Shown here piece after piece: positions 1-64,000 of a stretch of 64,000 nucleotides of DNA. A program made the translations under genes and the position numbers. Origin of the DNA: Pseudolabrys sp. FHR47 (GTDB lineage: Bacteria > Pseudomonadota > Alphaproteobacteria > Rhizobiales > Xanthobacteraceae); contig NZ_CP039740.1 of the NCBI RefSeq assembly GCF_005153485.1, positions 1,429,001-1,493,000 of the forward strand. Reading direction: 5' to 3'. Positions within the stretch are counted from its first letter, which is position 1, and each line of letters begins with the position of its first letter. The notes beneath the pieces are model-generated. The model did not search any database. It was not told the DNA's origin and saw only the letters and a program-made list of their open reading frames with translations.

Positions 1-16
1 CGGATTTGAAACTGGT

Positions 17-46
17 GAGGGCCCGGTGATTTCCCACCGGGCCCTC
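17..46 (-). terminator. Hairpin downstream of rnpB
   Basis: A 12-base inverted repeat (gagggcccggtg and its complement) lies directly beyond the 3' end of the RNase P RNA. On the minus strand it is followed by CACCAGTTTC, so the T-run is weak. It is probably the rnpB terminator or 3' processing hairpin. Confidence 0.6.
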
Positions 47-51
47 GTCAT

Positions 52-478
52 CATATCAGGCGGCCTGTAAGCCGGGTTCTGTATGGCCTGCGGATCGCTC
101 CGCAAACGTGACGGCCATTCATCTGGTACGCCGGTTGCCCGGCGCATCCTGCAACCTACCCGGATGACTGACCTGGACAGGCCTTCCGCCCGAGGGCGGA
201 AGCGTCATCCCTATTCGGTTTTGCTCCCGGTGAGGTTTGCCGTGCCGCCGTCATTGCTGACGAGCGCGGTGGGCTCTTACTCCACCGTTTCACCCTTACC
301 TTGCGGCCAATACGCAACGCGGCCGAAGGCGGTCTGTTTTCTGTGGCACTGTCTCTGGAATATGGGCGGTGAAGCCTACATCCCGCCGGACGTTATCCGG
401 CACCGTTTGTCCATGGAGCCCGGACTTTCCTCCCCGGCCGCCTTTCGGCATTGGCGCGGAGCGGCCGTCCGGCCGACT
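52..478 (-). ncRNA. rnpB: RNase P RNA (rnpB)
   Basis: Catalytic RNA of ribonuclease P, which removes the 5' leader of pre-tRNAs. Read on the minus strand, it opens with the alphaproteobacterial hairpin AGTCGGCCGGACGGCC near 478. The universal GAGGAAAGTCCGGGCTCC element follows (about 419-437), then ACAAACGGTGCCGGATAACG (about 390-412). It ends with ACAGAACCCGGCTTACAGGCC near 60-85, which pairs back to the 5' strand as in P4. The length of about 427 bases fits type A RNase P RNA. Overlapping open frames on both strands are artefacts of this structured RNA. The exact ends are estimated by motif only. Confidence 0.95.
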
Positions 479-540
479 GACAAGATGAGGAATGGAGATT
501 GCGGACGGTCGCGTCAAGGCGCGCGCCTGAATGCGGTTAA

Positions 541-584
541 ACAAAAAAATGCCCGGACTGGTCGAGGGGATGACCAGTCCGGGC
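541..584 (-). terminator. Rho-independent terminator of the 54-residue gene
   Basis: A perfect 13-base stem (551-563 with 572-584) and an 8-base loop are followed on the minus strand by ATTTTTTTGT. It lies downstream of the small gene at 694-858 and upstream of rnpB, so it insulates rnpB from read-through. Confidence 0.9.
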
Positions 585-693
585 GGACGCCTTGGGAGGC
601 AAACTCCACTTAGGCAAGTCAAGCGCGCCGATAGGAGGGGAGGGCGCGCTAGCTCAGCAGTCTCGAGGGAGGTTCAATCCATCGAGAAAAAGT

Positions 694-858
694 TTAGTGC
701 GCAGCCTGCGGGCGAAGGGCGGTGAAGAGGCGCTTGATCGCTGCCACGAAGTTGTGGGCGCTGGCGCGGATGGTCGCGGCGCGGGCGGCCTGGGCCTGGC
801 GGACGACGCGATCGATCTGCATGCGGGTCTCGAAGGCGTGGTTGGTCGGCATGGTCAT
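694..858 (-). CDS. Small basic protein, unknown function
   Basis: A 54-residue open frame. It starts at ATG 858, placed six bases after GGAG, and ends with TAA at 694-696. It opens MTMPTNHAFETRMQID. The middle is an Ala/Arg-rich amphipathic helix (VVRQAQAARAATIRA), and the end is basic and hydrophobic (FVAAIKRLFTALRP). There is no signal peptide and no recognised domain. A strong terminator lies about 110 bases downstream, which supports its being a transcribed unit. It is divergent from the LysR gene at 980, so that regulator may control it, but this is only inferred from position. The basic, helical character resembles small DUF1127-like proteins, but I cannot assign it to that family. Confidence 0.6.
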   Translation of the reverse strand: MTMPTNHAFETRMQIDRVVRQAQAARAATIRASAHNFVAAIKRLFTALRPQAAH

Positions 859-979
859 CTTCATCTCCGGCGCAACGGGTTCTGGTGTGTTTCCCTATGC
901 GTTGAATGCATAATATTATCTCGTATCCGAATGATAATTCGCTATTATGTGCATACATATGTGAACCAATGGAACAGAT
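859..979. promoter_or_regulatory. Divergent intergenic region
   Basis: A relatively AT-rich 120 bases between the 54-residue gene (minus) and a LysR gene (plus). It holds tataatattatctcg-like AT tracts near 909-950. LysR regulators commonly bind such divergent spacers. No individual operator can be defined by eye. Confidence 0.4.
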
Positions 980-1903
980 ATGGACGCCACCTCGGACCTG
1001 CGGGTTTTCGTCCGCGTCATGGATCGCGGTAATTTCTCTCAAGCAGCCAAGGACTTAGGGCTGACGCCCTCGGCCGTGTCGAAGCTGGTGTCGCGGCTCG
1101 AGGACCGGCTTGGCGTCAGGCTTCTGGAAAGGAGCACGCGCCGGCTGGCGCTAACGCCGGAAGGCGAGACCTTTCTCGTGCGAGCCCGCCGAATCGTCGC
1201 CGATATCGAGGAGGCTGAAGCCGAAGTTGCCCGGGTGCGGGGCGCGCCGCGCGGCAAGTTGCGCATCAATTCCGGTACCGCATTCGGCCTACACCAGCTC
1301 ACTTTGGCGCTGCCGGACTTCTTGGCGCGCTATCCCGAGATCGACATCGAACTCTCGATCACCGACCGGCTGGTCGACCTGATCGAGGAGCAGACCGACA
1401 TTGCGGTCCGTTCCGGCCATATCCCGGAAGGGCCGTTCGTCCAACGCAAGCTCGCCGACCTGCAGCGTGTCATCTGCGCGGCGCCGTCCTATCTCAAGCA
1501 ACGCGGCACGCCACAGACCGCCGCCGACCTCCAGGCGCATGACTGCATCGTCGTCGCCGGTCCGGGGCTGAGCCGATGGCCTTTCAAGACGCGCGCCGGC
1601 ATCGATGTCGTTTCCGTGCGGCCGCGGGTCATCACCGACAATGCCGAAGCCGCGTTGCGCATGGCGCTAGAAGGCGGCGGCATCGTGCGGCTGTCCGACG
1701 TTATCGTCGGCGATCCGCTGCAGACGGGCAAATTGGTGCCGCTGCTCACGGCGACGCATCACGTCGAGCCGTTCCCGCTGGCGGCGATTTATCCGACCGG
1801 TCGTAATCGGCTGCCGCGCGTCGCGGTGTTTATCGAATTCCTGCGCGAGCGCTTCGGCCACGCGCCGTGGCGCGTTCCCGAAATTCCGGCGCCACCGGTT
1901 TAG
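980..1903 (+). CDS. LysR-family transcriptional regulator
   Basis: A 307-residue DNA-binding regulator of standard LysR length. Residues about 5-63 form the winged helix-turn-helix (FVRVMDRGNFSQAAKDLGLT, then SAVSKLVSRLEDRLGVRLLE). Residues about 90-295 match the periplasmic-binding-protein-like effector domain. The start codon follows GGAACAGAT. It is divergent from the small gene at 694-858, and its last four bases overlap the end of the convergent AraC gene. Its effector is unknown. It belongs to the large group often annotated as DsdC/CrgA-like regulators, but this cannot be narrowed from sequence. Confidence 0.93.
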   Translation: MDATSDLRVFVRVMDRGNFSQAAKDLGLTPSAVSKLVSRLEDRLGVRLLERSTRRLALTPEGETFLVRARRIVADIEEAEAEVARVRGAPRGKLRINSGTAFGLHQLTLALPDFLARYPEIDIELSITDRLVDLIEEQTDIAVRSGHIPEGPFVQRKLADLQRVICAAPSYLKQRGTPQTAADLQAHDCIVVAGPGLSRWPFKTRAGIDVVSVRPRVITDNAEAALRMALEGGGIVRLSDVIVGDPLQTGKLVPLLTATHHVEPFPLAAIYPTGRNRLPRVAVFIEFLRERFGHAPWRVPEIPAPPV

Positions 1904-2724
1904 GCGGTGCGTTTGCCGATGCGATAATCGCCCGGCGTGACGCCGGTCACGCGGCGGAAGCGCCGGTTGAAGGTCGACAGGTCGTTGAAGCCGCAATCGA
2001 AGGCGATGGACGCGATCTGTTCGTCGCCGGAGCGCAGGCGCGATGCGGCGCGATAGAGCCTCGTGCGCAGGATGAACTGATGCGGCGTGACGCCAACGAC
2101 CTGCCGGAACGTGCGCAGAAAATGATAGGGGCTCATCGCAGCCAAGCGGGCGAGCGCGGCGATGCCGAGTTTGTCCTCGGCATGCCTCTCGATATGACGT
2201 AGCGCGGAGGTGATGCGGCGCTCGTCCTGCGCGCTGGGCGCGCGGCGGCGGGAAGGCGGCGCGAGCAGGCTCGCCACTGCGCCGGTGAGGCGCATCCGGA
2301 GTTCATCGAACGCCTCGGCATCGCCGTCGTCGCGTGCGGCTTGCGCATCGGCGAGCACGGCGACGAGTTGCGGCAGCGGCGGCAGGCTCGCGCGTGACAA
2401 GGTTATGCTGCGCGCGCCGGCGGTTTCGGCCACGGCTTCCTCGTAACATTGCGGCGTCATGTGAAAGGCGAGGCAGCGGTCGCCCACGGCATGCTCGTGA
2501 CCGCACTGATAACAGGCGCCGGCATTGCCGAGCAGCAGCGCGCCGGGCACCAACACGGCGGAACCCTGGCGCGTGCGATACTGGAAGCTGCCGCGCATCA
2601 CGGCCGCGATCGACACGCCGTCGTGCTGTTCCTCGAACGGCTTGTCGCGCGGGCCGCTGCCGCAGACGACATCCGTCACCTGCCAGCCCGGACCCGACGC
2701 CACGATGGTCGATGTCACCGCCAT
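1900..2724 (-). CDS. AraC-family transcriptional regulator
   Basis: A 274-residue regulator. Residues about 20-120 look like an N-terminal cupin-type effector domain containing a Cys/His cluster (CYQCGHEHAVGDRC). Residues about 170-270 are the double helix-turn-helix, with the family signature SIAFDCGFNDLSTFNRRFRR near the C-terminus. The Cys/His cluster could bind a metal or sense redox state; that is inference. It is convergent with the LysR gene (4-base overlap) and divergent from the gene at 2848. Confidence 0.92.
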   Translation of the reverse strand: MAVTSTIVASGPGWQVTDVVCGSGPRDKPFEEQHDGVSIAAVMRGSFQYRTRQGSAVLVPGALLLGNAGACYQCGHEHAVGDRCLAFHMTPQCYEEAVAETAGARSITLSRASLPPLPQLVAVLADAQAARDDGDAEAFDELRMRLTGAVASLLAPPSRRRAPSAQDERRITSALRHIERHAEDKLGIAALARLAAMSPYHFLRTFRQVVGVTPHQFILRTRLYRAASRLRSGDEQIASIAFDCGFNDLSTFNRRFRRVTGVTPGDYRIGKRTA

Positions 2725-2847
2725 TTGTTTAATTTAGCGCGGATTGCGCGGCGCGGAAACATGCGGTTTCGGCGAACGCAGCGAATCGAATCTTAGCAAT
2801 TTTTCCCAAGCGCCGGCGTTCCTGCCGCCGTAGCTCAAGCGGCAGGA

Positions 2848-3369
2848 ATGGGAGCGTCGCATGGTTCAATCGTCTTCGGGTTTCGTGAATGCGCTGGTGT
2901 CGCCCGGCCCGGCCCGGACCGGGCCGACAAGATGGCGCTCTATGGCCAGTTCATCGGCGACTGGGCATTCGATGCGCTGGTGCTCAAGGACGATGGCAGC
3001 GAACATCGCGGCCGCGGAGGAATCCATTTCGCCTGGGCGCTCGACGGCCGCGCCATTCAGGATGTGTGGATCCTGCCCGGACTGTTCTACGGCACGACCT
3101 TGCGCGTCTACGATCCCGGCCTCGATGCCTGGCACATTCTCTGGAGCGATCCGCTGAAGCAGCTTTACACGCGGCAGCTCGGCCGCGCGCAGAGCCAGGG
3201 AAAAGATCAAGGCATCGTGCAGATCGGCACTGCCGAAAATGGCATGCCGTTGCGCTGGACCTTCAGCGACATCACACCGGATTCATTTCGCTGGCGCGGC
3301 GAGCGTTCATTCGATCAAGGCGCGACCTGGAATCTGCAAGCCGACTTCCGGGCGCGGCGCAGCTCATAA
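2848..3369 (+). CDS. DUF1579-like protein, probable 5' frameshift
   Basis: A conserved beta-rich protein resembling DUF1579/lipocalin-type proteins (MALYGQFIGDWAFDALVLKD, then GRAIQDVWI and later WTFSDITPDSFRWRGE). The longest frame starts at 2848, but its first 18 residues look unnatural. The better start is ATG 2861, six bases after GGGAG. It gives MVQSSSGFVNALVSPGPA and then runs out of frame at the repetitive tract cccggcccggcccgg (about 2902-2917). The main frame resumes with PDRADKMALYG. A deletion or insertion in that tract, or a sequencing error, probably separates start and body. ATG 2932 could still give a functional core. Function unknown. The VOC gene follows 19 bases later. Confidence 0.65.
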   Translation: MGASHGSIVFGFRECAGVARPGPDRADKMALYGQFIGDWAFDALVLKDDGSEHRGRGGIHFAWALDGRAIQDVWILPGLFYGTTLRVYDPGLDAWHILWSDPLKQLYTRQLGRAQSQGKDQGIVQIGTAENGMPLRWTFSDITPDSFRWRGERSFDQGATWNLQADFRARRSS

Positions 3370-3388
3370 TTCACTAGGAGAGACGACG

Positions 3389-3760
3389 ATGTTCGATCAT
3401 ATTTCACTTGGCGTTCGTGACGTCGCGCGCGCCAAACGCTTCTACGATGCGGCGCTCGCGCCGCTCGGCGTGAAACGACAGTATGACAGTGAGACGTCGC
3501 TCGGGTATGGGCGCGACGCGGTCGGCTTGTGGATTGGCGCAGCCGACCGGCCGGTGCCGGCCGATCTTCAGTCAGGGCTGCACTTTTGCTTTGCCGCGCC
3601 GACGCGCGCCAGCGTCGATGCCTTTCATGCCGCGGCGCTCAAAGCCGGTGGGAGTGACAACGGCAAACCGGGAGTGCGCAAGGATTACGGCGACAACTAC
3701 TACGCCGCTTTTGTCATCGATCCCGACGGCTATCGGCTCGAGGCCTATTGCGGCGTGTGA
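3389..3760 (+). CDS. VOC (glyoxalase/bleomycin-resistance fold) protein
   Basis: A 123-residue single-module vicinal oxygen chelate protein. It begins MFDHISLGVRDVARAKRFYD, the typical first beta-alpha unit. It ends YYAAFVIDPDGYRLEAYC, where the glutamate is the usual C-terminal metal ligand and H4 is the likely N-terminal one. The ribosome site AGGAG is eight bases before the ATG. It is the second gene after the DUF1579-like gene and probably cotranscribed with it. The substrate is unknown; members include glyoxalases, dioxygenases and antibiotic-binding proteins. Confidence 0.88.
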   Translation: MFDHISLGVRDVARAKRFYDAALAPLGVKRQYDSETSLGYGRDAVGLWIGAADRPVPADLQSGLHFCFAAPTRASVDAFHAAALKAGGSDNGKPGVRKDYGDNYYAAFVIDPDGYRLEAYCGV

Positions 3761-3772
3761 CGCAGCAGCGAT

Positions 3773-4672
3773 TCAAAAGGTGAGCTTGGGCAGTGCCGCC
3801 GTCAGTTCGTCGATGGCAAGGCGCAGCTTCATCGGCATGTGCGGCGTCTGCAGCCACAGCGCATAGACTTCGTAAGGATAGCCGGGCTCGTCAGCCAGCA
3901 GTTCGACCAAAGTGCCGTCTTGCAGGCGGTCGCGCACCAGCCACGACGGCAGCCAGGCAAGCCCCATGCCCACGCTCGCGGCATCGGCGATGGCGTCGAG
4001 ATCGTCCAGCCGCAGCCGGTGGAGCGGCCGCACTTCGCGCGGCGGCTGGTTCTCGCGCGGAAACAACCACGCCGAGACGGGGCCGCTGCGGCGATAGACG
4101 ATCGCCTGGTGAGCGCCGACATCGTCAAGCGAGCGCGGCGCGCCATGCGCGTCGAGATAAGCGGGGGAAGCGCAGACGATCATGCGCTGGCGCGCGACGC
4201 GTCGCGCGATGACACTGGACTGATCCGCCAGATGGCCGGTGCGGATGGCGAGATCGAAGCTGCCTTCGGCGAGATCGGCGATGCGGTCGCTGAGCGACAG
4301 CTCGAGCTCCAGCCGTGGATGACGCCGCGCCAGTTCGAGCAGCACGGGCGCCACGCAGCGCCGGCCGAAATGCACCGGCATCGTTACGCGGAGCCGGCCA
4401 TGTGGCTCGCCGAGTTGATCGGCCGCGAGCGCGTCGGCGGCGTCGGCTTCCGCCAGCACGACACGGCAGCGTTCGTAATAGGCGCGGCCGAAGTCCGTGA
4501 GGTGCTGGCGCCGGGTGGTGCGGTTGAGCAGGCGCCCGCCTAGGCGCTCCTCCAGAAAGCGGATGTGTTTGCCGACCATGGGGCCGGACAAGTCGAGAGC
4601 CGTCGCCGCGGCGCTGAACGAGCCGAGATCGACGGCTTTCACGAACACGGCCATGCTGGTAAGGCGGTCCAT
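3773..4672 (-). CDS. LysR-family transcriptional regulator
   Basis: A 299-residue regulator starting MDRLTSMAVFVKAVDLGSFS. The open frame reaches 4714, but the extra 14 residues are not typical of the family, so ATG 4672 is preferred. Residues about 3-62 form the helix-turn-helix and about 92-295 the effector-binding domain. It is divergent from the quinone oxidoreductase gene at 4775, with about 100 bases between, so that gene is its likely target. This is an inference from the classic LysR arrangement. Confidence 0.92.
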   Translation of the reverse strand: MDRLTSMAVFVKAVDLGSFSAAATALDLSGPMVGKHIRFLEERLGGRLLNRTTRRQHLTDFGRAYYERCRVVLAEADAADALAADQLGEPHGRLRVTMPVHFGRRCVAPVLLELARRHPRLELELSLSDRIADLAEGSFDLAIRTGHLADQSSVIARRVARQRMIVCASPAYLDAHGAPRSLDDVGAHQAIVYRRSGPVSAWLFPRENQPPREVRPLHRLRLDDLDAIADAASVGMGLAWLPSWLVRDRLQDGTLVELLADEPGYPYEVYALWLQTPHMPMKLRLAIDELTAALPKLTF

Positions 4673-4774
4673 ATTCCGAACCAATAGTTTCGACTGTTCT
4701 GCCTGTTGCCTCATTTATCGGTTCGTGCGGCACTGGCACAGCCCATTCAGTTCAAATTTTTTTGGAGTTGACTG

Positions 4775-5764
4775 ATGGCCCGTGTTGTTCGCTTCCATAT
4801 GCATGGCGGTCCCGAGGTTCTGCGGATTGAGGAGGTGGAGGTGCCGCCGCCCGGGCGCGGAGAGGTCCGCATCCGCGTCAGGGCCCTGGGCCTGAACCGC
4901 GCCGAGGCGCTGCTGCGCGTCGGCGGCTACCTGGAGACGCCGACATTCCCGTCCGGGCTCGGCTTCGAAGCCGCGGGGCTCGTCGAAGCCGTCGGCGATG
5001 GCGTCGAAGGAGTTGCGCCGGGCGATGCCGTCAGCGTCGTGCCGCCGATTTCTATGGTTCGCTGGCCGGCTTACGGCGAGGTCGCGACTTATCCGGCGCG
5101 GCTTGTCGTCAAGCATCCGCCGTTGCTGAGCTTTGAAGAAGCCGCCGCCGTTTGGATGCAATATCTCACCGCCTATGGCGCGCTGATCGACATTGCGAAG
5201 CTGGGTCGCGGCGATGCCGTTATCGTCACCGCAGCGTCGAGCAGTGTCGGTCTCGCTGCCATCCAGATAGCCAAATTGGTAAGCGCGGTGCCTGTCGCGG
5301 TTACGCGCACCTCGCGCAAGAAGCAGGCGCTGCTCGACGCCGGCGCGGCTCATGTTGTTGCCTTTGAGGAAGAAGACCTCGGCGTGCGGCTGCAGGAGAT
5401 CGTAGGGCCGGCAGGCGCGCGCGTCGTGTTCGATCCGATCGGCGGTCCGATCTTCGAGCCGCTTACGGCGGCGATGGCGCAGGGCGGCATCCTGTTTGAG
5501 TATGGCGGCCTAAGCCGCGAGCCGACGCCGTTTCCACTATGGACGGTACTGCGCAGGGCGCTGACCTTACGCGGCTATCTCGTGCACGAAATCACCGGCG
5601 ATGACGATCGGCTGGCGGCCGCCAAGGTCTTTATTCTCGACGGTTTGGAATCCGGCGCGCTGCGGCCGGTCATCGCCAAAACGTTTGCGTTCGACGACAT
5701 CGTGGCGGCGCACCATTTTCTCGAATCGAACGAGCAGTTCGGCAAGATCGTGGTGACGGTTTGA
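4775..5764 (+). CDS. Zinc-independent quinone oxidoreductase / MDR-family dehydrogenase
   Basis: A 329-residue medium-chain reductase/dehydrogenase. An N-terminal GroES-like domain (residues about 25-115) contains LGLNRAEALLRVGGY in place of the catalytic zinc-site residues. A Rossmann domain follows, with the nucleotide motif VIVTAASSSVGLAAIQIAK near residue 150. Such enzymes reduce quinones, enones or 2-alkenals with NADPH. GGAG lies shortly before the ATG. It is divergent from a LysR regulator and tail-to-tail with ampD (adjacent stop codons). The substrate cannot be told from sequence. Confidence 0.9.
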   Translation: MARVVRFHMHGGPEVLRIEEVEVPPPGRGEVRIRVRALGLNRAEALLRVGGYLETPTFPSGLGFEAAGLVEAVGDGVEGVAPGDAVSVVPPISMVRWPAYGEVATYPARLVVKHPPLLSFEEAAAVWMQYLTAYGALIDIAKLGRGDAVIVTAASSSVGLAAIQIAKLVSAVPVAVTRTSRKKQALLDAGAAHVVAFEEEDLGVRLQEIVGPAGARVVFDPIGGPIFEPLTAAMAQGGILFEYGGLSREPTPFPLWTVLRRALTLRGYLVHEITGDDDRLAAAKVFILDGLESGALRPVIAKTFAFDDIVAAHHFLESNEQFGKIVVTV

Positions 5765-6538
5765 TCACCGCAGCGGCGCCGAACGCGTCTCGATCAGCCG
5801 GCCGAGCGTCAGCATGGTTGAAGGATCGGCGATGCCGTCGACCCGCGCCGGACGGAAGTGGCGCTGGAAGGCGGCGACCACATCGACCGTCTTGTTGTCG
5901 TACTCGCCATGATCGTCGACGCCGTAGCCGTAGAGCCGGAAGGCGCGCTGCAGGCGGGTGACAAGTTCGCCGCTGTCGCCGGGGCGCAAGGTGGTGCCCT
6001 CGACGTTAAGCTCAGCCGGCCGCACCCAGTGGCCGACGCCGGAGTTGTGCAGGAGTTCCCATGGGAACTTTTCGCCCGGGTCCATCTTGCGCGACGGCGC
6101 GACGTCGGAGTGGCCGAGCACCCGGTCCGGGCTAATCGGGCCGCGCCGGGTCAGGATCGACTTGCACAGCGCGATCACCGCGGCGGTCTGGCGCAGCGGG
6201 AACTCCGCGTAGCCGAATTCATGACCGGGGTTCACGATTTCGATGCCGATCGAGCACGAATTGATGTCTGTTTCGCCGGCCCAGGACGATACCCCGGCGT
6301 GCCAGGCGCGCAGGCTTTCGGGCACGCATTGGAAGATCCGACCGTCCTCGAACACGACATAGTGCGACGACACCTTGGACTCGGCCGAGGTCAGGCGGGC
6401 GAGCGCCGCCTCGCCGGTCTGCATGCCGGTGTAGTGCAGCAGGATGAGGTCGGGCAGGCGGTCATCCGCGCGCGCGTCGAAATTCGGCGACGGCAGCACG
6501 TCGGCGACGATAAAGGAGTCGGGCTGGAAAAGGGTCAT
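5765..6538 (-). CDS. ampD: N-acetylmuramoyl-L-alanine amidase, AmpD type, with PG-binding domain
   Basis: A 257-residue zinc amidase that cleaves the N-acetylmuramoyl-L-alanine bond, probably in muropeptide recycling. The Amidase_2 domain (residues about 25-165) has the zinc ligands H35 (LILLHYTGM), H143 (VLGHSDVAPSRK) and D153 (KMDPGEKFPW). A peptidoglycan-binding helical module follows (about 185-255, with TTLRPGDSGELVTRLQRAF). There is no signal peptide, so a cytoplasmic recycling role is likelier than export. The extra PG-binding module makes it longer than E. coli AmpD, about 183 residues, and resembles AmiD/AmpDh2-like enzymes. ATG 6538 is chosen over the upstream 6583. It sits just before the dcw cluster on the opposite strand. 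Confidence 0.9.
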   Translation of the reverse strand: MTLFQPDSFIVADVLPSPNFDARADDRLPDLILLHYTGMQTGEAALARLTSAESKVSSHYVVFEDGRIFQCVPESLRAWHAGVSSWAGETDINSCSIGIEIVNPGHEFGYAEFPLRQTAAVIALCKSILTRRGPISPDRVLGHSDVAPSRKMDPGEKFPWELLHNSGVGHWVRPAELNVEGTTLRPGDSGELVTRLQRAFRLYGYGVDDHGEYDNKTVDVVAAFQRHFRPARVDGIADPSTMLTLGRLIETRSAPLR

Positions 6539-6892
6539 TGCCAGCCTGCAACCAGGTGTTGATTCAGCATCGATTCGCAACAATTAACGTGTGCCGGACG
6601 GTAAATCGAGCCGCGCCCTCTTTTGGCCGCGGAATCGAAACAAATCCTTAAGTTTAAGAGCGGCTTAATGGGACGTTCGCGCGCTGCGCCGTGGCCCTTA
6701 ACGGGGTGGCGGGGCAGCGTCAATCCGTTACCGCTCAAGTCGCCAATGCCCACCGCAGCATTCTCATGGAGATCGGCCGCTTTCCGCCGCGATGCGGGAC
6801 CGGCCGGGCGCGAGGCGCGGCGGGATGCTGGCGGCTTTCGGCGCGCGCGGCGCGAGGGACGGCGGATCGATGTCCGGAGACCGGGTTCAAAC
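6539..6892. other. Leader region of the dcw cluster, no mraZ
   Basis: 354 bases between ampD and rsmH. The rsmH frame is open back to 6623, but the extra 90 residues are a low-complexity Arg/Ala/Gly run without family similarity, so it is read as untranslated leader. No MraZ-like frame (two AbrB-like halves, about 150 residues) and no tandem GTGGG-type MraZ boxes are visible. The promoter of the cell wall operon must lie here or upstream. Confidence 0.5.
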
Positions 6893-7918
6893 ATGAAGGT
6901 GGCGCTCGGCGGTTCCGACACAGACGCGCCGCATATCCCGGTGCTCGGCCGCGAGGCGGTCGGGTTTCTCAATGTGCGTGACGGCGGCGTTTACATCGAC
7001 GGCACCTTCGGCGCCGGCGGTTATACACGCATGATCCTCGATGCCGCGCCGGATGCGCACGTCATCGGCATCGACCGCGACCAGAGCGCGGTGGCGCGCG
7101 GCGCCGATCTCGTCCAGCACGCGGCCGGCCGACTGACGCTGGTCGAGGATCGCTTTTCCCATCTCGATGACGTCGCCCGCGAATGTGGCGCGACGGTGGT
7201 GGACGGCATTGTGCTCGACATCGGCGTGTCGTCGATGCAGCTCGATCAGGCCGAGCGCGGCTTCTCGTTCCGCTTCGACGGTCCGCTCGACATGCGCATG
7301 AGCAAGGATGGACCGAGCGCCGCCGATGTCGTGGCGAAAGCGTCCGAACGCGATCTCGCCGATATCATCTATCGCCTCGGCGAGGAGCGGCATTCGCGCG
7401 CCGTTGCCCGCGCCATCGTCAAGGCGCGTGCTGAAACACCGATCCGCACCACCGCGCAACTGGCTTCGCTGGTGGCCTCGGTCGTCCGCGCCAAACCGAA
7501 CGACATTCACCCGGCGACGCGTACCTTCCAGGCGCTGCGCATCTTCGTCAATGACGAGCTTGGCGAACTCACCGCGGCGCTCGTCGCCGCCGAACGCATC
7601 CTCAAGCCGGGCGGCCGTCTGGCCATCGTATCGTTCCACTCGCTGGAAGACCGCATCGTCAAATCCTATCTGGCTTCGCGCGGTGAGACCCGCGCCGGCT
7701 CGCGCCACATGCCGGATGTAGCGCGTAGCGAAGCGCGCTTCGCGACGCTGACGAAAAAGCCGGTCGTCGCCGGCGACGAGGAAATCGCGCACAACCCGCG
7801 CGCCCGTTCCGCCAAGTTGCGGGCCGCCGAGCGCACGGCCGCGCCGCCGCTCGACGGCGATCTCGACGGTCTCCTGCCGCCGCTGCCGTCGCTCGATGAC
7901 GTGATGAGGGGGCGCTGA
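6893..7918 (+). CDS. rsmH: 16S rRNA (cytosine(1402)-N(4))-methyltransferase RsmH
   Basis: A 341-residue SAM-dependent methyltransferase that modifies C1402 in the ribosomal P site (older name MraW). It opens after a short linker with [14 protein letters not shown] and the SAM-binding loop [12 protein letters not shown] (residues 34-45). [18 protein letters not shown] and [11 protein letters not shown] are strong family signatures, and [15 protein letters not shown] is the late conserved motif. ATG 6893 is chosen because residues upstream are not conserved in character. It is the first gene of the dcw operon, with ftsL starting two bases after its stop. Confidence 0.97.
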
Positions 7919-7919
7919 G

Positions 7920-8297
7920 ATGATGCGCATCCTCAATATCCTGGTCATCGCCGCGCTCGTCGTCGCCGCGGCCTATGTCTACAAGATCAAGTTCGACTCG
8001 ACGCTGCAGGCCGAGCGTGTCGCCAAGCTGCGCCACGAACTGCGCCGCGAGCGTGATGCCGTGGCCGTCCTGCGTGCTGAATGGGCTAAGCTGCAAGCGC
8101 CGCTTCGCATCCAGGGTCTCGCCGAACGTCACCTCAAGCTCAAACCGGTGGCATCGACCCAATTCGCCAATTTCGACAACCTGCCGATGCGGCCCGCGCC
8201 GGCGCCGCCGCAAGAGGATCCGATCGCGTCCGTGATCGCGCCCGGAGCGCCGCGGGAAACCACCGGCAGCATCGGCAATCCGGGGGCGCCGCGATGA
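7920..8297 (+). CDS. ftsL: Cell division protein FtsL
   Basis: A 125-residue bitopic inner-membrane protein of the divisome. It has a short cytoplasmic start, one membrane helix (residues about 4-22, ILNILVIAALVVAAAYVYK), and then a charged heptad-like coiled coil (KLRHELRRERDAVAVLRAEW). The C-terminal periplasmic tail is proline-rich. Position between rsmH and ftsI, size and topology identify it; FtsL sequences are poorly conserved. It should pair with FtsB and FtsQ to activate FtsW-FtsI. It overlaps ftsI by ATGA, indicating translational coupling. Confidence 0.88.
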   Translation: MMRILNILVIAALVVAAAYVYKIKFDSTLQAERVAKLRHELRRERDAVAVLRAEWAKLQAPLRIQGLAERHLKLKPVASTQFANFDNLPMRPAPAPPQEDPIASVIAPGAPRETTGSIGNPGAPR

Positions 8298-10048
8298 CCG
8301 ATATCGGATTCACCGCGCCGAAGAAGAAGGCGACCGAGTCTCGCTGGCAGCGTATGGTGCATACGCTGCTCTACGGCGCCAATGTCGATCGCAACGTCAA
8401 GGCCAAGGCGCGCATCGGCCTCGCCATCATCGCCTTCGTGGCGCTCTACGGCATTATCGCCGGCAAGCTCGTCATGTTCGCACTTATCAGCGAAGGCCAT
8501 GGCGGTCGCCGCGGTGTGTCGCAGGACGCGATCGCCACGGCGCGCCCGGACATCGTCGATCGTCACGGCGCCATCATCGCCACCGACGTGAAGATGCCGT
8601 CGCTGTTCGCCGAGCCGCGCCGCCTCATCGATGTCGACGAGGCGACCGAGATGCTCACCGCCGTATTGCCCGATCTCGATGCCAAGGATTTGCGCGAGCG
8701 CCTTGCCTCGAACCGCGGCTTCGCCTGGCTCAAGCGCGAACTCACGCCGGCGCAGCAGCGCGAAATCCATCGCCTCGGCCTGCCGGGCATCGGCTTCCTG
8801 ACCGAGAACAAGCGCGTCTATCCCAACGGTCCGGTGGTGTCGCACCTGATCGGCCACGTCAACGTCGACAACCAGGGCATCGCCGGCATCGAGAAATGGC
8901 TCGACGGGCAGGGCCTGGCGGCGTTGCATATGGCGGGGCTCGCCACCGATCGCTTGCAGAAGCCGGTCGAACTGGCGCTCGACCTGCGCGTCCAGTTCGC
9001 GCTACGCGACGAACTGGCCAAGGCGCGTGACAAATTCTCCGCCAAAGCGGCGGCCGGCCTGATGCTCAATGTCAACACCGGCGAGATCGTCGCCATGGCG
9101 TCGGAGCCGGACTACGACCCGAACAATCCGCGCGAGGCCAACGATCCGACCCGCATCAACCGCCTGACGACCGGCGTTTATGAAATGGGTTCGACCTTCA
9201 AGGCGCTGACCATCGCCATGGGCCTCGACTCCGGCCGCATCGGTCTCAACACCACCTTCGACGCGCGCATCCCGCTGCGCTACGGCAAGTTCACCATCAA
9301 TGACTACCACGCGCAGCGCCGCGTGCTGTCGATCCCCGAGATATTCACCTACTCGTCGAACATCGGCACGGCGCGGCTCGCGCTGTCGCTCGGCGTCGAG
9401 TATCACAAAGCCTATCTGCGCAAGATGGGGCAGCTCGATCGCTTGCGCACCGAGCTGCCGGAAAGTTCCGAACCGATCGTGCCGAAGCGCTGGGGCGAAC
9501 TGAACACCGTGACTATCGCTTTCGGCCACGGCCTGTCGGTCGCGCCGCTGCAGGCGGTCATGGGCGTCGCGGCCACGCTGAATGGCGGCCTGCTCATCCC
9601 GCCAACCTTCCTCAAGCGCACCCAGGACGAGGCGCGGGCGCTCGCCAAGCAGGTGCTCAAGCCGGAAACCTCGATCAAGATGCGCTATCTGATGCGTCTC
9701 AATGCCGAGGTCGGCAGCGCCAAGACCGCGAATGTCGACGGCTACTACATCGGCGGCAAGACCGGCACGGCGGAAAAGGTCATCAACGGCCGTTATTCGA
9801 AGACCAAGCTGCTCACCGATTTCATGGCCGTTCTGCCCGCCGACAAGCCGCAGTATCTTCTGCTGATCATGCTGGATGAACCGCAGGCCACCAAGGAAAC
9901 GCACGGCTACGCCACCGCGGGCTGGAACGCCGCGCCGACGGCGGCCAAGGTGATCGCACGCGTCGCGCCGTTGCTCGACATAGCGCCGCGTTTCGATCTG
10001 CCGAAGGCCGAACAGGCGATCCTCGTTTCCAATCAGGTGGCGCGGTGA
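8294..10048 (+). CDS. ftsI: Peptidoglycan transpeptidase FtsI (PBP3)
   Basis: A 584-residue class B penicillin-binding protein that cross-links septal peptidoglycan. There is a cytoplasmic segment, then one membrane helix (residues about 40-62), a dimerisation domain (about 80-240) and the transpeptidase domain (about 255-570). The active-site motifs are all present: SxxK as STFK at S300, SxN as SSN 354-356, and KTG 489-491. It overlaps ftsL by four bases and murE by four bases, so the operon is tightly coupled. Confidence 0.97.
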   Translation: MTDIGFTAPKKKATESRWQRMVHTLLYGANVDRNVKAKARIGLAIIAFVALYGIIAGKLVMFALISEGHGGRRGVSQDAIATARPDIVDRHGAIIATDVKMPSLFAEPRRLIDVDEATEMLTAVLPDLDAKDLRERLASNRGFAWLKRELTPAQQREIHRLGLPGIGFLTENKRVYPNGPVVSHLIGHVNVDNQGIAGIEKWLDGQGLAALHMAGLATDRLQKPVELALDLRVQFALRDELAKARDKFSAKAAAGLMLNVNTGEIVAMASEPDYDPNNPREANDPTRINRLTTGVYEMGSTFKALTIAMGLDSGRIGLNTTFDARIPLRYGKFTINDYHAQRRVLSIPEIFTYSSNIGTARLALSLGVEYHKAYLRKMGQLDRLRTELPESSEPIVPKRWGELNTVTIAFGHGLSVAPLQAVMGVAATLNGGLLIPPTFLKRTQDEARALAKQVLKPETSIKMRYLMRLNAEVGSAKTANVDGYYIGGKTGTAEKVINGRYSKTKLLTDFMAVLPADKPQYLLLIMLDEPQATKETHGYATAGWNAAPTAAKVIARVAPLLDIAPRFDLPKAEQAILVSNQVAR

Positions 10049-11493
10049 CGCTCGGTGAAATCCTGCCGGAAGCCGTCCTCGCACCGGGTTTTGCCGCTAT
10101 CGCGGTGACGGGCGTCACCTCCGACAGCCGTAAGGTGAAGCGCGGCTTTCTTTTCATCGCCATCGCCGGCAGCAAGGCGGACGGCGCGGCCTATGCCGCC
10201 AAGGCGGTGGAGGCGGGCGCGATCGCCGTTGCCGCCGAGCATAAGCCCGATGGAATGCCGCAGGGCGCGGCCTTCATTCAGGTTGATAATGCGCGGCGTG
10301 CGCTCGCGCTGGCCGCATCGAAATTCTATCCGCGTCAGCCGGGTATCATCGCTGCGGTCACCGGCACCAGCGGCAAGACATCGGTCGCCGCCTTTATGCG
10401 CGAGATCTGGGCGGCGCTGGGACAACAGGCGGCCAGCATCGGTACGGTCGGCGTGGTGTCGCCGAAAGGCGAGGTCTACGGTTCGCTCACGACGCCCGAC
10501 CCGGTCGATCTGCATCGTTCGCTCGACGAGTTGGTGGGCGAGGGCGTTACGCATCTGGCGTTGGAAGCATCGTCACACGGGCTCGATCAGCATCGCCTCG
10601 ATGGCATCCGCATTGCGGCCGGCGGCTACACCAATCTGTCGCGCGATCATCTCGATTATCACCCGACGCTGGAAGCCTATCTTTCCGCCAAGCTGCGCCT
10701 GTTCACCGATCTGATTGCCGCGAACGGCACCGCCGTGATCAATGTCGATGATGCGCACTCGCCACAGGTCGTAGCTGCGGTGCGGCAGCGCGGGCTGAAG
10801 CTGTTGGCCATAGGCAAGCGGGGCGAAGGCATCCGGATCGCCGACGTCGCCATCGACGGCTTTGCCCAACGCGTCACCTTCGAGCACGCCGGTCACATAT
10901 ATAATGTGAAGCTGCCGCTGGTCGGCGCTTTCCAAGTCTACAACGCCGCGGTGGCCGCGGGGCTTGTCATCGCCACCGGCTCGGCGCCGGCGCCAGTTTT
11001 CGCCGCGCTTGAAAAGCTCACCGGCGCCAAGGGCCGGCTCGAACTCGTCGGCGCATTCAACGGCGCACCGATTTTCATCGACTATTCGCACAAGCCGGAC
11101 GCACTGGCCAAGGCGTTGGAAGCGTTGCGGCCTTATGCCACCGGCAAGCTCGTCGTCGTGTTCGGCGCCGGCGGCGACCGCGATCCCGGCAAACGTCCGC
11201 TGATGGGCGAGGTCGCGTACAAGAACGCCGACCGCGTTATCGTCACCGATGACAATCCGCGCAGCGAAGATCCGGCCGCGATCCGCGCCGCCATTCTCGC
11301 CGCCGCACCCGGCGCGACCGAGATCGGCGACCGCGCCGCCGCTATTCGCGCCGGCATTGCGGGCCTTCAAAAGGGCGACGTGCTGGTCATCGCCGGCAAG
11401 GGTCACGAAACCGGCCAGATTGTCGGCGGAAAGACGCTGCCGTTCTCGGATCACGAGGCGGTCGAGAAGGTGGTGAAGGAATTGGGGGTATGA
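10045..11493 (+). CDS. murE: UDP-MurNAc-tripeptide synthetase MurE (meso-DAP adding)
   Basis: A 482-residue Mur ligase that adds the third residue to UDP-MurNAc-L-Ala-D-Glu using ATP in the cytoplasm. It starts with GTG overlapping the ftsI stop. The P-loop TGTSGKTS is at residues 106-113. The motif DNPR (403-406) is the signature of meso-diaminopimelate-adding enzymes, as opposed to lysine-adding ones. It has the three usual domains (uridine binding, ATPase, C-terminal Rossmann-like) at normal length. It overlaps murF by four bases. Confidence 0.97.
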   Translation: MTLGEILPEAVLAPGFAAIAVTGVTSDSRKVKRGFLFIAIAGSKADGAAYAAKAVEAGAIAVAAEHKPDGMPQGAAFIQVDNARRALALAASKFYPRQPGIIAAVTGTSGKTSVAAFMREIWAALGQQAASIGTVGVVSPKGEVYGSLTTPDPVDLHRSLDELVGEGVTHLALEASSHGLDQHRLDGIRIAAGGYTNLSRDHLDYHPTLEAYLSAKLRLFTDLIAANGTAVINVDDAHSPQVVAAVRQRGLKLLAIGKRGEGIRIADVAIDGFAQRVTFEHAGHIYNVKLPLVGAFQVYNAAVAAGLVIATGSAPAPVFAALEKLTGAKGRLELVGAFNGAPIFIDYSHKPDALAKALEALRPYATGKLVVVFGAGGDRDPGKRPLMGEVAYKNADRVIVTDDNPRSEDPAAIRAAILAAAPGATEIGDRAAAIRAGIAGLQKGDVLVIAGKGHETGQIVGGKTLPFSDHEAVEKVVKELGV

Positions 11494-12938
11494 CGTCTCT
11501 CTGGACTCTCACCGACATGGCCCGCGCCATGCGCGCCGAAACCGTTGGCGCGCCGGCGGCCGAGATCACCGGCATCTCCATCGACACCCGCACCATCGCC
11601 AAGGGCGAAGCTTTCTTCGCGCTGACCGACGTGCGCGACGGCCATGATTTCGTCGAGGCGGCGCTAAAAGGCGGCGCCACCGTTGCCGTGGTCGCGCGGT
11701 CGAAGCGCGATCGTTTCCCCGCCGATGCGCCGCTGCTGGTAGTCGATGACGTGCTCGATGGCTTGCGCGATCTGGCGCGGGCTGCGCGCGCGCGCATGAG
11801 CGCCAAGGTGATCGCCGTTACCGGCTCGGTCGGCAAGACCGGCACCAAGGAAGCGCTGCGCCTCGCGCTGTCCGCCGATGGCGAGACCCATGCCTCGGTC
11901 GCGTCGTACAACAATCACTGGGGCGTGCCGCTGTCGCTGGCGCGCTGCCCGGCCGATGTGAAATACGCGGTCTTTGAAATCGGCATGAATCATGCCGGCG
12001 AGATCACGCCGTTGACGAAACTGGTGCGCCCGCATGTCGCTATCGTCACGACGGTCGAGGCGGTGCATCTGGAATATTTCGGCTCGATCGAGAAGATCGC
12101 CGACGCCAAGGCCGAGATTTTTCTCGGCCTCGAGCCCGGTGGCGCCGCCGTCATCAACCGCGACAATTCACAATATGAACGGCTTGCCGCGGCGGCGAAA
12201 GCCGCCGGTGTCAAAAATATTGTGCGCTTCGGCGAGGATCCGTCCTGCGAGGCGCGGCTGATCCGCTTTGCGCTCCATGCCGGCATGTCGTCCGTCCATG
12301 CCGACATTCTCGGCCACGAGGTACATTACAAACTCGGCGCGCCGGGCCGGCATCTCGTGAACAACTCGCTCGCCGTGCTGGCCGCGGCGTCGCTCGCCGG
12401 TGCCGATCTGGCGTTGGCCGCGCTGGCGCTCGGCAAACTGCGCGCGCCGGCCGGCCGCGGCGCGCGATTTGCTCTGCATATCGACGGCGGCAACGCGCTG
12501 TTGATCGACGAGAGCTACAACGCCAATCCGGCCTCGATGGCGGCGGCCATCGCGCTGCTCGGTCAGGCCGAGGTCGGCAAGCTTCCAAACGGTTCTTGCG
12601 GTCGCCGTATCGCCGTGCTCGGCGACATGCTGGAACTGGGCAGCGACGGCGAAAAGCTGCACCGCGCGCTGGCGGCCGACCTCGAGGCCGCCAGGATCGA
12701 CCTCGTTTATTGCTCTGGACCGCTGATGCGATCGCTGTTTCAGGCCCTTCCCTCGGACCGCCGGGGCGGCTATGCCGGAACCGCGGCGGAGCTGGAGCCG
12801 GCCGTGCTCGGCGCTGTTCGTCCCGGTGACGCGGTGATGGTGAAGGGCTCGTTCGGCTCCAAAATGGCCCCCATCGTCAAGGCGTTAGTAAAAACCTACG
12901 CGGGCACACCGGCGCCGGAAGCGGACGCCGGAACCTGA
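11490..12938 (+). CDS. murF: UDP-MurNAc-tripeptide--D-Ala-D-Ala ligase MurF
   Basis: A 482-residue Mur ligase that joins D-alanyl-D-alanine to UDP-MurNAc-tripeptide. The P-loop is TGSVGKTG (residues 111-118). YNNHWGVPLSLAR, FEIGMNHAGEI and DESYNANPASM are family hallmarks. It starts four bases inside murE. The D-Ala-D-Ala substrate must come from a Ddl ligase encoded elsewhere, because no ddl gene lies in this cluster. A 60-base gap separates it from mraY. Confidence 0.97.
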   Translation: MTSLWTLTDMARAMRAETVGAPAAEITGISIDTRTIAKGEAFFALTDVRDGHDFVEAALKGGATVAVVARSKRDRFPADAPLLVVDDVLDGLRDLARAARARMSAKVIAVTGSVGKTGTKEALRLALSADGETHASVASYNNHWGVPLSLARCPADVKYAVFEIGMNHAGEITPLTKLVRPHVAIVTTVEAVHLEYFGSIEKIADAKAEIFLGLEPGGAAVINRDNSQYERLAAAAKAAGVKNIVRFGEDPSCEARLIRFALHAGMSSVHADILGHEVHYKLGAPGRHLVNNSLAVLAAASLAGADLALAALALGKLRAPAGRGARFALHIDGGNALLIDESYNANPASMAAAIALLGQAEVGKLPNGSCGRRIAVLGDMLELGSDGEKLHRALAADLEAARIDLVYCSGPLMRSLFQALPSDRRGGYAGTAAELEPAVLGAVRPGDAVMVKGSFGSKMAPIVKALVKTYAGTPAPEADAGT

Positions 12939-12998
12939 CGAGGTCAACAAGCGGCAAAAAGCCAACCAGCGGCAAGAGTCTGCGACAAGGCGACTGCG

Positions 12999-14084
12999 AT
13001 GTTTTACTGGCTGACCGAATTCTCCGACAAGATCTCGTTCTTCAACGTGTTCCGCTACATCACCTTCCGCACCGGCGGTGCGATCGTGACGGCGCTGGTC
13101 TTCGTCTTCCTGTTCGGCGGACCGATCATCGACATGCTGCGGCTCAAGCAGGGCCGCGGCCAGCCGATCCGCACCGACGGCCCGCAGTCGCACCTCGTCA
13201 CCAAGAAGGGCACGCCCACCATGGGCGGCCTGATGATCCTGTCGGGTCTGCTGGTGTCGACCTTGTTGTGGGCCAATCCGAAGAACCCTTACGTCTGGAT
13301 CGTGCTCGGCGTCACTTTGGCCTTCGGCCTGATCGGTTTCTACGACGACTATCTGAAGGTGACGAAGCAGACCCATGCCGGTTTCTCCGGCCGTACGCGC
13401 CTGATCGCCGAGGCGACGGTGGCGCTGATCGCGTGCCTCGCGCTCACCCATATCGGCAAGGCGCCGATGGCGACGTCGCTGACCTTTCCGTTCATCAAGG
13501 AACTGGTGATCAATCTCGGCTGGATGTTCGTCCTTCTCGGCGCCTTCGTCATCGTCGGCGCCGGCAATGCCGTGAATCTCACCGACGGTCTCGACGGCCT
13601 CGCCATCGTGCCGGTGATGATCGCGGCGGCGAGCTTCGGCCTCATCTCCTACGTTGTCGGCAACGCCCTGTTCTCCGAATATCTGCAATTGCATTACGTC
13701 GCCGGCACCGGCGAACTCGCGGTGCTGTGCGGGGCGGTCATCGGTGCGTCGCTCGGCTTCCTGTGGTTCAACGCGCCGCCGGCTTCGATCTTCATGGGCG
13801 ACACTGGTTCGCTCGCGCTGGGCGGCCTGCTCGGCACCGTCGCGGTCGCGACCAAGCATGAGATCGTGCTCGCCATCATCGGCGGCCTGTTCGTATTGGA
13901 GGCGGTGTCGGTGATCGTGCAGGTGGCCTCCTTCAAGCTCACCGGCAAGCGCGTCTTCAAGATGGCGCCGATCCATCACCATTACGAACAGATGGGCTGG
14001 ACCGAGCCGCAGATTGTCATCCGCTTCTGGATCGTCGCGGTCGTGCTCGCGCTCGCCGGACTATCGACGCTCAAGCTGCGATGA
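12999..14084 (+). CDS. mraY: Phospho-MurNAc-pentapeptide transferase MraY
   Basis: A 361-residue inner-membrane enzyme with about ten hydrophobic helices. It transfers phospho-MurNAc-pentapeptide from UDP to undecaprenyl phosphate, making lipid I. The conserved cytoplasmic loop motifs are visible: [29 protein letters not shown] (Asp pair), [13 protein letters not shown] and [12 protein letters not shown]. The length is typical. It overlaps murD by four bases. Confidence 0.98.
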
Positions 14085-15493
14085 TCCCCGTCACCACCTT
14101 TGCCGATAAGAAAGTCGCCGTGTTCGGTCTCGGCGGCTCGGGGCTGCTCACGGCGCGCGCGCTGAAAGCGGGCGGCGCGCATGTCATCGCCTATGACGAC
14201 GCGCCCTTGAAGAACGAGCAGGCCAAGGCCGCCGGCATCGAGACCGCCAACCTCGCCGATATCGACTGGACGGGTATTGCCGCGCTGGTGCTGTCGCCGG
14301 GCGTGCCGCTGACGCACCCGACGCCGCACTGGACGGTGCAGCGCGCGCATCGCGAGAATGTCGAGGTCATCGGCGACATCGAACTGTTCTGCCGCGAGCG
14401 CGCCAAGCACGGCGCGGAGTGTCCGCTGGTTGCCATCACCGGCACCAACGGCAAATCCACCACCACGGCGCTCACGGCCCATCTCATCAACCACGCCGGC
14501 CGCGATGCGCAGATGGGCGGCAATATCGGCGTGCCGGCGCTGGCGCTCGAACCTTTCGCGCCCGGTCGTCACTACGTGCTCGAAGTGTCGTCCTATCAGG
14601 TCGATCTCGCGCCCTCATTGCGGCCGACGGTCGGCATTCTCATCAATGTCTCGGCCGATCATCTCGACCGCCACGGCACCATCGAGAACTACGCCGCGAT
14701 CAAGACTCTGGTGGTGGCGCAAGCCGAACGCACCGCCATCGTCGGCGTCGATGATCGCTGGTCGCGCGAGGCCGCTGATCGCGTCGAACGCGCCGGCAAA
14801 CACGTCGAGCGCATCTCGGTCGAGGGCCCGGTGCGCGACGGTTATTTCGCCGACGGCCCGCGCATCATGCGCGCCAGTGCTGGCAAGCCGTTTCCGGCGG
14901 CGCAGCTCACGGGCATCGGCTCCTTGCGCGGCACGCACAATGCGCAGAACGCTGCTTGCGCCATCGCCGCATGCGTCGCGCTTGGGCTCGACCTGCCGGC
15001 CATTCAGAAAGGGCTCGTCTCGTTCCCCGGCCTCGCGCACCGCATGCAAGCGGTCGGCCGCAAGACAACCGCCGCCGGCCACATTCTCTATGTCAACGAC
15101 TCCAAGGCCACCAATGCCGACAGCACCTCCAAGGCGCTGGCGAGTTTCACCGACATCTTCTGGATCGCCGGCGGCAAGCCCAAGGCCGGCGGCATCGAAA
15201 GCCTGTCCGAGTTCTGGCCGCGCATCCGCAAGGCCTATCTGATCGGCGAGGCGGCTGAAGCCTTCGCCGAAACGCTTCAAGGCAAGGTCGATCACGAGAT
15301 CGACGGCGTGCTGTCGAAGGCCATCGAGGCGGCCACCCGCGACGCCGAGGCCTCCGGCCTCAAGGAGGCCGTCATTTTGTTGTCGCCGGCCTGCGCTTCG
15401 TTCGACCAGTACCCGAATTTCGAAGTGCGCGGGAAGGCGTTCGCCGACCTGGCTCTCGCGCTGCCGGGCGTTTCTTCCCTCTCCCCGCGTTAG
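14081..15493 (+). CDS. murD: UDP-MurNAc-L-alanine--D-glutamate ligase MurD
   Basis: A 470-residue Mur ligase adding D-glutamate to UDP-MurNAc-L-Ala. It has an N-terminal Rossmann-like UDP domain ([12 protein letters not shown]), the P-loop TGTNGKST (residues 120-127), and a late [19 protein letters not shown] motif typical of MurD. The last residues and the TAG stop are encoded by the left arm of a palindromic repeat (15477-15504), so the natural C-terminus seems to have been replaced at the last few residues. That region is outside the active site, and function should be kept. Confidence 0.96.
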
Positions 15494-15613
15494 CGGGGAG
15501 AGGGTGGCGAGCGCCGGTTAGGCGCGAGCCGGGTGAGGGGCATGGCACGGCCCCTCACCCGACTTCCTCGCTAAGGCTCGGAAGTCGACCTCTCCCCGCA
15601 ATGCGGGGAGAGG
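15477..15613. repeat. Mosaic palindromic repeat between murD and ftsW
   Basis: Two hairpins flank a GC-rich core. The left hairpin is ctctccccgcgttagcgggg plus gagag (15479-15503), and the right one, tctccccgcaatgcggggag, is at 15591-15610. The core contains cgggtgaggggc and its complement gcccctcacccg. This is a short interspersed element of the type common in Hyphomicrobiales. The left arm includes the murD stop codon. Confidence 0.8.
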
Positions 15614-15681
15614 TAAAGCAGTCTTAACCGTTCCTAAACCACGACGCGTCAGCTTGAAGCCTCACGGATTCCGGGCTTCCC

Positions 15682-16827
15682 ATGATTTCGCGCGCGCAAC
15701 GCACCCCGATCGGCGAGTGGTGGTGGACGGTCGATCGCTTGACGCTCGCCGCCATCGGCGCGCTGATGCTCGCCGGCGTCGTGCTGTCGCTCGCGGCGTC
15801 GCCGCCGGTCGCTGGCCGGCTCGGGCTCGAACCGTTCTACTTCGTCAATCGCCACATCTTCTTCCTGTTTCCGACAATTGCCATTCTGCTCGGCGTCTCG
15901 TTTCTGACGCCGCGTCAGATCCGCCGGCTGTCGCTCGTCGTCTTCGCCATCAGCCTGGTCATGGTCGCGGCCACGCCATTCTTCGGTCAGGAAATCAAGG
16001 GCGCCAAACGCTGGCTGGTCATCGCCGGTGTCAATATCCAGCCGTCCGAGTTTCTCAAGCCGGCTTTCGTCATTCTCATTGCCTGGCTGTTCGGCGAGTC
16101 GGCCAAGCGTCCCGAGATGCCGGCCAACACCATCGCGCTTGCTCTCTTGCTGGCTGTGGTGGCGCTGCTCGTCATCCAGCCGGACTTCGGCCAGACCATG
16201 CTGATCGTTCTGGTGTGGAGCGCGCTGTTCTTCATGGCCGGCATGCGCGTGATCTGGATGTTCGGCATCGCCGGCGCCGCGGGCTTCGGTCTGCTGGTCG
16301 CCTATTACACCGTGCCGCATGTCACCTCGCGCATCCAGCGCTTCATGAATCCGGCGGCGGGCGACACGTTCAACATTGACGTCGCCACCGAAAGCTTCAT
16401 GCGCGGCGGCTGGTTCGGTCGCGGCCCGGGCGAGGGCACGGTGAAGCGCATGCTGCCGGAGAGCCATACCGACTTCGTGTTCTCGGTCGCGGCGGAGGAA
16501 TTCGGCGTCGCGCTATGCCTGGCGCTGGTGGCGCTGTTCTCCTTCATCGTCGTGCGCGCACTGATCCGCGCCATGCGCAACGAAGATCCTTTCTGTCGCT
16601 TCGCCGCTGCCGGCCTCACCATGCTGTTCGCCACGCAATCGGCGATCAACATGGCTGTGAACCTGCATCTCATTCCGGCCAAGGGCATGACGCTGCCCTT
16701 CATCTCTTATGGCGGCTCGTCGATGCTGTCGCTGGCTTACGGCATGGGCATGCTGCTGGCGCTGACGCGCGAACAGCCGCGCGGCGCGATGCTGACCGCG
16801 CCAGGTCTCGAGCTGCGAACGACATGA
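15682..16827 (+). CDS. ftsW: Septal peptidoglycan glycosyltransferase FtsW
   Basis: A 381-residue SEDS-family polymerase with about ten membrane helices. It polymerises lipid II at the septum with its partner FtsI. Family signatures are GAKRWLVIAGVNIQPSEFLK, the extracellular PESHTDFVFSVAAEEFG (conserved region before helix 8) and LPFISYGGSSM near the C-terminus. The start follows a palindromic repeat, and no strong ribosome site is evident (cgggcttcccatg). murG follows after a short repeat. Confidence 0.96.
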   Translation: MISRAQRTPIGEWWWTVDRLTLAAIGALMLAGVVLSLAASPPVAGRLGLEPFYFVNRHIFFLFPTIAILLGVSFLTPRQIRRLSLVVFAISLVMVAATPFFGQEIKGAKRWLVIAGVNIQPSEFLKPAFVILIAWLFGESAKRPEMPANTIALALLLAVVALLVIQPDFGQTMLIVLVWSALFFMAGMRVIWMFGIAGAAGFGLLVAYYTVPHVTSRIQRFMNPAAGDTFNIDVATESFMRGGWFGRGPGEGTVKRMLPESHTDFVFSVAAEEFGVALCLALVALFSFIVVRALIRAMRNEDPFCRFAAAGLTMLFATQSAINMAVNLHLIPAKGMTLPFISYGGSSMLSLAYGMGMLLALTREQPRGAMLTAPGLELRTT

Positions 16828-16831
16828 TATG

Positions 16832-16881
16832 ATCCGCCATCCTTCGAGGCTCGCTGCGCTCGCGCCTCAGGATGACGGATT
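16832..16881. repeat. Palindromic repeat between ftsW and murG
   Basis: An imperfect inverted repeat. atccgccatcctt is mirrored by aggatgacggat, and cgaggctcgctgcgctcgcg is internal. A related sequence occurs near 40861-40915. It lies just before the murG start and is open in the murG frame, which creates a false upstream start at 16829. Confidence 0.75.
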
Positions 16882-16894
16882 GAGAAAGCCCGGC

Positions 16895-17998
16895 ATGGCA
16901 AGCTCCACGACGAACAAACTCATCCTCCTCTGCGCCGGCGGCACCGGCGGTCATCTGTTTCCGGCGGAGTCGCTCGCCGTCGCACTGAACAGGCGCGGCG
17001 TCACCGTCGATCTGGCGACCGATACGCGCGCCGCGCATTTCGAGTTTCCCGCTCGCGAGGTTCATCTCATCCCGAGCGCGACAGTGCGCGGCCGCGATCC
17101 CGTGTCGCTGGCACGCACCGCGCTGATGCTGGGCCGCGGCACATTGAAAGCCTGGAGTGTGATCGGCCGCATAAAGCCGTCGGTGGTCGTCGGCTTTGGC
17201 GGCTATCCGACCGTGCCGCCGCTTATCGCTGCTTCCTGGCGCGGCGTGCCGACGGTTTTGCATGAGCAGAACGGTGTCATGGGCCGCGCCAACCGGCTGC
17301 TGGCCTCGCGCGTGACCGCCATCGCCACCGGCTTCCGCGTGTTCAACAAGGTCGATGACAGCCTGCGCGGCAAGTTGACCTTCACCGGCAATCCGGTGCG
17401 TCCGCTGGTGATCGAGGCATCGAAGGTGCCTTACCACGCCCTCGAGGCCGAGGGCACCTTTCGCCTGCTGGTGTTCGGCGGCAGTCAGGGCGCCCGCGTC
17501 ATGTCGGAAGTCGTGCCGGTTGCGATCGAAAAACTCGATGCGGCCTTGCGGGCGCGGCTTCACGTCGTGCAGCAGGCGCGTCCGGAGGATATCGACGCGG
17601 TCTCCGCGCACTATGACAGGCTCGGTGTGGCGCACACCTGCGCGTCGTTCTTCTCCGACTTGCCGGTGCGGATGGCGGCGGCGCATCTCGTGATATCGCG
17701 TTCGGGCGCGTCGACCGTCGCCGAACTCTCCGCCATCGGCCGCCCCGGAATTCTGGTGCCTTTACCGCACGCGCTGGATCAGGATCAGTTGGCCAACGCC
17801 GGCGTGCTGCAGGACGCTGGTGGCGCGATCCGCATCGTCCAGGCCGAGTTCACACCGGATCGGCTGGCGCAGGAACTTGAAACTCTCGCTGCCAATCCAT
17901 CCCGGCTTGGCGTTATGGCACGGGCGGCCAAGGCTTCCGGAACCGCAGACGCCGCCGAGCGGCTAGCCGATCTGGTACTTCGGGTCGCCGGTTATTAA
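16895..17998 (+). CDS. murG: UDP-GlcNAc transferase MurG (lipid II synthesis)
   Basis: A 367-residue peripheral membrane GT-B glycosyltransferase that adds GlcNAc to lipid I. The G-loop CAGGTGGHLFPAESLAVAL is near the N-terminus, followed by VVGFGGYPTVPPLIAA, LHEQNGVMGRANRLL and VFGGSQGARVMSEVVP. ISRSGASTVAELSAIGRPGILVP forms the sugar-nucleotide region. ATG 16895 is preferred to 16829 because the intervening 22 codons are repeat sequence. After murG the operon is interrupted by a histidine kinase gene instead of passing directly into murC. Confidence 0.96.
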   Translation: MASSTTNKLILLCAGGTGGHLFPAESLAVALNRRGVTVDLATDTRAAHFEFPAREVHLIPSATVRGRDPVSLARTALMLGRGTLKAWSVIGRIKPSVVVGFGGYPTVPPLIAASWRGVPTVLHEQNGVMGRANRLLASRVTAIATGFRVFNKVDDSLRGKLTFTGNPVRPLVIEASKVPYHALEAEGTFRLLVFGGSQGARVMSEVVPVAIEKLDAALRARLHVVQQARPEDIDAVSAHYDRLGVAHTCASFFSDLPVRMAAAHLVISRSGASTVAELSAIGRPGILVPLPHALDQDQLANAGVLQDAGGAIRIVQAEFTPDRLAQELETLAANPSRLGVMARAAKASGTADAAERLADLVLRVAGY

Positions 17999-18109
17999 CA
18001 GCGGCCGGCCCGAGGAACCATTTAGTGACTCAGCCGTTGCACACTTTCTGGGCTAATTTGACCTAAGAAACGTGATTGCCGTGATTGACTGGCTGCTGGG
18101 AACTTCGGG

Positions 18110-20119
18110 GTGAGGGACGACCCGAACAATCTCGTCCGTCCTCAGGGTGACGATGGGCGCTACCGTCTGCTCGTCGAAGCCGTGACCGACTATGCCATCT
18201 GCATGCTCGATGCCGACGGAATCGTGTCGAGCTGGAATCCGGGCGCGCAGCGGTTCAAGGGCTACACCGCCGCTGAAATCATCGGTCAGCATTTCTCCCG
18301 TTTCTATACCGACGAAGATCGCGCAACGGGTTTGCCGGCGCGCGCTCTGGCGACTGCCCGCGACGAAGGCAAATTCGAAACCGAAGGTTGGCGTGTTCGT
18401 AAGGACGGCTCGCGCTTCTGGGCCTATGTCGTCATCCATCCGGTTCGCGAGCCCGACGGCTCGCTGGTCGGCTTCGCCAAGATCACTCGCGATCTCACAG
18501 AACGGAAACAGGCCGAAGAATCTCTGCGCCGGAGTCAGGAACAGTTCCGTCTGCTGGTGCAGGGCGTCACCGACTACGCCATCTATCTGCTCGATCCCGG
18601 CGGCTTCGTCAGCAACTGGAATCCCGGCGCGCAGCGCATCAAGGGCTACCGTCCCGAGGAGATCATCGGCCAGCACTTCTCGCGCTTTTATACGGAGGAG
18701 GATCGCGCGGCCGGATTGCCCGAGCGCGCGCTGTCGGTCGCTGCGCGGGAAGGCCGTTTCGAACGGGAAGGCGTGCGCCTGCGCAAGGACGGCTCGCGCT
18801 TCTTCGCCCATGTCATCATCGACGCGATCCGCGATGACGAGGGGAAACTGGCCGGCTTCGCCAAGATTACTCGCGACATCAGCGAGCGCCGCGAGGCGCA
18901 GGAGAAACTCGAGCGCACCCGCGAAGCGCTGGTGCAGGCGCAAAAGATGGAGGCCATCGGCCAGCTCACCGGCGGCGTGGCGCATGATTTCAACAATCTC
19001 TTGATGGCGGTGCTCGGCAGCCTCGAGCTGATGCGCAAGCGCCTGCCGGACGATCCGAGGCTCAAAGCGCTCTTGGAAAATGCCGTCAAGGGCGCCGAGC
19101 GGGGCACGGCGCTGACCAAGCGTATGCTGGCCTTTGCGCGCCGCCAGGAGATCAAGCAAGAATCGATCGACATTCCCAACCTGGTCCGCGGCATGGCCGA
19201 ACTGCTGCAGCGGACCTTGGGCAAATCGATCACGCTTGAAACACGTTTTCCGCTGGCGCTGAGCACAGTGATCGCGGATGCCAACCAGCTCGAGGTCGCG
19301 TTGCTCAACTTGGCGGTCAACGCCCGCGACGCGATGAACGACGATGGCGAGATCGTTATCGCGGCGCGCGACGAAATCGTCGGACCTGGTGAGACTTCAC
19401 TGAAGCCGGGCCGCTATGTGCGGCTGTCTGTCAGCGATAATGGCGTCGGCATGGACGAAGCGATATTGCGCCGCGCCATCGAGCCGTTCTTCACCACCAA
19501 GCAGCCCGGCAAGGGAACCGGCCTCGGCCTGTCGATGGTGCATGGATTGGCAGAGCAATTCGGTGGCCGCTTTGTACTGCGTAGTGTGCCGGGTGAGGGC
19601 ACAACGGCGGAACTGTGGCTGCCGGCCGACGAGTCCGCAAAGCAGGCGCCGGAGCCGACGACGCTGAGCCCCGAAAAAGAGATGCCGCCCCAGTCGCAAC
19701 TGGCTGTACTGGCGGTCGATGACGATCCGCTGGTGCTTACCAATACCGTTGGCATGCTCGAGGACCTCGGCCATGTCTGTTTCGCCGCGGCGTCGGCCGA
19801 CGAAGCCCTCGCGATCCTCGACGCGCAAGCCGGCATCGATCTTGTCGTCACCGATCAGATCATGCCGCACACCACGGGATTGCAGCTTGCCAAGGCGATC
19901 CGCAAGCGCTGGCCCGACCTGCCGATCATGCTGGCGACCGGTTACGCCGAGATCGACCCGGAGCAGGCCATGAAGCTGCCGCGGCTGTCCAAGCCCTTCA
20001 CCCAGGCCGAACTGGCGGCGGAAGTCGCCGGCCTCGGCCTGCGTTCGCGCAAGGGCGTGGCGGCCCAGGTGATCAACTTCCGCAGCGGCAACGGTGATCA
20101 CGCTAAAAACGGTGCTTAA
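18110..20119 (+). CDS. Hybrid sensor histidine kinase (PAS-PAS-HisKA-HATPase-REC)
   Basis: A 669-residue soluble kinase beginning with GTG. It has two tandem PAS domains (about 20-135 and 145-260) so alike that they must be an internal duplication; both carry GQHFSRFYT and RVRKDGSRF/RLRKDGSRF-like segments. The dimerisation domain has the phospho-acceptor H292 (GVAHDFNNLL), and the ATPase has N, G1 and G2 boxes (NLAVNARDAM, DNGVGMD, GKGTGLGLSMV). A C-terminal receiver has acceptor D582 (VVTDQIMP) and K in LSKPF. No membrane segment is seen, so it senses a cytoplasmic signal, perhaps via a PAS cofactor. It lies inside the dcw cluster between murG and murC on the same strand. No partner regulator is adjacent. 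Confidence 0.95.
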   Translation: MRDDPNNLVRPQGDDGRYRLLVEAVTDYAICMLDADGIVSSWNPGAQRFKGYTAAEIIGQHFSRFYTDEDRATGLPARALATARDEGKFETEGWRVRKDGSRFWAYVVIHPVREPDGSLVGFAKITRDLTERKQAEESLRRSQEQFRLLVQGVTDYAIYLLDPGGFVSNWNPGAQRIKGYRPEEIIGQHFSRFYTEEDRAAGLPERALSVAAREGRFEREGVRLRKDGSRFFAHVIIDAIRDDEGKLAGFAKITRDISERREAQEKLERTREALVQAQKMEAIGQLTGGVAHDFNNLLMAVLGSLELMRKRLPDDPRLKALLENAVKGAERGTALTKRMLAFARRQEIKQESIDIPNLVRGMAELLQRTLGKSITLETRFPLALSTVIADANQLEVALLNLAVNARDAMNDDGEIVIAARDEIVGPGETSLKPGRYVRLSVSDNGVGMDEAILRRAIEPFFTTKQPGKGTGLGLSMVHGLAEQFGGRFVLRSVPGEGTTAELWLPADESAKQAPEPTTLSPEKEMPPQSQLAVLAVDDDPLVLTNTVGMLEDLGHVCFAAASADEALAILDAQAGIDLVVTDQIMPHTTGLQLAKAIRKRWPDLPIMLATGYAEIDPEQAMKLPRLSKPFTQAELAAEVAGLGLRSRKGVAAQVINFRSGNGDHAKNGA

Positions 20120-20238
20120 CCCTTCATCCGCCTTGGTATTTCACCGATCTTCCCTTTTTCTCCGGCTTGCCATACACGGACGCATTGTAGTTCAGACGGT
20201 CCGCCCGCGCGGACGCCGGATGCAGGGATAGGCCTTCC

Positions 20239-21648
20239 ATGAAATTGCCGACCGAACTCGGACCGGTGCACTTCGTCGGCATCGGCGGTATTGGCATGAG
20301 CGGCATCGCCGAGGTGCTGATCAATCTCGGCTACACGGTGCGCGGTTCGGACGCCTCCGACAGCGCCAACGTCAAGCGTCTGCGCGAGAAGGGCGTCATC
20401 GTCGAGATCGGTCACAAGGCCGAGAACCTCGACGCCGCCGACGTCGTCGTTGTTTCTTCCGCGATCAAGCCGGACAACCCGGAACTGGTCGCGGCGCGCG
20501 CCAAGCGTTTGCCGGTGGTGCGCCGCGCCGAAATGCTCGCCGAGCTGATGCGGCTGAAATCCTGCGTCGCCATTGCCGGCACGCACGGCAAGACCACGAC
20601 GACCTCGATGGTCGCGACCTTGCTCGATTCCGGCGGCTTCGATCCGACGGTGATCAATGGCGGCATCATCAACGCCTACGGTACCAATGCGCGCCTCGGC
20701 GAGGGCGACTGGATGGTGGTCGAGGCCGACGAGTCCGACGGGACCTTCCTCAAGCTGCCGGCCGACATCGCCATCGTCACCAATGTCGATGCCGAGCACC
20801 TCGACCACTTCAAGACCTTCGCCGCCGTGCAGGAGGCCTTCATCCATTTCGTCGAGAACGTGCCGTTCTACGGTTTCGCGGTCATGTGCACCGACCATCC
20901 GATCGTGCAGCGCCTCGTCGGCCGCATCGCCGACCGCCGCATCATCACGTACGGCGAGAATGCGCAAGCCGACGTGCGCCTCGTCGATCTCGTCAACAAG
21001 GACGGCAAGCAGCAGTTCTCGGTCCTGTTCCGCGACCGCGACGGCGCCGAGGTGCATCGCATCACCAATCTTGAACTGCCGATGCCGGGTCGCCACAACG
21101 CGCTCAACGCCACCTCCGCGATCGCGGTGGCGCATGAACTCGGCATCGCCGACGACAAGATCCGCGCCGCGCTCGGCAAGTTCGGCGGCGTCAAGCGCCG
21201 CTTCACGAAAGTCGGTGAGTGGAACGGCGCCACCATCATCGACGATTACGGCCATCATCCGGTGGAGATCGCGGCGGTGTTGAAAGCCGCGCGCGAGTCG
21301 ACCAAGAACAAGGTCATCGCCGTGGTGCAGCCGCATCGCTACACGCGCCTCAAGACCCTGTTCGAGCCGTTCTCGACCTGCTTCAACGACGCCGACGCCG
21401 TTATCGTCGCCAATGTCTATGCCGCCGGCGAAGCGCCGATTGAAGGCGCCGATCGCGATCATCTGGTGCAGGCTTTGCGCGCGCGCGGCCATCGCAACGT
21501 GACGCCGCTCGACGGCCCGGAGCAGCTTGCCGGCATCGTCAAGGGCCTCGCCAAGCCGGGCGACTACGTCGTCTGCCTCGGCGCCGGCTCGATCTCGCAA
21601 TGGGCCTATGCGCTGCCGGGTGAACTTGCGGCGCTGGACTTAAAGTAA
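20239..21648 (+). CDS. murC: UDP-MurNAc--L-alanine ligase MurC
   Basis: A 469-residue Mur ligase that adds the first L-alanine to UDP-MurNAc. The N-terminal loop [15 protein letters not shown] binds UDP. The P-loop GTHGKTTT is at 114-121, and DEYGHHP-like [16 protein letters not shown] is present near residue 335. Its length is normal. A 119-base gap from the kinase gene contains no clear hairpin but probably carries its own ribosome site. murB follows four bases after its stop. Confidence 0.97.
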
Positions 21649-21652
21649 AGCG

Positions 21653-22570
21653 ATGACCTTCCCCGATATCGTTCCCGACCTGAAAGCCCGCATGCCGGAA
21701 TTGCGCGGGCGCATGATGGCGAACCAGACGCTCGATCCGTACACCTGGTTTCGCGTCGGCGGCCCGGCGCAGGTGCTGTTCTCGCCGGAAGACCCGGACG
21801 ATCTTGCTTATTTCCTCAAGATGCTGCCGGCCGACGTGCCGGTGATGGTGATCGGCGCCGCCTCCAACACCATCGTGCGCGACGGCGGTGTGCCGGGCGT
21901 CGTTATCCGGCTCGGCCGCGGCTTCAACGACGTCGCCATCGAAGACGGCAACCGCGTGCGCTGCGGCGCCGGCATTCTCGATGTGCTGGTGGCGCGCGCC
22001 GCGCAGAAGGCCGCCATCGCCGGCCTCGCGTTTCTGTCCGGCATTCCCGGCACCATCGGCGGCGCGCTGCGCATGAACGGCGGCGCCTATGGCGGCGAGA
22101 CGAAGGACGTTCTCGTCGAGGCCTATGCCATCGACCGCCAGGGCAATCGCGTCACTTACGCGAACGCCGACATGGGCTTCTCTTATCGCCACTGCTCCGT
22201 GCCCGAGGATGTGATCTTCGTCGGCGCGTTGTTCCAGGGCAAAGCCGGCGACGCCGACGCCATCGCCGCCGAGATGGCCGACATCAAGGCCAAGCGCGAA
22301 GCCTCTCAGCCGCGCAATCGCACCGGCGGCTCGACTTTCAAGAATCCGCCCGGCCGTAATGCCTGGAAGCTGATCGACGAAGCCGGCTGCCGCGGCCTGA
22401 CCATCGGCGGCGCGCAGGTCTCCGAACTGCATTGCAACTTCCTCATCAATCTCGGCAACGCCACCGCCGCCGATATCGAGACGCTCGGCGAAACCGTGCG
22501 CGAACGCGTCAAGGCGCATTCCGGCATCGCGCTGGAATGGGAGATCAAGCGTATCGGTGAGAAGGCTTGA
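21653..22570 (+). CDS. murB: UDP-N-acetylenolpyruvoylglucosamine reductase MurB
   Basis: A 305-residue FAD enzyme that reduces UDP-GlcNAc-enolpyruvate to UDP-MurNAc with NADPH. The FAD-binding PCMH segment has [27 protein letters not shown] and [22 protein letters not shown]. The catalytic serine lies in [13 protein letters not shown] and the catalytic glutamate near the end in [12 protein letters not shown]. This is the short type I/II form usual in alphaproteobacteria. Normally ddl follows; here a gene on the other strand does. Confidence 0.97.
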
Positions 22571-22682
22571 GGCCGCGCGCGTTCACAATCTCCTGATCCG
22601 CGGCTCCTGCCAACTTCGCCCGTCAGTTCCGTCGCCAATGCGGCCCCGGACTTCGTTGCGCCTCATCCGGACCACCGCCGCG

Positions 22683-23480
22683 CTATCGATGTCGCCAAAC
22701 CTTCACGGCGGAAAGAAGCAGCAGGATTGCCAGCAGCGGGAGCAATACCCCGTTTGGCACGATGCCGAGCAACTTGCCTCCGATAAATGTGCCGAGGATC
22801 GAGCCTGCTGCCATGATCAGCAGAAAGACCCAATTCCGCCGTATGACGGAAAAATTCTGATCTTGGCTGTACCGCGTGAAGCCTGCGAGCATAGTGGGCA
22901 AGCTAATTGCCAGCGAGAGACTGCCTGCCAGTTTCATGTCGGTCCCGAACAAGAGTACGAGCGTGGGTATCAAGAACTCACCGCCTGCAACGCCGAGCAG
23001 CGACGCCACCACCCCAATTGCAAAACCTGCCACAACGCCCGCGATGACGAGTGCCGCGCCTGTAAACAACGTCCCGGTGGCGACAGCGTCGTGCGCGAAC
23101 GCGAGAACGCCAGCGATGACCACCAACAGTGCCGCAATAATGCGGTACAGCGTTTCCGATTTCAGCGCGGTAGCCCATGACGCGCCAACCCATGCACCGA
23201 CAAGGCTGCCAGCAAGCAAGTTCATGATGATCGGCCATTCTGCGCCGATCTGCGCGAAGGGTATGGTGCTGGCACGAAAAGGCAGCGCCGTTGCAACGAC
23301 GATGAGGCTGGTCGCCTTGTTGAGAATTACGGCTTCGAGCCCTTTAAATCCGAAGTAGCTGATGAGGACTGGTAACCGGAATTCGGCTCCCCCGAGGCCA
23401 ATAAGACCACCGAGAGTGCCTATCGCGGCGCCCGTGCCGAACGCGACGGATTCACGGTCTCGATTCGCAAATAGGGGCAC
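22683..23480 (-). CDS. Sulfite exporter TauE/SafE family membrane protein
   Basis: About 265 residues with seven to eight hydrophobic helices in two related halves, each with a glycine-rich loop (GGLIGLGGAEFRLPVLI and LLGVAGGEFLIPTLVLLFG). Family members export sulfite, sulfoacetate or other small anions; the substrate is unknown here. The frame runs back to an ATG at 23675, but the first 65 residues look non-coding. GTG 23480 (then PLFANRDRESVAFGTG) is the likely start. The gene is antisense to the dcw operon and sits where ddl is expected. Its base composition is visibly less GC-rich than murB or ftsQ. Confidence 0.85.
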   Translation of the reverse strand: MPLFANRDRESVAFGTGAAIGTLGGLIGLGGAEFRLPVLISYFGFKGLEAVILNKATSLIVVATALPFRASTIPFAQIGAEWPIIMNLLAGSLVGAWVGASWATALKSETLYRIIAALLVVIAGVLAFAHDAVATGTLFTGAALVIAGVVAGFAIGVVASLLGVAGGEFLIPTLVLLFGTDMKLAGSLSLAISLPTMLAGFTRYSQDQNFSVIRRNWVFLLIMAAGSILGTFIGGKLLGIVPNGVLLPLLAILLLLSAVKVWRHR

Positions 23481-23684
23481 GGAATCACCGGGCGGGCGCT
23501 GACGCGCAATTGAGAGAGAAGCCCGTTTCCCGTCGTGCCGGGTCGCTGCACGGCCCTGCTTACGGCAGCCCGTGGGGTGACCGAAACCATAGCAGCCCAG
23601 AGGCGGTCTAGCTAGGGAGCGGCAACGCGTCCTGGCATTGACCCGTCGTCGCTGCATTTGCAGATCGCGCCTCAATGCACAGGA

Positions 23685-23792
23685 CCGTAGCCCGGATGAA
23701 GCGCAGCGAAATCCGGGAGCGATTGAGAGTGCGGCTCCCGGATTGCGCCATTGGGCCGCGCTTCGCGGCCCTTGGCTTCATCCGGGCTACGG
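23685..23792. repeat. Long inverted repeat upstream of ftsQ
   Basis: An 18-base perfect terminal inverted repeat (ccgtagcccggatgaagc at 23685-23702 and its complement at 23775-23792) encloses further complementary segments (aatccgggagc with gctcccggatt; gggccgcg with cgcggccc). It is an interspersed element of a kind frequent in Bradyrhizobiaceae-like genomes. No gene is seen in the rest of 23481-24039; the ftsQ-ftsA-ftsZ promoter probably lies in 23800-24035. Confidence 0.85.
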
Positions 23793-24039
23793 CTATCTCC
23801 GGGCCTTGACCGGTACCATTTAGCCACCCGTTCGGAACTTTCCGTGACTCAAAAGCCACGGCGGTCAGAAGTTACCGAAGTGTCAGCCCAATCCGTCAAA
23901 CTTTACTAATCGTTTACCAAATGGCCGGAAGACTAGGTTGAAGCGGCGCCCCTTGTGCGCTGCGCCGGGTCCGTGCGCGCCTCGATAAGCGTGCGGCCCG
24001 CCGCCCCATCAGGGGCCAACGCTAGAAGAACCGGTTGCG

Positions 24040-24966
24040 ATGGATCGTCGGGGACACCTCGCTCAATCGATGGAAGGCAGCATCGGCCGCTCGCCCGGCC
24101 GCTGGCGGCGCTCGGCGCGCCGCTGGTTCAATGCGCTCGTCGATATCGACGTGCCGAGCGGCGCCGGCGCCGCGGCGGTCGCGACGCTGCTGCTCGGCAG
24201 CGTCTGCTACGGCGTCGTCAAGGGCAACCATGTCCCGACCATCACCGAGAACGTCCAGGCCATTTGCGATGCCGCTGCCACCGCGGCCGGCTTCGGTATT
24301 TCCGAAGTCGCGCTGACCGGCGAGCGCGAACTCAGCCGCGATGAAATCCTGAAAACCGCCGGCATCACCGACAGCACCTCGCTGCTGTTCCTCGACGCCG
24401 CGCAGGCGCGCGTGCGGCTGCTCACCAATCCGTGGATCGCCGAAGCCACCGTGCTCAAGCTTTATCCGGGCCGGCTGCGCATCGAGATCAAGGAGCGCGC
24501 GCCCTTCGCGTTGTGGCAGAAGGAGGCGCGCACCGCGCTGATCGCCGCCGACGGCACCGTGCTCGAGCCGGCCGTGCCGGAGCGTTTCGCCAAATTGCCG
24601 CTGGTCGTCGGCAACGGTGCTGCGCAGGCCGCGCCCGGCTTCCTCGATCTCGTCTCGCATTATCCGTCGGTATCGAAACGAATTCTTGCTTCGGTGCTGG
24701 TCGCCGAGCGGCGGTGGAATTTGCATCTCGCCAATGGCGTGGAAGTGCTGCTGCCGGAAGCCGACGCCGAAAAGGCGCTGCAGATGCTGACCGACCTCGA
24801 CCGCGACAAGAACCTGCTCGCCCGCGACATCGTCGTGGTCGACCTGCGTCTGTCCGACCGGGTCACGGTGCGGCTCTCGGATGCCGCCGCCGCCGCGCGC
24901 GATGAAGCTCTCAAGGCCGCCGACAAGGCGCGCAAGGCCAAGCAGCGCAAGGGGTCCGAAGCATGA
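24040..24966 (+). CDS. ftsQ: Cell division protein FtsQ
   Basis: A 308-residue bitopic divisome protein. A basic cytoplasmic part is followed by one membrane helix (residues about 45-63). A periplasmic POTRA domain (about 85-155, GFGISEVALTGERELSRDEIL) and the FtsQ beta domain follow (ATVLKLYPGRLRIEIKERAP, GTVLEP). It ends with a Lys/Ala-rich charged tail. ATG 24040 is the first; an internal ATG at 24070 is also possible. It overlaps ftsA by four bases. Confidence 0.94.
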   Translation: MDRRGHLAQSMEGSIGRSPGRWRRSARRWFNALVDIDVPSGAGAAAVATLLLGSVCYGVVKGNHVPTITENVQAICDAAATAAGFGISEVALTGERELSRDEILKTAGITDSTSLLFLDAAQARVRLLTNPWIAEATVLKLYPGRLRIEIKERAPFALWQKEARTALIAADGTVLEPAVPERFAKLPLVVGNGAAQAAPGFLDLVSHYPSVSKRILASVLVAERRWNLHLANGVEVLLPEADAEKALQMLTDLDRDKNLLARDIVVVDLRLSDRVTVRLSDAAAAARDEALKAADKARKAKQRKGSEA

Positions 24967-26285
24967 CCGTCCTTCGCTTCGGTCTTACCCCCAAGATGAA
25001 GCCGGTGTCGCCGCGACGCGCCGCCGTGGTTGCCGGTCTCGATCTCGGCACCTCGAAGGTGGTCTGCATGATCGCCCGCCTGGAGCCGCAGGCGCCGCAG
25101 GACGTACTGCGTCGTCGCAGCCACGGTGTCCGTATTCTGGGTTTCTCGCACACCGCCGCCAGCGGCATGAAAGCCGGGCAGGTGGTCGATCTCATTGAGG
25201 CCGAAGACGCCGTGCGGCAGGCCATCGACGTCGCCGAGAACATGGCCGGGGTGCAGCTCGAATCCGTCGTGGTGTCGTTGTCGGGCGGCCGCCTCGGCTC
25301 GGAACGCTTCATCGCCGATGTCGAATTGAACGGCGCCGCCGTCGCTGATGGCGATATCGCCCGCGTGCTGGCCGCCGCGTCGCGCCATTCGGTGCGCGAC
25401 GGCCGCGCCATCCTGCATTCGCTGCCCATCGGCTACGAACTGGACGCCGCCAAGGGCATCCGCGAGCCGCGCGGCATGCTCGGCCACCGCTTTGGCGTCG
25501 ACATGCACATGGTCACGGCCGATGTCGCCCCGGTTCGCAATCTGATGCTGACGGTCGAGCGCAGTCATCTCGAGGTCGAGGCCATGGTGGCCTCGCCTTA
25601 TGTGGCGGGTCTGGCCTGTTTAGCGGACGACGAGGCCGACCTCGGCGCCGCCTGCATCGATCTCGGCTCGGGCACGACCTCGATCGCCTTCTTCTCCGGC
25701 GGGCGCTTCGTCCATGCCGATGGCTTCGCGCTCGGCGCCCATCACGTCACGATGGACATCGCCCGCGGGCTGAACACGCGAATCGCAAGCGCCGAGCGAA
25801 TCAAGGCGATCTATGGCAGTGTTTTATCAGGTGGTTCGGACGAGCGGGACATGATCACGGTGCCGACGGTGGGCGACGACGAGCGGGAGCCGCCCGGCTT
25901 CGTGTCGCGTGCGTCTCTCGTGCGCATCATCAAGCCGCGGGTCGAGGAGATTCTCGAACTGGCGCGCGACCGTCTGGCGACCTCGCCCTTTGCCGCGGAG
26001 ACGCGGGCGCGGGTGGTGCTGACCGGTGGCGGCGCCCAGTTGCCGGGGCTGGCGGATCTGGCTTCCCGCATCCTGCGCCGTCCGGTGCGGATCGGGCGGC
26101 CGCTGGGACTTGCCGGGCTTCCCGAGGCGGCCAAGGGGCCGGCCTTTGCGGTGGCCGCCGGCCTGCTCGTGTATCCGCAGGCGGCGCATCTTGAGCACTT
26201 CGAGCCGCGGCGTACGCGGCAGCTGATGACCGGTACAGGCGGGTACATCTCACGGGTCGGACAGTGGTTACGCGAGAGTTTCTGA
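24963..26285 (+). CDS. ftsA: Cell division protein FtsA
   Basis: A 440-residue actin-like ATPase that tethers FtsZ to the membrane. It has the phosphate-1 motif VVAGLDLGTSKVVCMIAR, the 1C (SHS2) domain between, the phosphate-2 region LGAACIDLGSGTTSIAFFSGG and the adenosine motif VVLTGGGAQLPGLADLA. The C-terminal amphipathic membrane-targeting helix is YISRVGQWLRESF. It is coupled to ftsQ by ATGA overlap and followed by ftsZ after 27 bases. Confidence 0.97.
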   Translation: MTVLRFGLTPKMKPVSPRRAAVVAGLDLGTSKVVCMIARLEPQAPQDVLRRRSHGVRILGFSHTAASGMKAGQVVDLIEAEDAVRQAIDVAENMAGVQLESVVVSLSGGRLGSERFIADVELNGAAVADGDIARVLAAASRHSVRDGRAILHSLPIGYELDAAKGIREPRGMLGHRFGVDMHMVTADVAPVRNLMLTVERSHLEVEAMVASPYVAGLACLADDEADLGAACIDLGSGTTSIAFFSGGRFVHADGFALGAHHVTMDIARGLNTRIASAERIKAIYGSVLSGGSDERDMITVPTVGDDEREPPGFVSRASLVRIIKPRVEEILELARDRLATSPFAAETRARVVLTGGGAQLPGLADLASRILRRPVRIGRPLGLAGLPEAAKGPAFAVAAGLLVYPQAAHLEHFEPRRTRQLMTGTGGYISRVGQWLRESF

Positions 26286-26312
26286 CCCCGCGAACAATCA
26301 AAGGCAGATAAC

Positions 26313-28007
<1,695 letters not shown>

Positions 28008-28013
28008 CAATTC

Positions 28014-28047
28014 GGCTGCCCCGCCAATACCTTGCGGCGGGGCAGCC
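28014..28047 (+). terminator. Hairpin after ftsZ
   Basis: ggctgccccgcc (28014-28025) pairs with the complementary arm at 28035-28047 across a nine-base loop, seven bases after the ftsZ stop. A short T-run (ttatttta) lies about 25 bases further on rather than directly behind the stem. It is a likely transcription end of the division operon. Confidence 0.7.
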
Positions 28048-28409
28048 GACCGACTACCGAACCTGCCTTATTTTACTAAGCAACTGTATTAATTATAGTT
28101 TTTGTGCTCTAGCGGCGTTAGGGCCGCGTCTATCCCGTCCCCTCGGTAGGGTAAATAAGACATCACCACAGCCGCCCATTCGTAAATTGCGGCGAAAAAG
28201 AGTAACAGTCCGTAAGAAACCGTGTCTTGGACGGTCCCGGCCAGGGGCCTAAGTTTCGGGCGCGGAAGGGGCTTTTCCGGTCTCCGGGGGGATCGGCCAC
28301 ATCTGCAAGACATTTTAAGCGTAGGCGAAAATGTGGCCTCGCGTAGGACTGAAGCGGGATCGCCAAAGTGCCGCAAGGCGCGCGGGCGGTTTTTGCGGAA
28401 TAGGGGTCG
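28048..28409. other. Intergenic region upstream of lpxC
   Basis: A 362-base gap, with AT-rich sequence at 28068-28110 (tattttactaagcaactgtattaattatag) that is a good candidate for a promoter. A 63-residue frame at 28222-28413 has no recognisable features and is not called. lpxC is therefore likely transcribed separately from ftsZ. Confidence 0.4.
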
Positions 28410-29366
28410 ATGAAGGGCGCTAAGCAAACCACCCTCCGTGACGAAGTGACCGTCACCGGTGTCGGTGTACACTCCGGGCGCAACGTCACGCTGGCGCTGC
28501 TGCCGGCGGATGATGACGCTGGTATCGTTTTCCGTCGCGTCGACGCCGAGGGTAACATTGAGCGCCAGGTCCGCGCCGACGTCCGCGCCGTGACCGCCAC
28601 CGAATTTGCCACCGTTCTGGGCGACACTGCAGGCCCTCTGTGCTCGACCGCCGAACATCTTCTCGCTGCGCTGCGCGGCCTTCAGGTCGACAACGTCATC
28701 GTCGAAATCGACGGCCCGGAAGTGCCGATCATGGACGGCAGCGCCATGCCGTTCGTCGAGGCGCTGGATCAGGCCGGTCTCACCGATCGCGCGCTGCCGC
28801 GCCGTTTCATCGAAGTCATCAAGCCGGTGCAGGTCGTGAAGGACAAGTCCTTCGGCGAACTGCGCCCCTATGAGCATGGTTTCCGCGTCGAGGCCGAAAT
28901 CGAGTTCGATCATCCGCTGATCGGCAAGCAGACTCTCGACGTCGATCTGACGCCGGACACCTTCCGCAACGAGATCGCTCGCGCCCGCACCTTCGGCTTC
29001 ATGAAAGATGTTTCGAAGCTGTGGAGCGCCGGCTATGCGCTCGGTGCCTCGATCGACAATACGCTCGTGATCTCGGAAGACCGGGTGCTCAACCCGGAAG
29101 GTCTGCGCTACGCCGACGAATTCGTGCGCCATAAGGCGCTGGATGCGATCGGCGATCTGGCGCTGGCCGGTCTGCCGCTGATCGGCGCCTACAAGACGGT
29201 CCGCGGTGGCCACAAGCTCAACAATGCGGTGCTGACCGCGCTCATGAACAACACCGCCGCCTGGCGGGTGGTCGAGGCCCCGGTGGAGCGCACCGTGCGT
29301 CCGCGCGGCCGCGCCGATCTCGCCGCCGGTGTACCGGCTGCGGCTTTCGGTCCCGAGGTTTCCTGA
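28410..29366 (+). CDS. lpxC: UDP-3-O-acyl-GlcNAc deacetylase LpxC
   Basis: A 318-residue zinc deacetylase, the committed step of lipid A synthesis in the cytoplasm. The catalytic E82 and zinc ligand H83 lie in CSTAEHLLAALRG, zinc ligands H241 and D245 in HKALDAIGDLALAG, and general acid H268 in VRGGHKLNNAV. Duplicated domains and length are typical. Position after ftsZ is conserved in many proteobacteria. It has its own upstream region rather than tight coupling to ftsZ. Confidence 0.98.
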   Translation: MKGAKQTTLRDEVTVTGVGVHSGRNVTLALLPADDDAGIVFRRVDAEGNIERQVRADVRAVTATEFATVLGDTAGPLCSTAEHLLAALRGLQVDNVIVEIDGPEVPIMDGSAMPFVEALDQAGLTDRALPRRFIEVIKPVQVVKDKSFGELRPYEHGFRVEAEIEFDHPLIGKQTLDVDLTPDTFRNEIARARTFGFMKDVSKLWSAGYALGASIDNTLVISEDRVLNPEGLRYADEFVRHKALDAIGDLALAGLPLIGAYKTVRGGHKLNNAVLTALMNNTAAWRVVEAPVERTVRPRGRADLAAGVPAAAFGPEVS

Positions 29367-29590
29367 GCCTTTTCGGGCTGCCGGACGCAGATCGGTCCCA
29401 AGCGGGCCGAACCGCCTTAATCCCGGCCGATTGTACCCCTAATCGCAGTTCCAGCCGGGCTTCTGCCGGTCAACCGTGCCGGTTGGCGCGGGCCGGGCTG
29501 TCCGTTAAGGATACGGGGAGGCGAGCCTCCTACAATGGACGGCCGGGGGATTAGAATTTCCAAATTGGTGTGTCGACGGATCGAGCCGGA

Positions 29591-30466
29591 ATGACCTTGC
29601 GTGCGACTGATCGAGCTTTCCGTCCCGGTTTTGCCCGGCGCGCCGCCCGCATGGCGGCGCTGGTGCTGCTTGCCGCGAGCCTGGGCGCCTGCTCCAGCCT
29701 CAATATCTTCGGCAGCAAGGATGAGACCCCGCCCGACGAGCCGGCCGACCGGCTCTATAATGAGGGCCTGTTCCTTCTCAACAACAAGAAGGATCTCAAG
29801 AAGGCCGTCACCAAGTTCGAGGAAGTCGACCGCCAGCACCCCTATTCGGAGTGGGCACGCAAATCGCTGATCATGACGGCCTATGCCCAGTACGAGGCCG
29901 GCAACTACGACGACTGCGTCACCTCGGCCAAGCGCTATATCGCCCTGCACCCCGGCAGCCCTGACGCCGCCTACGCGCAGTATCTGATCGCCGCGTCATA
30001 TTTCGACGAAATCCCGGATATCACCCGCGATCAGGATCGCACCGAAAAGGCGCTCAACGCGCTCGACGAGGTGATCCGCAAATATCCCACCAGCGAATAC
30101 GCGATCAGCGCCAAGGAAAAGGTGCAGGTCGCCCGCGACCAGCTCGCCGGCAAGGAAATGAATGTCGGCCGCTATTACCTGGAAAAGAAGGACTACACCG
30201 GCGCCATCAACCGCTTCAAAGTGGTGGTGACCCAGTATCAGACCACGCGTCAGGTCGAAGAGGCGCTGATGCGCCTGACCGAGGCCTATATGGCGCTCGG
30301 CATCACCCATGAGGCGCAGACCGCGGCCGCCGTGCTCGGCCACAATTTCCCGGACAGCCCCTGGTACAAGCACGCCTATGAGCGCGTGAAGGGCGCCGGC
30401 CTCGAGCCCAACGAGAACAAGGGTTCCTGGATCAGCCGCGCCTTCAAGAAGGTCGGCCTGGGCTGA
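29591..30466 (+). CDS. bamD: Outer membrane assembly lipoprotein BamD
   Basis: A 291-residue component of the beta-barrel assembly machine. The lipoprotein signal ends with the lipobox LGAC (LLAASLGACSS), so the mature protein begins at that cysteine and is anchored in the outer membrane. Tetratricopeptide-like repeats follow (ADRLYNEGLFLLNNKKDLKK, YDDCVTSAKRYIALHPGSPD, GRYYLEKKDYTGAINRFKVV). ATG 29591 is chosen; an in-frame GTG at 29570 is the alternative. It sits between lpxC and recN, the order usual in alphaproteobacteria. Confidence 0.95.
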   Translation: MTLRATDRAFRPGFARRAARMAALVLLAASLGACSSLNIFGSKDETPPDEPADRLYNEGLFLLNNKKDLKKAVTKFEEVDRQHPYSEWARKSLIMTAYAQYEAGNYDDCVTSAKRYIALHPGSPDAAYAQYLIAASYFDEIPDITRDQDRTEKALNALDEVIRKYPTSEYAISAKEKVQVARDQLAGKEMNVGRYYLEKKDYTGAINRFKVVVTQYQTTRQVEEALMRLTEAYMALGITHEAQTAAAVLGHNFPDSPWYKHAYERVKGAGLEPNENKGSWISRAFKKVGLG

Positions 30467-30526
30467 GCTTTCGTTCCCCTCTTGTACCCGCCTTCGGCGT
30501 CCTTAAAGATACGTCCGAATCGATCA

Positions 30527-30563
30527 GACGTGGATGGTCGGCATAAAGCCGGCCATGACGTCG
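30527..30563. repeat. Palindromic repeat upstream of recN
   Basis: Sequence gacgtggatggtcggc is mirrored by gccggccatgacgtc around an ataaa loop. The same unit in the reverse direction occurs at 40793-40826 (gtcatggccgggc and the complementary arm ending in ccatccacgtc), which shows it is an interspersed element rather than a local hairpin. Confidence 0.7.
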
Positions 30564-30585
30564 TCAGGCGCGGCACAACCTCACC

Positions 30586-32256
30586 ATGCTCTCCCGTCTC
30601 TCGATCCGCGACATTGTCCTGATCGACCGGCTCGACATCGATTTCGCCGGGCACCTTGCCGTGCTCACCGGCGAGACCGGTGCCGGCAAGTCGATCCTGC
30701 TCGACTCATTTGCCCTGGCTTTGGGCGGACGCGGTGACCAGTCGCTGGTGCGGCAGGGCGCCGAACAGGGCCAGGTGACGGCCGCGTTCGAGGTCGGCGC
30801 CAAGCACCCGGCGCGCGCCATCCTCGCCGCCAATGACATCCCAGACGAAGACACGCTGATCTTGCGCCGCGTTCAACTCGCCGACGGCCGCACCCGCGCT
30901 TTCGTCAACGACCAGCCGGTGAGTGTGCAGGTGCTCAGGCAACTCGGTTCGGTGCTGGTCGAGATCCACGGCCAGCACGACGACCGCGCTTTGGTCGATG
31001 CCGCCACCCATCGCAGCCTGCTCGATGCTTTCGGCGGCCTCGACGCCGACGCCGCGAAAGTTTCGGCGCTGTGGGAAGCACGGCGCGAGGCGAGCGATGC
31101 GCTGGCCGCGCACAAGGCCGATATCGAGCGCGCCCGCCGCGAGAGCGACTGGCTGCGTCATGCCGCCGCCGAACTCGACAAGTTGGCGCCCCAGCCCGGC
31201 GAGGAAACGACGCTGGCCGAACGGCGCACGGTGATGATGCAGTCCGAGAAGGTGGCGCAGGATCTGCGCGACGCTTACGACGCCTTGGCCGGCTCGAACT
31301 CCGCAGTGCCGGCGCTCGCCGCCGCGGTGCGCCGGCTCGAACGTCGCGCCACGCAGGCGCCGTCTTTGGTCGAGCCGTCGGTGAAGTCGTTCGACGTCGC
31401 GCTCAATGCGCTGGAAGAAACCCGCGCCCATCTTGAGGCCGCCTTGCGCGCCGCCGATTTCGATCCGGCCGAACTGGAGCGCAATGAGGAGCGGCTGTTC
31501 GCGCTGCGCGCCGCTGCGCGCAAATATAATGTGCCGGTCGACGATCTCGCCGCGCTGGCGGCGAAGTTTCGTGACGATATCGGTCTGATCGACGCCGGCG
31601 AGGAAAAGCTCAAGCATCTCGAGGCCGCCGCGGCGCAGGCCGATGCTCTTTTCCACAAGAGTGCCGATGCCTTGTCCAAGGCGCGTGTGAAAGCCGCCGC
31701 CAAGCTCGATAAGGCCGTCAACGCTGAGCTGCCACCGCTCAAGCTCGAACGCGCGAAATTCTCGACCCAGATCGACACCGACGCCGCGAGCGCCGGACCG
31801 AACGGGATCGACCGCGTCGAGTTCTGGGTGCAGACCAATCCGGGCACCAAGCCGGGACCGATGATGAAGATCGCCTCGGGCGGCGAACTCGCGCGCTTCC
31901 TGCTGGCGCTCAAGGTGGTGCTGGCCGATCGCGGTTCGGCGCCGACGCTCGTCTTCGACGAAATCGACACCGGTGTCGGTGGTGCGGTGGCCGATGCGAT
32001 TGGAATGAGACTCGCGCGTTTGGGCAAGAACGTGCAGGTGCTCGCCGTCACGCATGCGCCGCAGGTCGCGGCGCGCGCCGACCGGCATTACGTCATCAGC
32101 AAGGATGCGCTCGACAAGGGCAAGCGCGTCGCGACGCGCGTTACGGAGGTCGCCGCCGATCACCGCCGCGAGGAAATCGCCCGCATGCTGGCGGGCGCGG
32201 AGATTACCAACGAAGCTCGTGCGGCGGCGGAACGGCTGATCAAGCAGGCGTCGTAG
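30586..32256 (+). CDS. recN: DNA repair protein RecN
   Basis: A 556-residue SMC-like ATPase that acts in double-strand break repair. The N-terminal half-ATPase has Walker A TGETGAGKSI (residues about 28-37), a coiled-coil arm (about 160-370) and the C-terminal half with SGGELARFLLALKVVL (signature) and TLVFDEIDTGVGG (Walker B). VLAVTHAPQVAARAD is the H-loop. Length matches the family. It lies between bamD and ligA, separated from each by palindromic repeats. Confidence 0.97.
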   Translation: MLSRLSIRDIVLIDRLDIDFAGHLAVLTGETGAGKSILLDSFALALGGRGDQSLVRQGAEQGQVTAAFEVGAKHPARAILAANDIPDEDTLILRRVQLADGRTRAFVNDQPVSVQVLRQLGSVLVEIHGQHDDRALVDAATHRSLLDAFGGLDADAAKVSALWEARREASDALAAHKADIERARRESDWLRHAAAELDKLAPQPGEETTLAERRTVMMQSEKVAQDLRDAYDALAGSNSAVPALAAAVRRLERRATQAPSLVEPSVKSFDVALNALEETRAHLEAALRAADFDPAELERNEERLFALRAAARKYNVPVDDLAALAAKFRDDIGLIDAGEEKLKHLEAAAAQADALFHKSADALSKARVKAAAKLDKAVNAELPPLKLERAKFSTQIDTDAASAGPNGIDRVEFWVQTNPGTKPGPMMKIASGGELARFLLALKVVLADRGSAPTLVFDEIDTGVGGAVADAIGMRLARLGKNVQVLAVTHAPQVAARADRHYVISKDALDKGKRVATRVTEVAADHRREEIARMLAGAEITNEARAAAERLIKQAS

Positions 32257-32262
32257 CACTTG

Positions 32263-32344
32263 TCATGCCCCGCGAAAGCGGGGCATCCAGTACTCACCGA
32301 ACCGTCTGTGTGTACTGGATTGCCCGCTTTCGCGGGCAATGACA
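32263..32344. repeat. Mosaic palindromic repeat between recN and ligA
   Basis: Two hairpins (gccccgcgaaagcggggc and gcccgctttcgcgggc) flank a centre that itself contains tccagtac and gtactgga as an inverted pair. The arms end in gtcat and atgac. The element at 39211-39294 has the same architecture and similar arms. Confidence 0.85.
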
Positions 32345-32354
32345 CAACGAGTGA

Positions 32355-34538
<2,184 letters not shown>

Positions 34539-34557
34539 GTGGCGATGTCGCTCCGCT

Positions 34558-34586
34558 TTCCCCTCTCCCCCAAGGGGAGAGGGGAA
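34558..34586. repeat. Strong hairpin after ligA
   Basis: A perfect 13-base stem (ttcccctctcccc with its complement) has a three-base loop. It belongs to the same G/C-tract class as the repeat inside uvrD at 44558-44596. It may end ligA transcription, but no T-run follows. Confidence 0.7.
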
Positions 34587-34605
34587 GAAAGAGGGCTGCA
34601 TCACC

Positions 34606-34680
34606 CTAGTCGCCCAGCCAGCTCTGCGTCGCCGGATCAATCAGCGGCGCAATCGCCTCGCTCACGCGGGCATGCCAACC
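34606..34680 (-). pseudogene. Remnant of an aminopeptidase P 3' end
   Basis: On the minus strand this reads HARVSEAIAPLIDPATQSW then LGD and a stop, in frame from about 34674 to the TAG at 34606-34608. It matches the C-terminus of the intact aminopeptidase P at 35888 (HARVREAVSPLVDPATQSW). By direct count 52 of 60 bases are identical between 34615-34674 and 35912-35971. Nothing upstream of it is coding in this frame, because the MFS gene begins at once. It is a displaced old 3' end, not a gene. Confidence 0.85.
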
Positions 34681-34684
34681 GTTG

Positions 34685-35884
34685 CTACCGCCTCACCAGC
34701 ACCCGAAACGCCACGGCGCACACCGCCAAAACGGCAAACATCATCCACGCCATCGGCATGGCCCCGCTGCTGCCGGCGAACAGCGCCGAGATCGTCTGCG
34801 TCGCGGCGGCGCCAGTCGCCATCTGAGCAAATCCGGTCAAGCCCGCCGCCGCGCCGGCAGCTTCCGGCCGGATGCTCACCGCGCCGGCGACGGCGTTTGG
34901 CAGCAACAACCCGTTGCCGTAGGAAATGATGAATTGCGGCAGGAACACGGTCACCGGACCGCCTTGCGGAAAGACAGTGAAGAGCACGGCCATTAGCGCA
35001 GCGCCGGCCAGCCCGAGGGCGATGCCGGCCATGATCATGGCATCGAGACCGACGCGGTGCGCTAGCCGCGATACGGAGAAATTCCCCGCCATGTAGCCGA
35101 ACGACGACAGCGCGAACCACACGCCGTATTCCGCCGACGAGCGGCCCATCAGTGTAATGACGACATGCGGTCCGCCGCCGATAAAAATGAAAAATGGCGC
35201 CGAGCCGAGCGCGCCGGCCAGCACATAAGCGTGGAACCTGGCGTTGACGAGCAGCGCGCGCCATTCGCGCAACAGCGCGGCCGGTGACGACGACACCCTG
35301 GTGTGGTGCGTCTCCGGCAGCGTCAGCGCCGCCCATGCCAGCACCGCGCCGCACATCAGTGTGATGAAGATAAAGATCGCTTCCCAGCCGAAAGCCGTGT
35401 CGAGAATGCCGCCGATCAGCGGCGACACCATCGGCGCGATCACCATCGCGGTGGTGACCAGTCCGATCATGCCGGCGGCGCGGTCGCGGTCGTACAGGTC
35501 GCGGATGATGGCGCGACCGATGACGATGCCGGTGGAGGCGCCGGCGGCCTGGAAAATGCGGGCGGCGATCAAGGCGCCGATCGAGGAGGCGGCGATGGCG
35601 CCTAGCGACGCGGCGACCGCTAGCGCCAGCCCGGCCAGCGCCACCGGCCTGCGGCCGAAACGGTCGGACAAAGGCCCGAGCACGAGCTGCGCGCAGGCGA
35701 GGCTGAGCAGGAAAAGCGACAATGTCAGTTGCACGGCGGCCGCATTGGTGTCGAGCCGCGTGATGATGCCGGGCAAGGCCGGCACTACGATGTTGAGCGT
35801 GACCGGTCCGATGGCGGTCATCGCGATCAGCAACGGCAAGAGACGCCATGGCCTGGCGGCGTGAGACTCTTTGGGACTATGCAT
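34685..35884 (-). CDS. Bcr/CflA-type MFS multidrug exporter
   Basis: A 399-residue major facilitator transporter with 12 predicted membrane helices. The loop 2-3 motif LVLGPLSDRFGRRPVALAG and the antiporter motif C region (MVIAPMVSPLIGG) mark the DHA1 drug:H+ antiporter group, near Bcr/CflA. It starts three bases after the stop of the upstream aminopeptidase P gene on the same strand and is likely cotranscribed with it. It separates the intact pepP from a remnant of a pepP 3' end, suggesting it was brought in by recombination. Confidence 0.93.
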   Translation of the reverse strand: MHSPKESHAARPWRLLPLLIAMTAIGPVTLNIVVPALPGIITRLDTNAAAVQLTLSLFLLSLACAQLVLGPLSDRFGRRPVALAGLALAVAASLGAIAASSIGALIAARIFQAAGASTGIVIGRAIIRDLYDRDRAAGMIGLVTTAMVIAPMVSPLIGGILDTAFGWEAIFIFITLMCGAVLAWAALTLPETHHTRVSSSPAALLREWRALLVNARFHAYVLAGALGSAPFFIFIGGGPHVVITLMGRSSAEYGVWFALSSFGYMAGNFSVSRLAHRVGLDAMIMAGIALGLAGAALMAVLFTVFPQGGPVTVFLPQFIISYGNGLLLPNAVAGAVSIRPEAAGAAAGLTGFAQMATGAAATQTISALFAGSSGAMPMAWMMFAVLAVCAVAFRVLVRR

Positions 35885-35887
35885 GGG

Positions 35888-37708
35888 CTACAACGGCCTG
35901 GTCGCTACTTCCAGCCAGCTCTGCGTCGCCGGATCGACCAGTGGCGACACCGCCTCGCGCACGCGCGCATGATAATTGTTCAGCCAGTGCAGCTCCTGCG
36001 CGGTGAGCAGGCGCGGATCGATCAGCCGGCGGTCGATCGGCGCGAAGCTCAATGTCTCGAATGCATTGAGCGGCTTCTCGGCGCCGTCGGGCGAGGGCGC
36101 TGCGATCACCAGCACAAGGTTCTCGATGCGGATGCCGTAGGCGCCGGCTTTGTAATAGCCGGGCTCGTTCGACAGGATCATGCCGGGCTTCAGCGGCGTA
36201 TGGCCGAGCTTCGAGATACGCGCCGGGCCTTCGTGCACCGACAGATAACTTCCGACGCCGTGGCCGGTGCCGTGATCGAAGTCGATGCCGGCGTGCCACA
36301 GCGCCGCGCGCGCGAAAGGATCGAGCTGCGCGCCGGTGGTGCCGACCGGAAAGACCGCTTCGGCAATGGCCATGTGGCCCTTGAGCACGCGCGTGAAGCG
36401 GTCGCGCATGTCGTCGGTCGGCGTGCCGTTGATCACGGTGCGGGTGATGTCGGTGGTGCCGTCCTCGTATTGCGCGCCGGAATCGATCAGGAACATCTCG
36501 TCCTGACCGATGACGCGGTTGGTCGCCGTCGTGACGCGGTAATGCACAATGGCGCCGTTCGGTCCGGCGCCGGAGATCGACGGGAAAGAAACGTCCTTCA
36601 AAAGGCCGGTATCGCGGCGGAACGACTCCAGCGCCTTGACCGCGTCGATTTCGGTCAGCTTGCCGGAAGGCATTTCGTGATCGAGCCAGCACAGAAAGCG
36701 CGTCATCGCCGCACCGTCGCGTAAGTGCGCGGCGCGGGTGCCGGCGATCTCGGCATTGTTCTTGACCGCCTTCATCAGCGTGATCGGATCGGCGGTGCGC
36801 GTCGGCTTGCCGCCGTTGTCGGCGACGATGCGCGTCAGCGCGTCCGCGGCGCTGCTTTGATCGAGCAGCACGGACTGATCCTTGAACGCGGCGAGGTCGC
36901 GCGGCAGATCGTCGGTGGCATGGACGTCGGCGAATTCCTCCAGCGCGTGGCGCACTTCGTTGGAGAGCTTGGCCGGATCGATGTAGAGGCGCGGGCGGCC
37001 CTCGTGCGGGATCGACGCAAAGCCGAGCGCCAGCGGCGTATGCGCGACGTCCGAGCCGCGGATGTTGAACGTCCAGTCAACATTCTGCGGATCCGACACG
37101 ATCAGCGCATCGGCGCGCAACTTGGTCAGCTCATCGCGGATGCGGGCGAGCTTGTCTTCGGTGCTTTCGCCGGCGAGCGCCAGCGGCCGCAGCATCACCG
37201 CTCCGCTAGGCGGCGCCGGGCGGTCGGTCCACAGCGCGTCGATCGGATTGTCGTCGAGCGGCACCAAAGTCGCGCCCGCTTTGGCGCAGGCGCGGGCGAA
37301 GCGCTCGGCCTGATCGGCGGTGTGCAGCCAGGGATCGTAGCCGATGCGGTCGCCGGCCTTGATGTTCTGCTCCAGCCAGACCGGCGGCGGATTGTCGACA
37401 AAATGCTCGATGGCGAAGACCGACGTGTCGGACTGCGACTGGACTTGAAGCGTATATCTACCATCGACGAACAGCGCCGCGCGATCGGCGAGCACGATGG
37501 CGGCGCCGGCCGACCCGGCAAAGCCGGTCAGCCAGGCGAGGCGCTCCTCGCTCGCCGGCAGATATTCGTTCTGCTGGCGGTCGGCACGCGGCACCAGGAA
37601 GCCGGTGAGGCCGCGGCGCTTGAGTTCGGCGCGGAGGGCGGCCACGCGTTCGGCGCTTTGGGCGCCTTCGCTGGCGTCGTCGAATGTCTGGAAGCGGGCT
37701 TCGAACAT
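35888..37708 (-). CDS. Xaa-Pro aminopeptidase (M24B, aminopeptidase P family)
   Basis: A 606-residue cytosolic metallopeptidase of the long, eukaryote-like aminopeptidase P type. It removes N-terminal residues preceding proline. There are two creatinase-like N-terminal domains (LVPRADRQQNEYLPASEERL), then the pita-bread catalytic domain. The five metal ligands are visible in FLIDSGAQYEDGTTDITRT (two Asp), GTGHGVGSYLSVHEGP (His) and SNEPGYYKAGAYGIRIEN (two Glu). A C-terminal cap domain ends HARVREAVSPLVDPATQSW. A partial copy of that end lies beyond the MFS gene. Confidence 0.95.
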   Translation of the reverse strand: MFEARFQTFDDASEGAQSAERVAALRAELKRRGLTGFLVPRADRQQNEYLPASEERLAWLTGFAGSAGAAIVLADRAALFVDGRYTLQVQSQSDTSVFAIEHFVDNPPPVWLEQNIKAGDRIGYDPWLHTADQAERFARACAKAGATLVPLDDNPIDALWTDRPAPPSGAVMLRPLALAGESTEDKLARIRDELTKLRADALIVSDPQNVDWTFNIRGSDVAHTPLALGFASIPHEGRPRLYIDPAKLSNEVRHALEEFADVHATDDLPRDLAAFKDQSVLLDQSSAADALTRIVADNGGKPTRTADPITLMKAVKNNAEIAGTRAAHLRDGAAMTRFLCWLDHEMPSGKLTEIDAVKALESFRRDTGLLKDVSFPSISGAGPNGAIVHYRVTTATNRVIGQDEMFLIDSGAQYEDGTTDITRTVINGTPTDDMRDRFTRVLKGHMAIAEAVFPVGTTGAQLDPFARAALWHAGIDFDHGTGHGVGSYLSVHEGPARISKLGHTPLKPGMILSNEPGYYKAGAYGIRIENLVLVIAAPSPDGAEKPLNAFETLSFAPIDRRLIDPRLLTAQELHWLNNYHARVREAVSPLVDPATQSWLEVATRPL

Positions 37709-37986
37709 GGCGGCACTCTAGTCGGACAAGGCGGACCGTGGGCATGAAACTTTCGCGTCGGCGGCCCGCGGTTTCAGCAAGCTTCCTGCGCGGCCGATGG
37801 GGTCCTGACTCATAATTGTGCGCTGCACACTTATTGGCATGTAAATGCCTCGAAAGTTACCGGTTAACAACAGCTTAACCGCTTATTTGACAGAGCTTCC
37901 ATGCATTGTCGTGGGATGTTCGCACCTGCGAAGTATATTATGTTGCAACGCAATACCGGGATCGAATCGGTTTGATGGAGAGACAG

Positions 37987-38184
37987 ATGGTTGCCCTGAC
38001 TTACGGAAATGCCCCGACCGCCGCCAAGAGCGCTGCCAAGGCCGCGACCGAGACCCGGGCCCCGGCCAAAGGCTTCTTCGCCCGCTTGCTCGACGCCATG
38101 ATGGAAGCCCGCATGAAGCAGGCGCAGCGCGAGATCCGCTTGTACACCCGGCTGGAATACCCGACCGCGAAGGTCGAGGAGTAA
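37987..38184 (+). CDS. Small conserved-type protein, unknown function
   Basis: A 65-residue protein starting MVALTYGNAPTAAKSAAKAA, with GGAGAG a few bases upstream of ATG 37987. The C-terminal half is an amphipathic charged helix (FFARLLDAMMEARMKQAQRE, ending TAKVEE). There is no signal peptide. A perfect rho-independent terminator follows 38 bases after the stop, so it is a monocistronic transcript. The roughly 280 bases upstream, divergent from pepP, contain AT-rich stretches (37840-37900) that can hold its promoter. It is not recognised as a known domain family. Confidence 0.75.
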   Translation: MVALTYGNAPTAAKSAAKAATETRAPAKGFFARLLDAMMEARMKQAQREIRLYTRLEYPTAKVEE

Positions 38185-38221
38185 TCCTCCGCGTTTGACG
38201 CTGCGTGAGTTCAGTCGGAAG

Positions 38222-38257
38222 CCGCTCCGGTCCCCCGCCCGGAGCGGTTTTCTCTTT
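38222..38257 (+). terminator. Rho-independent terminator of the 65-residue gene
   Basis: Stem ccgctccgg / ccggagcgg with an eight-base loop, followed immediately by ttttctcttttg. It is a canonical terminator on the plus strand. Confidence 0.95.
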
Positions 38258-38273
38258 TGTGCGGTACTGGCAA

Positions 38274-39158
38274 TCAGCGCCCACGCTTCAGCGTGAGGGT
38301 GGTCCAGCCTTCGAGGTGTTCGGCGTGTTCGAGGACGAGGCCCTGCGCTCCGTAGATCGCGCGCGCGGCATTGGCGTGGCTGGTCAAGAGCCCCGACAGC
38401 ACGACGCGGCCGCCCGGCGCGACCAGCCGCGCGATCGGCACCGCCAGCCGCGTCAGCGGGCCGAGCAGGATATTGGCGAAGACCAGGTCGTAGGGCGCGC
38501 CTTTCTGGATGTCCGGCGCGCGCGTGCCGGGCGCATGGACCGGCGTCACCAGCGGCCCGACACGGTTGAGCCTGGCATTGTCGCGGGCGGCCGCCACGGC
38601 GACGCGGTCGATATCGGTTGCGATCACCCGCGTATGAAACGCCTTGGCTGCCGCGATCGCCAGCACGCCGGTGCCGGTGCCGATATCCAGCACATGAAAG
38701 CGCCGCTCGCGCTTGGCCAAAGCCGCCAGCGCCAGCAGGCAGCCGCGCGTCGTGCCGTGATGGCCGGTGCCAAAGGCCAAAGCCGCCTCGATCTCGATAT
38801 TGAGGTCGTTGCCCTTGAGACGGCCGCGGTCGTGCGAGCCGTGGACGACGAACCGCCCGGCTCTGACAGGCGTCAGCCCGGCCAGACTCTCCGCCACCCA
38901 GTCGCGCGCTTCCACCGTGTCGATGGTCAGCGCATCGGCCGCCGCGGCGCCGGCCGCGTCCGCCACCAGCGCGCGCAGCGCGGTCTCGTCCGGGACATGG
39001 CCGAAATGCAGGGCCACCTGCCAGGAGCCGTCATCGGCCTCGAACGAGCCGCAGACGATATCGTCGCCGTCCAGCAGCTCGTCGAGCGCATCGGCGATGC
39101 GCCGCGCCGAATTCTTGTCGGCGCAGACGAGGCGGGCAACGGTGGTGGAATCGTTCAT
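38274..39158 (-). CDS. prmA: Ribosomal protein L11 methyltransferase PrmA
   Basis: A 294-residue class I methyltransferase that trimethylates ribosomal protein L11. The SAM loop is VLDIGTGTGVLAIAAAK, followed by IATDIDRVAVAAARDNARLN and the substrate-side motif DLVFANILLGPLTRLA (NILxxPL, typical of PrmA). AFGTGHHGTTRGCLLAL precedes the Rossmann fold. ATG 39158 (MNDSTTVARL) is chosen over 39194. It is convergent with the small gene and shares its terminator region. Confidence 0.94.
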   Translation of the reverse strand: MNDSTTVARLVCADKNSARRIADALDELLDGDDIVCGSFEADDGSWQVALHFGHVPDETALRALVADAAGAAAADALTIDTVEARDWVAESLAGLTPVRAGRFVVHGSHDRGRLKGNDLNIEIEAALAFGTGHHGTTRGCLLALAALAKRERRFHVLDIGTGTGVLAIAAAKAFHTRVIATDIDRVAVAAARDNARLNRVGPLVTPVHAPGTRAPDIQKGAPYDLVFANILLGPLTRLAVPIARLVAPGGRVVLSGLLTSHANAARAIYGAQGLVLEHAEHLEGWTTLTLKRGR

Positions 39159-39210
39159 GCGGCCGACATTCGCGCGGCGGCCGGGCCTTGGCAACGGTCT
39201 CTCGTTTTCC

Positions 39211-39294
39211 GTCGTCCTCCGCGAAAGCGGAGGACCCAGCCCTTCGTCCCAACGAACAAGGAAAGAGCTGGATTCCCGCTTTCGCGGGAATGAC
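39211..39294. repeat. Mosaic palindromic repeat between ldt and prmA
   Basis: Hairpins gtcctccgcgaaagcggagg and attcccgctttcgcgggaat flank a short centre containing acccagc and gctggat. It has the same design as the element at 32263-32344. It lies upstream of prmA and downstream of the L,D-transpeptidase gene. Confidence 0.85.
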
Positions 39295-39322
39295 CGGAGG
39301 AGGCCGATGCGCGGCGGCTTAT

Positions 39323-40117
39323 TTACCGCCCGTAATAATAGCGCGGCGGCGGCACATCCTCGTAGCGCGGCCGGTCGTAGTAATAGACCTGCCCCGTGCG
39401 CGTATCGCGATAGCCGATCACGGCGCGGCGCTCGCCGCGGTATTCCCGCGGCGGCGCATAAGCGGGCGGGGCATAGGCCCGCGGCGCGTAAGTCGGTGGC
39501 GCAAAATAACCGCGCGGAATGTCGGCCGGCGGCGCCATGCGCGGCTCGACCGAGGCCGTGACCTCGTCGTCAACAAAACCCTGCTCGAAACTTGCTTCGT
39601 TTTGATTGGCCGCGGCGCGCGCGGGCGCGTTGCGTTTGGCCACCGCAGGCGCGCTGACGCCGGGCGCGTGGCCGGTGAGCACGACGCGCGTCTTGGCCAT
39701 GGTCTCCTGCTTGACGAGGTCGAACAGCAGCGCGGCGTTCTTCGGCTCGAGCCGGACGCAGCCATGCGAGGCCGGGCGGCCGATGCTCTTGTGCGTCGAG
39801 CCGTGGATGGCGTGGCCCTTCATGGTGAAGAAGATGGAGTGCGGCATCGGCGCGTCGTCCCACTCGCGGGAGAAGTGGTCCTTCTCCATGCGGAACGGCT
39901 TGAAGCTGCCGGAGGGCGTGTCGTAGCCGGCGGCGCCCGTGGACACCGGCCAGACGAACAATTGCTCGCCGTCCTTCTCGACCGTCATCTGTTGCGCCGA
40001 CTTGTCGACCGTGATGAGGAGGTCGGCCCGGGCCGCGCCCGCGAAGGCGATCTGCGACGCCGCGAGGGCGATGACGGCACCGGCGGCGGCAAAACGGACA
40101 AATGGACGCATGACCAT
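39323..40117 (-). CDS. L,D-transpeptidase (YkuD family) with Tyr/Pro-rich tail
   Basis: A 264-residue exported enzyme. The signal peptide (MVMRPFVRFAAAGAVIALAA, cut near FAGAARA) is followed by a YkuD domain (residues about 33-145). The catalytic motif is HGSTHKSIGRPASHGCVRLE, with the cysteine as nucleophile. It should form 3-3 cross-links in peptidoglycan or attach proteins to it. The last about 65 residues are unusual: rich in Tyr, Pro and Arg (FAPPTYAPRAYAPPAYAPP, then VYYYDRPRYEDV). AGGAG five bases upstream supports ATG 40117; the open frame to 40483 is not coding. It stands alone on this strand between repeats. Confidence 0.93.
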   Translation of the reverse strand: MVMRPFVRFAAAGAVIALAASQIAFAGAARADLLITVDKSAQQMTVEKDGEQLFVWPVSTGAAGYDTPSGSFKPFRMEKDHFSREWDDAPMPHSIFFTMKGHAIHGSTHKSIGRPASHGCVRLEPKNAALLFDLVKQETMAKTRVVLTGHAPGVSAPAVAKRNAPARAAANQNEASFEQGFVDDEVTASVEPRMAPPADIPRGYFAPPTYAPRAYAPPAYAPPREYRGERRAVIGYRDTRTGQVYYYDRPRYEDVPPPRYYYGR

Positions 40118-40366
40118 GAAAACTCCTGACCTGTGCCGCAAGTTTACCCCGGAGACGGGCGGCAATAAGGCGATTTTCGCGTCATCTGCCGCGCGCGCGT
40201 CGACGGGCGTTTGCGCATCGACTTGGGAGCGAAAAGGGCGCAGGCTCGCTCTTTCCGACGCGCCGGCCCAAAAGCGGCCCGCTCGCCCCTCCACCCCCGA
40301 CGACCGGAGCCCGACCGGGCCTCCGTTGCCCTCGTGCCGATGACACATCGGACGAAAGGAAATCGC

Positions 40367-40726
40367 ATGAATCTTCCTGCAAGCCTGCAAGGCGAATCCC
40401 GCACCCGTTTGCTGCAAGGCGCGGCCGCCGGCATCGTCGCGACATTGGTGATCGGCTTTGCCTGGGGCGGCTGGCAACTGCAAAGCCGGGTGGAGGCGCG
40501 CACCGCCACCGCGGTTCGCGAGGCCCTGGTCGCGGCGCTGACGCCGATTTGCGTGGCGAATTTCAACGGCGCCAGCGACGCGCCGGTGAAACTGGCGGCG
40601 CTGAAAGCAACCGATTCATGGAAGCAGGACGACTTCGTCGCCAAGGGCGGCTGGGCGACATTCCCCGGCAAGGACAAGCCCAACGACGAAGTCGCCTCCG
40701 CCTGCGCGCGGATACTCAATAAATAA
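40367..40726 (+). CDS. Single-pass membrane protein, unknown function
   Basis: A 119-residue protein starting after aaaggaaatcgc. One membrane helix (about 17-37, GAAAGIVATLVIGFAWGGW) is followed by a soluble part with two cysteines (TPICVANF and ASACARIL) and tryptophans (SWKQDDFVAKGGWATFPGKD). Its N-terminus is probably cytoplasmic and the body periplasmic, where the two cysteines could form a disulphide. No known family is recognised. Confidence 0.8.
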   Translation: MNLPASLQGESRTRLLQGAAAGIVATLVIGFAWGGWQLQSRVEARTATAVREALVAALTPICVANFNGASDAPVKLAALKATDSWKQDDFVAKGGWATFPGKDKPNDEVASACARILNK

Positions 40727-40789
40727 CGCGGCGCGCGATTTCGCCGACATCGAATGAGAGCTGCGTCCTCCAACGTCGCTCGCGCGCAC

Positions 40790-40915
40790 TCGTCATGGCC
40801 GGGCTTGTCCCGGCCATCCACGTCTATGACGTGGAAGCAAGGCGTGGAGAAAGAGCGCGCGGCCATCCTTCGAGGCTCGCCGCGCGCGCGGCTCGCAGCT
40901 CGGGATGAGGTCGGC
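40790..40915. repeat. Composite repeat upstream of the CAP gene
   Basis: The left part has gtcatggccgggc with the complementary gcccggccat-like arm and ccacgtctatgacgtgg. The right part (about 40861-40910) holds ggccatccttcgaggctcgc followed by a diverged complementary arm, as in the repeat at 16832-16881. It is thus built from modules also found at 30527 and 16832. Confidence 0.75.
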
Positions 40916-40917
40916 AT

Positions 40918-41316
40918 TCAGTTGCCTAGCACCATCACCCAGTAGCGCCGGCCATTGTCGCCGCGCGCCGAGGCGATGCCGTAGGCCGTGATGCCCTTGA
41001 GCAGCATGTTGCGGCGATGGCCCGCCGAGCGCGACCATTGCCTGATGGCGCAGGGCTGGTCGTCGCAACCGTAAGACACGTTCTCCGCCGCGGTGCCGCT
41101 CACCAGCGCGCCGACTCGCTTTCGGAAGCCGTCGTGATCGAGCCGGCCGCGTCGCGCCAGATCGCGCGCGTGCTCATAGGCCGCGCCGGCGAGTGTCGCC
41201 GAATAGGACAGAGGCGGCAGCTTGTGCTGTGCGCGGAAGGAATTGAGGTCGAGGGCGAAGGAGGGGGAGGCGAGGGCGAGGAGAATGGCTGCTCCGATAG
41301 CCGAACGAAAGCACAT
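40918..41316 (-). CDS. Secreted CAP-domain (SCP-like) protein
   Basis: A 132-residue exported protein. The signal peptide is MCFRSAIGAAILLALASPSF with cleavage near SFA-LD. The CAP fold follows, with LNSFRAQHKLPPLSYSATLAGAAYEHARDLA, a HDGF segment, ENVSYG, and GHRRNMLL near the end. The cavity residues H (LDHDGF), E (AENV) and H (AGHRRN) are present. ATG 41316 has AAGG six bases upstream and is preferred to 41358. Function of bacterial CAP proteins is mostly unknown. It is divergent from the reverse transcriptase gene, only 85 bases away. Confidence 0.9.
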   Translation of the reverse strand: MCFRSAIGAAILLALASPSFALDLNSFRAQHKLPPLSYSATLAGAAYEHARDLARRGRLDHDGFRKRVGALVSGTAAENVSYGCDDQPCAIRQWSRSAGHRRNMLLKGITAYGIASARGDNGRRYWVMVLGN

Positions 41317-41401
41317 ATTATGCCTTCGTTGGAATGAGGGGTTGATGTAGTCTGTCATATTTGAGAAGCTATTATTTTATTACTCATTGCTTGGACGAGC
41401 C

Positions 41402-43117
41402 ATGGCCGATTTGGAGACTGAACTCCTCATCAAGAAAGGACTGTTTCCGGAGAATCTTCCGCCTGTCTACACCGCCGCAAATATATGGCCCATATTAAGT
41501 TCTCAGTCCGAATCTTATTCGATCGTCGCGAAATCTATAGGCGGTTTAAGTGGCTATAATGCGAGCAAACGCGGCGGCCTTAGGCGGATATTCAGCGTTC
41601 CGCATCCAGTGTTCGTAAAGGACCAAGGGTTTTTCTATAGAAAGCACTGGCCCGAAATCGAAGCGATTTTCGCGGGAGCAGTTGGATCGGTGTCTCGCCC
41701 GACTTTCAGCCGCAGTGGTCCTAGGCATGTTCGAATAACATCTCATCGAGAGTTGCCGAAGCTCCGCTTGAAGGCGTTATCTCGTTTCAAATATTGTCTG
41801 ATCACCGATGTGGCGAGGTTTTATCCGTCCGTATATACGCACACCCTGCCTTGGGCGATAAATGGAAAAGCTGCCGCGAAAAATGATACGCATTCGAATT
41901 CAGCGACAATTTTCGGCAATAAGCTAGATTTCATCATCCGCCAAGGACAGTTGAAGCAGACGGTAGGGATTCCGATAGGGCCGGATTCTTCAAAGATCTG
42001 CGCGGAAATATTGATGTCCGCAGTAGACTCTCATTTTTTAAAAGTGAGTGGTCGGAGCCGTCCGACATACGTGCGTCACGTTGATGACTACTGGGTCGGT
42101 GGCGATACGTATGAGGATTGTGAGAAGCACCTTCAGAATTTGAGATTGGCATTAAAAGAGTTCGAGTTGGATATCAATGAGGCCAAGACGCGCATAGTAT
42201 CTACGAAAACCGTATTCGGCGAGTCGTGGCCGTCAGAATTCGAAAGGGACATTCGCGAATCTCTGATGCCGATCGCCAATAAGCTTGATCCCGTCGGCAC
42301 TCTGGGCAGGATTATTGAACGTGCCACACGTGAAAACGATGACGGAATTATTCGTCATGCAATCAGAGTTATAGACGATCTTTATCTCTGGAATGGTCAA
42401 TGGGAGTTACTCGAGCATTTTTTGGCTCAGTGCGCAGTGCAGTTCTCTCACGCATTTGACTATGTTGCGAGAGTTGTCGCCTGGCGTGTTAGAACCAATC
42501 AAAAGGCTGACCTACTTTTATGGGCCGAGATTGCTAAGGCAACGATTAGGCGAAGCGGGTCCATCGGCCACGATTCCGAGGCAGTTTGGGCGCTATGGTT
42601 GTTGAAAGAGCTTAAGCAGAAAATTCCAAAGGCGTTGACGGACATTGTGCTGGCAAACGCTGACAGTTTGGCGCTGGCATTTCTTTCTCATTTTCCACGG
42701 AACGGGCTCGCGAATGATCGTGCGCTCTACGCTAAACTGCGTGATGTCGTGGAGGGTGATCCGTTTTCTGGCCGATATTGGCCGTTGACGTTGGAGCTGA
42801 CTCATCTGTCAGAGGCGAAGCCCGAGTGGGGGGCGTTAAATGCGAACCAATCGTTGAGAAGTCTTCACGACGCGAAGATCTCAATCATTGATTGGGATGC
42901 TTTGCCAAAGGTATTCGAGGAGTCGGCTACGAGCCAGGTCGATGGAAATGGGCCTCGGTACGCTATTGAAGACTATGGGGCTGACTATTCTGAAGAGGAC
43001 AAAGACGACGGCGAAGACGAAGGTGATGAGGAGCAGGACGCGGACTGGCTAAAGCTGTTGTTAAAAGGGTTGCCTGAAAATCCGTTCCCCACCGCGAAAC
43101 GCAATTCTGAACAATAA
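41402..43117 (+). CDS. Abi/UG-like (DRT-type) reverse transcriptase
   Basis: A 571-residue RNA-directed DNA polymerase resembling phage-defence reverse transcriptases rather than group II intron or retron enzymes. The N-terminal part has IKKGLFPENLPP and LRRIFSVPHPVFVKDQGFFY (RT1/2 region). Motif A is LITDVARFYPSVYTHTLPWA (D136), motif B is QTVGIPIGPDSSKICAEIL (about 186-204), and catalytic motif C is YVRHVDDYWV (D228, D229). The roughly 300-residue C-terminal half is helical with no known enzyme fold, like the helical-repeat tails of the Abi/UG groups, and ends in an acidic run (EEDKDDGEDEGDEEQD). ATG 41402 with GGACGAG upstream is chosen; TTG 41387 is the frame limit. Composition is clearly lower in GC than neighbours. 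No second RT, maturase, nitrilase or integrase adjoins it. Confidence 0.9.
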   Translation: MADLETELLIKKGLFPENLPPVYTAANIWPILSSQSESYSIVAKSIGGLSGYNASKRGGLRRIFSVPHPVFVKDQGFFYRKHWPEIEAIFAGAVGSVSRPTFSRSGPRHVRITSHRELPKLRLKALSRFKYCLITDVARFYPSVYTHTLPWAINGKAAAKNDTHSNSATIFGNKLDFIIRQGQLKQTVGIPIGPDSSKICAEILMSAVDSHFLKVSGRSRPTYVRHVDDYWVGGDTYEDCEKHLQNLRLALKEFELDINEAKTRIVSTKTVFGESWPSEFERDIRESLMPIANKLDPVGTLGRIIERATRENDDGIIRHAIRVIDDLYLWNGQWELLEHFLAQCAVQFSHAFDYVARVVAWRVRTNQKADLLLWAEIAKATIRRSGSIGHDSEAVWALWLLKELKQKIPKALTDIVLANADSLALAFLSHFPRNGLANDRALYAKLRDVVEGDPFSGRYWPLTLELTHLSEAKPEWGALNANQSLRSLHDAKISIIDWDALPKVFEESATSQVDGNGPRYAIEDYGADYSEEDKDDGEDEGDEEQDADWLKLLLKGLPENPFPTAKRNSEQ

Positions 43118-43192
43118 AACCGCTGGCCTTCGCACGGTGCTTGCGCCAGTCTTCCCGCGCGCGCTCATCAAGAAGCGCCGAGGGAGTGACAC

Positions 43193-43699
43193 ATGAAAAG
43201 CCCGACATCGAAGGCCGGCATGGCAGTGGCTGCGCTGGCCGTCTGGATGCTGAGCGCAGGAGTGGCCATGGCGGATGCAGCCCCGAAGGAACTGATCGGT
43301 TCGTGGAAGCTGACCAAATGGGTGCTGCAGGTGGTCGGCTCAACCGAGACCAAGCCGCCTTATGGCGACAACCCGAAGGGCCGGCTCATCGTCACGCCGC
43401 AGGGCGATTTCATGGTCATCATTTCCGGCGCGGGCCGCAAGCCGGCGACGACCGTCGAAGAGAAGGCGGCGCTGCTCGACACCGTGCTGGCCTATGCCGG
43501 CAAGTCCACCTTCGAGGGCAACAAGATCGTCACCACGGTGGACATGTCGGCGAACGAGGTGTTCTCCGGCGAGCGCGCCAGGCAGGTGCGCTTCTACGAG
43601 GTGACGGGCGACAAGCTTGTCATCAGGACGCCGGAGATTTCATCCGCCGTGCTGCCGGGCAAGAAGACCGTCGGCATTCTGGAGTGGGTGAGGGAGTAG
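43193..43699 (+). CDS. Exported lipocalin-like domain protein
   Basis: A 168-residue protein. The signal peptide is followed by a likely cut at AMA-DA (VWMLSAGVAMADAAP). The mature part begins ELIGSWKLTKWVLQVVGSTE and contains PPYGDNPKGRLIVTPQGDFM and EVTGDKLVIRTPEIS. This is the pattern of the lipocalin-like family (Lipocalin_5), a beta-barrel of unknown ligand. GGGAG precedes the start. It lies between the reverse transcriptase and the hicA-hicB pair, but its GC-rich codon use matches the host, so it is probably a resident gene. Confidence 0.82.
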   Translation: MKSPTSKAGMAVAALAVWMLSAGVAMADAAPKELIGSWKLTKWVLQVVGSTETKPPYGDNPKGRLIVTPQGDFMVIISGAGRKPATTVEEKAALLDTVLAYAGKSTFEGNKIVTTVDMSANEVFSGERARQVRFYEVTGDKLVIRTPEISSAVLPGKKTVGILEWVRE

Positions 43700-43702
43700 C
43701 GC

Positions 43703-43987
43703 TCACTCTGCGGCTTCGGCCTTCACGCGAAATGGCACGGCGGCGACGACGGCGTCCGCGGCATCGGCTTGAAACTCCGGATCGGCCCGAAGCTCGTCGA
43801 TAGTGCGGGGCGCAGGAAATCGGTTGTCGCCGTCCCAATCCTCGGCGGCAAATTCCAGCACTTCGCGGGCCATGCTCATAGCCTCGTCGATTGTATCGCC
43901 TCCGGTAATCACACCGGGAATGTCGGGAAACGACACGCCGTAGGAGCTATCCGCTTCCTTGTGAATAAGAGCGATGTAGTGCGGCAT
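43703..43987 (-). CDS. hicB: HicB-family antitoxin
   Basis: A 94-residue antitoxin. The N-terminal HicB fold is MPHYIALIHKEADSSYGVSF followed by PDIPGVITGGDTIDEAMSMA, which binds and blocks HicA. The C-terminus (ELRADPEFQADAADAVVAAV) is longer than the minimal fold and may make the dimer; no clear ribbon-helix-helix is visible. It starts three bases after the hicA stop, in the toxin-first order usual for hicAB. Its end is three bases from the convergent lipocalin-like gene. Confidence 0.92.
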   Translation of the reverse strand: MPHYIALIHKEADSSYGVSFPDIPGVITGGDTIDEAMSMAREVLEFAAEDWDGDNRFPAPRTIDELRADPEFQADAADAVVAAVPFRVKAEAAE

Positions 43988-43990
43988 CGA

Positions 43991-44185
43991 TTAGTCCTTC
44001 GGCCAGTTGGCCATCTTGTAGATGCTTCGTACGGTCCCAACAGGAATGTCCCGTTTCGGGTGCGCCACAATGACCATAAGACGCTTTGCTTTGTGAACGA
44101 ACTTGTGGTGCGAACCGCGCACCGACACCTGCTCGAACCCCTCGTTTAGCAACCGGCGGATGATATCACGGCTGTCCCGAAGCAT
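43991..44185 (-). CDS. hicA: HicA-family toxin (mRNA interferase)
   Basis: A 64-residue double-stranded-RNA-binding-fold toxin. The conserved catalytic histidine lies in VSVRGSHHKFVHK, preceded by RRLLNEGFEQ and followed by IVAHPKRDIPVGTVRSIYK, as in YcfA/HicA proteins. The family cleaves mRNA to stop translation. It is first in the two-gene operon. It is a complete pair, so likely functional. Confidence 0.93.
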   Translation of the reverse strand: MLRDSRDIIRRLLNEGFEQVSVRGSHHKFVHKAKRLMVIVAHPKRDIPVGTVRSIYKMANWPKD

Positions 44186-44345
44186 AATAACCCCTCCAAG
44201 AAGTGTAAGGCTTCGGGGAGTTTCGGTCTAGCGCAGGGCTGTTAAGCGCGGGGGGTGTTTGACGGGCCGCGTTATTCGGCAAAATGGGGCTTCTGTGGTG
44301 CCACGCGCTTAATTTTGTACGTACTTTTGATTCGCTTCGTTCGAA

Positions 44346-44557
44346 TCACACCCTCTCCACAAAACTATCCACCACGCGCTTCTCACCCGCCTTGTCGAAC
44401 ACGATGGTCAGCTTGTTGCCGTCCACGGCGGTGACATTGCCGTTGCCGAACTTGAGATGAAACACGCGGTCGCCGGGGCGGAAGCTGGAAGCGGGGCCGG
44501 ATGACTTGGCGATCAGCTCGCCTTCGATGGTGAGGGGCGCGCGGGGCTTGGGCTTAC
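44346..44557 (-). other. Out-of-frame C-terminal domain of uvrD/pcrA
   Basis: On the minus strand, in the frame two bases shifted from the uvrD reading frame, this encodes KPKPRAPLTIEGELIAKSSG, then FRPGDRVFHLKFGNGNVTAV, DGNKLTIVFDKAGEKRVVDS and FVERV, ending in TGA at 44346-44348. This is the Tudor-like C-terminal module normally fused to PcrA/UvrD, which contacts RNA polymerase. The frame change occurs at the palindromic tract 44558-44596. No start codon with a ribosome site serves it separately, so it is probably not made unless frameshifting occurs. Confidence 0.85.
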
Positions 44558-47014
44558 CCCTCTCCCTGTCCCTCCCCCCAAGGGGGGAGGGGACGATGTG
44601 GCGCCGCCCGCGCGACCTCCGAAGGGTGAGCTAGCGTCGTCGCCGTAATCCTCATCCTGGTTGAACACGCCGTCCGGCACATAGCGTGGCTGGCCGTTCT
44701 CATTGAAGCCGCCGGCACCGCGCCGGCCTTGCGCGCGCTGCCAGCCGGGCGTCGAATATTTCGAGCCGAACGCGGCCACCTCGTCGAAGCGCGACGGGCC
44801 ATAGCCCGACATGCCGAAGCCGCCGGTGCCGCCGGCCGCTTCCTTCACCTCGACATGCTCGGCCGGCAACTCGTCGAGAAAGCGCGACGGGATGTTGCTC
44901 TGCCACAGGCCGTGCACACGGCGATTGGTGGCGAAATAGATTTTGGCGCGCTTGCGCGCGCGCGTGAGGCCGACATGGGCGAGGCGGCGCTCTTCCTCCA
45001 GGCCCGCCTTGCCCTGTTCGTCGAGCGAGCGTTGATGCGGAAACAGGCCTTCCTCCCAGCCGGGCAGGAACACGGTGTCGAACTCGAGGCCCTTGGCCGA
45101 ATGCAGGGTCATGATGCTGACCTTCTGCTCCGAGTCGCCCTCGGCCGTGTCCATCACCAGCGAGATGTGCTCGAGGAAACCGGCGAGGTTCTCGAACTCC
45201 TCCATCGAGCGCACCAGTTCCTTGAGGTTCTCGAGGCGGCCGGCGGCGTCGGCGGAGCGGTCCTTCTGCCACATCTCGGTGTAGCCGCTCTCATCGAGCA
45301 CGATTTCGGCGAGTTCGGTGTGCGGCAGCGTATCTCGCTGTTTTCTCCAACGCGCGAAATTCTCCATTAACGCGCGCAATGAATTGCGCGCTTTGGGCTT
45401 CATCTCGTCGGTGGACGACATGATGGCGGCCGCTTCGGTCAGCGGTATGCGCTGCTTGCGGGCATAGTCATGCAGCATCTGCACGGCGGCATCGCCCAGG
45501 CCGCGCTTCGGCGTGTTGACGATGCGCTCGAAGGCGAGATCGTCGGCCGGCTGGGCGATGACGCGCAGGTAAGCCAGCGCGTCGCGAATTTCGGCGCGCT
45601 CGTAGAAGCGCGGCCCGCCGATGACGCGATAGGGCAGGCCGAGCTGGATGAAGCGCTCTTCGAACTCGCGCATCTGGAACGAGGCGCGCACCAGAATGGC
45701 GATCTCGTCGAGCGGATGATCCTGCCCTTCGTCGCGGGCGGCGCGCTGCATCTGCTCGATCTCTTCGCCGATGGCGCGGGCTTCTTCTTCCGAGTCCCAG
45801 GCGCCGGTGACTTCAACCTTCTCGCCGTCGACATCCTCGGTGTGCAGGGTCTTGCCGAGGCGGCCTTCGTTATGCGCGATGAGCGTCGAGGCGGCGGCGA
45901 GGATGTGGCCGGTGCTGCGATAGTTTCTTTCCAAGCGAATGACTTTCGCGCCGGGGAAGTCGTGATCGAAGCGCAGGATGTTGTCGACCTCGGCGCCGCG
46001 CCAGCCATAGATCGACTGGTCGTCGTCGCCGACGCAGCAGATGTTTTTGCGGTCCGTCATTCCGGGGGCCGCCGCAGGCGGCAACCCGGAATCCAGCTCT
46101 TTAGGTTCATCCCATGTGGCTTCGAGGTTCACCCCTTCGCTCGGCGGTAAAGCGCTGGATTCCGGGTTCGCGCCTTCGGCGCGCCCCGGAATGACGGAGG
46201 TGGACGGCATCTGCGCCAAGAGCCGCAGCCACAGATATTGCGCGACGTTCGTGTCCTGATATTCGTCGACGAGAATAAAGCGGAAGCGCTGCTGATACTG
46301 CTTCAGGATGTCCGGGTGCTCGCGGAACAGGCGGATGCATTCCAGCAGCAGGTCGCCGAAGTCGGCGGCGTTGAGCGTCTTCAGCCGCTCCTGATAGGCG
46401 GCGTAGAGCTTCTTGCCCTTGCCATTGGCGAAGCTCGCCGCTTCGCCGCCCGGCACCTGGTCGGGCGTCAAGCCGCGATTCTTCCAGCCATCGACGATCA
46501 TGGCGAAGACGCGCGCCGGCCAGCGCTTCTCGTCCAGCTTCTCGGCTTCGATCAGTTGCTTGATCAGGCGGATCTGGTCGTCGACGCCGAGAATGGTGAA
46601 GTCGCTCTTCAGGCCGATCGCCTCGGCGTGGCGGCGCAGAATCTTGACGCCGATGGCGTGGAAGGTGCCGAGCCAGGGCATGCCCTCGACGATCTCGCCG
46701 ACCATGTGGCCGACGCGTTCCTTCATCTCGCGCGCCGCCTTGTTGGTGAAGGTGACGGCGAGGATCTGGCTCGGATGGGCGCGGCCAAGGTTCAATATGT
46801 GCGCGATGCGCGTGGTCAAAACCCGCGTCTTGCCCGTACCCGCGCCGGCCAGCACCAGGACTGGACCGTCGAGCGTCTCCACCGCCTCGCGCTGCTCGGG
46901 ATTGAGCGCGGCAAGGTAGGGCGCCTCACGTTTGGCTTGCGCACGCGCGGCAATGCCGCCGGCGGCGGGGCGCGCCGGGGCGGGCGCGGGTTCGAAGCGT
47001 TTGGGGTCGGCCAT
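44513..47014 (-). CDS. uvrD: ATP-dependent DNA helicase UvrD/PcrA (altered by repeats)
   Basis: An 833-residue superfamily 1A helicase acting in repair and replication. Walker A is AGAGTGKT (residues 56-63). Motif II is DEYQDTN near 250, motif III is GDDDQSIYGWRG near 325, motif IV begins FERNYRST-like RLERNYRSTGHIL, and motifs V and VI are VSIMTLHSAKGLEFD and RLAHVGLTRARKRAKIY. Two oddities are seen. About 47 residues (near 273-319, VIPGRAEGANPESSALPPSE onward) encoded by a palindromic repeat separate motif II from motif III, where homologues have none. The frame also shifts at a second repeat near the end, so it terminates with PSPARPSPSKAS instead of the usual C-terminal module. The helicase core is otherwise intact. 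Confidence 0.93.
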   Translation of the reverse strand: MADPKRFEPAPAPARPAAGGIAARAQAKREAPYLAALNPEQREAVETLDGPVLVLAGAGTGKTRVLTTRIAHILNLGRAHPSQILAVTFTNKAAREMKERVGHMVGEIVEGMPWLGTFHAIGVKILRRHAEAIGLKSDFTILGVDDQIRLIKQLIEAEKLDEKRWPARVFAMIVDGWKNRGLTPDQVPGGEAASFANGKGKKLYAAYQERLKTLNAADFGDLLLECIRLFREHPDILKQYQQRFRFILVDEYQDTNVAQYLWLRLLAQMPSTSVIPGRAEGANPESSALPPSEGVNLEATWDEPKELDSGLPPAAAPGMTDRKNICCVGDDDQSIYGWRGAEVDNILRFDHDFPGAKVIRLERNYRSTGHILAAASTLIAHNEGRLGKTLHTEDVDGEKVEVTGAWDSEEEARAIGEEIEQMQRAARDEGQDHPLDEIAILVRASFQMREFEERFIQLGLPYRVIGGPRFYERAEIRDALAYLRVIAQPADDLAFERIVNTPKRGLGDAAVQMLHDYARKQRIPLTEAAAIMSSTDEMKPKARNSLRALMENFARWRKQRDTLPHTELAEIVLDESGYTEMWQKDRSADAAGRLENLKELVRSMEEFENLAGFLEHISLVMDTAEGDSEQKVSIMTLHSAKGLEFDTVFLPGWEEGLFPHQRSLDEQGKAGLEEERRLAHVGLTRARKRAKIYFATNRRVHGLWQSNIPSRFLDELPAEHVEVKEAAGGTGGFGMSGYGPSRFDEVAAFGSKYSTPGWQRAQGRRGAGGFNENGQPRYVPDGVFNQDEDYGDDASSPFGGRAGGATSSPPPLGGGTGRGVSPSPARPSPSKAS
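44558..44596. repeat. Palindromic G/C-tract element inside uvrD
   Basis: cccctctccctgtccctccc is followed by a complementary cccaaggggggaggggac segment. It resembles the intergenic hairpin at 34558-34586. Its presence within the coding region explains the shift in frame between the helicase body and its C-terminal module. Confidence 0.75.
46056..46196. repeat. Mosaic palindromic repeat inserted in frame in uvrD
   Basis: The outer arms gtcattccggg and ccccggaatgac, and inner pairs cccggaatccagc and gctggattccggg, form two hairpins. About 141 bases make 47 codons without a stop in the uvrD frame. The half-element gtcattccgggttcgc-type hairpin also occurs alone at 54696-54732, proving it is interspersed. 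Confidence 0.85.
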
Positions 47015-47132
47015 CAGAAATACGATTCCTTCAGGGCCAAGATGGCACTCGGAAGGCGCAATTTCGAGGGCAGGCCGGCAAAATGTCCGGTCGTTTCAGG
47101 CCGGAAATCAGCAGTTTAGGCCAGCTTGTGGA

Positions 47133-47624
47133 TTACTTTGCCGCCGGCATCGCAATCCGGCGCCCAACCGCCGCCGGAACCGGCAGGACGGCATGCGCAT
47201 CCTTGACGCGCTGGAGCGCCGCCATGATCGCCTCGGGGAACGGCGCGACCTTCTTGGCCGTCATGTCGACATGCACGGTCATGGTCTCGCAGGTTGCCGA
47301 CACCCAGCCTTCCTCGGCGTGCAGCATCTCCTGGTAGACGTGGAAGCGCTTGGCGTCGAAGCCGATGAGCTGCGCCGAGATGCGCAGCGGCGCGCCGAGA
47401 TGCACCTCGCGCAGGTAGCGCACATGGCTCTCGACCACCATGGTCGAATGCTTCGTCTCTTTCAGGTAGTCCGGCCCCAGCCCGATCGGCAGGTACAGTT
47501 CGTCGATCGCCCGGTCGAACAGCACGTTGTAATAGGCGACGTTGAGGTGGCCGTTATAGTCGATCCAGGCCGGCTCGATGGCCATTACCGAGGACAGAAA
47601 GGGCGCGGCTATCGGGTCGGACAT
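47133..47624 (-). CDS. Hot-dog fold acyl-CoA thioesterase
   Basis: A 163-residue 4HBT-type thioesterase. WIDYNGHLNVAYYNVLFDRA carries the catalytic-site Asp/Asn-Gly-His pattern of this fold, and the rest (VVESHVRYLREVHLGAPLRI) is the central beta-sheet edge. It would hydrolyse acyl-CoA esters. The relative closest by pattern is the group next to carnitine and betaine metabolism genes, but no such gene is here. It starts 80 bases from the divergent YcjX gene. Confidence 0.88.
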   Translation of the reverse strand: MSDPIAAPFLSSVMAIEPAWIDYNGHLNVAYYNVLFDRAIDELYLPIGLGPDYLKETKHSTMVVESHVRYLREVHLGAPLRISAQLIGFDAKRFHVYQEMLHAEEGWVSATCETMTVHVDMTAKKVAPFPEAIMAALQRVKDAHAVLPVPAAVGRRIAMPAAK

Positions 47625-47704
47625 CGGGTCTCCTGCAACGCGAAACGATCCCTATCTATAATAGAGCGCGCGGCACATCCACACGACAGGCTATTTTGAG
47701 CACC

Positions 47705-49144
47705 ATGGCGAAAATACCGATCATCGGCGATTGGCCGGACTGGCTGAGCGAAACGCCCAATCTCACCGAACTGGCCAAGGGCTCGACCGTATGGCTCGCG
47801 GTGACCGGCCTGTCGCGCGCCGGTAAGACGGTGTTCATCACCTCGCTGGTCCACAATCTCTTGTCGGCGCTGCATAACCCGAACCGTATGCCGCTGCTGC
47901 AGGCGGTTGGCGAGGGGCGGCTGATCGCCGCGCAGCTCGAGGCCGCGCGCGCCCACACGCTGCCGCGCTTTCCCTATGCCGCCAATATCGAGGCCATGGC
48001 CGGCACGCCGTCGGTATGGCCGGAGCCGACCGCGGATATCTCGGAGATCGGCGTCGATATCCGCTTCGCGCCGACCGGGCTCGTTGGCCAATTGCTCGGG
48101 TCCATCGGCGGCAGCGCCGCGACGCTCAAGCTACGTATCGTCGATTATCCCGGCGAGTGGCTGCTCGATCTGCCGCTCCTGTCGCAGAGCTATGCCGACT
48201 GGTCGCGCGCAACGCTGGCGCTGTGGAAGCGCGGCCTGCGCGCCGACATCGCCCGCGATTTCATTGCCTTTGCCGGCGAGCACCCGGCGTCCGAGATCGC
48301 CAGCGATGCCGTCGCCAAAGAGGCGCACGATCTCTACCGCGCGCTGCTCGTCACTGCGCGCGACAAGCATGGCCTCAGCTATCTGCAGCCCGGCCGCTTC
48401 GTCCGCCCTGGCGTGCTGGCCGACGCGCCTTATCTGTGGTTCGCGCCGCTCGAAGTCGCCGATGGTGTCGATCGCTTCAGCGCCGGTTCGCTCGGCGGCC
48501 TGATGCAGGAGCGCTTCGAAGTCTACAAGCGCGAGGTCGTCGAGAAATTCTACGCCGACTATTTCCGCAATTACGGGCGGCAGATCGTGCTGGTCGACGT
48601 GCTGGGCGCGCTGCTCGCCGGCCGCGAGGCCTTCGAGGACACGCGCCTTGCCACCGAAGCCATCCTGCAAAGTTTCCGCTACGGCCAGCACAATATCCTC
48701 ACCCGTATCCTGGGCGCCTCGCGCGTCGAGAAGGTGCTGTTCGCCGCCACCAAGGCCGACCACATCCCGGATCGCCAGCGCGAACACATGAGCGCGCTCT
48801 TGCGCAACATGGCGGCGCTGCCGGTTTTGTCGGCGCGGGGCCGCGACGCCGATATCGAGGTGATGTCGCTCGCGTCCGTCGCATCCACCATCGAGGCGAC
48901 GCAAGTGATCGACGGCCGCGACGTCGAGGTGGTGGTCGGCCGCAAGGTCGGCTCGGCCAAGCAGGCGAAGTTCTTAAGCGGTGAGGTGCCGGTGCGGCCG
49001 CCACGGCCCGATCAATGGGGCACGCCGTTCCTCGACGTGCCGGTGTTCGAGCCGCCGCTGATCGATCCGGCCCCCGTCGACGGCATTCCGCATATCAATC
49101 TCGATCTCGCGCTCGACTATCTGATCGGAGACCGGCTGCAATGA
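47705..49144 (+). CDS. YcjX-family P-loop NTPase
   Basis: A 479-residue protein of the YcjX (DUF463) family. The P-loop is GLSRAGKTVFITSLVHNLL (residues about 35-53). LRIVDYPGEWLLDLPLLSQS has the Walker B-like aspartate and a switch II-type loop, and LFAATKADHIPDRQR is the base-specificity TKAD motif, so it binds GTP. Members are dynamin/GTPase-like and are linked to envelope stress. ATG 47705 is chosen; TTG 47696 is possible. It overlaps the next gene by ATGA, matching the ycjX-ycjF pairing in other proteobacteria. Confidence 0.92.
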   Translation: MAKIPIIGDWPDWLSETPNLTELAKGSTVWLAVTGLSRAGKTVFITSLVHNLLSALHNPNRMPLLQAVGEGRLIAAQLEAARAHTLPRFPYAANIEAMAGTPSVWPEPTADISEIGVDIRFAPTGLVGQLLGSIGGSAATLKLRIVDYPGEWLLDLPLLSQSYADWSRATLALWKRGLRADIARDFIAFAGEHPASEIASDAVAKEAHDLYRALLVTARDKHGLSYLQPGRFVRPGVLADAPYLWFAPLEVADGVDRFSAGSLGGLMQERFEVYKREVVEKFYADYFRNYGRQIVLVDVLGALLAGREAFEDTRLATEAILQSFRYGQHNILTRILGASRVEKVLFAATKADHIPDRQREHMSALLRNMAALPVLSARGRDADIEVMSLASVASTIEATQVIDGRDVEVVVGRKVGSAKQAKFLSGEVPVRPPRPDQWGTPFLDVPVFEPPLIDPAPVDGIPHINLDLALDYLIGDRLQ

Positions 49145-50178
49145 GCGATCCGCGTCAGCCCAGCACGCCCCAAAGTCGCCCCTTCGTCATCGAAGAGGAC
49201 GTGCTCGACGCCGCCGCGGCGGCGCGGCCGGGTTCGCCCATGGTGTTCGCCACCGAAGAGACAGAACGGGTCGTGCCGCGCGAGCGCGCCGTCGTCGCCC
49301 CGGCGGCGCCGCAGCCACGACGCGGCAGCGTCTGGCGACGTGTCGGCCTGTGGGGCATTGGCATTGCCATTGCCGGTTGGCTCGGTATTGACGCCTATCA
49401 GTGGATCGTTGCCGCCTTCGCGTCGAGCGCCACACTCGGCTGGCTGGCGAGTGGCGCGGTCGCCGCCGGCGTTGGCGGCGCGCTGATCATCATCGGCCGC
49501 GAGGTGCGCAGCTTTGTTCGCCTCACCAGCGTCGAGGCCATTCACGACAAGCTCGCCGCGAAGACCTTGCGCCCCGCCGAGATGCGCAACGCCGTGCGCG
49601 AGGTGCTCAGCGTCGTGCCGAAGGATCGCGAGATGCAGAGCGCGATCGAAACCTATCAGCGCCAGTTGCAGCAGCATCACACGCCGGCGCAGCAGATCGA
49701 GATGCTGTCGCGCACGGTGATGACGCCGCTCGACCGCCGCGCCGAAGCGGTCGTCCGCCGCGCCACGGCGCAGGCGCTTGGCATTACGGCCGTATCGCCG
49801 ACGGCTTTGACCGACGTCGTGTTCTTCGTCGCCATGGCGGTGCGCATGGTGCGCGCGGTCGCCGCCGTCTATGGCCACCGGCCGACGGCCGCCGCGACTG
49901 TCCACCTGCTGCGCCGGCTGGTGGTCGAGGCCGGCCGCCTCGGTGTCGTGGATATGGCCAGCATGGGCCTCACCCAGCATCTCGGCGGCGCCATTGCCGA
50001 ACGGCTCGCCGCCTCGACGGCGGAATCGCTTTATGCGGGGCAGCGCATGGCCCGCATCGGCCTCGTCACCATGAGCATGTGTCGCCCGGTACCGTTCGAG
50101 CCGGGCGAGATGCCGGGCATGTTCTCGTCGCTGGTCGGTAACCTGTTCAGCCGCACTTCGGCGCCAAAGAACCCCTGA
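49141..50178 (+). CDS. YcjF-like DUF697 membrane protein (TIGR01620 type)
   Basis: A 345-residue inner-membrane protein. The soluble N-terminus contains FVIEEDVLDAAAAA. There are two membrane helices (about 65-85 and 95-115, WGIGIAIAGWLGIDAYQWIV and GAVAAGVGGALIIIG) and a DUF697 domain at the C-terminal half (ALGITAVSPTALTDVVFFVA). It ends SSLVGNLFSRTSAPKNP. It is translationally coupled to ycjX and likely its partner. A decayed copy of this C-terminus lies at 51607-51729. Confidence 0.9.
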   Translation: MSDPRQPSTPQSRPFVIEEDVLDAAAAARPGSPMVFATEETERVVPRERAVVAPAAPQPRRGSVWRRVGLWGIGIAIAGWLGIDAYQWIVAAFASSATLGWLASGAVAAGVGGALIIIGREVRSFVRLTSVEAIHDKLAAKTLRPAEMRNAVREVLSVVPKDREMQSAIETYQRQLQQHHTPAQQIEMLSRTVMTPLDRRAEAVVRRATAQALGITAVSPTALTDVVFFVAMAVRMVRAVAAVYGHRPTAAATVHLLRRLVVEAGRLGVVDMASMGLTQHLGGAIAERLAASTAESLYAGQRMARIGLVTMSMCRPVPFEPGEMPGMFSSLVGNLFSRTSAPKNP

Positions 50179-50187
50179 CGTTGCGCT

Positions 50188-50910
50188 TCAAGCGCCGGCA
50201 GTGCTTACCGAACGAGGATGATCGGCGAGAAGAACGCCCACCAGGGAATTGTGAACTTCGAGATGTCCATTGTAATCGATGAAGCCCAGTTTGCGGAACT
50301 TGTTCATGAAGTGGCTGACGCGTGAACGGGTGGTCCCGATCATTTCCGCGAGAGTCTCTTGACTGATCTTCGCCACAATGGGTTCGGCCTTGCCGTCTTT
50401 TCCAAAATTCGCCAGCAGCAACAACAGCCGCGCCAGCCGCTTTTCAGTCGAATTGAAGAGCTGATCGACAAGGTCCTCTTCGACCCGGGCATTCCTGGCC
50501 AGAATATGTGAGACAAACATCTGCGAGAAGGCGGGCTCATCAAGAAGGACCCGTTGCAGCTCCTTCTTGGAGACCCGCATCAACTCACATTCCGTCATCG
50601 CCGAGGCTGTGGCCAAACGTTTTTCCTGCCCGATCAAGCATCCTTCTCCGACGAACTCGTCTCGCCCCAGAAGTGCGACGATGGCTTCCTTGCCTTGCTT
50701 GGATATGACGGAAACTTTGACTTTGCCCTTCTTGATGTAGAAGACGGCGTCGGCATCGGCGCCTTGGGCGAATACAATTTCTTTCTTCGAATATTTGCAG
50801 ATGTCGCGGCCGACGCCTGTGGTCGTCAGAAACGCAGACGGATTGAACGGCGCGCGTGCACCGGGGGCACCTTTCTTGGCGGGTGATCGGGATTTCGGCT
50901 TGCTGGGCAT
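50188..50910 (-). CDS. Crp/Fnr-family transcriptional regulator
   Basis: A 240-residue regulator. A basic N-terminal tail (PSKPKSRSPAKKG) is followed by a cyclic-nucleotide-binding-like beta roll (about 40-130, FAQGADADAVFYIKKGKVKV and GEGCLIGQEKR). A dimer helix and a winged helix-turn-helix follow (KISQETLAEMIGTTRSRVSH, then KLGFIDYNGHLEVHNSL). No N-terminal Fnr-type cysteines are present, so it is not an iron-sulphur oxygen sensor. It lies ten bases after the convergent ycjF-like gene and is one of two genes between that gene and a remnant of its 3' end. Confidence 0.94.
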   Translation of the reverse strand: MPSKPKSRSPAKKGAPGARAPFNPSAFLTTTGVGRDICKYSKKEIVFAQGADADAVFYIKKGKVKVSVISKQGKEAIVALLGRDEFVGEGCLIGQEKRLATASAMTECELMRVSKKELQRVLLDEPAFSQMFVSHILARNARVEEDLVDQLFNSTEKRLARLLLLLANFGKDGKAEPIVAKISQETLAEMIGTTRSRVSHFMNKFRKLGFIDYNGHLEVHNSLVGVLLADHPRSVSTAGA

Positions 50911-51218
50911 TGTCGCTCTTTCCGTTCATACGGAGTTCATTCGCGGCCGCCGTCCGCGTGGCACGGTGTCTAGTATGTTACTTTGTATCAGAAATATGCG
51001 GGCTGAGGTTATTCAAATCCCATAGACCGGTGCGCATTGGATCGCCGGCGTGAACCTCGCCCCTGCGCGCATTTGACCCGCAACAATCGGAAAACATGGT
51101 CTGTTTGGAACAGCTATTGGTCGGGCCATGGTTCACCCTGTCATGATCACCGGATAGTTCAGGCAATGGTGGCTGAGAGACAGTACCGCGCTCCCGCCCG
51201 TGATTCAGGGAGGTAAAG
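50911..51218. other. Divergent intergenic region, crp-like to 97-residue gene
   Basis: 308 bases with moderately AT-rich stretches (50970-51020 and 51085-51120) that may hold divergent promoters. tgtttggaacagctattg at 51101-51118 is a partly symmetric site. No gene is seen. Strong ribosome site GGGAGG closes the region before the next ATG. Confidence 0.4.
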
Positions 51219-51512
51219 ATGAATTTCGCTCATACCGACGACGGATGCTTCGACGACAGCGCACTCCTTGTGATGGGAGCCGCATTCGATCAGGCCTGCC
51301 TATCGCTGCGCCATCTTTCGCGTGACTATCAAACGCGCGAGTTGCTGGCGCTACGCATTATTGGAGCGGCCATACGAGGCGAGCGCGATCCTATTCGTCT
51401 CTGTTCGTACGCCATGATCGGCTTTCATGTCGATGACCGTCCCAAACTGATGACAGCGCAGGCCTATTTGCCCCCCAGCCCCGTCTGCGCTGCGGTCGCG
51501 CGCGTTGCGTGA
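51219..51512 (+). CDS. Hypothetical protein, 97 residues
   Basis: It has an excellent ribosome site (GGGAGGTAAAG then ATG). It starts MNFAHTDDGCFDDSALLVMG and has a helical middle (FDQACLSLRHLSRDYQTREL, then LLALRIIGAAIRGERDPIRL). There is no signal peptide or membrane helix. It resembles the small hypothetical proteins common in Hyphomicrobiales that carry a DxSALxxMGxAFDxAC start; function unknown. It is divergent from the Crp/Fnr gene. Confidence 0.8.
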   Translation: MNFAHTDDGCFDDSALLVMGAAFDQACLSLRHLSRDYQTRELLALRIIGAAIRGERDPIRLCSYAMIGFHVDDRPKLMTAQAYLPPSPVCAAVARVA

Positions 51513-51606
51513 CCAACGGGCCCGGCCAGCACCCCCTGGCCGGGCCCTGAACATTGCAAGTGTCACCCGCGGAAGAAGATCGCGGCTCTGTGCCGGGAAT
51601 CGGTCA

Positions 51607-51729
51607 TTCGGTGGCGCTGTTGCCAAGCGGCTCGCCAGTTCGACCGCAGACTCGCTCCAGTTCTGGTCGCTGGTCGGTAACCTGTTCGGGCGGAAGGCGG
51701 CGGGCGACAAGATGGTGGCCGAAAAATGA
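51607..51729 (+). pseudogene. Remnant of a ycjF-like (DUF697) 3' end
   Basis: In the frame ending at TGA 51727-51729 this reads FGGAVAKRLASSTADSLQ, then FWSLVGNLFGRKAAGDKMVA and EK. The intact gene at 49141 has GGAIAERLAASTAESL, about 27 further residues, then SSLVGNLFSRTSAPKNP. The remnant lacks the roughly 27-residue middle. ctggtcggtaacctgttc (18 bases) is identical in both. No start or upstream body exists, so it is a decayed 3' end. Confidence 0.8.
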
Positions 51730-51803
51730 CCCGGTAAGCCGGGTTCCACAGGCGCCGACCCCGGGTATTCACCCGGGCGGCGCCGCGCTAATATCCCCGG
51801 CGC

Positions 51804-52835
51804 ATGATCGACGCCCGGATTCTGTTCGCCAGAGGGAAGGCAGCCCTGGACATTGCGGGACCGACAATCGGTTCGGTCCCGCTCATGTTTGCGCGTGGTT
51901 TGGCGCGGGCGGCTGTGCCATTGACCTGGATGTCGCTGGGCTTTGCCACGGTGGGCGCGATTGCCGCGACCGCGGCGTATCTACCGCTGCATCAAGGTCG
52001 CTCGGCCGTTGCGCCGCAGCCGGTGGTTTCCAAAGCGCCGGGCACGTCGCCGCGCGCCTCCGATTTTGCCGAGCGTTGGCACGACGAGTGGGTCCAGCTT
52101 GCCGGCCGCGTCGGCGTACCGTCGCAAATGATGCAGAGAAGGCGCTACGACAGTTCGCTGTGGGTCGCCACACCGTCGCCTTATGCATCGCGTTTCACGC
52201 GCAATGATGCGGGCAGCATGACTGTCGCAACGCCTTTGCCGCTGCCGCGGCCCGATGGCATGACGCGGCCGGTTGTCGCCGCCGTCACGCAGCCAGCGAA
52301 CGAAACGCGCCTCGCGTCGCTGCCGCCGCAACCGGAGCCGCCGGCGCAGCCGTCCGAGCCCGGTATCCTCGATAAACTGTTCGGCGATCCGGACCGCGCC
52401 GCGAAGGACCTGCTGGCCGCTTATCCCAGGACGGTGCTGTACGACATCACCAAGCGTGCCGTTTATATGCCGGATGGCACCAAGCTGGAGGCGCATTCGG
52501 GATTCGGCGAGTGGATGGACGATCCTGAATCGGTGCACCGCAAGAATGTCGGCGTGACACCGCCCAACGTCTATGCCGTCAGCTTCCGGGAAAAGCCGTT
52601 CCATGGCGTTCGAGCCTTGCGCATGAAGCCGGTTGGTGACGGCAAGATGTATGGCCGCGACGGCATCCTGGCGCATTCGTTCCTGCTGGGTGAGGCGGGC
52701 GCGTCGAACGGCTGTATCTCCATCCGCGAGTACGACACGTTCCTGAAAGCGTACGAGGACGGGCACTTCAACCAGATCATCGTCGTGCGCAGCATCGACG
52801 AGCCGCTGCCGCGCTTGCTGGCGAGCGCGCAATAA
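51804..52835 (+). CDS. DUF2778/Tlde1-like (L,D-transpeptidase-like) membrane protein
   Basis: A 343-residue protein. One membrane helix (about 35-60, LTWMSLGFATVGAIAATAAY) is followed by a Pro-rich linker. The C-terminal DUF2778 domain (about 200-330) has VLYDITKRAVYMPDGTKLEA, RDGILAHSFLLGEAGASNGC and ISIREYDTFLKAYEDGHFNQ. The His and Cys pair (AHSF, SNGCIS) is the layout of the active site of L,D-transpeptidase-like enzymes; this family includes Tlde1 toxins and housekeeping relatives. As it has a membrane anchor and no immunity gene nearby, a housekeeping wall role is likelier. Confidence 0.88.
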   Translation: MIDARILFARGKAALDIAGPTIGSVPLMFARGLARAAVPLTWMSLGFATVGAIAATAAYLPLHQGRSAVAPQPVVSKAPGTSPRASDFAERWHDEWVQLAGRVGVPSQMMQRRRYDSSLWVATPSPYASRFTRNDAGSMTVATPLPLPRPDGMTRPVVAAVTQPANETRLASLPPQPEPPAQPSEPGILDKLFGDPDRAAKDLLAAYPRTVLYDITKRAVYMPDGTKLEAHSGFGEWMDDPESVHRKNVGVTPPNVYAVSFREKPFHGVRALRMKPVGDGKMYGRDGILAHSFLLGEAGASNGCISIREYDTFLKAYEDGHFNQIIVVRSIDEPLPRLLASAQ

Positions 52836-52973
52836 CAGGGCCGGTCGCGGGTTTCCCGGTCCGCGGGAGCCGAAAAATATCCCCAGCCCGGTTCCGGCGT
52901 TAACCAATTCTTAACGAAACCGTTTTCCGGCCCGGCCGCCCGGCTATCCTCGTACCGTCGAGGAGCAGCCACG

Positions 52974-53177
52974 ATGACGACCCGGATGGCGGCGGTCAGG
53001 ACCGCATTCAGCAATTTCGCCTCTCGCGACTTTTCCGTCGCGCGGAAAGCGCTGCGTGTGGGCGCCAAGGGTGCGTTCTTCGTTTTTATGGCGTTCATGA
53101 TCGTCACTTACGCCGTGTCTGTCAGCCAGAGCGCGCCGCCGCCGCCGGAGCCGCCGGCGGAAAAACTGTATTCCTGA
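52974..53177 (+). CDS. Small single-pass membrane protein
   Basis: A 67-residue protein with GAGGAG upstream of the ATG. A basic N-terminus (MTTRMAAVRTAFSNFASRDF) is followed by one membrane helix (about 32-50, AFFVFMAFMIVTYAVSV) and a proline-rich end (SAPPPPEPPAEKLYS). The N-terminus is likely cytoplasmic. No family is recognised; it stands alone between the DUF2778 gene and the FAD dehydrogenase. Confidence 0.7.
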   Translation: MTTRMAAVRTAFSNFASRDFSVARKALRVGAKGAFFVFMAFMIVTYAVSVSQSAPPPPEPPAEKLYS

Positions 53178-53277
53178 TTGCCCGGTATCGGCTTGCGATC
53201 CTGTTGCGCCGCAGCTTGACGAGCGCCCTGCGCCCCGACAGGTTGCCCGCTCTCTCCTTGATCAGCCGGGGCTCACC

Positions 53278-54690
53278 GTGACCGCCGATACCGTTGCCGA
53301 CACCGCCAATCCGACCCGTTTTGCCGCCGCCATCGCCGAGTTGCAGGCGGCGTTCGGCAACCGCGTCGTCACCTCCCGCGCGGTCCGCGAGCAGCACGGC
53401 AACACGGTGACCTGGATCGTCAACCAGGCGCCGGACGCGGTGGTCTATCCGCAGTCGACCGAAGATGTGCAGCGGGTCGTCCTCATCTGCGCCAAACACG
53501 GCATGCCGATCATTCCCTTCGGCACCGGTTCGTCGCTCGAAGGCCATGTCAACGCGCCGCAGGGCGGAGTGTCGATCGACTTCCGCGACATGAACCGGCT
53601 GGTCGCGGTCCATGCGGAAGATCTCGACTGCGTCGTGCAGCCCGGCATCACGCGTAAAGAGCTGAACGAGCAACTCCGCGACAGCGGTCTCTTTTTCCCG
53701 ATCGATCCCGGCGCCAATGCCTCGCTCGGCGGCATGGCGGCGACGCGCGCCTCCGGCACCAACGCGGTGCGCTACGGCACCATGAAGGACAATGTGCTGA
53801 CCATGAAGGTCGTGCTGGCGAACGGCGAGGTGATCGACACCGCGCGCCGCGCCAAGAAGACCTCGGCCGGCTACGATCTGACCCGGCTGATGGTTGGTTC
53901 GGAAGGTACGCTCGGCATCATCACCGAACTGACGCTCAAGCTCGCCGGCATTCCCGAAGCCATCGCCGGCGGCCGCTGTCCGTTCCCGTCGGTCGAGGCG
54001 GCCTGCAACGCCACCATCATGACCATTCAGTCCGGCATTCCGGTGGCGCGGATCGAGTTGCTCGATGCCTTGCAGGTGAAGGCGCTCAATATGGCGTCCA
54101 AGACCGGATTGCCGGAAACCACATTGCTGCTGATGGAATTCCACGGCAGCGAAGCTTCCGTCGCCGAGCAGTCCGAGCGCTTCGGCGAGATCGCGGCGGA
54201 ATTCGGCGGCGGGCCGTTCGTATGGACCGCGCAGGCCGAGGAGCGCACCAAGCTATGGGAAGCGCGGCATAACGCCGCCTTCGCCAATTTCCAGCTCCGG
54301 CCCGGTGCGGCGATGATCGCGACCGACGTCTGCGTGCCGATTTCACGGCTGGCCGACTGCGTGACGGAAACACAGGCCGATCTCACGGAAAACAACATGG
54401 TCGCGCCGATCGTCGGCCATGTCGGAGACGGCAATTTCCACCTGACCTTGCTGGTGGACTTGACCAGCGCCGACGAGGTGGCGCGCGCCAAGGCGATTTC
54501 CGACCGGCTGGTCAAGCGGGCGCTGGCCATGGACGGAACCTCGACCGGTGAGCATGGCGTCGGCCAGGGCAAGACCAAATACATGGAAGCGGAACACGGC
54601 GCCGCCGGCGTCGAGGTGATGCGGGCGATCAAGCGGGCGCTCGATCCGCTGAATATCCTCAACCCGGGCAAGATGCTGCCGGCCAGTTGA
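53278..54690 (+). CDS. FAD-linked oxidase, D-lactate/glycolate dehydrogenase type
   Basis: A 470-residue VAO-family flavoprotein starting with GTG. The FAD-binding PCMH domain (residues about 45-225) has IIPFGTGSSLEGHVNAPQGG and FPIDPGANASLGGMAATRAS, and a FAD-oxidase C-terminal domain follows (VGHVGDGNFHLTLLV; TGEHGVGQGKTKYM). These are the signatures of GlcD/DLD-like 2-hydroxyacid dehydrogenases that pass electrons to the respiratory chain. The DLD-type single-gene form is favoured, since no glcE or glcF follows. The exact substrate is unknown. Confidence 0.93.
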   Translation: MTADTVADTANPTRFAAAIAELQAAFGNRVVTSRAVREQHGNTVTWIVNQAPDAVVYPQSTEDVQRVVLICAKHGMPIIPFGTGSSLEGHVNAPQGGVSIDFRDMNRLVAVHAEDLDCVVQPGITRKELNEQLRDSGLFFPIDPGANASLGGMAATRASGTNAVRYGTMKDNVLTMKVVLANGEVIDTARRAKKTSAGYDLTRLMVGSEGTLGIITELTLKLAGIPEAIAGGRCPFPSVEAACNATIMTIQSGIPVARIELLDALQVKALNMASKTGLPETTLLLMEFHGSEASVAEQSERFGEIAAEFGGGPFVWTAQAEERTKLWEARHNAAFANFQLRPGAAMIATDVCVPISRLADCVTETQADLTENNMVAPIVGHVGDGNFHLTLLVDLTSADEVARAKAISDRLVKRALAMDGTSTGEHGVGQGKTKYMEAEHGAAGVEVMRAIKRALDPLNILNPGKMLPAS

Positions 54691-54695
54691 GCGTT

Positions 54696-54732
54696 CATTC
54701 CGGGTTCGCGCTACGGGCGCCCCGGAATGACG
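54696..54732. repeat. Half-element palindrome after the FAD dehydrogenase
   Basis: cattccggg pairs with cccggaatg, with cgcgctacgggcg in the centre. It is the same hairpin as the arm of the element inside uvrD (46160-46196). It may act as a terminator for the dehydrogenase gene. Confidence 0.8.
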
Positions 54733-54837
54733 AGCAAGCGACATAGAATTGCCAACGGAAACCGCGAATAATGGCTTATATTGCCATGCGGTAAGGGCGC
54801 GCCGGCCGGGGGGCCGCGGCGTGCCGCGGGAGTTGGC

Positions 54838-57800
54838 GTGCAGACAACACTTCTCAGCGTGGCGGTTGCGATCATCCTGGCGCTGGTGGCGGCGCTGGTC
54901 GGACCGCTGCTGATCGACTGGAACGGCTATCGGCCGTTTTTCGAGGCGCAGGCGAGCCGCGTGATGGGCGCCGAGGTACGCGTCGCCGGCCCTATCGACC
55001 TGCGCCTGCTGCCGTCGCCCCGGCTGACACTCAACGACATCCAGGTGGGCGCGAGCCCGTCGGTTGCCCAGGCCAAGCCGCAGCCGGAAGGTGCTTCCGT
55101 CAAAGCGCGCTCGCTCGGCGTCGAGTTCGCGCTCGGGCCGCTGATGCGCGGCGAATGGCGGGCCACCGAGTTCACAATCAGCGGTCCCGAGGTCCATCTG
55201 ATTGCCGATGCCGCCGGCCAGGTGAGCACGCCCGGCATCGCATTCGCGTTCAATCCCGGCGACCTCGCTATCGAGAAGCTGAGCATCGAGGACGGCAAGT
55301 TCAGCGTCGCCAATCCGGATGGCGGCGCCGTGACGCTCGAACGCCTCTGGTTCAACGGCGATGCGCGCTCGCTGATCGGCCCGCTGAAAGGCGAGGGCGC
55401 GGTCACGATCGATAACGAGCTTTATCCCTTTCGTCTGTCGACCGGCCGCTATGGTGACGACGACACGCTCAAGCTCAAGATCAATATCGATCCGGTCAAC
55501 CGTCCGCTCAGCATCGAAACCGACGGTGTTTTGTCGCTGAAGGACGCACCGCAGTTCGAGGGAACGCTCAGGCTCGCCAAGCCCGTCGGCATCGCGCAGA
55601 AGAGCGGCGGCGGTCTGACGCAGCCATGGCGCATCACGGCGAAGCTGAAGGCCAACGCGCAGTCGGCGCTGATGGAGCAGGTCGAGTATCTTTACGGCAC
55701 GGACGAGCAGGGCGTGAAGCTCACCGGCGTCGCCGATTTCAAGTTCGGCAAGGAGCCGCGTTTCGACGGCGTGCTGTCGGGACGGCAGGTCGATCTCGAT
55801 CGCGTTCTGGTCTCGGAAGGCGGCGTGCGCCCGCCACCGGCCGCCGCCATTCGCGAACTGATCGAACTCGGCAGCGGTGCCTTCGCGCCGACATTCCCGA
55901 TCGCTGTCGGCATCGGCATCGATCAGGTGACGCTCGGCGGCGGTGCCGTGCAGAACCTGCGCGGCGATATCGTCAGCGATGCGCGTGGCTGGAATCTCGA
56001 CCGCTTCGAGTTCCGCGCGCCGGGCTATTCGCGCGTGCGGTTGTCCGGCCATCTGGCCGTGGACACGAATGGCGTTGCCTTCAGCGGCCCGGCCGAAGTC
56101 GATGCCAACGACCCGAAGATGCTGGCCGCCTGGCTCGAGGGGCAGGCCGACAAGGCAAAGCCGCTGGCACCGATCGATATCAGTCCGATCAGCATCCGCG
56201 GCGACGTCACGCTCGGCAGCGAGAAGATCGCCATTGAAAACCTGAAAGCCGAGTTCGATCGCAAGGTCGTGGCGGGCCGCTTCGCCTATGTGTTCGCCTC
56301 GCGTCAGGCGCAGGCCCGGCTCGATGCCGCGCTCAATGCGCCCGAACTCGACCTCGACGCCACGCTCGGTTTTGGCATGGCACTGATGTCCGGCTCGTCG
56401 CTGGAGCGGCCGCGCAACATGACGGTCGCCATCGACATCGGCCGCGCAACGGTCGGCGGTTTCACTGCCAGCAACGCGAGCGCGCGGCTCAAGGTGGACG
56501 GCAACGGTTTGCAGATCGACAAGCTCGCCGTCACCGATCTCGGCGGCGCGGCGTTCTCGGCAAGCGGCCGTATCGACACCAGTGGCGCAACGCCGCTCGG
56601 TAGCATCAATGTCGACCTCAATGCGCCGGAGATGGAACCGGTGCTGGCGGTGTTGCAGCGTTTCGCGCCGGGTGCCGTCGCCGCTCTGAGCGACAACGTG
56701 CCGACGATTTCGCCGGCCAATCTGCAGGCGAGGCTCACGATCGACGGCACGGCGCCGAAGGCCATCGCGCGCGTTGCGGTCGGCGGCCGGCTCGGCCGCC
56801 TGCGCGTCGCGCTCAATGGGCAAGGCAACGCCGATGCCGATGTGCTCAGTCGCGGCGACCTCAAGATCGACGGCAAGCTCGACTCCGAAGACGGTCGCGC
56901 GCTGATGACTGTGCTCGGCCTGAGCCGGTCGTTCAGTATCGAGCCGGGGCCGGCTGCGCTGGCGGTCTCTCTGAACGGCCCGGCCAATGGCGACCTGCGC
57001 GCCGATCTGCGGCTCACCGCCAAAGGACTGGAGGCGAAAGCCGCGGGCACCGCGCAACCTTTCGCGGCAACGCCGTCGGCATCGTTGCGCGCGACGATCG
57101 CGCGGGCCAATGTCGCGCCGCTGCGCGGGCCCGGGCGGGACGATGCCGCGCTGCCGGTGACATTCGACGGACGTGTCGCGTTGAAAGGCGGCGACGTATC
57201 GATCACCGACATCAACGCCACTGTCGGCGGCAGCCGCGTGCGCGGCAAGCTGGCGCTGGGTCCAGGCGCGCCGCGCCAAGTCTCCGGCGAGATCGAAGCC
57301 GATACGGTCGATACCGGCGGCCTCCTGGCCGCGGCGATCGGCATGCCGGAGACGGCAACCGGTCCGGGCAAACTCTGGCTGTGGTCGACCGAGCCGTTCG
57401 GCGAGGGCGTGTTCGGCAATCGCGCGGGCACCGTGACCTTCAAGGCGCGGCGTCTTGACGTGACGCGCCAGATTGCGGTTCGGGAGTTCCGTGCCGTGCT
57501 GCGCATGGCCGATCGCGAGTTCACGGTCGACGAGATGAGCGGCGATATCGGCGGTGGCGAACTTGGCGGCTCGATGACGTGGCGTGACACGGATCTAGGT
57601 CTGACCACCAAAGCGGAGCTCTCGGTGAAAGGCGCCGACGCCGCGACCTTGCTGCCGTCGGGGGCGCGTCCGCCGATCACCGGCAAGCTCGATCTGGCGA
57701 CTGAGGTGAGCGGCTCCGGCATGAGCCCGATCGCGCTGATTGGCTCGCTGCAGGGCGGCGGTACGGCGACGCTGACCGGCGGTCAACTGGCGGGACTGAA

Positions 57801-58452
57801 CCCGCAAAGCTTCGATACGGTCACACGGGCCGTCGATCAGGGCGTCGTCATCGACAACAAACGCATCGCCGGCATCGTCGAAGGCGCCCTCGACAGCGGC
57901 CAACTCGCCGTGTCGCGCGCCGACATCGCTTACACGATCAACGCCGGCCAGTTGCGCCTCACCAAAGCCACGGTCGAGAGCCGCGATGCCGATCTCGGCA
58001 TCACCGGCGAAGTCGATCTGAGCGAAGGAAGGCTGGACGCGCGCATCGTCCTGTCCGGCGCGAACAAAGCCGCAGGGGCCCGGCCGAATATCTTCATGGC
58101 CGTGCGCGGCCCGATCGCCGACAGCTCCCGCAGCGTCGATGTCTCGGCGCTGACCGGATGGCTGACGTTGCGATCTGTCGAGCATCAGGCGCAACGCCTG
58201 AAGGCGCTCGAAGCTGCGCAACCCAAGCCAGCGCCCATGGCTCCGCAGCAATCGCCGGCGCCCGCTCCGCCTGCACCGCCGACCGCTGCGGCTGACGAAA
58301 CCTCCACCAGCGCCGTGCCTTCAACGGCTTCACGGCCTCCTTCTGAAAAACAAATGGCGCCGGCATTGCCGGCGCCACTCGATATCAGGTCAGCGCCAAA
58401 GCCCGCCGGCGTGGCCGCCCCGACTGCGCCGACGCTTAGCCCACAAAACTGA
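54838..58452 (+). CDS. AsmA-family protein
   Basis: A 1204-residue envelope protein starting at GTG 54838, five bases after GGGAG; the open frame reaches 54781. The N-terminal membrane helix (TLLSVAVAIILALVAALVGP) is followed by the AsmA motif LLIDWNGYRPFFEAQASRVM and the long repetitive beta-rich domain. The AsmA_2-type C-terminal section (GGSMTWRDTDLGLTTKAELS and SFDTVTRAVDQGVVIDNKRI) precedes a Pro/Ala-rich tail. AsmA/TamB-like proteins are thought to bridge inner and outer membranes and to move lipids. Its last 17 bases overlap the end of the convergent RHH gene. Confidence 0.92.
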   Translation: MQTTLLSVAVAIILALVAALVGPLLIDWNGYRPFFEAQASRVMGAEVRVAGPIDLRLLPSPRLTLNDIQVGASPSVAQAKPQPEGASVKARSLGVEFALGPLMRGEWRATEFTISGPEVHLIADAAGQVSTPGIAFAFNPGDLAIEKLSIEDGKFSVANPDGGAVTLERLWFNGDARSLIGPLKGEGAVTIDNELYPFRLSTGRYGDDDTLKLKINIDPVNRPLSIETDGVLSLKDAPQFEGTLRLAKPVGIAQKSGGGLTQPWRITAKLKANAQSALMEQVEYLYGTDEQGVKLTGVADFKFGKEPRFDGVLSGRQVDLDRVLVSEGGVRPPPAAAIRELIELGSGAFAPTFPIAVGIGIDQVTLGGGAVQNLRGDIVSDARGWNLDRFEFRAPGYSRVRLSGHLAVDTNGVAFSGPAEVDANDPKMLAAWLEGQADKAKPLAPIDISPISIRGDVTLGSEKIAIENLKAEFDRKVVAGRFAYVFASRQAQARLDAALNAPELDLDATLGFGMALMSGSSLERPRNMTVAIDIGRATVGGFTASNASARLKVDGNGLQIDKLAVTDLGGAAFSASGRIDTSGATPLGSINVDLNAPEMEPVLAVLQRFAPGAVAALSDNVPTISPANLQARLTIDGTAPKAIARVAVGGRLGRLRVALNGQGNADADVLSRGDLKIDGKLDSEDGRALMTVLGLSRSFSIEPGPAALAVSLNGPANGDLRADLRLTAKGLEAKAAGTAQPFAATPSASLRATIARANVAPLRGPGRDDAALPVTFDGRVALKGGDVSITDINATVGGSRVRGKLALGPGAPRQVSGEIEADTVDTGGLLAAAIGMPETATGPGKLWLWSTEPFGEGVFGNRAGTVTFKARRLDVTRQIAVREFRAVLRMADREFTVDEMSGDIGGGELGGSMTWRDTDLGLTTKAELSVKGADAATLLPSGARPPITGKLDLATEVSGSGMSPIALIGSLQGGGTATLTGGQLAGLNPQSFDTVTRAVDQGVVIDNKRIAGIVEGALDSGQLAVSRADIAYTINAGQLRLTKATVESRDADLGITGEVDLSEGRLDARIVLSGANKAAGARPNIFMAVRGPIADSSRSVDVSALTGWLTLRSVEHQAQRLKALEAAQPKPAPMAPQQSPAPAPPAPPTAAADETSTSAVPSTASRPPSEKQMAPALPAPLDIRSAPKPAGVAAPTAPTLSPQN

Positions 58453-58723
58453 CGCGTTGCGGCAGTAAGCCTTCGCGCATCTGGTCGGATTCTTTCCGCG
58501 GCTCGTTGCCTTGCGCGCGATAGTAATCCAGCACGAAAAGGCGGATGGCCGACGACAGATTGCCATGGCGGCGGTCGGTATCGATCGACGCCACCAGGTC
58601 CGACAGCGTCATCTGACGCAGCACCGCGATCTCCTTGAGGCCCTGCCAGAAGGCGTCCTCAAGGCTGACACTGGTCTTGTGGCCGGCGATGACGATCGAA
58701 CGCTTGACGACTGGAGAGCTCAT
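58436..58723 (-). CDS. Ribbon-helix-helix domain protein
   Basis: A 95-residue protein. VVKRSIVIAGHKTSVSLEDA then FWQGLKEIAVLRQMTLSDLV matches the RHH_4 family, a probable DNA-binding ribbon-helix-helix dimer. NLSSAIRLFVLDYYRAQ completes the fold. It overlaps the upstream DUF4169 gene by four bases (ATGA), so the two are coupled, and it overlaps the end of asmA on the other strand by 17 bases. In other Hyphomicrobiales this pair lies next to fumC, as here. Its target is unknown. Confidence 0.88.
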   Translation of the reverse strand: MSSPVVKRSIVIAGHKTSVSLEDAFWQGLKEIAVLRQMTLSDLVASIDTDRRHGNLSSAIRLFVLDYYRAQGNEPRKESDQMREGLLPQRVSFVG

Positions 58724-58908
58724 GGACGTTCTCCCGTGGTGATCTTGTGTCCGTCGAGGCTGCGGATTTGTTGTTCGCGTCGTGCGGCATCGAGAGCGCG
58801 ATCCTGCTTTGGGCGACCATGGGCCAAACGTTGGGCATGAGCTTGCTGCTCGTCCAATTGGCGTTTGGCCCGTTTACGCGCGGCCCGCAGGTTTACGATC
58901 TCCGTCAT
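58720..58908 (-). CDS. DUF4169 family small protein
   Basis: A 62-residue highly charged helical protein. MTEIVNLRAARKRAKRQLDE, then AHAQRLAHGRPKQDRALDAA, and a LDGHKI end are the DUF4169 pattern. Function unknown. It is first in the two-gene unit with the RHH protein. It is divergent from nothing coding: the AT-rich gap begins about 70 bases upstream. Confidence 0.88.
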   Translation of the reverse strand: MTEIVNLRAARKRAKRQLDEQQAHAQRLAHGRPKQDRALDAARREQQIRSLDGHKITTGERP

Positions 58909-58974
58909 TCATTCCTCCGCCGGTGCCCTGCGGAGCTTCCGTCCGCCATTTGAAATCCTCGTCTCTCGATATTT

Positions 58975-59300
58975 GAGTCGAGAAGGGCTTCTTTTGGATA
59001 CATTGGGAAACACTATGGCAAAAATTCAATACACGGTTAGTTGATTATAATAATCCTCAGACAATCGCATTCAGAAAGACTTATTTTTTTGCCCTATAGC
59101 CAGATAATTACACAGAATAAATTTGAATATACCTCTGATATTCTTCGAATAATACTTTAGCTATTCAAATATATCGTATGAATATCCGCCAATAAATTTG
59201 CGGCTTAATAATATAAAAAACGGAATTTGTCAGTGGAATAGTATCTGGATACGTCGCAATAACATGTTAGATAAATTCTAAGCTACGAATATAGCCTTAA
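58975..59300. other. AT-rich non-coding island
   Basis: Counted directly, 59041-59100 has 19 G/C of 60, 59101-59160 has 15 of 60, and 59161-59220 has 15 of 60, while the surrounding genes are about two thirds G+C. All frames are broken by stops, and the longest start at 59014 gives nine codons. Short inverted pairs occur (gaatat at 59124 with atattc at 59137). It lies between the DUF4169 gene and the 3' end of fumC. It may be a promoter or silencer-binding region for the DUF4169-RHH unit, or a decayed insertion. Confidence 0.7.
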
Positions 59301-59396
59301 GCAATGCGGGGTGGGCGCGCAAAAACATTAAGAACACTGTCGATCGTCCATCGCGGATCGCAGCCCGTCGTCGGAATGTCCTTGCAGAATAGTAGA

Positions 59397-60815
59397 TTAT
59401 TCTACGCCGGGTCGCGTCATCTTGTCGGGCTGGACGATCCGGTCGAAGTCCGCTTCGGAGACAAAGCCGAGTCGAACAGCCTCATCGCGAAGCGTCGTTC
59501 CGTTGGCGTGAGCCGTCTTCGCCACCTGGGTGGCCTTGTCGTAGCCGATGTGGGGAGCCAGCGCCGTCACGAGCATCAGTGAGCGCTGCATCAATTCGGT
59601 AATGCGTGCGACATTGGCCGTGATGCCGACAATGCAATTCGTCGTGAAGGAATTCGCGGCATCGCCGAGCAGCCTGATCGACTGCAGCATCGCATTGGCC
59701 ATGACCGGATTGTAGACGTTGAGCTCGAAGTGCCCCTGGCTGCCGGCGACGGTGATCGTGGCCTGATTGCCGAAGACCTGGCAGCAAACCATAGTCAGTG
59801 CCTCGGACTGGGTCGGGTTGACTTTGCCCGGCATGATCGACGATCCGGCCTCGTTGCTCGGCAGATTGAGTTCGCCCAGGCCCGACCGCGGACCGGAGCC
59901 GAGCAGGCGGATGTCATTGGCGATCTTGAACAGCGCGGTTGCCGCGGCGTTGATGGCGCCGTGAGCGAAGACGTAGGCATCGTGGGCCGCCATGTGCTCG
60001 TACTTGTTTTCGGCGGACACGAAAGGAAGGCCCGTCAGTCCGGCAATGCGGGCCGCGAACTTCTCGGCGAACTCCGGATGGGCGTTGAGGCCGGTGCCGA
60101 CGGCCGTGCCGCCCTGGGCGAGCGGCATGAGATCGCGCAGCGCATCCTTCAGCCGCGCCACTGACGACTTAACCTGCGCCGCATAGCCGGAAAACTCCTG
60201 GCCGAGCGTAATGGGCGTCGCATCCATGGTGTGGGTGCGGCCAATTTTGACGATATCCGCGAACTCATTCGTCTTGGCCTCGAGCGCCTTCTGCATGGCC
60301 GTCAGCGCGGGGATCAGGTGATGCTGGATGCGCAGCGCCGCGGCAATGTGCATTGCGGTCGGGTAGCTGTCGTTCGACGACTGCCCCATATTCACGTGAT
60401 CATTGGGATGAACCGGCTTCTTGGCGCCGAGCGTGCCGCCGAGTGCCACATTGGCGATGTTGGCGATCACCTCGTTGACGTTCATATTGGTCTGCGTGCC
60501 GGAGCCGGTCTGCCAGACCACCAGCGGGAAATGGTCGTCGAGCTTGCCGTCGGCGACGTCCTGCGCCGCCTTGACGATGGCGTCGGCGAGTTTGGCATCG
60601 ATGAGGCCGAGGTCGCGGTTGACCTCCGCGGCGGCGCGCTTCACCAGCCCGAGCGCGTGGATGATTTCGATCGGCATCCGCTCGGCGCCGATGCGGAAAT
60701 TGCGCAGCGATCGCTCGGTCTGCGCGCCCCACAATTTATCGGCAGCGATATCCAGCGCGCCGAAGGAGTCGCTCTCGCTGCGGGTGTTCTTTACGGGATC
60801 GGATGTGTTGGCCAT
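59397..60815 (-). CDS. fumC: Class II fumarate hydratase FumC
   Basis: A 472-residue iron-independent fumarase, interconverting fumarate and malate in the citric acid cycle. Substrate-site motifs are [37 protein letters not shown] and the superfamily signature [13 protein letters not shown], with the catalytic serine in its loop. [20 protein letters not shown] is also present. It starts at ATG 60815; an in-frame GTG at 60824 is an alternative. It is alone on its transcript, with sspB 67 bases upstream on the same strand. Confidence 0.97.
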
Positions 60816-60881
60816 GCCGAACACTTATAGCGGACGAATGCCGGGGCAAGCCCGCCTCGCCCGAAATGTTCGGGGCCGCGG

Positions 60882-61505
60882 CTATTTCTTGCGGAAACGG
60901 TCGAGGCGGACCACTTCGCCGCCGCCCGGCGGTTTGTCGGGTTTGGAATCGTCCGGCTCGCCCGCGGCAGCCGGCGTGATCGGCGTCACGGCGGGTGTTA
61001 GTGGAACCGAAGGTTGCGCCGGCTTCGGCGCGGCCGTCTCGTCTTTGATCGCGGCCGGTTTGCCAGCGGCGGTCTTGGCCGTGGTGACCTTCGCCGCGTC
61101 GTCCCTGGTCGGCTTGTCCTGGGCCGGCTTGCCCTGCGGCTCCTGATCCTCGGTAACCTCTTCGAACTGAAGGCCGAACTGGACCGACGGATCGAAGAAG
61201 CCGGTTACCGCGGCGAAGGGGATGTAGAGCTTTTCCGGGATGCCGCCGAACGACATGCCCACTTCGAAGCCGGCATCGGTGACCGCCAGATCCCAGAACT
61301 GGTGCTGGAGGATGATGGTCATGTCCTCCGGGTACTGTGCGCGCAGACGATCGGACAGGCGCACGCCCTCGGCCTGGGTCTCGAACGAAATGTAGAAGTG
61401 ATGCTCGCCCGGCAGTCCCTTTTTCGCGGTGTCGGCGAGTACGGCACGCACGACGCCGCGCAGGGCCTGCTGGGTCAGAAGGTCGTATCGAATGTGGTCG
61501 GCCAT
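60882..61505 (-). CDS. sspB: SspB-family ClpXP adaptor
   Basis: A 207-residue alphaproteobacterial SspB. The N-terminal fold (about 1-115) has MADHIRYDLLTQQALRGVVR, HHFYISFETQAEGVRLSDRL and DMTIILQHQFWDLAVTDAGF, and it binds the ssrA tag. A long Pro/Lys/Asp linker follows. The C-terminal peptide VVRLDRFRKK is the likely ClpX-binding tail. ATG 61505 with GGGA upstream is chosen over 61583. The tmRNA gene that makes its ligand lies about 160 bases upstream on the same strand. Confidence 0.93.
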   Translation of the reverse strand: MADHIRYDLLTQQALRGVVRAVLADTAKKGLPGEHHFYISFETQAEGVRLSDRLRAQYPEDMTIILQHQFWDLAVTDAGFEVGMSFGGIPEKLYIPFAAVTGFFDPSVQFGLQFEEVTEDQEPQGKPAQDKPTRDDAAKVTTAKTAAGKPAAIKDETAAPKPAQPSVPLTPAVTPITPAAAGEPDDSKPDKPPGGGEVVRLDRFRKK

Positions 61506-61664
61506 GAAAGTCCCGGGACTTGGGCTTGAAGACTTGGGCTTGAAGACGTGGGCTTCAAAAGAGTCGCCACCATCGTAGCGCAAATGGCGCGCGGGCGGGA
61601 GCGCCGCCGTATCGCATTGGCGCGATTGTCGCTTTTCGCGGAGAGGCCGTCTGGTGGGCGGAAT

Positions 61665-62010
61665 GAAAGTGGAGGCTTCTGTTGCCAGGTGCCTCCGAAC
61701 CCCGCCTAACGGAGCTTATCCCGTTAGGACTTGTAGGCTTGGTTTTTCAGGACCGCTTAGGCGGCCTGAGCAACCGGAGCATAGTTGTCGTTGGCAACTA
61801 TGAGATTGGCCCGATAACGGCGGAACCGTGCCGAGCGAAAGATCGCCTTTTACGCCCTCGTCGATCCTAGTTCGCCCCCGCCGGTGTCGCCCACAAGGTC
61901 CGTCCTTTCGGGTAGGACCGGCCCCGCCTCAACGAACGGGTGCCTGGTATGGCGAGCGACACGGGTGGAGGCGCCGGGTACTGCCCCCGGGTCCGAAAGG
62001 TTTATTGTGA
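61665..62010 (-). ncRNA. ssrA: Two-piece (circularly permuted) tmRNA
   Basis: Read on the minus strand, an acceptor piece comes first (about 62010-61948), with the T-arm like CCCGGGGGCAGTACCCGG and 3' end CGCCTCCACC. After an intervening stretch, the coding piece begins GGGGGCGAACTAGGATCGAC near 61883, whose first seven bases can pair with CGCCTCC of the acceptor piece. The tag frame at 61795-61757 is GCC AAC GAC AAC TAT through GCC TAA, giving ANDNYAPVAQAA. A stem (cctaacgg with ccgttagg) and a final hairpin at 61664-61697 follow. tmRNA rescues stalled ribosomes and tags products for ClpXP. Ends are estimated. Confidence 0.95.
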
Positions 62011-62276
62011 CGTCCGTTTATCGCCATAGACCGGGTTGCCCCGGCACTTGCCAATATAAGGCGGTTTGGCGCCGAGGGTAAGGGTCAACCCGTCCCTCCG
62101 CCGGTAAATGGCGGGAAACCGCGCCGGAAAGGGGCACAGACCGCCGAAATTTCGCTTTTTCCGCGATCCGGCTAACCCTCCGTCAACCACGGAACGGGGA
62201 ACCAGCGGTAAATGCTATCGGCGCAAATGTACATTAACGTTCAACCCGGAGGGTGGCCGGCGACAGAAAGGCCGCC

Positions 62277-63614
62277 ATGGGCAGAACGCTCACCCAACTT
62301 CTCAGCCGTTTTCGGGCTTTCGCCGCCAACCGTTGCGGCAACATGGCGGTCACATTCGCGCTCGTCTCCGTGCCGGTGGTGGTGTCGGTCGGCGCGGCCG
62401 TCGACTACAGCCTGGCCAACCGGACCAAGGCGACGCTCGATGCCTATGCCGACGCCGCGGCCCTGTCGGTCGTCAACACCAAAGCCATGACGATGACGGA
62501 GACGGAGGCGCAAAACTCGGCCGTCGCGTTCTTCAAGGCCCAGGCCGCCACCCTCAAGCGCGGCTCGATCGGCACAGTGACGGCCAAAGTGACCGACTCC
62601 TCCACCGGGCGCGCGGCTCTTCTCACCTACACCGCGAGTGTCGAGACGACCCTGGCGAACGTCGCCGGAATCACCAAGATCGACATCGGCGGCAAGGCGA
62701 CCGCCAATTCGGCGCTGCCGGTCTACATGGATTTCTACATGCTGCTCGACAACACGCCATCGATGGGCGTGGCGGCGACGCCGACCGACATTTCGCGCAT
62801 GGTCAACAACACGTCGGACAAGTGTGCCTTCGCGTGCCATCAGATGGACACCACGCCGAACGACTACTACGGCCTTGCCAAGAAGCTGGGCGTGACCATG
62901 CGCATCGATGTCGTGCGTAGTGCCACGCAGCAACTGATGGATACGGCGGATGCGAGCGAGGTGGTGCAAAACCAGTTCCGCGCCGCCGTTTATACCTTCG
63001 GCAAGTCGGCCGAGAAGATGGGACTGACCAAGGTCTCGCCATTGTCGCCGAATCTCAGCACCGTGAAATCGAAAGCGGAAGACGTCGATCTGATGACCAT
63101 TCCCTACCAGAATTATCAGAGCGACACCCAGACCAACTTCGACAAGATTCTCGACAGTCTGGACGATGAGATTCCGACGCCGGGGGACGGCAGCAAGTCG
63201 AACGCGGCACAGGCCTTCGTGTTCTTCGTGTCCGACGGCGTGCAGGATGCGGCCAATGTGAGTTGCATCAAGCCGACGGTGCAGGGGCAGGATCCCAAGA
63301 CGGGAACCAAGTACACGCGCTGCCAGTCGCCGCTGAACACGAAGTACTGCGACGCGCTGAAGAAGCGCGGCATCAAGATCGCGGTGCTGTATACGACCTA
63401 TCTCGCTTTGCCGACGAACGGCTGGTACATGAGTTGGATCGATCCGTTCAACAAAGGGCCGCATGGTCCGTCGCCAAACAGCGAAGTCGCGAAGAACATG
63501 CAGGCTTGCGCGACGCCCGGCTATTATTTCGAAGTCAGCCCGACCGAAGGCATTGCCGAAGCAATGACGGCGCTTTTCCTGAAGGCGTCGCAGTCGGCGC
63601 GCATCAGCAAGTAG
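62277..63614 (+). CDS. TadG-like pilus assembly protein with VWA-like domain
   Basis: A 445-residue protein. The N-terminal TadE/TadG-type segment (FRAFAANRCGNMAVTFALVS, then VVVSVGAAVDYSLANRTKAT) is a single membrane helix that acts as an export signal. A von Willebrand factor-like body begins YMDFYMLLDNTPSMG, with a DxTxS version of the metal site, and a cysteine-containing insertion follows (CAFACHQM). FVFFVSDGVQDAAN is the second metal-site strand. ATG 62277 with AAAGG five bases upstream is preferred to GTG 62253. The 266 bases between it and tmRNA hold no gene. Confidence 0.88.
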   Translation: MGRTLTQLLSRFRAFAANRCGNMAVTFALVSVPVVVSVGAAVDYSLANRTKATLDAYADAAALSVVNTKAMTMTETEAQNSAVAFFKAQAATLKRGSIGTVTAKVTDSSTGRAALLTYTASVETTLANVAGITKIDIGGKATANSALPVYMDFYMLLDNTPSMGVAATPTDISRMVNNTSDKCAFACHQMDTTPNDYYGLAKKLGVTMRIDVVRSATQQLMDTADASEVVQNQFRAAVYTFGKSAEKMGLTKVSPLSPNLSTVKSKAEDVDLMTIPYQNYQSDTQTNFDKILDSLDDEIPTPGDGSKSNAAQAFVFFVSDGVQDAANVSCIKPTVQGQDPKTGTKYTRCQSPLNTKYCDALKKRGIKIAVLYTTYLALPTNGWYMSWIDPFNKGPHGPSPNSEVAKNMQACATPGYYFEVSPTEGIAEAMTALFLKASQSARISK

Positions 63615-63641
63615 CACGCATTAGCAAGTAGAATGCAAGGT

Positions 63642-63674
63642 CATCCGGCCGTCGCATCATGCGACGGCCGGATG
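63642..63674. terminator. Bidirectional hairpin after the TadG-like gene
   Basis: A 16-base perfect inverted repeat (catccggccgtcgcat and its complement) with a one-base loop lies between two convergent genes. No T-run follows on either strand, but position suggests it ends both transcripts. Confidence 0.75.
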
Positions 63675-63684
63675 CTTGCCCCCT

Positions 63685-64000
63685 TCAGGCCGCGGCCTGA
63701 ACCTGGCCCCGCTCCAGCGAGGCAATCGCTTCATCCACGGTCTGAACATCGCCGAAGATCGAATAGAAGGCATTGAGCGACGCGGCGTGAATCTCGTCGG
63801 TGTAAGTCGCGAGCGCGTTTGAGACCATCGTGACCTTGAAGTTCAGCATCATCGCGTCACGGGCTGAGCTCTCGCAGCAGACATTCGTCGCCGTGCCGCC
63901 GATCAGCAGATTGTCGATGCCGCGGGCGCGCAAGTGGCTTTCGATCTCCGACGAACCCTGGATAAAGGCGCTGAAGCGTTTCTTGACGATCTGCGCGTCT
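63685..64000 (-). CDS. Isochorismatase-family cysteine hydrolase (cut by window end)
   Basis: The C-terminal 105 residues of an isochorismatase-like hydrolase. The frame stays open to the window edge (DAQIVKKRFSAFIQGSSEIE), so the start is outside. HLRARGIDNLLIGGTATNVC carries the family motif ending in the catalytic cysteine, and CESSARDAMMLNFKVTMVSN follows, with the usual late segment (TDEIHAASLNAF). Such enzymes act on amides such as nicotinamide, N-carbamoyl compounds or isochorismate; which one cannot be told. Confidence 0.9.
   Translation of the reverse strand, partial: DAQIVKKRFSAFIQGSSEIESHLRARGIDNLLIGGTATNVCCESSARDAMMLNFKVTMVSNALATYTDEIHAASLNAFYSIFGDVQTVDEAIASLERGQVQAAA

Follow-up and report, generated by a model that had tools for sequence, protein, structure and literature searches.

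The gene at positions 41402 to 43117 of the window (the whole 64,000-nucleotide stretch of Pseudolabrys sp. FHR47 DNA analyzed here) is likely to have been acquired horizontally and to encode a DRT6 enzyme (UG12-type, class 1) that acts against phages as a one-gene system. DRT6 is a known type, to which the window protein adds a further member. The DRT6 reading is supported by the family match, the intact motifs, the predicted fold, the location in a defence hotspot and the fact that no partner was found. By analogy with studied class-1 relatives, the enzyme probably fights phages by untemplated DNA synthesis, and a conserved tail tyrosine may start the DNA chain.

Family assignment of the reverse transcriptase

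The gene and the main parts of the encoded protein are as follows, with conservation counted in a 90-row family alignment:
41402..43117, plus strand: DRT6 (UG12-type) RT-like DNA polymerase gene, ATG start, 571 aa
41807..41830, plus strand: RT motif A, DVARFYPS, residues 136-143 (D136 in 90/90 rows)
41966..41992, plus strand: RT motif B, GIPIGPDSS, residues 189-197 (G189 in 90/90 rows, G193 in 88/90)
42080..42094, plus strand: RT motif C, VDDYW, residues 227-231 (catalytic D228 in 90/90 rows, D229 in 89/90)
42233..42925, plus strand: helical-repeat (alphaRep-like) domain, approximately residues 278-508 (secondary structure and pLDDT of predicted model mb46f4151eb1f)

The open reading frame contains a single stop, at its end, and a TTG lies in frame at 41387. 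Motifs A, B and C are all present as the initial annotation had read them, and the catalytic aspartates D136, D228 and D229 are intact. The Drt6 profile scored 457.6 bits, matching residues 6-532 to profile positions 4-504 of 511, with the next family at 310 bits. The best fold match was the solved DRT6 (PDB 9wy8, hexameric), over 490 residues with 24-26% identity. As in that structure, the predicted fold combines an RT-like domain with a helical domain, and the model superposes on DRT6, DRT4 and AbiK up to approximately residue 500. Approximately 294 residues follow the RT core, so the C-terminal region of some 300 residues noticed in the initial annotation was confirmed in length; its helical character holds for the first 230 or so (278-508), which superpose on solved DRT6, but not for the last 60 or so, which are mostly disordered in the predicted model. 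Nor does the protein end in its acidic run, after which approximately 24 more residues come.

These profile and fold matches uphold the original assignment to the Abi/UG/DRT-type RTs, while the suggestion of a possibly unassigned subgroup is not borne out, given the full-length Drt6 score and the superposition on solved DRT6. Group II intron and retron RTs, the other affiliations considered at the outset, find no support among the NCBIfam models, with 34.7 bits for the group II intron RT/maturase (cut-off 300) and 28.1 bits for the retron St85-type RT (cut-off 235). Membership of DRT4 (UG15) instead of DRT6 is very unlikely, since the NCBIfam Drt4 model gave 170.3 bits against a curated cut-off of 450, and Drt6 leads Drt4 by 147 bits in the profile comparison and by 8 Z units in the fold comparison. 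The border between the two labels is nevertheless blurred: L098, equated by its tail with the solved DRT6 (9wy8), scored higher with a PADLOC Drt4 model (762) than with Drt6 (613), and among 10 relatives scanned with PADLOC models, Drt6 was best in six and a Drt4 model in four.

The absence of a partner, also noted initially, was upheld by a survey of 16 loci: among the neighboring ORFs of at least 80 aa, no family was shared by more than three loci. A one-gene defence system is likely. A solitary gene would also suit an ncRNA-templated class-2 enzyme, as DRT2 and DRT9 each consist of one RT and an ncRNA (PMC13213688). Such a DRT2/DRT9-like system is extremely improbable here, and no known ncRNA partner was found by Rfam matches up to an E value of 1 within 39000-46000.

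A foreign islet in a defence hotspot

The surroundings of the gene comprise the following features:
41275..43083, no strand: foreign islet of approximately 1.8 kb, its left edge within the part of the CAP gene that encodes the signal peptide
43083..43117, plus strand: last 11 or so codons and stop of the RT gene, inferred host flank (homology with G040 and G045, alignment A3)
40918..41358, minus strand: CAP-domain gene, left hotspot anchor (PF00188; matches in 43/43 genus genomes, second CAP genes included)
44513..47014, minus strand: uvrD/pcrA-type helicase gene, right hotspot anchor (named by eye from sequence)

The RT gene has a GC content of 0.497 and a GC3 of 0.535, compared to 0.61-0.71 and 0.67-0.88 in nine neighbors, and nowhere in the window is GC lower over 1.7 kb than in the stretches covering it. 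The low-GC islet among normal host genes described initially is thus real, the count of 27 G/C in 60 nucleotides at 41461-41520 was reproduced, and the flanking genes were recognized as CAP (PF00188, 9.7e-19) and lipocalin-like (PF13924, 4.7e-16). Far from being ubiquitous in close relatives, the RT is present in one of 43 genus genomes, its own alone; across the order, 6 of 297 genomes match at 1e-20, its own included, and the next best match has 37% identity. The foreign base composition and patchy presence fit a horizontal acquisition of the gene.

Homology with G040 stops at 41274 and with G009 at 41275, and on the right side homology with G040 and G045, both of which lack the RT, resumes at 43082/43084. 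These edges suggest that a 1.8-kb block was swapped by recombination, so that the RT would now stop in host DNA; in the process the gene has probably lost its native 3' end. If the right edge had removed the native C-terminus and with it the function, the gene would be a decaying passenger, in keeping with its presence in a single genus genome and with the match of its last 11 or so codons to the host flank. However, the catalytic motifs, tail motif and acidic run are all present, there is no internal stop, and the tail after the conserved tyrosine varies widely in length among homologues, which makes decay unlikely.

No repeat pair with one copy at each islet edge was found within 40900-43800, and, going by gene names, the genes identified between 40918 and 44185 include no integrase. 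The only ARAGORN gene in the window is a tmRNA (61666-62058, minus strand, tag ANDNYAPVAQAA), approximately 18 kb from the islet. Matches were found in 210 plasmid records and seven phage records, all below 60% identity, with one plasmid record (23.8% identity) and none of the phage records covering at least 80% of the query. A pair encoding a HicB-like antitoxin (PF15919) and a HicA toxin (PF07927, 2.2e-16) adjoins the islet at 43703-44185 on the minus strand; in the stretches used for comparison, HicB was seen in G009 and G045 and not in G040.

The gap between the CAP and uvrD genes (window 40918-44513) is a defence hotspot in the genus. Of the other 42 genomes in the genus, the survey covered 29 (L058 of G046 was not used); both anchors were seen in 20 of these and not in the other nine, giving 21 gaps with the window genome. 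PADLOC, run on 20 cargo ORFs from the gaps and not on all gap ORFs, recognized defence cargo in 8 of the 21, window RT included (hotspot loci L054, L055, L148, L149, L152, L154 and L161). The other recognized cargo, where PDC denotes candidate systems, is:
G040: PifA-like KAP NTPase (3.7e-67)
G045: PDC-S73 (6.5e-142); CAP gene broken
G013: retron XI RT-protease (1.5e-170)
G012: PDC-S28 (E value 0)
G055: Vsr, m5C methylase and Eco29kI-type nuclease
G005: m5C methylase with HATPase
G016: CBASS cyclase (1.5e-173) and patatin (7e-116)

The G013 gene (L148:7257-8852), a fusion of a retron XI RT and a protease with a trypsin domain, represents a second RT type in the same hotspot. Weaker cargo comprises a HEPN gene (G041), an ORC/CDC6-like ATPase (G056), a UvrD_C piece (G018) and a RelE-like gene (G043), and a low-GC gene in G054 had no match in the scans. 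The other eight gaps (e.g. that of G009) mostly hold no low-GC ORF or short ones only. A search of open-licence papers with narrow terms found no literature on a CAP-uvrD hotspot, nor on acidic tails in DRTs or on C-terminal priming. The CAP-uvrD gap is offered as a place to seek more defence genes in the genus.

The C-terminal tail and possible priming of DNA synthesis

Scoring of 7993 candidate proteins placed 452 above threshold, 120 of which were listed; from the 333 relatives that could be confirmed in genome contigs, a set of 80 was retained. Alignment A1 contains 100 of the 120 listed rows (the window protein and 99 homologues), omitting 18 shorter rows (378-507 aa), the near-duplicate P0035, and P0017 (611 aa), which carries the tail motif; alignment A2 has 69 rows. 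A quick IQ-TREE, midpoint-rooted and built without reference UG15 or another UG outgroup, was made from 90 rows (89 different), to which the listed homologues contributed 24 of 120 and the locus proteins 66 of 80 (those of 480-670 aa with no X). Clade A, to which the window protein belongs, has 39 rows (SH-aLRT 100); wherever a host is named for these rows it is an alphaproteobacterium, the class being judged from genus names. Clade B (51 rows) spans many phyla, with a few alphaproteobacteria, and includes L098. At two loci (L066:3008-5912 and L086:2696-5835), a two-gene SIR2-HerA-like pair, recognized by eye and common to both, adjoins the clade-A DRT6 genes.

The tail runs from the helical domain through a variable acidic linker to a conserved island, PxxAIEDYxSDY, and an acidic run:
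42953..42988, plus strand: tail motif PRYAIEDYGADY, residues 518-529, with Tyr529 as candidate priming residue (conservation in A1)
42989..43042, plus strand: acidic run, residues 530-547, predicted disordered (pLDDT below 50 for 529-547)

In A1, A521 and Y529 are found in 100/100 rows, E523 in 99 and P518 in 98; of the 17 tyrosines in the window protein, only Y529 and Y145, which lies just after motif A, are invariant. The tail motif is carried by 38 of the 39 rows in clade A but by just one of 51 in clade B, a weak pattern match, and priming at the Tyr529 site would therefore be clade-specific. In both predicted models pLDDT falls below 50 exactly at Tyr529. The 20 residues after the tyrosine average 56% D/E in 38 of 39 clade-A rows (L080, which lacks the motif, was omitted), compared to 12% over residues 1-480. 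In clade B the last 20 residues average 25% D/E, but the share is at least 40% in 12 of 51 rows, L098 among them; acidic ends thus occur outside clade A as well. The solved DRT6 chain stops at residue 495, leaving its tail unseen.

There are precedents for priming by a tyrosine of the enzyme itself. In Drt3b the tail tyrosine Y666 is reported to prime DNA, with Y666F abolishing both adduct and defence (PMC13174585), and a tail tyrosine probably primes in DRT9 (PMC12483538). AbiK and Abi-P2 are described as priming with Tyr44 and Tyr61, respectively, each located in the fingers loop between helices 2 and 3 (PMC9508834). The most likely but least certain candidate in the window protein is Tyr529, which would be held in place by docking of the PxxAIEDYxSDY motif. 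Tentatively, the alphaproteobacterial clade may form a distinct DRT6 variant, in which the chain starts on this internal tyrosine, the tail docks through AIED at the RT cleft (thumb site), and the acidic run, as a nucleic-acid mimic, plugs the product channel until growing DNA displaces it. Priming and autoinhibition would then sit together in one tail.

It is also possible, if doubtful, that the DRT6 enzyme is primed in AbiK fashion by a fingers-loop tyrosine, Tyr39, with Tyr529 as an anchor and the tail serving only to mimic DNA through its acidity or to act as a plug for autoinhibition. In the predicted model Tyr39 sits between helix 29-35 and strand 50-55, perhaps a loop comparable to that of AbiK Tyr44. 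Tyrosine occupies this position in 95 of 100 A1 rows and 28/28 rows of the inner clade, but in just 29 of 90 rows across the family. The remaining five A1 rows have F, T or V, while Y529 is invariant in all 100; priming by Tyr39 is disfavored because phenylalanine cannot prime.

A hint on tail geometry comes from aligned VIA ranges, which are ranges and not distances: in 8 of 50 rows (model 1) and 9 of 50 (model 2) they end at model residues 525-533, which would be thumb positions in several polymerases. For DRT9 (9vma), the last aligned residue in the first comparison was 495, just before its Tyr496, a result that did not recur in the second comparison, where the range ended at model residue 273; for DRT9 entry 9nlv the second comparison ended at model residue 529, but at chain residue 398. 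In clade B, 46 of 51 rows have an SFYD-type tyrosine at the tail start, and in 14 of 51 the very last residue is tyrosine; both are possible alternative priming sites. The SFYD tyrosine is ruled out as primer of the window RT, where the position is isoleucine.

Proposed mechanism and comparison with known systems

If the window enzyme works like the studied class-1 relatives, its subunits would assemble as a hexamer or trimers, and the RT-like domain would add dNTPs without a nucleic-acid template, beginning at the hydroxyl group of a tyrosine within the same polypeptide, with the helical domain replacing template and thumb. Upon phage infection, synthesis would yield toxic or factor-sequestering ssDNA, stopping the infected cell before phage release. 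Least certain is the role of the acidic run, which, before synthesis begins, may hold the unused tail away from DNA or within the basic product channel. DRT4 is reported to make random ssDNA that is protected by phage ORF55, which also activates DRT6 (PMC13213688; PMC13314766), and the DRT6 product is described as 'not yet fully characterized' (PMC13314766). The conservation of the tail tyrosine across the whole alphaproteobacterial clade offers a one-residue test of how DRT6 initiates DNA.

Among known systems, the window protein most resembles DRT6/UG12 (9wy8), with which it shares the best family score, the best fold match, a single gene and an acidic C-terminal tail. The two differ in sequence (24-26% identity), in clade (the presumed 9wy8 sequence, L098, is in clade B and the window protein in clade A) and in the motif before the acidic run, PxxAIEDYxSDY in the window protein versus DEEYFDS in the solved DRT6. 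DRT4/UG15 (9vdo, 9vdv, 9l9s) is more distant, with 19% identity and at most 310 bits compared to 457.6 for Drt6. Drt3b (UG8) is likewise a class-1 RT with a C-terminal tail tyrosine as primer, Y666 (PMC13174585), to which Tyr529 is the candidate counterpart; however, the partners that Drt3b requires for comparison, Drt3a and an ncRNA, were not found at the window locus, and the Drt3b model covers only the RT core of the window protein (127-274). AbiK and Abi-P2 differ in their fingers-loop priming (PMC9508834) and have 16% identity to the window protein, and matches to the AbiK and AbiP2 profiles are limited to its residues 120-267 or so.
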